This document shows, in pieces, positions 1-24,465 of a stretch of DNA of 24,465 bases (its first letter is position 1; each line of letters begins with the position of its first letter). Under the pieces are notes generated by a model. It saw nothing but the letters and a program-made list of their open reading frames with translations. It was not told the DNA's origin and searched no databases. Source of the DNA: a virus; IMG/VR virus record IMGVR_UViG_3300028550_001223, positions 1 through 24,465 of that record. One strand, given 5' to 3'. A program made the position numbers and the translations under genes.

Positions 1-55
1 CACTACCCTCTGCTTTTTTTGGTCTTTCTATACGGAACCCGAAAAGTTCAGCCAT
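1..55 (-). CDS. gp20: Portal vertex protein gp20, N-terminal 18 codons (cut by window edge)
   Basis: The portal is the dodecameric ring at the packaging vertex through which gp17 pumps DNA and to which the neck and tail attach. Only the start is present. ATG at 55-53 on the minus strand opens a frame reading MAELFGFRIERPKKAEGS that stays open to the left edge. An AGGAG ribosome binding site at 69-65 lies 9 bases upstream. The 'M-A-x-L-F-G-F-x-I' start resembles portal proteins of marine T4-like phages, and the position directly after gp19 is the T4 order 18-19-20. The identity rests on this short start and on synteny; the rest of the protein lies outside the window. Confidence 0.8.
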   Translation of the reverse strand, partial: MAELFGFRIERPKKAEGS

Positions 56-90
56 TCTATATTTCTCCTACGTTCTATTTAGTAGGTAAA

Positions 91-624
91 TTAGAACGAT
101 ACTCCAGAAGGTTCAAAGTGCTGATATCTCCAAGTAACTTCAAAAGTTTCAATTTCCGTTGCCTCTGCATTTGTTAATTCTATAGTACCAACTGTTAATG
201 GATAAGCTGCTCTGAAAATATAACTTTTCAAAACAGTTTCATCACGATCCAACTGTTCTACAGTCAAATCAGTTTGATAATCAGCAGGGGCAACAACACC
301 AGTATTATTTGCATAATCGTTGATACCATTCTGCCATCTTTCCATTGCATTTCTAATCATGAAATCAGTATCATTCATGAAGGTAGTAGTCCATGCTTCG
401 GGAGCAGGCCTATCACCAGATACATAAATATTTCTTCCACGAAAGGGAATAGCAATTTCACCCAATGTAGAAGCTGGTAAGTTAGAAGCAGTTACTAGAA
501 ATGAAGCTCTACGAACGTCAAGTCCAATTGCAATGCCAGGTGGGGAAGTAATAGTAACCCTGTATTGGTTGGCTCTTGCACCACCACCGATTAAGTTTGC
601 TTTAAAGTCATCTATATTAGCCAT
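91..624 (-). CDS. gp19: Tail tube protein gp19
   Basis: It polymerises into the hexameric inner tube of the contractile tail through which DNA passes, and it is surrounded by gp18. The 177 residues are close to T4 gp19 (163). Residues 59-85 hold the family signature (R-x-I-x-V-x-G-D-R, then W-T-x-x-x-M-N-D), matching the T4 'INVAGDR...W..T.MND' stretch, and the C-terminus keeps E-I-x-T-F-E-V-T as in T4. The start ATG is 2 bases after the gp18 stop and is served by an AGGAGG at 636-631, inside the last codons of gp18, so translation is probably coupled. No promoter motif lies in front, so it is presumably read with gp18. The Arg-rich N-terminal region (about residues 16-40) is longer than in T4. 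Confidence 0.96.
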   Translation of the reverse strand: MANIDDFKANLIGGGARANQYRVTITSPPGIAIGLDVRRASFLVTASNLPASTLGEIAIPFRGRNIYVSGDRPAPEAWTTTFMNDTDFMIRNAMERWQNGINDYANNTGVVAPADYQTDLTVEQLDRDETVLKSYIFRAAYPLTVGTIELTNAEATEIETFEVTWRYQHFEPSGVSF

Positions 625-626
625 GA

Positions 627-2837
627 TTAACCTCCTACCTCACTAAAGGCAACCCCAGTTCGAGTTGCAATAAAGTTTAGGGTAATGAAGTTGATAGAAC
701 GAGCTGGTTTGATGTAAATATCACCAATAAACTCGTTACGGTCAATAACTTCACCAGTATTATTTGTACCGTCAGCGACTACCTTAAAGTCTGTGATACC
801 TCGGCGACCTTGAACATCTCGTAAGAAAGGTTCTACTAAGTTACGGAACTGAGCCCGTGTAAACTCATCGTTAAATTCGAAGAGTTGAAACTTAGATGCG
901 GTTGCAATTGCTTTCTCAAGAACTAAGAACAATCTACGCACGTTAATACGATCAAATGCACTTGGTTTTGCAAGAGCAGTCTTATCACCAAACAGAACCA
1001 CACCTTGGCCTGGGAAATTGATAACAGGATTAACTCTAAAGCGATATAACTGATCTCTTTCACCTTGAGATGGATTATAAGATAGTTTAATTGCACCACG
1101 AATATTTCCACGATTAAATCCAGCAGGAGAGAACCAAGGATCTGCAACACCATCAGTATGAGCACAAAGACCAGCAATGTCACCATTAAGAGGAACATGA
1201 CGAAATACATCAGTATATTTGTCGTACATATATTTGTAACCACTATCAAACACCACATAAGAAGAAGATGGGCATAACTCAAATGCTTCTGTTACATTTG
1301 ATGTCTGTGTAGTTGAATTTGCAATACCAACTGTTGCAGAACGAAACGGAGAAACAAATGCAACACAGTCTTTACGACTTTCCACTAGATCAGTAAGCAT
1401 TGTTACATGAGTATCTTGTCCAGCAGCACTATCAGTAACAGCAGAACTAGGCCCACCAAGAATTAAATTTACATCCACTCCTTCAGAGTCAGCAAATTTA
1501 TCATAAGCAAGTGCTAATTCACCAGCAGTAACAGCATAATCATCTGTCCCGCCTGTTAAAGAAACAGTAGTAATAGGAATTACTGATGTATATGCAGTTG
1601 CAGTATCCGTACCCCAGTTAGTACCAGCAGCAATATGATCACCCCAATAAACAAATGAGGATTGATTATATATTTTTGTTGGATAATAAATACTATCTCC
1701 TTGAGGGGATTTAGCAGCAGAATTTTTTGATAAGTTAGAGTAAGTCTCTATAACAGCATTAACTCTTTGACCAGCAACATCTACATCAGCCCCAGTAAGA
1801 AGTCCAGTTGTATCAAATAATACAATATGCAATTCATCACCAGTTCCACGACCATTTATTCTGTTGTAATCAGATTGACCTGGAGGAGAACTGAATAGGT
1901 CTGCAAATCTCCAACGTCTTGTTATAAATGAATTGTCAGGAATAATACTTTGAAGACCACCTTCATTAGCATCATCTTTTAAACGAATAGACAATACTTC
2001 ACCAGAAATACTAGTAACTTCATATTGAGTGTCACCATCTTCAACAGATGCATAAGGAGATAATGCTAACACAACATTGTCTGCAACCGTAATTGGTTTG
2101 TCTAGAATAAGGTTATTTTGATCAGTAACTGTTTTAATTTTTACTATTTCAGTAATACCAGCACCAATAACACGTTGACCAATAGCAGCAGTACCAGAGT
2201 TACCGTCAACTACAAGGTTAATAGTAGCAACTGAAATTGCACCATTAACAATAGCAGTAACAGAGTTTTGTGTATGAAACTTAATCATATCTCCAACTTG
2301 GAAAGCAAAACCAGATTCATCAGCATCATCAACTGTAATTGATGTATCGCCAACTGCTTTAGCCCCGTTAACTAAGTTGTTAGTACCTAAGTCTTGCTCA
2401 TAAGCTTGTGCAGAAGGACATACTTCAACACCAACTGAGTTACCAAAAATACCAGCAGTTCTTGCAATCCAATCATTTGTTGTACTTTGACCATCACCTG
2501 TTTCTGCATAAAAATCTGTCAAGTAGTGATCAGTATCACGAACCAATATACCACTAGATTCACCCGCATTAAGAATGGCAGATTCTGCACGAACCACCTT
2601 GAGTGTGTTACTATATTTTAGAAAGTTAGAAGCAGTAAACCAAAATTCAAAATTATCTGAATTAGGTTTACCAAAATTATTAAGGAGGTCAGCTTCGGAG
2701 GTAATTGTAACTATAGAAGACACATCGCCCTTCTCAAATGGGCCTGCAATTGCACCAATTGTGGTGTCAACTGATGGTACTACATTAGTTAAATCAATCT
2801 CTTTGACATGAACGCCAGGAGAAACTAGAAAAGACAT
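627..2837 (-). CDS. gp18: Contractile tail sheath protein gp18
   Basis: It forms the outer sheath that contracts to drive the tube through the host envelope. The N-terminus (M-S-F-L-V-S-P-G-V-H-V-K-E-I-D) and the C-terminal domain are diagnostic. Residues 660-736 include R-D-V-Q-G-R-R-G-I-T-D-F, I-D-R-N-E-F-I-G and I-K-P-A-R-S-I-N-F-I-T-L-N-F, nearly the T4 gp18 text. At 736 aa it is longer than T4 gp18 (659). Part of the excess is a module at about residues 197-260 that recurs in the 2220-aa baseplate protein of this window. This region lies in the middle of the chain, where sheath proteins carry variable surface domains. The start has AAGGAG at 2851-2846 with 8-base spacing, and a TATAAATA late promoter at 2892-2885. 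It heads the 18-19-20 unit. Confidence 0.97.
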   Translation of the reverse strand: MSFLVSPGVHVKEIDLTNVVPSVDTTIGAIAGPFEKGDVSSIVTITSEADLLNNFGKPNSDNFEFWFTASNFLKYSNTLKVVRAESAILNAGESSGILVRDTDHYLTDFYAETGDGQSTTNDWIARTAGIFGNSVGVEVCPSAQAYEQDLGTNNLVNGAKAVGDTSITVDDADESGFAFQVGDMIKFHTQNSVTAIVNGAISVATINLVVDGNSGTAAIGQRVIGAGITEIVKIKTVTDQNNLILDKPITVADNVVLALSPYASVEDGDTQYEVTSISGEVLSIRLKDDANEGGLQSIIPDNSFITRRWRFADLFSSPPGQSDYNRINGRGTGDELHIVLFDTTGLLTGADVDVAGQRVNAVIETYSNLSKNSAAKSPQGDSIYYPTKIYNQSSFVYWGDHIAAGTNWGTDTATAYTSVIPITTVSLTGGTDDYAVTAGELALAYDKFADSEGVDVNLILGGPSSAVTDSAAGQDTHVTMLTDLVESRKDCVAFVSPFRSATVGIANSTTQTSNVTEAFELCPSSSYVVFDSGYKYMYDKYTDVFRHVPLNGDIAGLCAHTDGVADPWFSPAGFNRGNIRGAIKLSYNPSQGERDQLYRFRVNPVINFPGQGVVLFGDKTALAKPSAFDRINVRRLFLVLEKAIATASKFQLFEFNDEFTRAQFRNLVEPFLRDVQGRRGITDFKVVADGTNNTGEVIDRNEFIGDIYIKPARSINFITLNFIATRTGVAFSEVGG
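631..636 (-). promoter_or_regulatory. Ribosome binding site of gp19 inside the end of gp18
   Basis: AGGAGG on the minus strand, 6 bases before the gp19 ATG. The bases are part of the Val-Gly-Gly codons that end gp18, followed by TAA and then TC before the ATG. Tube translation is therefore likely coupled to sheath translation. Confidence 0.75.
2058..2249 (-). repeat. Module of about 63 residues in gp18, shared with the 2220-aa protein (copy 1)
   Basis: Encodes gp18 residues about 197-260, starting V-N-G-A-I-S, then L-V-V-D-G-N-x-G-T, T-V-T-x-Q-N and ending D-N-V-V-L. The same ordered signature occurs in the 2220-aa protein at 15137-15324. Roughly half of the aligned residues are identical by eye, with a one-residue length difference. 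It looks like an inserted beta-rich surface module and not part of the sheath core. Confidence 0.7.
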
Positions 2838-2884
2838 AAATTGTACTCCTTATCTTTAAGAGTTGGTTATTTTGTTTACACAGA

Positions 2885-2892
2885 TATTTATA
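2885..2892 (-). promoter_or_regulatory. T4-type late promoter for gp18-gp19-gp20
   Basis: TATAAATA on the minus strand, the exact T4 late (gp55-dependent) -10 element, 47 bases before the gp18 start. T4 late promoters have no -35 element, so this octamer is the main recognisable part. It lies back to back with a plus-strand copy at 2936-2943. Confidence 0.8.
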
Positions 2893-2935
2893 AAAAAACA
2901 AACTTAGAAAAACATTTTTTATAAGTGTTATAACA

Positions 2936-2943
2936 TATAAATA
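2936..2943 (+). promoter_or_regulatory. Divergent T4-type late promoter in front of the HNH-like gene
   Basis: TATAAATA on the plus strand, with its last base 5 bases before the ATG at 2949. T4 late transcripts start a few bases after this octamer, so initiation would fall at or next to the start codon and give a leaderless or nearly leaderless mRNA. Three other plus-strand copies occur inside minus-strand genes and look like chance, so this one is supported mainly by its position. A TTATAA-GTG-TTATAA inverted repeat (2919-2933) lies just upstream. Confidence 0.55.
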
Positions 2944-2948
2944 ATAAT

Positions 2949-3251
2949 ATGGTAAATGCACATTATGAAAAGTATAAAGACACAATTAAAAAGGTAGCTC
3001 GTAGAAACTATCGTAAAAGAATCATTCTATTGAATGAAAATCTAGCAGATAAGTCTTGTAAACATTGTGGCGAAAGCGAAACTGTGTGTTTAAAATACTA
3101 TCCTCATGATTCAGAAATACGAAAAATAACAAAAAGAGTTGGTACTAATCCTAAGAGTAGAAAGGAAATATTCTCTCTTATCGATGAAAGTATTATATTA
3201 TGTACTAATTGTTGGATTAAAGTTGATAATGATTTATTAGAATTTATATAA
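2949..3251 (+). CDS. Degenerate HNH-endonuclease-like zinc-binding protein (100 aa)
   Basis: This is the only gene on the plus strand. The 100-aa product has a basic N-terminal helix region (KDTIKKVARRNYRKR) and two CxxC pairs, C37-x2-C40 and C85-x2-C88, spaced as in small HNH proteins. In that family the first pair is followed by an F-H-H-x-D segment and the second lies in L-C-x-N-C-H. Here the first segment reads Y-Y-P-H-D (residues 50-54), the second L-C-T-N-C-W (84-89), and the usual last His is Asp93. The zinc scaffold is kept but catalytic His positions are replaced or shifted, so activity is doubtful. An in-frame stop at 2931 precedes the ATG, and no Shine-Dalgarno sequence is visible. 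The gene ends 2 bases from the convergent gp17 stop. It may be a homing-endonuclease relic or a repurposed nucleic-acid-binding protein. Confidence 0.7.
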   Translation: MVNAHYEKYKDTIKKVARRNYRKRIILLNENLADKSCKHCGESETVCLKYYPHDSEIRKITKRVGTNPKSRKEIFSLIDESIILCTNCWIKVDNDLLEFI

Positions 3252-3253
3252 TA

Positions 3254-4897
3254 TTACCAATCTGAACCATAATCTCTCACTACTGCCGCCCACTTTGTAC
3301 CATATTCATCTACCATATTTCCTATATTTTCATCTTCCAATCCATTAACCACGAAACCAAAAGGTGCCATATCCTGTTCTAATGCATTTTGTTGCTCTTG
3401 CAACATTGTCAAACGTACATCACTATCAGTTAATTCTTTGAAATATTGTTGATCTGTTACCCATGCAAATATAAACAAACACGCAACTAGATCATCATTA
3501 CACCCATCATCAGCTTCATATGACGAACCTTTTACAATAAATGTAGATAACTCTCTAATAATATCTAAATCTTCTACAATAAGTTTATTATCTTCAATTA
3601 ATTGTTTAAGATTAGAACAACCTATTTTTTTAACAGCTTTAGTGGTTCTTACCCCTAATTGAGCTTTACCCCCGCTGAATCCCCCTCCAAGCACCTGACC
3701 TGACCTCCCACGCATAGAAGCCATAATTAGGTTGTCATACTCCAGATCAAAATGTATAGTGTTTGCAACCTGTTCACCAATATCATTTACCTCTATAAGA
3801 ACAAAGGCTTGGTTGTATGCGCGAGCAACGTCATAAATTTTTGCTGGAAAAAGAAGAGGTTTTACTTCGTTGTCTCTATATTTTGCGACTACCATATAGG
3901 GCATTTGTGATACATCAACCACAATAAATGCAGAGTAGTCATTCTGTGTTCCTCTAGCAACGTCAGCAGTAATCACATATGTATGTCCCTCTTGTGGTGA
4001 AATATGTAAATCAAATCCTGCATTTGATTGTATAGGTTCTCTATAAGGTAATACTTTAAGTTTTTGTGAAGATATTAGAGTATTAATAGAACCAAGAAAC
4101 TCACACTCAAACTCTGTTTGAAATTGTTGTAGTGAAGTATTTTTTATAGTTTCTTTTTTCCATTCCTCATCCCGACCAGGAATTTCACTCCAATGAACCT
4201 CAATAGGAACATAAGTGTTACGACCTTCCTCTGCATCTACCCATAACTTGTAGAACATATTCATGCCATGTGGAGTGGAAACAATCATTACCTTGGTTGT
4301 TTTACCAGAGGAGATAGTAGGATATACTGAGGAGAAGAACTGTTCAGCTACGTTTGCTGGAACGTAAGCAAACTCATCAAGAAAAATAATATTGTAAGAC
4401 CCACCTCTAACAGCAGAAGCACTAGTAGAACTAGCAAGAATTTTACTTCCATTTTCTAACTCTAGAGAACCTTTGTTCCAACTCATTACTCCTTGTTGTA
4501 ACCATTTTGGTAAGTGTTCATAAGCAAGTTGAAGTCTGCCAAGTAAATCTCTTGCGGTTGCAGCTTTGTTTGCAAGAATTGCAACATTAACTGAATCATT
4601 AAAAATAACGTAGTGCAGCAAGTAAGAAATGATTGTAGTAGATTTACCAGACTGTCTTGGTAGTTTACAAATAGTGAAACGATTACTATGAAACGTACCT
4701 ATCATTTCCTTTTGAAAATCATAAAGATCAAAAGGAACAAGACCTTCATCTAGAGAAACAATTTTTATATAGTTTTTGATAAAATAGATAGGGTCTTTCA
4801 TACATAAAGAAAATTCCTCGACCTGTTCCTTTGTCCATTCTTGTTGGACGTTGGCCCTTTTAAGGTTAGGGTTTCCTAAATATACGCCTTCACTCAT
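3254..4897 (-). CDS. gp17: Terminase large subunit gp17 (packaging ATPase and nuclease)
   Basis: It is the motor ATPase that docks on the portal, translocates DNA into the head and cuts concatemers. The 547 aa compare with 610 in T4. ATPase domain: a Q-motif-like F-x-x-Q-K-E-M near residue 61, Walker A P-R-Q-S-G-K-S-T (80-87), Walker B I-F-L-D-E (171-175, catalytic E175) and coupling motif S-T-P-H-G (207-211). RNase H-like nuclease domain: acidic residues in A-D-V-A-R-G (D312), I-E-V-N (E369) and N-D-D-L-V (D468/D469), aligning with T4 D401, E458 and D542. All catalytic positions appear intact. The start overlaps the end of gp16 by 8 bases (ATGAGTGA). The stop is 2 bases from the end of the convergent HNH-like gene, with no visible terminator between them. 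Confidence 0.98.
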   Translation of the reverse strand: MSEGVYLGNPNLKRANVQQEWTKEQVEEFSLCMKDPIYFIKNYIKIVSLDEGLVPFDLYDFQKEMIGTFHSNRFTICKLPRQSGKSTTIISYLLHYVIFNDSVNVAILANKAATARDLLGRLQLAYEHLPKWLQQGVMSWNKGSLELENGSKILASSTSASAVRGGSYNIIFLDEFAYVPANVAEQFFSSVYPTISSGKTTKVMIVSTPHGMNMFYKLWVDAEEGRNTYVPIEVHWSEIPGRDEEWKKETIKNTSLQQFQTEFECEFLGSINTLISSQKLKVLPYREPIQSNAGFDLHISPQEGHTYVITADVARGTQNDYSAFIVVDVSQMPYMVVAKYRDNEVKPLLFPAKIYDVARAYNQAFVLIEVNDIGEQVANTIHFDLEYDNLIMASMRGRSGQVLGGGFSGGKAQLGVRTTKAVKKIGCSNLKQLIEDNKLIVEDLDIIRELSTFIVKGSSYEADDGCNDDLVACLFIFAWVTDQQYFKELTDSDVRLTMLQEQQNALEQDMAPFGFVVNGLEDENIGNMVDEYGTKWAAVVRDYGSDW

Positions 4898-5330
4898 TAT
4901 TTTTACCTTTAATAAGTTTTTGTAATTCAGCAGTTGATCCTACAAACAGTGCGTTAGTAACATTTTTAGGAGCAGTGTTTGGAACTTCTTTAAGTCTCTT
5001 CATCTTCTCTTGAAGATCACCTAGTTTTTCAGCAACTTCTGCAACCTGTTTGATAAGATTTCCTGCAACCTCATACCCTCTTGGATGTTCACCTTCCTTT
5101 GCAAGCTCAAGTATTCCATCAATCGCAGTAGAACCCTTCTCAACTAAAGTATTAAAAGTATCTCTTTGAGTACGATAATCTTTTTCAATATCATCCTCTT
5201 CAAGATTATTTTCAATTATTATTGGTAAAGTTTCAGATGTATCTTTATAGTTACAGGGTTCTGATTGTAATGTTTTAATATTACCAGCAACCCCAAGAGC
5301 TTTACTTAGTTCTTTAAGGGGATCAGACAT
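4890..5330 (-). CDS. gp16: Terminase small subunit gp16
   Basis: It forms the ring that regulates gp17 and helps recognise DNA for packaging initiation. The 146 aa compare with 164 in T4. Residues 51-115 form a predicted helical, coiled-coil-rich core whose text (I-L-E-L-A-K-E-G-E-H-P-R-x-Y-E-V-A-G, then L-x-D-L-Q) is highly conserved among T4-like gp16 proteins. The C-terminal N-A-L-F-V-G-S-T-A-E-L-Q-K-L-I (about 126-140) is the other family hallmark. The N-terminal part is short and acidic. Its ATG shares the final A of the gp15 stop (TAATG), and its end overlaps gp17 by 8 bases, giving a tightly coupled 15-16-17 unit. Confidence 0.95.
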   Translation of the reverse strand: MSDPLKELSKALGVAGNIKTLQSEPCNYKDTSETLPIIIENNLEEDDIEKDYRTQRDTFNTLVEKGSTAIDGILELAKEGEHPRGYEVAGNLIKQVAEVAEKLGDLQEKMKRLKEVPNTAPKNVTNALFVGSTAELQKLIKGKNNE

Positions 5331-6136
5331 TATGTATCTACATCTGTACCTGTTACTGGATCAAAAACCTTTGCATCCTCAAAGAATGAAGTGGTTTCAT
5401 TAAAACCAAAATCATCACTTGCCTTAGAATTAGCAGGAGTAGGAGTAACCGTATACCTTTGTTCACGTTTAGGTGCTTTATCGGGCAAGTCAGTATACTG
5501 ATCAACTTGTACAGTTTTGATAACAGACTGAGAAGTAACAGGGCCATATAGATAAAACTTTGCAGTAAAATCTAAGGTATAAATTAAAGCCCTTCTAGTT
5601 TCAAAATCTCCCTGATAATTATCCTCGTAAGATACACCATTCAACACGATAGGAACATCTCTTTTAATTCCCATATCTGCCATATCATTAATTGTAAGAG
5701 TATAGTCTGGTTGAAAGAATGGAAGAATTTGTTCAATAATCTGTAGAGAGTCATCAGATTCTTTTGCCATAACATATAACTGTATATTCAGATTATACGG
5801 TACTGGCATATATTGAGAATCTAGACGATCATCATTTTTACCCTTAACCTTTTTAAATTTCTGCACTCTATTGAGTTTTCTATTAGGATCATAAGATAGA
5901 TTTTGTATTTCAAAACCAATACGTGGAAGAGTAATAGCAACTGTCTTTGATAGATCAGCATCTTCATTTAAACGAGTAAGCCATTTCTGTCTTGGCCCGT
6001 AAGCAAGAGGAACTTTCATTGATTGCTTTATATTACCATTATTGTCCTTACGAACTAATGATATATTATTAAAAGTTGTTCCAAAAGCAACAATAACTTT
6101 TCTTATGCTTTCATGATAGAATTGTTGACCTAACAT
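5330..6136 (-). CDS. gp15: Tail completion and sheath stabiliser protein gp15
   Basis: It forms the hexameric terminator ring that caps tube and sheath and joins the tail to the neck (gp13/gp14). The 268 aa match T4 gp15 (272). Conserved stretches line up in order: V-P-L-A-Y-G-P-R-Q-K-W-L (42-53), L-P-R-I-G-F-E-I-Q-N-L-S-Y (70-82) and I-I-E-Q-I-L-P-F-F-Q-P (133-143; T4 I-V-E-Q-I-L-P-Y-F-Q-P). The polar C-terminal tail is variable, as in relatives. GGGAG at 6149-6145 is 8 bases from the ATG. A one-mismatch late promoter (CATAAATA) overlaps the stop of the upstream fibre gene. The end overlaps gp16 (TAATG). Confidence 0.96.
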   Translation of the reverse strand: MLGQQFYHESIRKVIVAFGTTFNNISLVRKDNNGNIKQSMKVPLAYGPRQKWLTRLNEDADLSKTVAITLPRIGFEIQNLSYDPNRKLNRVQKFKKVKGKNDDRLDSQYMPVPYNLNIQLYVMAKESDDSLQIIEQILPFFQPDYTLTINDMADMGIKRDVPIVLNGVSYEDNYQGDFETRRALIYTLDFTAKFYLYGPVTSQSVIKTVQVDQYTDLPDKAPKREQRYTVTPTPANSKASDDFGFNETTSFFEDAKVFDPVTGTDVDT

Positions 6137-6158
6137 TACGAATACTCCCTATTCACTA

Positions 6159-6166
6159 TATTTATG
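6159..6166 (-). promoter_or_regulatory. Possible weak late promoter before gp15
   Basis: CATAAATA on the minus strand, one mismatch from TATAAATA, 22 bases upstream of gp15 and overlapping the TAA stop of the 582-aa fibre gene. The 25-base gap otherwise holds only the gp15 ribosome binding site. Confidence 0.4.
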
Positions 6167-7910
6167 CGATGGTAGCAATAGGTGATGCAAGACATTCTAC
6201 TTGCCATGTTCCATCTGTACCATCATCTACTATACAAGTAATTCTTGCTCTTGACCCAATCACAGTGCTATTAACGAATGTAAGTGCATCGCCTGCATTG
6301 TCAAATACTGCGTTTGCAGCAGTACCACCAGCAAGACTTAATGCACCAACAAATCCACCACCAGAACCAGCAATATTAACAATTGTAGTTTTATCACTAG
6401 CAACAGCAACTCTCACAATAAGGTCATAAAATATGCCTGGATTTGATACTGCGGCCGCCGGTAAATTAATTACATTATTTTCTGTACCATCAATTAATAT
6501 TGTCGCACCAGATTGTGCAGCAGTTAGTGAGGCAGTTACAGCTGAAGTAGTATTAAAAGTAGAAACTAGTGTTTTTCTACCAGCAACAGAACCACCTGTA
6601 ATCGCACCAGTCGTTGTAATTGTACCAGCACCAACATCAATACTTGTAAATCCAGATGTAATACTACCAGAGTCTAATGCACCTACCGATACTAGACCAG
6701 TTGCAGTTGTTATTGAATTTTGTGTTGCAGTAGAAACTGTACCAGCCAAGTTACCAGTTACGTTGCCTGTTAATGTACCAACAAAACCTGTAGCAGTTAT
6801 TTTACCTGTACTTGGGTTGTATGTTAATGTTCCATCTGATTCTAGTCCAAGATTGCCACCATCAACATCTCCACCAGCAGTAAATATAATAGCGTTATTT
6901 TCGTTTGTACTTTCGTTATCTGTAATGGTAACTGTTGTTGCTAATGTTGCAAGTCCTACTGCAATATTAGCACTACCATCAAATGAGGTTCCACCAATAG
7001 TTCTTGCGGTTGCCAGTGCAGTTGCGGTGTCTGCATTACCCGTTACATCACCAGTTAATGCACCAGCAAATAATGTTGCAGTTAGTAAACCACTACTAGC
7101 ATTAAAAGTTAAATTAGAACCACTCTTCGGAGGTAAATCACCTGTTGCCGCAGTTGCAAATAATGGAAAACAAGTAGTATCACTTGACTCATCTGCTACT
7201 GTAACAGCAGTACCAACAGATGCCAAAGCAACTGCGATATTTGCAGAACCATTAAATGATGTTCCACCAATAGTTCTAGCAGTTGCAAGTGTAGTTGCTG
7301 TATCTGCATTACCTGTAACATCACCAGTTATATCACCAACAAATGCTGTTGATGTAATACTTGTTGCACCTGTAACTACTCCAGCATCAATAATAATAGT
7401 ACCATCAAGAACAATCTGTTGTCCTGATAATGGAGCAATCGTTAAATCTGTACCAGCAGTACTAGAAATAGCATTACCGTTGATATTAATATTATCTACT
7501 TGTAGTGCAGTTAGTGTTCCTACTGAAGTAATTGCAGTTTGAGCAGCTGTAGCAAGAGCGCCTGTAATTGTTCCTGTTGTTGTTAGATTTTCATTACCAA
7601 AACTAATGGCCCCAGAACTATCTGTAATAGAACCAGCAGCTAATGCAAGAGTTCCAGCATTTAAAGTGGTTCCCGTCAAAGTCGTGATAGTAGCAGAAGT
7701 TTGTGTTCCTGCAACTACACCACTAATACTAGGGGCAGTTAATGATATTACAGATGCAGTTGCACTAATACCACTACTTAAAGACGATGTATCTCCTAAT
7801 AGAGTATAAATCTCTAAAAAGTTATCATTAACTTTATCAGAAGCAGCACGTAAGGTATCACCTGTACCATCATTTGCTGCGCCTCCTATTCCAAGTACTT
7901 GATTTGCCAT
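6162..7910 (-). CDS. Repeat-built tail fibre or neck whisker-like protein (582 aa)
   Basis: Function not established; a virion fibre is inferred. The N-terminus (L-G-I-G-G-A-A-N-D-G-T-G-D-T-L-R-A-A, then N-D-N-F-L-E-I-Y near residues 28-35) is a short anchoring segment that recurs in marine phage fibre proteins. Residues 45-440 are Thr/Ala/Gly/Ile-rich beta-repeat sequence. A motif G-D-V-T-G-N-A-D-T-A-T, followed by L-A-T-A-R-T-I-G-G-T-S-F and G-S-A-N-I-A-V, starts at residues 196 and 287, with a diverged third copy near 382. The C-terminal about 140 residues are non-repetitive and include V-I-G-S-R-A-R-I-T-C-I, possibly a globular tip. It has its own late promoter (7935-7928) and AGGAG at 7922-7918. 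It sits between neck gene 14 and gene 15, so it may decorate the neck or collar. Confidence 0.72.
   Translation of the reverse strand: MANQVLGIGGAANDGTGDTLRAASDKVNDNFLEIYTLLGDTSSLSSGISATASVISLTAPSISGVVAGTQTSATITTLTGTTLNAGTLALAAGSITDSSGAISFGNENLTTTGTITGALATAAQTAITSVGTLTALQVDNININGNAISSTAGTDLTIAPLSGQQIVLDGTIIIDAGVVTGATSITSTAFVGDITGDVTGNADTATTLATARTIGGTSFNGSANIAVALASVGTAVTVADESSDTTCFPLFATAATGDLPPKSGSNLTFNASSGLLTATLFAGALTGDVTGNADTATALATARTIGGTSFDGSANIAVGLATLATTVTITDNESTNENNAIIFTAGGDVDGGNLGLESDGTLTYNPSTGKITATGFVGTLTGNVTGNLAGTVSTATQNSITTATGLVSVGALDSGSITSGFTSIDVGAGTITTTGAITGGSVAGRKTLVSTFNTTSAVTASLTAAQSGATILIDGTENNVINLPAAAVSNPGIFYDLIVRVAVASDKTTIVNIAGSGGGFVGALSLAGGTAANAVFDNAGDALTFVNSTVIGSRARITCIVDDGTDGTWQVECLASPIATIA
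6780..7325 (-). repeat. Two tandem 91-residue repeats in the 582-aa fibre gene
   Basis: Residues 196-286 and 287-377 each begin G-D-V-T-G-N-A-D-T-A-T. Each continues with A-R-T-I-G-G-T-S-F-x-G-S-A-N-I-A-V and ends with a G-x-L-T-x-N-x-S/P-x-x-G-x-x-T-A-T strand. A third, shorter and diverged unit begins near residue 382. This is a coding repeat typical of beta-structured fibre shafts. Confidence 0.8.
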
Positions 7911-7927
7911 CTATGTTCTCCTAACTC

Positions 7928-7935
7928 TATTTATA
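7928..7935 (-). promoter_or_regulatory. T4-type late promoter for the 582-aa fibre gene
   Basis: Exact TATAAATA on the minus strand in the 26-base gap after the gp14 stop (TGA at 7939-7937), 17 bases upstream of the fibre ATG. It overlaps none of the coding sequence. Confidence 0.75.
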
Positions 7936-7936
7936 A

Positions 7937-8926
7937 TCATGTAGGATCACCAAATGGATTAGATTCTGTAAAGTCTAGAACTGTATCATCTAATGTATCA
8001 AACAATTCGTTCTGTGCAGTCTTATCATTAATGGTATCTCCAAGACTTCGTGCTTCTTCTTGTAGTAGATACTCTGCATTTCCAGTATCGGCAGAATTTT
8101 CGAGCAATATACTTTCTCCTGATGAAGATGAATCTGTACTAACTATTGTAGCATCTATCGTAACATCATCTACATCAATGTTATACAGTTCACTATCAAT
8201 AGATAATGATTGTCCTACTTCAGATTCTTGTTCTAGAGTAAACTGAAAATTGAGTAAGTTAAGACTTAATGCATCTTCTATCGCATCTATATCATCTATA
8301 CCAGTATTAAGTTCTTCAGAAGCATAATCAAACAGACGGCATCTTAATTTGTATACTGGGTTGCTGTCCAGTTGAAAGAACGGCTCATCATGATCTACAA
8401 AGTTAACTTGAAACATTTTTTTAAGTATTGGATGATAAATTGCATCACCCTCAAAAGGACGATCTGAATCTGTTGCATCTGTTTCTGATATAATATAGAA
8501 ATCACTTCCCTCTAAGTCTGTAGTTGTTAATGCAAGTGTACCAGCTTCTAAAAGAATAGAACCACCCTCTTCTTCATCAGTTCCAGATTCTATTGTAATC
8601 TGTTTTGTAAGTTCTTGAAATCTTAATTTGTTTACTACAAAGGTTGCTTCACTTAAATTTTGCAAACCAAACTGATTCATTATATCTCGTTCACCCGCAA
8701 AACCACCGTCTGCATTTTCCATATACATTTCTATTTTTGATGCATCTTTAAATTTAGAGAGAGTGTCTCCACCAAGAACAGCGTCTTCTGCAACAATAGT
8801 ACGATCCATATAAAAAACATCATGACCGTGTATCTGAATTGCTTCAGCTACTAAATTTGAATATAAACTTTGTTCTGTTGATATTGCAGCAACATTACTA
8901 GTATGAAAGAAAGAATTTACAGCCAT
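7937..8926 (-). CDS. gp14: Neck protein gp14
   Basis: It acts with gp13 to seal the filled head at the portal and form the neck that receives the tail. The 329 aa are longer than T4 gp14 (256). Residues 22-62 (L-Y-S-N-L-V-A-E-A-I-Q-I-H-G, V-F-Y-M, K-F) align with T4 [20 protein letters not shown]. Further on, G-D-A-I-Y-H-P, F-Q-V-N-F-V and E-P-F-F-Q-L match T4 G-D-L-I-Y-F-P, F-E-I-N-W-V and D-P-F-Y-Q-L. The C-terminus ends S-N-P-F-G-D, like T4 S-S-P-F-D-N-D. The extra length is an acidic Ser/Asp-rich stretch before the C-terminus. The ATG follows the gp13 stop after 4 bases (TAATAGTATG), so it is co-transcribed with gp13. Confidence 0.94.
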   Translation of the reverse strand: MAVNSFFHTSNVAAISTEQSLYSNLVAEAIQIHGHDVFYMDRTIVAEDAVLGGDTLSKFKDASKIEMYMENADGGFAGERDIMNQFGLQNLSEATFVVNKLRFQELTKQITIESGTDEEEGGSILLEAGTLALTTTDLEGSDFYIISETDATDSDRPFEGDAIYHPILKKMFQVNFVDHDEPFFQLDSNPVYKLRCRLFDYASEELNTGIDDIDAIEDALSLNLLNFQFTLEQESEVGQSLSIDSELYNIDVDDVTIDATIVSTDSSSSGESILLENSADTGNAEYLLQEEARSLGDTINDKTAQNELFDTLDDTVLDFTESNPFGDPT

Positions 8927-8930
8927 ACTA

Positions 8931-9752
8931 TTATCCTACCATGTAACTAACTGGTAATTCAAATGCTAATTGAATCTGATCCTCTAGTTTTTGTTGTTCA
9001 TCTATTGCTTGTGTGTAGATTGTTTCACCGTTCATGGTAACACCGCCCAACATAGCAACACCACTAAACTTAGATAGGTTTGCTCCCCATTGTTTTTTAA
9101 TTAATGAAGTTGCATACCTTTTGAGATATATGTCATCAAAGATATCAGTGTAAGATGTTGGATCAACCTTACGATAACACTCTATGATTATAAACTCACT
9201 ATCAGCTACAATTTTATTCTCCCAATCCATATCAATATAAAGACGGTTTTGGTGTTGATTAAAACGTATAGGTGTCTCACCTACAAGAATATGCTCAAGG
9301 AAATCTAAATTCTGCATTTGTAACTGATAGTTCATAACAGAAGTAGATGAGAAGTCATAGAGATCATTTAATCTTAATTGATAACGAACATCAAATAAAC
9401 TTCCACCACCACCAGTATCAGTTAAAGGAAATACTCTTAGAATAGAAACAACAGATTGTGGAACAGGAATCCAGTTGTTACCTTCTTTCCATGTTGAAGA
9501 TACAGAAGTATCTACTACATCCGTTGCCGTGGTTGAACTATTAGACCTTGCTCGTGTTATATCAGCTTCTGTTACCAGATGTTTTAGATACATCTTTTCA
9601 ATACCATCATAGTGATATTGTGCAAAATATTGTAATGCTTCATCTATACGATCATCTACTTGATCATCTGATACGTTAATATCAATAACACCAGAACCAA
9701 GAGCTCTAAGACAGTAAGTTTTAAAGGTTGCTTTAGTAGAAGGTATAGCCAT
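8931..9752 (-). CDS. gp13: Neck protein gp13
   Basis: It is a head-completion and neck protein that binds under the portal and works with gp14. The 273 aa compare with 309 in T4. The N-terminal signature is clear: F-K-x-Y-C-L-R-A-L-G, V-I-D-I-N-V-x-D-D-Q-V-D-D-R-I-D-E-A-L and F-x-Q-Y-H-Y-D-G (about residues 10-50), shared by T4-like gp13 proteins. Further family text includes L-E-x-I-L-V-G and Y-x-D-I-F-D-D-I-Y-L-K-R-Y-A-T-S-L-I-K-K-Q-W-G near residues 195-220. AAAGGAG at 9767-9761 is 8 bases from the ATG, and a TATAAATA late promoter lies 20 bases upstream. It therefore starts a new late unit (13-14) after the adhesin genes. Confidence 0.95.
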   Translation of the reverse strand: MAIPSTKATFKTYCLRALGSGVIDINVSDDQVDDRIDEALQYFAQYHYDGIEKMYLKHLVTEADITRARSNSSTTATDVVDTSVSSTWKEGNNWIPVPQSVVSILRVFPLTDTGGGGSLFDVRYQLRLNDLYDFSSTSVMNYQLQMQNLDFLEHILVGETPIRFNQHQNRLYIDMDWENKIVADSEFIIIECYRKVDPTSYTDIFDDIYLKRYATSLIKKQWGANLSKFSGVAMLGGVTMNGETIYTQAIDEQQKLEDQIQLAFELPVSYMVG

Positions 9753-9772
9753 ATAATTAACTCCTTTCTACA

Positions 9773-9780
9773 TATTTATA
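9773..9780 (-). promoter_or_regulatory. T4-type late promoter for gp13-gp14
   Basis: Exact TATAAATA on the minus strand, 20 bases before the gp13 ATG in a 75-base gap. The preceding bases read ACTCT directly before the octamer. The same ACTCT precedes the gp8 promoter at 22495-22488, so a slightly extended motif may be shared. Confidence 0.8.
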
Positions 9781-9827
9781 AGAGTAACCATCTTGTTGAC
9801 TAATTATCATATTAAGAACTTGATAAT

Positions 9828-12179
9828 TTATCTGGCCCGAGACTGGGAAACGCCTACCCCACCGAATGGAGCTTCTCCCCAAGCACTAAATAGATTTTTT
9901 GCTACATTACCGTTTATGTCGGCCGCCGATTCCCTCAATTTAAAGCCATTAGATAATATGTCGATATCGATCAGATCTGTTTCAATAACCGCATCACGAG
10001 CAAATATAATTCCGTCTGTCGCTGTGTTAAACGGGTTTTGACCTGTATCGTACCAGTATCCATTTCTATTACCGTCAAATCTTCTGATGAAAATAGCTCT
10101 TGGCCGAAAACCGCACCACACAAAAGACCCATCAGCAGCAGCATTACCCAAGTAGCTCCCATGCCTTTGATATCCAGGAACATCAGCGAATACATAGGCT
10201 ACATAGGTGCCATTTTCAGTATTGCCAGCATTGTCAACAACAAAAACACTGGCGTTATGAGTTGCAGCAAAATAAGAACTAGAACTTGTTTCAGTTCCAC
10301 GCCCTGTAGTACTCATCGGAATATTAAAATTATCCCCTGTTAAGGCTGTATGCCATGCAAAGGTAGCCGCTCCAGTATCTCGACGAATTACTATAATAAA
10401 TCCAGGCTTTACACCTAAATTGTGCGAAATCGACTGCGTGCCACTGGCATTTCCAGTATATGTTACGATATCAAAACCTTCAGTCGCGCCCTCTTTGAAT
10501 CCCACTAACGTATTTGGGCTTGTATTAGTATTATATTGTCCATCAGTGCCAAGAGTAACGCCGTCAGCGTCAAAAGATTTGACGCCTTGTGCTACTGTAC
10601 TTTCTCCAGCAGCCGTATTCATTGGCATTTCTTTTGTAGCACCTCGAATGGTATCTACAAAATTCCAGTCAGAAGAACCGCTATGATCTCGTACCCAAAC
10701 TGCGTTAGGAGATAGTGCTGTATTGCCTCCAAATGCGCGAGCGTTTTCTGATCCTGTGCCAGTAAAAGTCTGAACGTTCATTGCCGCGCTTGGGTCTTTG
10801 ATTGCTGGTTCGGGCAAATTAGCGGTGCATAAAGCTAGATACCCAGACGGTGGCGCATATTTAAAATCTCCAAAACCATTTCCGTCAGATTCGCCGCCTT
10901 CTCCGTCGATAGGAGATGTGCCAAAGTTGGCTTGGACAATGGCAGAAGTTCCGGTGGTGAAATACCAAGTTTGGCCAGCCTCTAAATCAGTCACTGCTAT
11001 TTTTGATGAATTGTTAATAAAAAATTCTAAATTTAAACCGTCGAGATCAACAGCCATGCTGACAACGTCATCTGCACTTATATTGCCGAGGTTAGAGGTT
11101 GTGATGGCACCGTCTTTCCAGTAGCGACCGCTTGAATCGTAGCCTCTACCTTCTCCATCAAGTGAAAATTGAAAGTTTAATGTAGTCGAATCTTTGGCTA
11201 ACATGACCATTGCTGTTGAAGAGATAGTGGTAGGGACAAACTCAGCATACCATTTTCCTGAAGTCATACCAAACGGGGATGCGTTATTTTGTGTCAATGA
11301 TACAGTACCCCCGTTTCCTACAGTTCCAACAGTGCCACTGTTTAAAATTATTTTACTTAGAGTAGCAAAATTTGATGACCCTGAATCAGCATTGTCAGCT
11401 GGAGAATCTTTTATTGTGTCGTTATCAGCAATTCCTGACGCAGCCCAATGATTTGCTTCTCCACTGGTGTCAGTTCCTGGCCCGTTACCTACCGATTCAA
11501 GAATTTTCATTTCCAAATAATAGCCATTGTCGCCAAACGTAAGCGATTGATCTTCTATGGAGATAGCTCTCCACCCCCCATTTGAATCGAATTCGCCAAA
11601 GCTGTTGGCTAGTAATCCTTGGCCATCAATCCACACAATCTCTGCCATAAGACCATTATAGAAATTACCTCCATTATGATCCTCTCCAATTTTATGAGCG
11701 CAAGCAGAGTTCCAACCAGGCACATCTGCCCCAGAATCGGGTTGGTTGTCGGTTGAGAAATCAGTGATTCTCACGCCGTTAACGAATATTTGGCTTCGAT
11801 TGCCATTTCCTCGGCTCGTATCCATTGACCAGACAAAATTATACCAGGCTGACGTATCTAGAAATTTTTGAGTGGTAACCTGATTCACCGTTCCAGTCGC
11901 ATCGACAAAACTAAGGTTTCCAGCTGTTAAAAATTGCATCTGATGATCGTTGCCATCAGTGCAAGAAAATATTTTACAATTACTTTCATTGGGGTTACCT
12001 CTTTTAAGCCACCAACTAAGAGTAAATGCTTTTTGAGAAGTTGGAGTTCCAAACGTCAAATCCATATGAGCAGAATCACCTGGATTAAATCTAAGAGAAT
12101 TTGAAACTGCATAACCGGCAGCTGATGGGGGAGTACTGGCAGTACCAAAACCAAGGACATTATATCCAAAACTTGTCAT
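9828..12179 (-). CDS. LamG/SPRY-like multidomain adhesin, putative receptor-binding tail protein (783 aa)
   Basis: Likely a distal tail-fibre or adhesin protein. Residues 45-190 resemble a LamG/concanavalin-like domain (F-T-L-S-W-W-L-K-R, W-Y-N-F-V-W-S-M-D, Q-I-F-V-N-G-V-R-I-T-D-F). Residues 300-440 resemble a SPRY-like domain (S-G-K-W-Y-A-E-F, then V-S-M-A-V-D-L-D-G-L-N-L-E-F-F-I-N-N). Residues 570-670 carry I-S-H-N-L-G-V-K-P-G-F-I-I-V. Residues 675-773 hold a module common in marine phage tail proteins (H-G-S-Y-L-G-N, F-R-P-R-A-I-F-I-R, I-L-S-N-G-F-K-L-R, A-W-G-E-A-P-F-G). GC in sampled lines is 48-53%, against about 33-40% in neighbours. The start uses AAGG at 12193-12190, overlapping the stop of the upstream fibre gene, 12 bases away. 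It is probably co-transcribed with that fibre. Domain names are by resemblance only. Confidence 0.8.
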   Translation of the reverse strand: MTSFGYNVLGFGTASTPPSAAGYAVSNSLRFNPGDSAHMDLTFGTPTSQKAFTLSWWLKRGNPNESNCKIFSCTDGNDHQMQFLTAGNLSFVDATGTVNQVTTQKFLDTSAWYNFVWSMDTSRGNGNRSQIFVNGVRITDFSTDNQPDSGADVPGWNSACAHKIGEDHNGGNFYNGLMAEIVWIDGQGLLANSFGEFDSNGGWRAISIEDQSLTFGDNGYYLEMKILESVGNGPGTDTSGEANHWAASGIADNDTIKDSPADNADSGSSNFATLSKIILNSGTVGTVGNGGTVSLTQNNASPFGMTSGKWYAEFVPTTISSTAMVMLAKDSTTLNFQFSLDGEGRGYDSSGRYWKDGAITTSNLGNISADDVVSMAVDLDGLNLEFFINNSSKIAVTDLEAGQTWYFTTGTSAIVQANFGTSPIDGEGGESDGNGFGDFKYAPPSGYLALCTANLPEPAIKDPSAAMNVQTFTGTGSENARAFGGNTALSPNAVWVRDHSGSSDWNFVDTIRGATKEMPMNTAAGESTVAQGVKSFDADGVTLGTDGQYNTNTSPNTLVGFKEGATEGFDIVTYTGNASGTQSISHNLGVKPGFIIVIRRDTGAATFAWHTALTGDNFNIPMSTTGRGTETSSSSYFAATHNASVFVVDNAGNTENGTYVAYVFADVPGYQRHGSYLGNAAADGSFVWCGFRPRAIFIRRFDGNRNGYWYDTGQNPFNTATDGIIFARDAVIETDLIDIDILSNGFKLRESAADINGNVAKNLFSAWGEAPFGGVGVSQSRAR

Positions 12180-12191
12180 GTTTTATTTTCC

Positions 12192-14060
12192 TTAAGCGTC
12201 ATTTGCAGCATCAGTAGTAAAGAATAGTTTTATACCTATAAGTCGTGCGTCACCAGCTTGATTGTCAGCAGATACATCTCTAGCTATTTGAAAGAAACAA
12301 CAATCTGCAACAGCAGGAGAACCTGCAATTGTTATTGCACCACTTTCTACTGAAACCATTAAATCATTTGATGTACCACTATGTGCAAGTGCAGTAGTAA
12401 CAACAGCAGTACCAAATGCTGTATTAATAGTATCATCACTTGACATAGCAATACCGCTTAATGCCCATGCAACTGTTCCTGTGTTAGTACCTGTTACTGT
12501 CCAAAAAGGTTGAAAAGTAACTGTTCCTTCATTCCACGATTTAGGAAATGCTATACTAAATTGTGCAAAATCATCTGCCCCTGTTGCAAAATCTAATACT
12601 TTTAGATCAGGTCTTAATGCAGTTGTTTCTACTTGAGTTATATCAGAGCATGGATTAGTTGTACTTGGATACATAGCAGCAGATGGAACCCATATAGATT
12701 CTTTTCCAACAGTTTTTATAACTGCACTAGCTACAGTTGCACCAGCAGTATCAAGGTCTACTGTACCATCTGCAGCAATTGCAATCGCACCAGCAGTAGT
12801 AGCAGTACCAATAGTACAAGCGTCTTTGAGTAGTATGTCATCAACAAAGGTTACTATACCTGTTGATGCAATTGTAATAGCAGAAGTTGAACTAGTAACA
12901 CCGATTGTTGCAGCATCCTTTAGAATAATATCATCAACGAATGTTACAATACCACTTGATGCAATTGTAATAGCAGTTGTAGCAGAAGCTGCTCCTATGG
13001 TTCCACCATCTTTAATAAGAATATCATCTACAAAGGTAACGATACCACCAGAACTAATCGTCATAGCAGTTGCAGCACCAGCACTACCTATAGTACCAGC
13101 ATTTTTTACAAGGATATCATCTACAAAGGTAACGATACCACCAGATGAAATTGTCATTGCAGTCGGTGCAGAAGCAGTACCAATTGTACCACCGTCTTTA
13201 ATTGTAATATCATCTACAAAAGAAACAATACCAGTAGAAGCAATTGTGATAGCAGAGGTTGAACTTGCAACACCAATCGTTGCGGCATCCTTCAAAATTA
13301 AATCGTCTACAAGGGTTACAATACCAGTAGAAGCAATTGTGATAGCAGAGGTTGAACTTGCAACACCAATTGTTGCAGCGTCCTTTAAAACAATATCATC
13401 AACGAAAGTAACGATACCTGTAGATGCAATTTGCATTGCGGCTGTTGAAGAAGCAGAACCAATATTACCATTATCAGGAAGTAACACACCACCATCAGCA
13501 GAAAGCGTAATAGTAGTTGCAGAGATTGCTCCGTTAAATATTGCTTTACCAGCATCACTCATATCAAGAGTAAGAGCAGTTATATCAGTAGTATTATCTG
13601 TACCTTTAAAGATAATATCTGTATCACCAGCCTGTGCATCAATAGTAATATTACCAGCTGAAGTAGCAATACTTACAGCAGCATCACCGGCAGAAATATT
13701 ATCTGCGGCCGGAGCTCCAACTCCCAAATTTGCTGGAGTGATTTTTTTAAGAACACCACCATCATTGATAAGAATATGATCAGCGTCAGAAACACTAGTT
13801 GATGTAGTACCAACTGCCGCATTACCAGTAGTAATAAGTGTGCCTGTAATATCAGGAATTGTGATTGTACGGTCACTAGTAGGATCAGTTGCAAGAAGAG
13901 TTGTCTCATTTGCATCAGCAGTAGAACCCTCAAAAACAATTGAAGATACAAACTGATTACCTCCAGCAATACCATCAACATCACTTATTAGGTTGTTAAA
14001 CTGAACTCTCAGTTCTTCTAGACTGTCACTAGGTAGAATTGCACTTGCTTCGATTGCCAT
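12192..14060 (-). CDS. Tail fibre shaft protein with 31-residue tandem repeats (622 aa)
   Basis: Inferred trimeric fibre. The N-terminal segment (L-E-E-L-R-V-Q-F-N-N-L-I-S-D-V, residues 15-29) is an anchoring motif seen in marine T4-like fibre proteins. It is followed by I-T-G-T-L-I-T-T-G-N near 71-80. Residues 200-416 are seven tandem 31-residue units (T-I-G-x-A-S-S-T-x-A-I-T-I-A-S-T-G-I-V-T, then F-V-D-D-I-x-L-K-D). The C-terminal about 170 residues are a distinct domain (I-W-V-P-S-A-A-M-Y-P; A-F-P-K-S-W-N; F-F-Q-I-A-R) of the kind found in other phage structural proteins with 'xxFPKSWDxG' text. The ATG shares the last A of the preceding stop (TAATG) and no good Shine-Dalgarno is visible, implying translational coupling. 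A TATAAATA lies 61 bases upstream, inside the 76-aa gene. Confidence 0.8.
   Translation of the reverse strand: MAIEASAILPSDSLEELRVQFNNLISDVDGIAGGNQFVSSIVFEGSTADANETTLLATDPTSDRTITIPDITGTLITTGNAAVGTTSTSVSDADHILINDGGVLKKITPANLGVGAPAADNISAGDAAVSIATSAGNITIDAQAGDTDIIFKGTDNTTDITALTLDMSDAGKAIFNGAISATTITLSADGGVLLPDNGNIGSASSTAAMQIASTGIVTFVDDIVLKDAATIGVASSTSAITIASTGIVTLVDDLILKDAATIGVASSTSAITIASTGIVSFVDDITIKDGGTIGTASAPTAMTISSGGIVTFVDDILVKNAGTIGSAGAATAMTISSGGIVTFVDDILIKDGGTIGAASATTAITIASSGIVTFVDDIILKDAATIGVTSSTSAITIASTGIVTFVDDILLKDACTIGTATTAGAIAIAADGTVDLDTAGATVASAVIKTVGKESIWVPSAAMYPSTTNPCSDITQVETTALRPDLKVLDFATGADDFAQFSIAFPKSWNEGTVTFQPFWTVTGTNTGTVAWALSGIAMSSDDTINTAFGTAVVTTALAHSGTSNDLMVSVESGAITIAGSPAVADCCFFQIARDVSADNQAGDARLIGIKLFFTTDAANDA
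12813..13463 (-). repeat. Seven tandem 93-bp coding repeats in the 622-aa fibre gene
   Basis: Encodes residues 200-416 as seven units of exactly 31 residues; the Ile of each I-G pair is at 200, 231, 262, 293, 324, 355 and 386. The unit is A-I-T-I-A-S-T-G-I-V-T-F-V-D-D-I followed by L-K-D-A-A-T-I-G. Within the array, 13225-13277 and 13318-13370 are identical over 53 bases at 93-base offset, indicating recent unit duplication. The related array at 24143-24421 is in another fibre gene. Confidence 0.9.
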
Positions 14061-14290
14061 TATTGATTACCCACTAACTTTTTTAAGAGAGATTTTATTT
14101 CATACATCTCTGACTTTAATGTATTTATATCTCTTGTGGTGTCTCTTATTGTATCTCTTGCTTTTTGTGCTTCTGAAGCTCTTTGTTTTGCTCTATCATA
14201 AGCACCACGATTACGATTTACTATTGCACCAGAATTTATATCCCTAGATAAATCAGGATGTCCTTCTACCTTAATAAATTTACTTTCCAT
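14060..14290 (-). CDS. Small basic coiled-coil protein (76 aa), function unknown
   Basis: I do not recognise a named function. The first 30 residues contain D-I-N-S-G-A-I-V-N-R-N-R-G-A-Y. From residue 31 the protein is charged and helical with heptad-like spacing and ends L-K-S-E-M-Y-E-I-K-S-L-L-K-K-L, a likely coiled coil. Similar short proteins with this 'INxLKSExxEIKxLL' end occur between structural genes of marine T4-like phages, so an assembly or virion-associated role is plausible. The start is 1 base after the stop of the 2220-aa gene, and the stop overlaps the next ATG (TAATG). It has no obvious Shine-Dalgarno of its own. Confidence 0.75.
   Translation of the reverse strand: MESKFIKVEGHPDLSRDINSGAIVNRNRGAYDRAKQRASEAQKARDTIRDTTRDINTLKSEMYEIKSLLKKLVGNQ
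14122..14129 (-). promoter_or_regulatory. Possible intragenic late promoter before the 622-aa fibre
   Basis: Exact TATAAATA on the minus strand inside the 76-aa gene (codons for Asp-Ile-Asn-Thr), 61 bases before the fibre ATG. Late promoters inside upstream genes are known in T4, but an octamer this AT-rich is expected a few times by chance in 24 kb. Confidence 0.35.
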
Positions 14291-14291
14291 C

Positions 14292-17200
14292 TTATGTTAC
14301 CAAAGCCATTGCTCGAAATTCACTAATTCTTGGTGGTTCAGCTGAATTTGTTCCTTGCATGATAATTTTTATTTGAAATGATATGAACTCATCTAGTGAT
14401 TCACCAATACCGTCATCTGTAACACCACCAGTATAACTATATTCTCTAAAGTCTTCATTGTCAGCAGAAGCAGGAACAACTTCATCAGGTGAACCATCTG
14501 TATTAAAATTTGTATAACCAAGATCATCAAAGTCAGATGCATCATCTGTTCTTAGAAGTTTAAATAAAACTTTAATTTCAGAAGTTGCAGGCCTATGAGC
14601 AGAAAATAATACTTTCAATGCACTTGCAGGATTTTCTAGCGCAATTTGTTTTGTGATATAAATTGCAGCATTATTATCACCTTCTGGTTCTGTTGAAGGA
14701 AAGAAGTCTGTTGTTGGATAAACATCTGATGATGTATCTATATTATCTAACCTATTTGAGATTGCAAATAAAGATGTTCTTTGTAAATCAATAACAGGAG
14801 AAACAGTAGAAGATGTTGTTGTTAATTTTATTGGTATAAATAAAGATTTTATTCCACTTAGTTCATTAGTTTCATTAATACCAGAACACACCATGTGTGG
14901 TAAGTCAAATTTATAGTTATCATTTAGTGGTATTGTTCTTGCATTTGCAGCACTCAAGGTAGAGAAAGAAGTTTGAGCTCCAGAAGCACTTGTTGAAGTT
15001 GTAGGTCTAATACTCGTTTCAATTGTAGTTCCAGGCAACTCTAATGAACCAATCATAGTTTGTACATAATCTATAATAGCATTTTCTGTAGCAGTTATAA
15101 CACTACCACCAATTTCAGCAACACCACTTTTAGCAAATGTTAAAACAACATTATCACTTAATGATTCAGCACCACTTAATACAAGAGTGTTTTGGTTTGT
15201 AACTGTAGTAACTGTTATGCCTGAATCAACTCCAGTTCCAGAAACGGACATTCCTACTTCAATAGTTCCTCTATTACCATCTACTACTAGAGCAGTTGTA
15301 CTACTGATAGCACCATTAACCAGTGCTGTAGCACCATTAATAACAGGAGGAGATGTTAGAGTTATTGTATAACTATCAATTCCAATATTTGCAAGTGATG
15401 TATGAGTTTTATTGATCTCTGTCAAAGGTACTCTATGTATAATATAAAGTTCAACAGTTGCACCGTCAGCATGAGTAGCTGCGGTTGTACTATTTTCTCC
15501 TCTAGAAAGAACAGAAACATTGTTTCCAGATATTGCAGTATATTTCATTATCTCATCATCAATTTTAATAAACCATTCTGATGATGCACTATTTGCATAT
15601 TTACCAGTAGTATCATCAAAGTTAGTTCCACTAGTTAGAGTTAATGTTGCAGCTGTAGCAGTTATATCACCATTAAGTGTTGTAGAAGCACCAGACTTTA
15701 CACCATCAATAGTAACATTATTACTAGTAGAATACATATGGTGATCTATGTGTTTAACTTTTACAGTAGTACTACCATCTTCTAAAAATATAGAGTTTAC
15801 AGCTAAAGTTCTTACAGGAATTACTGTATTTTGCATAGTTAAAGTTCCACTAGTATTAGCTTTAAATTTTGCAGTCTTTAATTTAAACTTCAAATCTTCT
15901 AAGAAAGACGGGGCCCAAGTACTATTATTACTAGATTTAAATAAAACACCAGTATGAGGTTGTTCAGATATAGTTCTTGTTCCACCAATATCTGTCTCTC
16001 CCATTCGAGCAACCCAAACTTTATATTCTTGTGAGACTGATATTACTGAAATACAATACTCAGTGCCAGGTTTTACATATACTGGAGATTTAAAAGTAAA
16101 TGTTGTTGCAGTTGCTCCAGTATTAGATGTATTGATATCTGATGCGTCTTTAATTACTCTACCAAATGGTAATATCTTTTTGCCAGGATAACCGTTAATA
16201 ACATTTCTAATTTCTACTCTCATTGGAAGAGTTTCATCTTTATCAGAGAAAAAAAGATCAAGAGAAGTAATAAATCTTCCATCTGAACCTGATGATCCCT
16301 GCACAGTAAATGTTTGAGAAAGAGGATCATCACCATCACTAAATGATGGTTCACCAATCTGGAAAGTATCTCTGGATACAACTCTTGATGTTGAACTTGA
16401 TTGATTTAAGGTTGTTTGTACAACTGTAGCATTTCTAGTTGCAATAATTGTCTCTTGTTCAGTTTCTAAAATACCTTTAGCTGTATATATTGCATTTCCA
16501 GCAGTAGTAAGGGAATCTGTTAAAGCGTCAGCTGTAGAGTTTGTATCAGCTGATGCATCACTTCCAGTAAGATTTTTAGAACTTGATGTTAATCTGAACT
16601 GAACTTCTCCAGTTGAAAATTTAAGATTACCATCTATTTTTGGGTCTGGTATTACAAAAGTTCCTTCAACTTTACCAACATTTGTTGTTATTAAAGGACT
16701 TCCAGCAATAACAGTTGTATCTGTTGAATAGGTATTATTCAAAGGAGTAACATGAACATTTACATCTAATTTATCAAAGAATACAAAAAGTTTTGTATTT
16801 GGTCTAAATCCTGTACCAATAAAACTTATAGTTCGAGCTCGCATTACAGGAATAAGGGCTCTGCTAACTACACGTAATCCTTGTGCTTCTCTATCAACCT
16901 GTTCAATAACATTAGTACGTATTCCAGTTCTACTTCGATCTGTTCTGACTGTAGTAGTTGTTCTACCAAGTCCAGCATCCCCATTGCCTCCAGCTCGAAG
17001 AACTTCAGTTCTAGTTGTGCTACCTGACCATTGAGTTTGCCAAGCGTTCCAAATAGTTCCTATTTGGTTTTCAACTGAAGCTGTAACCGCATCAAAATTT
17101 CCATCAACATTAATAATAAGTTCTGGAGCTACTTCTGTTTCAAACCATTCGTCACTGTCAGGTGATAATTCAATTGTACCAACCCATTCGTGAGATAAAA

Positions 17201-20200
17201 ATGGTGCTACTTTTTCAATTCTAGATGCATAAGGTTGTTCTGTAAAAGTTTCTTCTGTATAAGGAAGAGTTATAAGATCACCAGTTTTTTGATATCCAGC
17301 CAAAGTTCTTTCTACATCTGTAGAAACACTTTCTTCTATAAATAACCCTTTGGTTACGTGTTTAGGACGTAAATGACCTAACTGCATATCCATAGCACAC
17401 TTATAATCTTTATGTGCAACGTCACCAAGTCTGTGGCCACTAAAGTTATCAACTACAAAACCAGACTTAAATCTACTAAGACCATTTGCATCTGTAACCT
17501 CAAAAGATTCAGCATCCCTCTCTAATAAATTAAGAGCAGTATAATACTCAACATGATCTAATCGTCTTTCTATTTCACCAATATCTTTCATAGTGAATCT
17601 TTGATTTCTTTCTCTTTGTATTTGTACATCTGTAGGTTTAAATGTAAATGCTGGTAAAAATAATGTTGCTAGTTTCATAGATGAATCTGGAGATTTTGGT
17701 GTAATTGGTTCTTCTGCACCAACACCCTCAACAACATTAATACTACCACCAGAATCCATAGATAATACAGCAATTTTTGATAAGAAGAATTCAAAATCAC
17801 TTTGAATACTTGATCCGGGCTTACAAACATCTACAGTAGAAGAACCAGCTCCATCATATTGTCTATGGAAAAAATCAAAAGAGTTTCCTGTAATTTCATC
17901 TATAGTTGATAATGTAGATGATGCTCCTAATATATCTTCAACTCTTGGACGGAAATCGTATGTATCCATAAGAGGAAAATCACCAGAAGGTTTAGGAGCA
18001 TCTGGATCAACTTTCGTTGCAGAATATGTTGGAATATCTTCAAAGTCCATCTGATTTGCAACATCAGTATAAGAATCAACTGTCATTACGTCACCAGAAC
18101 CATGTTCTAAATAATCATGTATTACTAACAAACGTCCAGTTGGAGCAGAACTGCCGGGGCGTCTTACAATTCTAGCAATATCATAATAGTTATCTCGTTG
18201 TCCAGTATCTAGAGTATATCTACTAGTAACAACATCACTACCATCAGTTGTTGCTGAAACTATTCCAGTTGCCGTAGAAGATTCTCCTGTTATCGTATCA
18301 AAAGTGCTAAATTTAGTATTATTTGTAGATACAAAACTAATAGGACTTGATGTAGAAATAATTCTTGCTGTAGCACCAGAAAAAGAACCAGTTATTTTTT
18401 CACCTCTTGTGAATGTTCCCGAAATTGTTCCTATAGTTAAAGTTGGCGCAGAAGCATCTACAGATACATCTTCTGAGTCAAATACTGCTGCCAAATTAAA
18501 TACATCAGCTCTACCTAGTGATACAATTTTATCTGTAGGTCTTGTACCAAATGCATCTGTTGCACCAGTTACAACCTTAACTTGTTTCATAAGGTTAGTT
18601 GTTTTTGTTTTATGTGATACTGAAGTTTTAAGGATTGTTGCAAATAATTTAACTTTTGCAGAATCAGCAAGAATAGTATCGTCTGTAACTGTAAGTGCAG
18701 CAGTACCAACTCCAGAAGTTTTTCCTGATAAAGTTACAAGATCACCTTGAACTCCACTACCATCTCCTGCTGCAAGAATAGACATTGTGAAATCTTTTTC
18801 TGCAAAAGATGCAAATGTTTCGTTTGAACCAGCAGAGAATGTTACAACACCAGAAGCGTTTGTTGTTCCTACAAACTGCCTTCTTACTGTGTATTGAGTA
18901 TCGGTTGCTCCACCATTACTTGCAGTTAAAAGTGTTTTAATAACTTTTTTTGGAAGTTTAAATATAGACCTATTTTTTTGTGCATCTTTAAGTCTTGCAA
19001 AAGTAGGAGTTTCTCTACCAATAGCTTCGATACCAAGGTCTTCTTCTTCAATAACATCACTACCAGCATCAGCACCATTTCCATCTGTGCCATCCAAAAT
19101 AATAGAACCTTCTTCACCAGATGCAGCTTCCAATACAAAGTCTGCTGTAAAGTCTTGTCCATTATCAATATCTTGCATATGTACTGATCTCAAATCGGAG
19201 AAAGTATTTGATGTTACTGTAGCAACTGTAATATCTACATCTCCAACAGTTTCAATAATTCCACCTACCTCTGATGAATCAGATGCTACAAGTTTTTCAC
19301 CAACTACAAATGTTCCAGCAACATTTGTTAAATTAATACTTGTTACAGAAGTTCCACTTTCAAATACAAATCCAGTTGCACCAGAAGTAGCACCAGTAAT
19401 TAAAACACCACCATTTGCATGAGAGGCAATTAATGTAGGACTTGGTGTTCCACTTAATGTTAACTTTGTAAATGGACGTATATCAAACATATAAAGTTTG
19501 TATATAGAAGTATTATTAGAAGAACTTGCTCCAGCTGCACCAGATGAAAATTCTATTGATCTTGCACGAGCAACACCAATCAATTCCCCTCTTGCTGAAC
19601 CTCTAGTAAGAATAGTATCATTATATAATTCTAGAGTTTTAAATGCTGTAGATTCACCACTAATAAATGTTACGTCAGGTGTTCCAAAAATATTTGTAAT
19701 AAATGCAAAGTTACCTAAATCAAAAGTAGATATACCAGCATTAATCGTTTCAAAATCTCTGGCCTTATTAACATCTTTTAATGTCGGTGCAATTTTTTCT
19801 ATTTCAAAACCACTAACATATGCTTTTCCTGGGCTTACTTGTAATGATAATAAACTTGAACTTGCAGTATTTCCATCATCTGTTGTAGATCCATTTGCAA
19901 ATGTACCAATAAAATCTTCATTACCAACACTAGTTGTAACAGACTCCTTTGAAGAAAATTGAAATGGCCTAACTGTATAGTTACCAGATTCATCAAATGT
20001 TCTTCTTGCAAGAGTTTCTTCTAAAACAGAATATTCTGTATTTCTAACTTGTGTTTGTATAACACCATCTTTTACATTCATCAGTTCTACAAAAGTACTA
20101 TCTGCTTCTGAATTTCTATCAAGTTTAGCTAATGCCAAACTAATCTGTAAACGATGAGCACCTTTTGCTGCAAAGTTTGAAGAACCTGTAGAATTATCTA

Positions 20201-20954
20201 AAAGAGATGTATCTGATTCTGGAGTAACAAGAGTCTCCGATACCGTAAATCCAACACGATAAGATGGAGTGTTATCATACTTATCAAGAACAATAGTTTC
20301 TTCTTCGCAAATAGTAAACATACCGCGAATATAATATACACCAGATTGTACAGTTACAGCCGATCCTTTTCTAGATGCAGGCCCCAAAGAACTTGCAAGA
20401 TTTAAAGCAGTTGATCCTGTAGCTGCACTAAATGATGAGGTAAAGGTAATTGCAGATGCAACATTAGAAGAGTAAGATGTAGTGTGAGTTATACCAGCAT
20501 TTGCAGAAATATTTTCTCCATCAGCAAACGAAGCTGTAATATTATCCGTACCTGTTGCAAGATATCTAATATAAAGAGTAGGTTGTTCTGTCGTTGTTGC
20601 AGCATCAAATCCTACAACAACAGCAGTAACACCAGTAGTTGCACCAGTAATAGTAACAGGTGTTGTAGAATTAAAATACTGTGAAGGGTCTACAGTTTCA
20701 GAAGTAAAGGTTGATGCTAATTTTAGAGAATAAAATTTTGTATTTAATGAAGATTGACCTGGAATAACCAAAGCACCTTCAGCAAAAATATGACTCCCAT
20801 GTCTTTCTATTTGATTTTGTAGTGAAGATTGTAGTTGCGTTAATTCTCTAGCTTGAATTGCAAATCCAGGGCGAAATAATACTCTGTTAAAATTATCTGT
20901 TTCATCAAAATCATCGTAATATGGAGAAACATTTAAATCGGTTTTTTGTACCAT
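14292..20954 (-). CDS. Giant baseplate or tail-associated structural protein, DUF4815-like (2220 aa)
   Basis: The N-terminus (D-D-F-D-E, then N-R-V-L-F-R-P-G-F-A-I-Q-A-R-E-L-T-Q-L-Q, Q-N-Q-I-E-R-H-G-S-H-I-F, residues 14-58) is the hallmark of the DUF4815 family of T4-like phage structural proteins. A central conserved part (about 1115-1210) includes I-G-E-I-E-R-R-L-D-H-V-E-Y-Y-T-A-L-N-L-L-E. A later conserved domain has L-S-Q-T-F-T-V, V-E-I-R-N-V-I-N-G-Y-P and H-T-G-V-L-F-K-S-S-N. Inserted modules: G-A-T-S-G-A-T-G / G-E-K-I type segments near residues 98-148, 514-568 and 839-903; an I-D-D-E-I-M-K-Y-T / R-G-E module at about 1765-1837; and the sheath-shared module at about 1877-1940. It follows gp8, where T4 has genes 9 and 10, so a baseplate or fibre-attachment role is inferred. 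GGAG at 20968-20965 sets the start. Confidence 0.85.
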   Translation of the reverse strand: MVQKTDLNVSPYYDDFDETDNFNRVLFRPGFAIQARELTQLQSSLQNQIERHGSHIFAEGALVIPGQSSLNTKFYSLKLASTFTSETVDPSQYFNSTTPVTITGATTGVTAVVVGFDAATTTEQPTLYIRYLATGTDNITASFADGENISANAGITHTTSYSSNVASAITFTSSFSAATGSTALNLASSLGPASRKGSAVTVQSGVYYIRGMFTICEEETIVLDKYDNTPSYRVGFTVSETLVTPESDTSLLDNSTGSSNFAAKGAHRLQISLALAKLDRNSEADSTFVELMNVKDGVIQTQVRNTEYSVLEETLARRTFDESGNYTVRPFQFSSKESVTTSVGNEDFIGTFANGSTTDDGNTASSSLLSLQVSPGKAYVSGFEIEKIAPTLKDVNKARDFETINAGISTFDLGNFAFITNIFGTPDVTFISGESTAFKTLELYNDTILTRGSARGELIGVARARSIEFSSGAAGASSSNNTSIYKLYMFDIRPFTKLTLSGTPSPTLIASHANGGVLITGATSGATGFVFESGTSVTSINLTNVAGTFVVGEKLVASDSSEVGGIIETVGDVDITVATVTSNTFSDLRSVHMQDIDNGQDFTADFVLEAASGEEGSIILDGTDGNGADAGSDVIEEEDLGIEAIGRETPTFARLKDAQKNRSIFKLPKKVIKTLLTASNGGATDTQYTVRRQFVGTTNASGVVTFSAGSNETFASFAEKDFTMSILAAGDGSGVQGDLVTLSGKTSGVGTAALTVTDDTILADSAKVKLFATILKTSVSHKTKTTNLMKQVKVVTGATDAFGTRPTDKIVSLGRADVFNLAAVFDSEDVSVDASAPTLTIGTISGTFTRGEKITGSFSGATARIISTSSPISFVSTNNTKFSTFDTITGESSTATGIVSATTDGSDVVTSRYTLDTGQRDNYYDIARIVRRPGSSAPTGRLLVIHDYLEHGSGDVMTVDSYTDVANQMDFEDIPTYSATKVDPDAPKPSGDFPLMDTYDFRPRVEDILGASSTLSTIDEITGNSFDFFHRQYDGAGSSTVDVCKPGSSIQSDFEFFLSKIAVLSMDSGGSINVVEGVGAEEPITPKSPDSSMKLATLFLPAFTFKPTDVQIQRERNQRFTMKDIGEIERRLDHVEYYTALNLLERDAESFEVTDANGLSRFKSGFVVDNFSGHRLGDVAHKDYKCAMDMQLGHLRPKHVTKGLFIEESVSTDVERTLAGYQKTGDLITLPYTEETFTEQPYASRIEKVAPFLSHEWVGTIELSPDSDEWFETEVAPELIINVDGNFDAVTASVENQIGTIWNAWQTQWSGSTTRTEVLRAGGNGDAGLGRTTTTVRTDRSRTGIRTNVIEQVDREAQGLRVVSRALIPVMRARTISFIGTGFRPNTKLFVFFDKLDVNVHVTPLNNTYSTDTTVIAGSPLITTNVGKVEGTFVIPDPKIDGNLKFSTGEVQFRLTSSSKNLTGSDASADTNSTADALTDSLTTAGNAIYTAKGILETEQETIIATRNATVVQTTLNQSSSTSRVVSRDTFQIGEPSFSDGDDPLSQTFTVQGSSGSDGRFITSLDLFFSDKDETLPMRVEIRNVINGYPGKKILPFGRVIKDASDINTSNTGATATTFTFKSPVYVKPGTEYCISVISVSQEYKVWVARMGETDIGGTRTISEQPHTGVLFKSSNNSTWAPSFLEDLKFKLKTAKFKANTSGTLTMQNTVIPVRTLAVNSIFLEDGSTTVKVKHIDHHMYSTSNNVTIDGVKSGASTTLNGDITATAATLTLTSGTNFDDTTGKYANSASSEWFIKIDDEIMKYTAISGNNVSVLSRGENSTTAATHADGATVELYIIHRVPLTEINKTHTSLANIGIDSYTITLTSPPVINGATALVNGAISSTTALVVDGNRGTIEVGMSVSGTGVDSGITVTTVTNQNTLVLSGAESLSDNVVLTFAKSGVAEIGGSVITATENAIIDYVQTMIGSLELPGTTIETSIRPTTSTSASGAQTSFSTLSAANARTIPLNDNYKFDLPHMVCSGINETNELSGIKSLFIPIKLTTTSSTVSPVIDLQRTSLFAISNRLDNIDTSSDVYPTTDFFPSTEPEGDNNAAIYITKQIALENPASALKVLFSAHRPATSEIKVLFKLLRTDDASDFDDLGYTNFNTDGSPDEVVPASADNEDFREYSYTGGVTDDGIGESLDEFISFQIKIIMQGTNSAEPPRISEFRAMALVT
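15137..15324 (-). repeat. Module of about 63 residues in the 2220-aa protein, shared with gp18 (copy 2)
   Basis: Encodes about residues 1877-1939: V-N-G-A-I-S, L-V-V-D-G-N-x-G-T, T-V-T-N-Q-N and D-N-V-V-L in the same order and near-identical spacing as in gp18 at 2058-2249. It lies directly after the I-D-D-E-I module and an S-Y-T-I-T-L-T-S-P strand, and looks like a transferable structural insert. Confidence 0.7.
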
Positions 20955-20958
20955 ACTA

Positions 20959-22458
20959 TTAGAACTCCACTATAATTTTGATATCTTCTGTTTGATCTGT
21001 AGATCTTGATATTGGTTTTCTATTTTCTCTATAAATAATATTTCCACTATCCGGTTGAAGCTCTGGGTTCGCAAATCCATTAGTAAACGTGATAGTATTT
21101 CCACCTTCCAAACTTACAGCTGAATCAGCAGTTAAGTCTGGTGTGCCTGTTGCAGAAGAACTAGCTCCTGTGACCGTACCAGATCCAGAGAACACATAAT
21201 AAGCACCATCTGAACTTAATGTACCAAATCCTCCAAACCTTTCCTGTTGATAATAAAGAATTTTAAGTGTAGAATCATATTCTACAACTGTACCAGTTGC
21301 AACAACACTATCTGAATTTGTATGTGTGATTACTTCATCAGCAGTAAATGTGCCAGGCGAACCACTAAACTTCATAGCATAAGTTGTTCTAAATGATGAA
21401 GCAGAACCTACGGTTGATGTTCCAAAAGTTGTAGGATCAACTACTAAATTAATATTTCTAAAATCGTTTCCAGTTAAGAAGTCATCACTATCAGCACCTT
21501 CAAGACTAGTTTGTAACAGAACGAAATGACCACCTAGTTCATTTACAGCATTAGAACCATGACCACCTTTTGGGGAAATAAATACTGATATTGCTGAACT
21601 TGATCCACCGATTGCAGATGCACTAGTTAGTGCTGCGTCTGAGAATGTAAACCCACTACCAAGATTAACTGTACCAAAAGTGTAACCAGCACCAGCTTGT
21701 TGTACACCAGTATTACCAGTTGATACCGCTGAAATAATAGTACCAGAAACTGTAATTTTTACAATTGCACCACTAGAAGTTCCAGCAGAAGTTCCATCTC
21801 CATATACTGCTGCAAAGTATGTTCCGTTAGTTAAACCACTACCCGTATTAGTAACAGAAATTGATTCGATTGCACCGTTTACAGCAGCTGCACTTACTAC
21901 ACTGTCTGTAGTTACAGGCATAAAGTCCGTTGTTAAAAATGTTGCTTGTTCTGCAGCAGTAATAGAATACATATATTTAAGAGTGTATCCACCTAGAACA
22001 AAACTAGAAGTTGACTCTGATGTAGGTTCAGCACCACTATATGCAGCTCCAGAATTATTATCTAATACTTTATAAATTCTGTTATCAGAAGTTCTAAAGA
22101 AGAATGTAGAATCGAATATGTTTGTAGCGCCAGATGTTGTTGCATTTGATGAACTAACATTGTCTCCATACATATCATATATTGTACTATTTGCCCAATC
22201 TCTGCGAGGTAATGCAAAAGTTATGTTTGTTGAAGAAATCTTTTTTGCAGCAAGAGCACTATCCCAAGCATAAAACTCACTTGAAATATCATCTGCTGGT
22301 ACTGGGGGTGAATCATCACTTCCTCCAGAAGTTGCAGAAGTAAATGCATTTGGTTTGCCTATCATGAGATAATAAACATTTCCAGAAGCTTCAGTAAAAG
22401 ACTCAAAAAATTGTGTCGCATTATGACTTCTAAACTTCTCTGTAATTATTGCTGTCAT
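20959..22458 (-). CDS. gp8: Baseplate wedge protein gp8
   Basis: A structural component of each baseplate wedge that binds gp7, gp10 and gp6 in T4. Both ends are unmistakable. The N-terminus I-T-E-K-F-R with N-F/Q-F-F pattern matches T4 V-T-S-K-F-R. Residues 83-88 (L-P-R-R-D-W) match T4 I-P-R-R-D-W. The C-terminus S-G-N-I-I-Y-R-E-N-R-K-P-I, D-Q-T-E-D-I-K-I matches T4 S-G-E-M-I-Y-M-E-N-R-P-P-I, D-Q-T-E-E-I-N-I. At 499 aa it is longer than T4 gp8 (334), mainly through Gly/Ser/Thr-rich inserts at about 192-268 (I-S-V-T-N-T-G-S-G-L-T / G-A-G-Y-T) and 360-440. H-P-K-G-G-H-G-S-like text (S-P-K-G-G-H-G-S, 295-302) is shared with marine relatives. AGGA at 22469-22466 is 7 bases from the ATG; a late promoter lies 30 bases upstream. 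Confidence 0.95.
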   Translation of the reverse strand: MTAIITEKFRSHNATQFFESFTEASGNVYYLMIGKPNAFTSATSGGSDDSPPVPADDISSEFYAWDSALAAKKISSTNITFALPRRDWANSTIYDMYGDNVSSSNATTSGATNIFDSTFFFRTSDNRIYKVLDNNSGAAYSGAEPTSESTSSFVLGGYTLKYMYSITAAEQATFLTTDFMPVTTDSVVSAAAVNGAIESISVTNTGSGLTNGTYFAAVYGDGTSAGTSSGAIVKITVSGTIISAVSTGNTGVQQAGAGYTFGTVNLGSGFTFSDAALTSASAIGGSSSAISVFISPKGGHGSNAVNELGGHFVLLQTSLEGADSDDFLTGNDFRNINLVVDPTTFGTSTVGSASSFRTTYAMKFSGSPGTFTADEVITHTNSDSVVATGTVVEYDSTLKILYYQQERFGGFGTLSSDGAYYVFSGSGTVTGASSSATGTPDLTADSAVSLEGGNTITFTNGFANPELQPDSGNIIYRENRKPISRSTDQTEDIKIIVEF

Positions 22459-22487
22459 TTATTTATCCTACAATAGTTTCTTTCTTT

Positions 22488-22495
22488 TATTTATA
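22488..22495 (-). promoter_or_regulatory. T4-type late promoter for gp8 and the baseplate-fibre unit
   Basis: Exact TATAAATA on the minus strand in the 80-base gap between the 232-aa gene and gp8, 30 bases before the gp8 ATG. It is preceded by ACTCT as at the gp13 promoter. It would drive gp8, the giant protein, the 76-aa gene, the 622-aa fibre and perhaps the adhesin. Confidence 0.8.
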
Positions 22496-22538
22496 AGAGT
22501 TATCAATAAGGTTTTGGATAATAGGAGTAATTATTCTA

Positions 22539-23237
22539 TTAAGCCGGTGCCCAAGAGGCTACAGCCATTACTTCTAAATTAGACGATGACGGTGTGGCTG
22601 AAATGTCAGTTAATGAGTTAGCACTTAAACTACTTGCGCCTGTGAAGGCATCGTCAACCTGGGCATCGAAATCTTCGGTTCCTAGCCCTGACCAAGTCCA
22701 AGAAACATTTAAGTTCGATCTTGCTATACCAATCTGAACGCCCCCTGTGGGTAAAGTAAGACCTGTTATAGCAGCAGGGGTGGAAGCTGAATCGGCCTCA
22801 GCATATTCATCAGCGGCTCCATCGACTTGCCACACACCGCAGCTACATCTACTAGACGCAGCGCCCAACGTAACAACAATATTACCAGTTGCAGAAGTTA
22901 TCCCGTTAACTTCCCATAATTCACAAAAGATGCCTGATGCAGCTTGATTCTTTACAAGAGCGCATGCGTTACCGTCAACTGTGATGCCTGTAGCAGCAGC
23001 CGTGGCTGAGTGAGTAATGCCAACGACCACTTTATGAGCGGTAGTATTGCCTAAATCCACATCGGAGAATGTGAAGGGAGTGCTGCTTGATGTAATGACT
23101 TGGGAAGACGCAAAGCTTAGTCCGCTCACTGAGACCCAAGTGTTTGAATTTAAAGATGCTATATTACTTGCGGCAGTTCCGTTCCAAGAAGCAATGTTGT
23201 TTTCTGCTATACCATTAATTGTTGAAATATTTGCCAT
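22539..23237 (-). CDS. Unrecognised GC-richer virion or adhesin-like protein (232 aa)
   Basis: Function not recognised. The N-terminus carries three 11-residue-spaced segments beginning I-S-T-I-N-G, I-A-S-W-N-G and I-A-S-L-N (residues 4, 15 and 26), a pattern seen at the start of some marine phage virion proteins. The rest is Ser/Thr/Ala-rich with predicted beta strands, including H-K-V-V-V-G-I-T-H and G-N-I-V-V-T-L-G-A-A. Four Cys occur at 92, 105, 131 and 133 (C-S-C). No signal peptide or membrane segment is seen. A sampled line is 55% GC, well above gp8 beside it. The ATG shares the last A of the upstream fibre stop (TAATG) and lacks a Shine-Dalgarno, implying coupling to that fibre. A fibre tip, adhesin or fibre accessory role is inferred from the pairing only. 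Confidence 0.6.
   Translation of the reverse strand: MANISTINGIAENNIASWNGTAASNIASLNSNTWVSVSGLSFASSQVITSSSTPFTFSDVDLGNTTAHKVVVGITHSATAAATGITVDGNACALVKNQAASGIFCELWEVNGITSATGNIVVTLGAASSRCSCGVWQVDGAADEYAEADSASTPAAITGLTLPTGGVQIGIARSNLNVSWTWSGLGTEDFDAQVDDAFTGASSLSANSLTDISATPSSSNLEVMAVASWAPA
23139..23228 (-). repeat. Three 11-residue N-terminal segments in the 232-aa protein
   Basis: Residues 4-33 hold three units with I-(S/A)-S/T-x-N-G/S spacing of 11 residues: I-S-T-I-N-G, I-A-S-W-N-G and I-A-S-L-N-S. This short periodic segment may be an attachment or oligomerisation tag. Confidence 0.5.
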
Positions 23238-24465
23238 TATGCCAACACAACAAAGTCGCTTGAAGGTTGAAAAAATACAACATCAGCAGTTAAAGCATAT
23301 CCTACAGTACGAACAATATCTCCAGAACCAGTAGGCTTTGTATGTGTCATGGCTCCAAGAGTTCCACTAACGTAAAGTGCTGCGCCTGGAGTAAAGTTAA
23401 ATGTATCATCTCGTACAAACGCACCAGGTAATGCTACGTTTACAGCGGCACCACTAGATGCTGCTGCTAACGTAAGACCCATCATATTAATTGAAGTTCC
23501 TGCCGCATCTGCATCAGCTTCTAACCATGTTGAACTACCTCCTAAGATTACCAAGTCAAATGCAGCTGCTGAATAACCAGCATTTAATGTATTGGTTTGC
23601 GGGCCGGTTGCTGTGTGATCTGTTGGTGGTGTAGCATCTAACTGAAACGGTGCTTGAAGTCCTGCTAAACTAAAGTGTGCTGCGTCGATAGAAGCATCAG
23701 TATAGTGTTCACTATCAATAGCATCATCTGCAATTTTAGCACTCGTAATAGCGTCTGCTTGAATGTCAGCAGTTTCTACTGTATTGTTAGGAAAAACAGG
23801 TACAGCAGTAAATGTGTGTACACCTGTTGTTACAGCTGTTCCACTAATCTCGACATTAGCATTTATATCAACAAGAGTTGCATTTAATTCTATCTCATCT
23901 GTAGCGTTAATATCTAAAATTGCATTACTAGGAGCGCCAATATTCTGACTTGCATCATTAAACTGTATGACGTTTGTACTATTTAATAAAATACCAGTAT
24001 CATGAACGTGTGTTAATGAAACTTCATCATTAGCACCAAATGATAATATTGCGCCGTCATGCTGTAATTCTAAATCTTGCGTTAATGTTACATCGCCATC
24101 TGCCCCTATTGCTATAGCATCAGGGTCAGAAGCAGAACCAATAGTACCAACATCTTTAATTAAAATATCATCAACGAATGTTACAATACCAGTAGAAGCA
24201 ATCGTTATAGCAGAGGTAGAGGAAGCAACACCGATTGTAGCCGCATCTTTAAGAACTAAGTCATCTACTAATGTCACTATACCCGTTGATGCAATTGTAA
24301 TAGCAGAGGTAGAGGAAGCAACACCAATTGTTGCAGCGTCCTTTAAAACAATATCATCTACAAAGGTAACGATACCTGTAGAGGCAAGAGTCATTACAGC
24401 TGCAACCGAAGCATTACCTATCGTATAACCATCAGCACCCTTAAAGGCACCAGTTGTTGTTATTG
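23237..24465 (-). CDS. Tail fibre shaft protein with 31-residue repeats, 5' end beyond the window
   Basis: The frame is open through the right edge. An internal ATG at 24394 is not the start, because upstream codons in frame (G-A-F-K-G-A-D-G-Y-T-I-G) continue the repeat pattern. Three 31-residue units (24421-24143) match those of the 622-aa fibre, followed by a degenerate unit. The middle contains H-T-F-T-A-V-P-V-F-P and A-D-A-I-T-S-A-K-I-A-D-D-A-I-D, text common in marine phage fibres. The last about 125 residues form a distinct Gly/Ala-rich C-terminal domain (V-A-L-P-G-A-F-V-R-D-D-T-F-N-F, then I-V-R-T-V-G-Y-A-L and F-F-Q-P-S-S-D-F-V-V-L). The stop overlaps the 232-aa gene (TAATG). Fibre function is inferred from repeats and context. 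Confidence 0.78.
   Translation of the reverse strand, partial: ITTTGAFKGADGYTIGNASVAAVMTLASTGIVTFVDDIVLKDAATIGVASSTSAITIASTGIVTLVDDLVLKDAATIGVASSTSAITIASTGIVTFVDDILIKDVGTIGSASDPDAIAIGADGDVTLTQDLELQHDGAILSFGANDEVSLTHVHDTGILLNSTNVIQFNDASQNIGAPSNAILDINATDEIELNATLVDINANVEISGTAVTTGVHTFTAVPVFPNNTVETADIQADAITSAKIADDAIDSEHYTDASIDAAHFSLAGLQAPFQLDATPPTDHTATGPQTNTLNAGYSAAAFDLVILGGSSTWLEADADAAGTSINMMGLTLAAASSGAAVNVALPGAFVRDDTFNFTPGAALYVSGTLGAMTHTKPTGSGDIVRTVGYALTADVVFFQPSSDFVVLA
24143..24421 (-). repeat. Three tandem 93-bp coding repeats in the partial fibre gene
   Basis: Three units of exactly 31 residues beginning I-G-x-A-S and containing A-S-T-G-I-V-T-(F/L)-V-D-D, then a degenerate fourth. Over 68 residues (24385-24182) the protein is identical to residues 212-279 of the 622-aa fibre (13427-13224) except one Ile/Val. 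The DNA differs at many synonymous positions but includes a perfectly shared 41-base stretch (24318-24358 and 13360-13400). Confidence 0.88.

Follow-up and report, generated by a model that had tools for sequence, protein, structure and literature searches.

A small β-domain found in both the sheath protein and a giant baseplate protein of one phage tail recurs across virion proteins

The tail sheath protein gp18 and a giant baseplate protein encoded in the same stretch of viral DNA carry homologous copies of a small module, each inserted cleanly into a loop of its host protein, and relatives of the module occur in many otherwise unrelated proteins of other phages. The most probable explanation, to which a probability of about 0.6 is given, is that a self-contained β-domain spreads among virion genes and would have a role in surface display or weak adhesion. 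The stretch analysed, referred to below as the window, comes from one virus record and is 24,465 bases long.

The two host proteins and the homology of their modules

The features of the window on which the argument rests are the following, with the basis of each assignment in brackets.

627–2837, minus strand: gp18, tail sheath protein, 736 aa (Pfam, PHROG, T4 gp18 structures)
1980–2024, minus strand: gp18 host strands following the insert, residues 272–286, QYEVTSISGEVLSIR (predicted strands 272–278 and 281–286; EYEVTAxS conserved in insert-less sheaths)
2043–2267, minus strand: β-module inserted in gp18, residues ~191–265 (homology to the giant-protein module; missing from the same loop in 54 of 74 aligned sheaths)
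2268–2288, minus strand: gp18 host strand preceding the insert, residues 184–190 (strand in the full sheath model; VGDxIxF conserved in insert-less sheaths)
14292–20954, minus strand: giant baseplate protein, 2220 aa, PHROG 358, DUF4815 (Pfam, PHROG, solved homologue)
15129–15332, minus strand: β-module inserted in the giant protein, residues ~1875–1942 (carried by loci L083–L088, cleanly missing from L089–L110; predicted with six strands at pLDDT 94.4)
20959–22458, minus strand: gp8-like baseplate wedge gene adjoining the giant gene (Pfam Phage-Gp8, E=4e-16; PHROG 438)

gp18 is a T4-like contractile tail sheath protein that contains the Pfam sheath domains PF17482, PF04984 and PF22671 and is homologous to T4 gp18 at both of its ends. 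It matches the PHROG 23 tail sheath family with E=1.7e-125 and the T4 gp18 structures with E~1e-98, and the closest named phages by sheath sequence are the Pelagibacter phages Mosig and HTVC008M and the Methylophilales phage Melnitz (50–56% identity). The giant protein belongs to the DUF4815/PHROG 358 baseplate proteins (DUF4815, E=8e-62; PHROG 358, 1777 bits). Its relatives in cyanophages and pelagiphages are named VrlC or baseplate wedge, and a solved homologue is part of the phage 812 baseplate (9euf chain 0, E=1.5e-42). The giant gene is assigned to the baseplate cluster because the gp8-like wedge gene adjoins it.

The original prediction held that the sheath and the giant baseplate protein have one module in common, located at residues 197–260 of gp18, which are exactly window positions 2058–2249 on the minus strand; residues 1879–1941 of the giant protein correspond to 15132–15320, also on the minus strand. 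This homology is confirmed by BLASTP, which aligns gp18 191–268 with giant-protein residues 1873–1949 at 46% identity and 62% positives over 78 aa (E=3e-9). The Smith-Waterman score of the module is 158, against 68 for the best of 1000 module shuffles and 46 for the reversed module, so that a chance likeness due to the Thr/Ser/Val-rich composition is ruled out; the remainder of gp18 reaches only 53–54 against the giant protein. Within the proteins of the window the module profile matches gp18 and the giant protein only. The shared segment reaches a little further than first proposed, over about 191–265 in gp18 and 1875–1942 in the giant protein. The two copies are 50% identical in protein and 56% in DNA and each is nearer to copies elsewhere, which excludes a recent duplication inside this phage as the source of both.

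Insertion, fold and constraint

The final alignment of sheath relatives contains the module in 20 of its 74 sequences. It is situated between VGDxIxF and EYEV, and insert-less relatives join these two ends by a short loop. A tree of the sheath built without the module forces at least two changes in its presence. In the giant protein the module lies between YTITLxxxPVxDG and GVAEIGG on the six contigs that carry it (L083–L088), whereas L089–L110 lack it at the same loop. Both inserts are repeated in independent assemblies (L192 and L193 for the sheath, L083–L086 for the giant protein) and are therefore not assembly artefacts. As had been proposed, the module accounts for the length of gp18 relative to its T4 counterpart, since the 736 aa protein exceeds the 659 aa of T4 gp18 by 77 aa and the insert of about 75 aa, located between the two conserved ends alignable with the T4 protein, makes up nearly all of the excess.

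When modelled alone, the module is predicted with a pLDDT of 94.4 and a pTM of 0.78 as an all-β structure of six strands, and it is confidently predicted to be a self-contained, independently folding domain. In the full sheath model it forms its own strands between host strands 184–190 and 272–278, although this part is of moderate confidence (pLDDT 60–81), and the global superposition of the model on T4 gp18 is poor (TM 0.41) and unfit for exact domain placement. For these two reasons the outward exposure that was expected along with independent folding is judged from the insertion site, by which the module would lie on the virion surface; independent folding itself is upheld by the prediction for the module alone.

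Sequence searches with the module return no significant match in the PDB and no significant family in Pfam, with no Ig or BIG match up to E=10. Its best fold match in the PDB is 8eci chain 1 of Arthrobacter phage Bridgette, which is not significant (E=0.016) despite a TMq of 0.78 (2.5 Å over 73 columns, 22% identity), and which is a separate 124 aa protein and not an inserted domain. By its size, the Bridgette chain could presumably be a capsid decoration protein. Most of the further weak PDB matches are to tail proteins of phages and to chains of F1-ATPase, none of the best 50 being named as an Ig fold, and five predicted viral structures match at E<0.001. The likeness to the Bridgette chain would suit a cementing or stabilising domain that makes the tail stiffer through contacts between neighbouring copies or with adjacent subunits, and sheath stabilisation is among the proposals made for extra sheath domains by Evseev et al. 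(2022; PMC9230969). Such a role is nonetheless considered rather improbable, as the module's hosts differ in symmetry and neighbours and include tail fibres and bacterial surface-type proteins, and most sheath relatives do without it.

The module has a pN/pS of 0.48, the highest among the sheath regions, compared with 0.37–0.40 for outer and 0.23–0.29 for core regions. It is thus under purifying selection, yet less constrained than the rest of the sheath.

Spread among virion genes

With the module alignment as query, viral contigs yielded 252 relatives, 80 of which were kept, and an iterated profile over the ORFs of the collected loci identified 116 ORFs in 103 loci, some of which overlap on the same contigs. 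When the hosts are clustered with the module masked, they fall into at least 11 virion-protein families that are otherwise not related to one another and come from uncultivated phages, most of them marine. Besides the tail sheath and the DUF4815 giant protein, these are PHROG 5107 tail proteins of HMO-2011-like podophages (called 'tail structure protein' in Roseobacter phage annotation); gp80-like fibre proteins, which hold two copies, and the 197 aa product of a neighbouring gene, which holds one; PHROG 3465/17744 baseplate-wedge proteins; a virion protein of PHROG 14478 that can reach 2879 aa and whose contig shows as many as ten matches; PHROG 19943 fibre-like proteins; PHROG 38559; and an Mtd_N tail fibre, in addition to single cases. 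The window's own PHROG 19943 protein (9828–12179) is without the module. A mobile surface domain decorating two parts of one virion had been predicted; the mobile insert is borne out, whereas its restriction to sheath and baseplate is not.

Two arrangements of copies may be recorded here. The PHROG 14478 protein at L175:2-7801 (contig G016) has many module matches of varied divergence, and a PHROG 5107 tail protein in L124 and L125 carries a tandem pair, the second copy of which is without the first strand.

Among 50,697 phage records, tblastn with single modules or the consensus returned nothing and the 130 aa tandem pair retrieved only Roseobacter phage CRP-345, where a profile search recognises two diverged copies in gp51. 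The near-absence from isolated phages thus holds for close forms of the module only.

Movement of the module is visible among close relatives. In the PHROG 5107 family the closely related hosts L129 and L139/L149 carry it at different sites, each without the other's copy. Contig G001 matches the window at 99% identity over 16.6 kb, and at 99.8% over the common 3.7 kb end, and continues past the window's right end into a 1662 aa baseplate-wedge protein (L195:4166-9151) with a third module at residues 455–522; this copy is outside the window and known from G001 and G002 only. In the relative of this 1662 aa protein encoded in L201/L202, a giant-type module is nested inside the wedge module. The nested copy is 83% identical in DNA to the giant copy of the window, and their local alignment ends at the module ends (giant 1872–1942, wedge 486–556), a transfer between genes at the level of DNA.

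In the module tree, which comprises only 67 columns and leaves many forks unresolved, the sheath copies are all united in one clade (SH-aLRT 99), and a second clade (96/95) holds the giant copies together with the wedge copy of L161. By their sequences the sheath and giant copies of the window are accordingly placed in different lineages. It had also been suggested that the two copies bind each other, which would couple the baseplate to the sheath. Both are indeed present in the phage of the window and on the L087/L200 contig, but contig G014 (L196/L197) has the module in the sheath and a giant protein without it, L198/L199 have it in neither, as do many phages, and the lineages are separate. 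Mutual recognition is therefore disfavoured and can hardly be credited.

The clean, in-frame and sometimes nested insertion into several hosts would also be expected of a palindromic, transposon-like mobile DNA element, such as the Rickettsia palindromic elements, rather than of a shuffled protein domain. Terminal inverted repeats do not exceed synonymous shuffles (5.58 vs 5.51), flanking target-site duplications do not exceed permutation (5.12 vs 5.03, sd 0.11) and there is no marked excess of hairpins. In-frame insertion in unrelated genes is thus seen, but terminal inverted repeats or a strong palindrome are not, and an element of this type is very improbable. The module looks instead to have spread by recombinational domain shuffling.

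A search with the module consensus also identified three Bacteroidota MAGs. In the family of a Cyclobacteriaceae MAG, 4 of 149 genomes contain 2–12 copies, and a sample of 396 genomes from the phylum yielded no module besides that MAG. As these are MAGs, contamination is possible, although contigs of 0.07–0.87 Mb hold most of the copies. The bacterial loci (L204, L206, L212–L218) lie in marine Cyclobacteriaceae-like MAGs within large surface-type proteins, one of which has SprB repeats while others, by reading, resemble secreted surface proteins. One copy in G141 is decayed and contains stops.

Such decay is what a near-neutral passenger might show, an easily inserted and easily folded domain that is spread by recombination and retained since it does little harm. 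A patchy distribution with nested and tandem copies agrees with this, and the elevated pN/pS is also compatible with relaxed constraint on a dispensable passenger. Purifying selection nevertheless persists, many copies are 60–80% identical between unrelated hosts, and every host that could be identified is a virion protein, a tail fibre or a bacterial protein of surface type, so that a mere passenger is thought fairly unlikely.

Comparison with known domains and the proposed role

Fraser et al. are said to have described promiscuous Ig-like domains of phage virion proteins in 2006. According to two later papers, phage Ig-like domains are small β-domains that occur sporadically in unrelated virion proteins and are exchanged horizontally, and weak surface adhesion has been proposed for them (PMC10684548; PMC9230969). 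The module is likewise small, β and patchy across several unrelated virion proteins. It differs in lacking an Ig match in Pfam, in its internal insertion in loops and in its Foldseek neighbours, and is not filed as Ig-like because no Ig signature was found. Evseev et al. (2022; PMC9230969) regard extra tail sheath domains, mostly Ig-like, as part of sheath evolution. The module resembles these as an extra β-rich domain outside the conserved sheath core of large phages; unlike them, it is recognisable from its sequence in many proteins other than sheaths, and presence or absence among close relatives makes its acquisition visible. Smug et al. (2023; PMC10684548) report that tail and baseplate proteins belonging to different families continue to exchange domains, and no mention of the tail sheath was found in their text. 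The module is similarly exchanged among tail and baseplate families, but is without a Pfam model and its close forms are nearly missing from isolated phages.

By this analogy, the best reading is that the module behaves like the phage Ig-like domains while having a different fold, and would be a promiscuous surface-display domain. It is proposed that the six-stranded domain of about 67–75 aa travels between virion genes as a DNA fragment, that its insertion is tolerated in a surface β-hairpin loop and that the host fold closes around it. The sheath would have acquired one lineage, the DUF4815 protein another and the baseplate-wedge protein on the near-identical contig a further copy in separate events. 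Each copy may bind weakly, and the multiplicity of copies along the tail would add strength, as has been proposed for the Ig-like domains; a generic adhesion or display role is suggested by that parallel. Glycan binding, which had also been suggested at the outset, is a candidate function. A broader reading, put forward tentatively and thought possible but doubtful, is a common display layer: an undescribed domain would be recombined as a small DNA cassette through the virion genes of very different uncultivated marine phages (podo-, myo- and others), reaching even essential machine parts such as the contractile sheath. Surface proteins of marine Bacteroidota would have it too, and bacterial surface proteins might be its source or its target.

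Extra domains of phage tails are commonly labelled Ig-like without explanation, and the present module can be tracked by sequence between unrelated virion genes. Since close relatives with and without the insert, alternative sites and a nested insertion are all at hand, direct tests can be made of where virion decoration comes from and what it is for. The module also marks insertion-tolerant loops of sheath and baseplate proteins, and with a model of the Pfam type a domain that at present goes unseen in marine viromes could be annotated.

Three further observations concern other genes. On the plus strand at 2949–3251, opposite in orientation to gp18 and gp17 between which it lies, is a 100 aa ORF with two CxxC pairs that is possibly a degenerate HNH-type protein; Pfam gives no significant match for this assignment. 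Two fibre-like genes of the window (12801–13463 and 24129–24387) have common 93/186 bp coding repeats that are 82% identical in DNA between the genes. Finally, the gp15-like sheath stabiliser of Pelagibacter phage Mosig (L112, 15960–17558) is 532 aa long compared with 268 aa in the window, which suggests that another domain has been inserted there.
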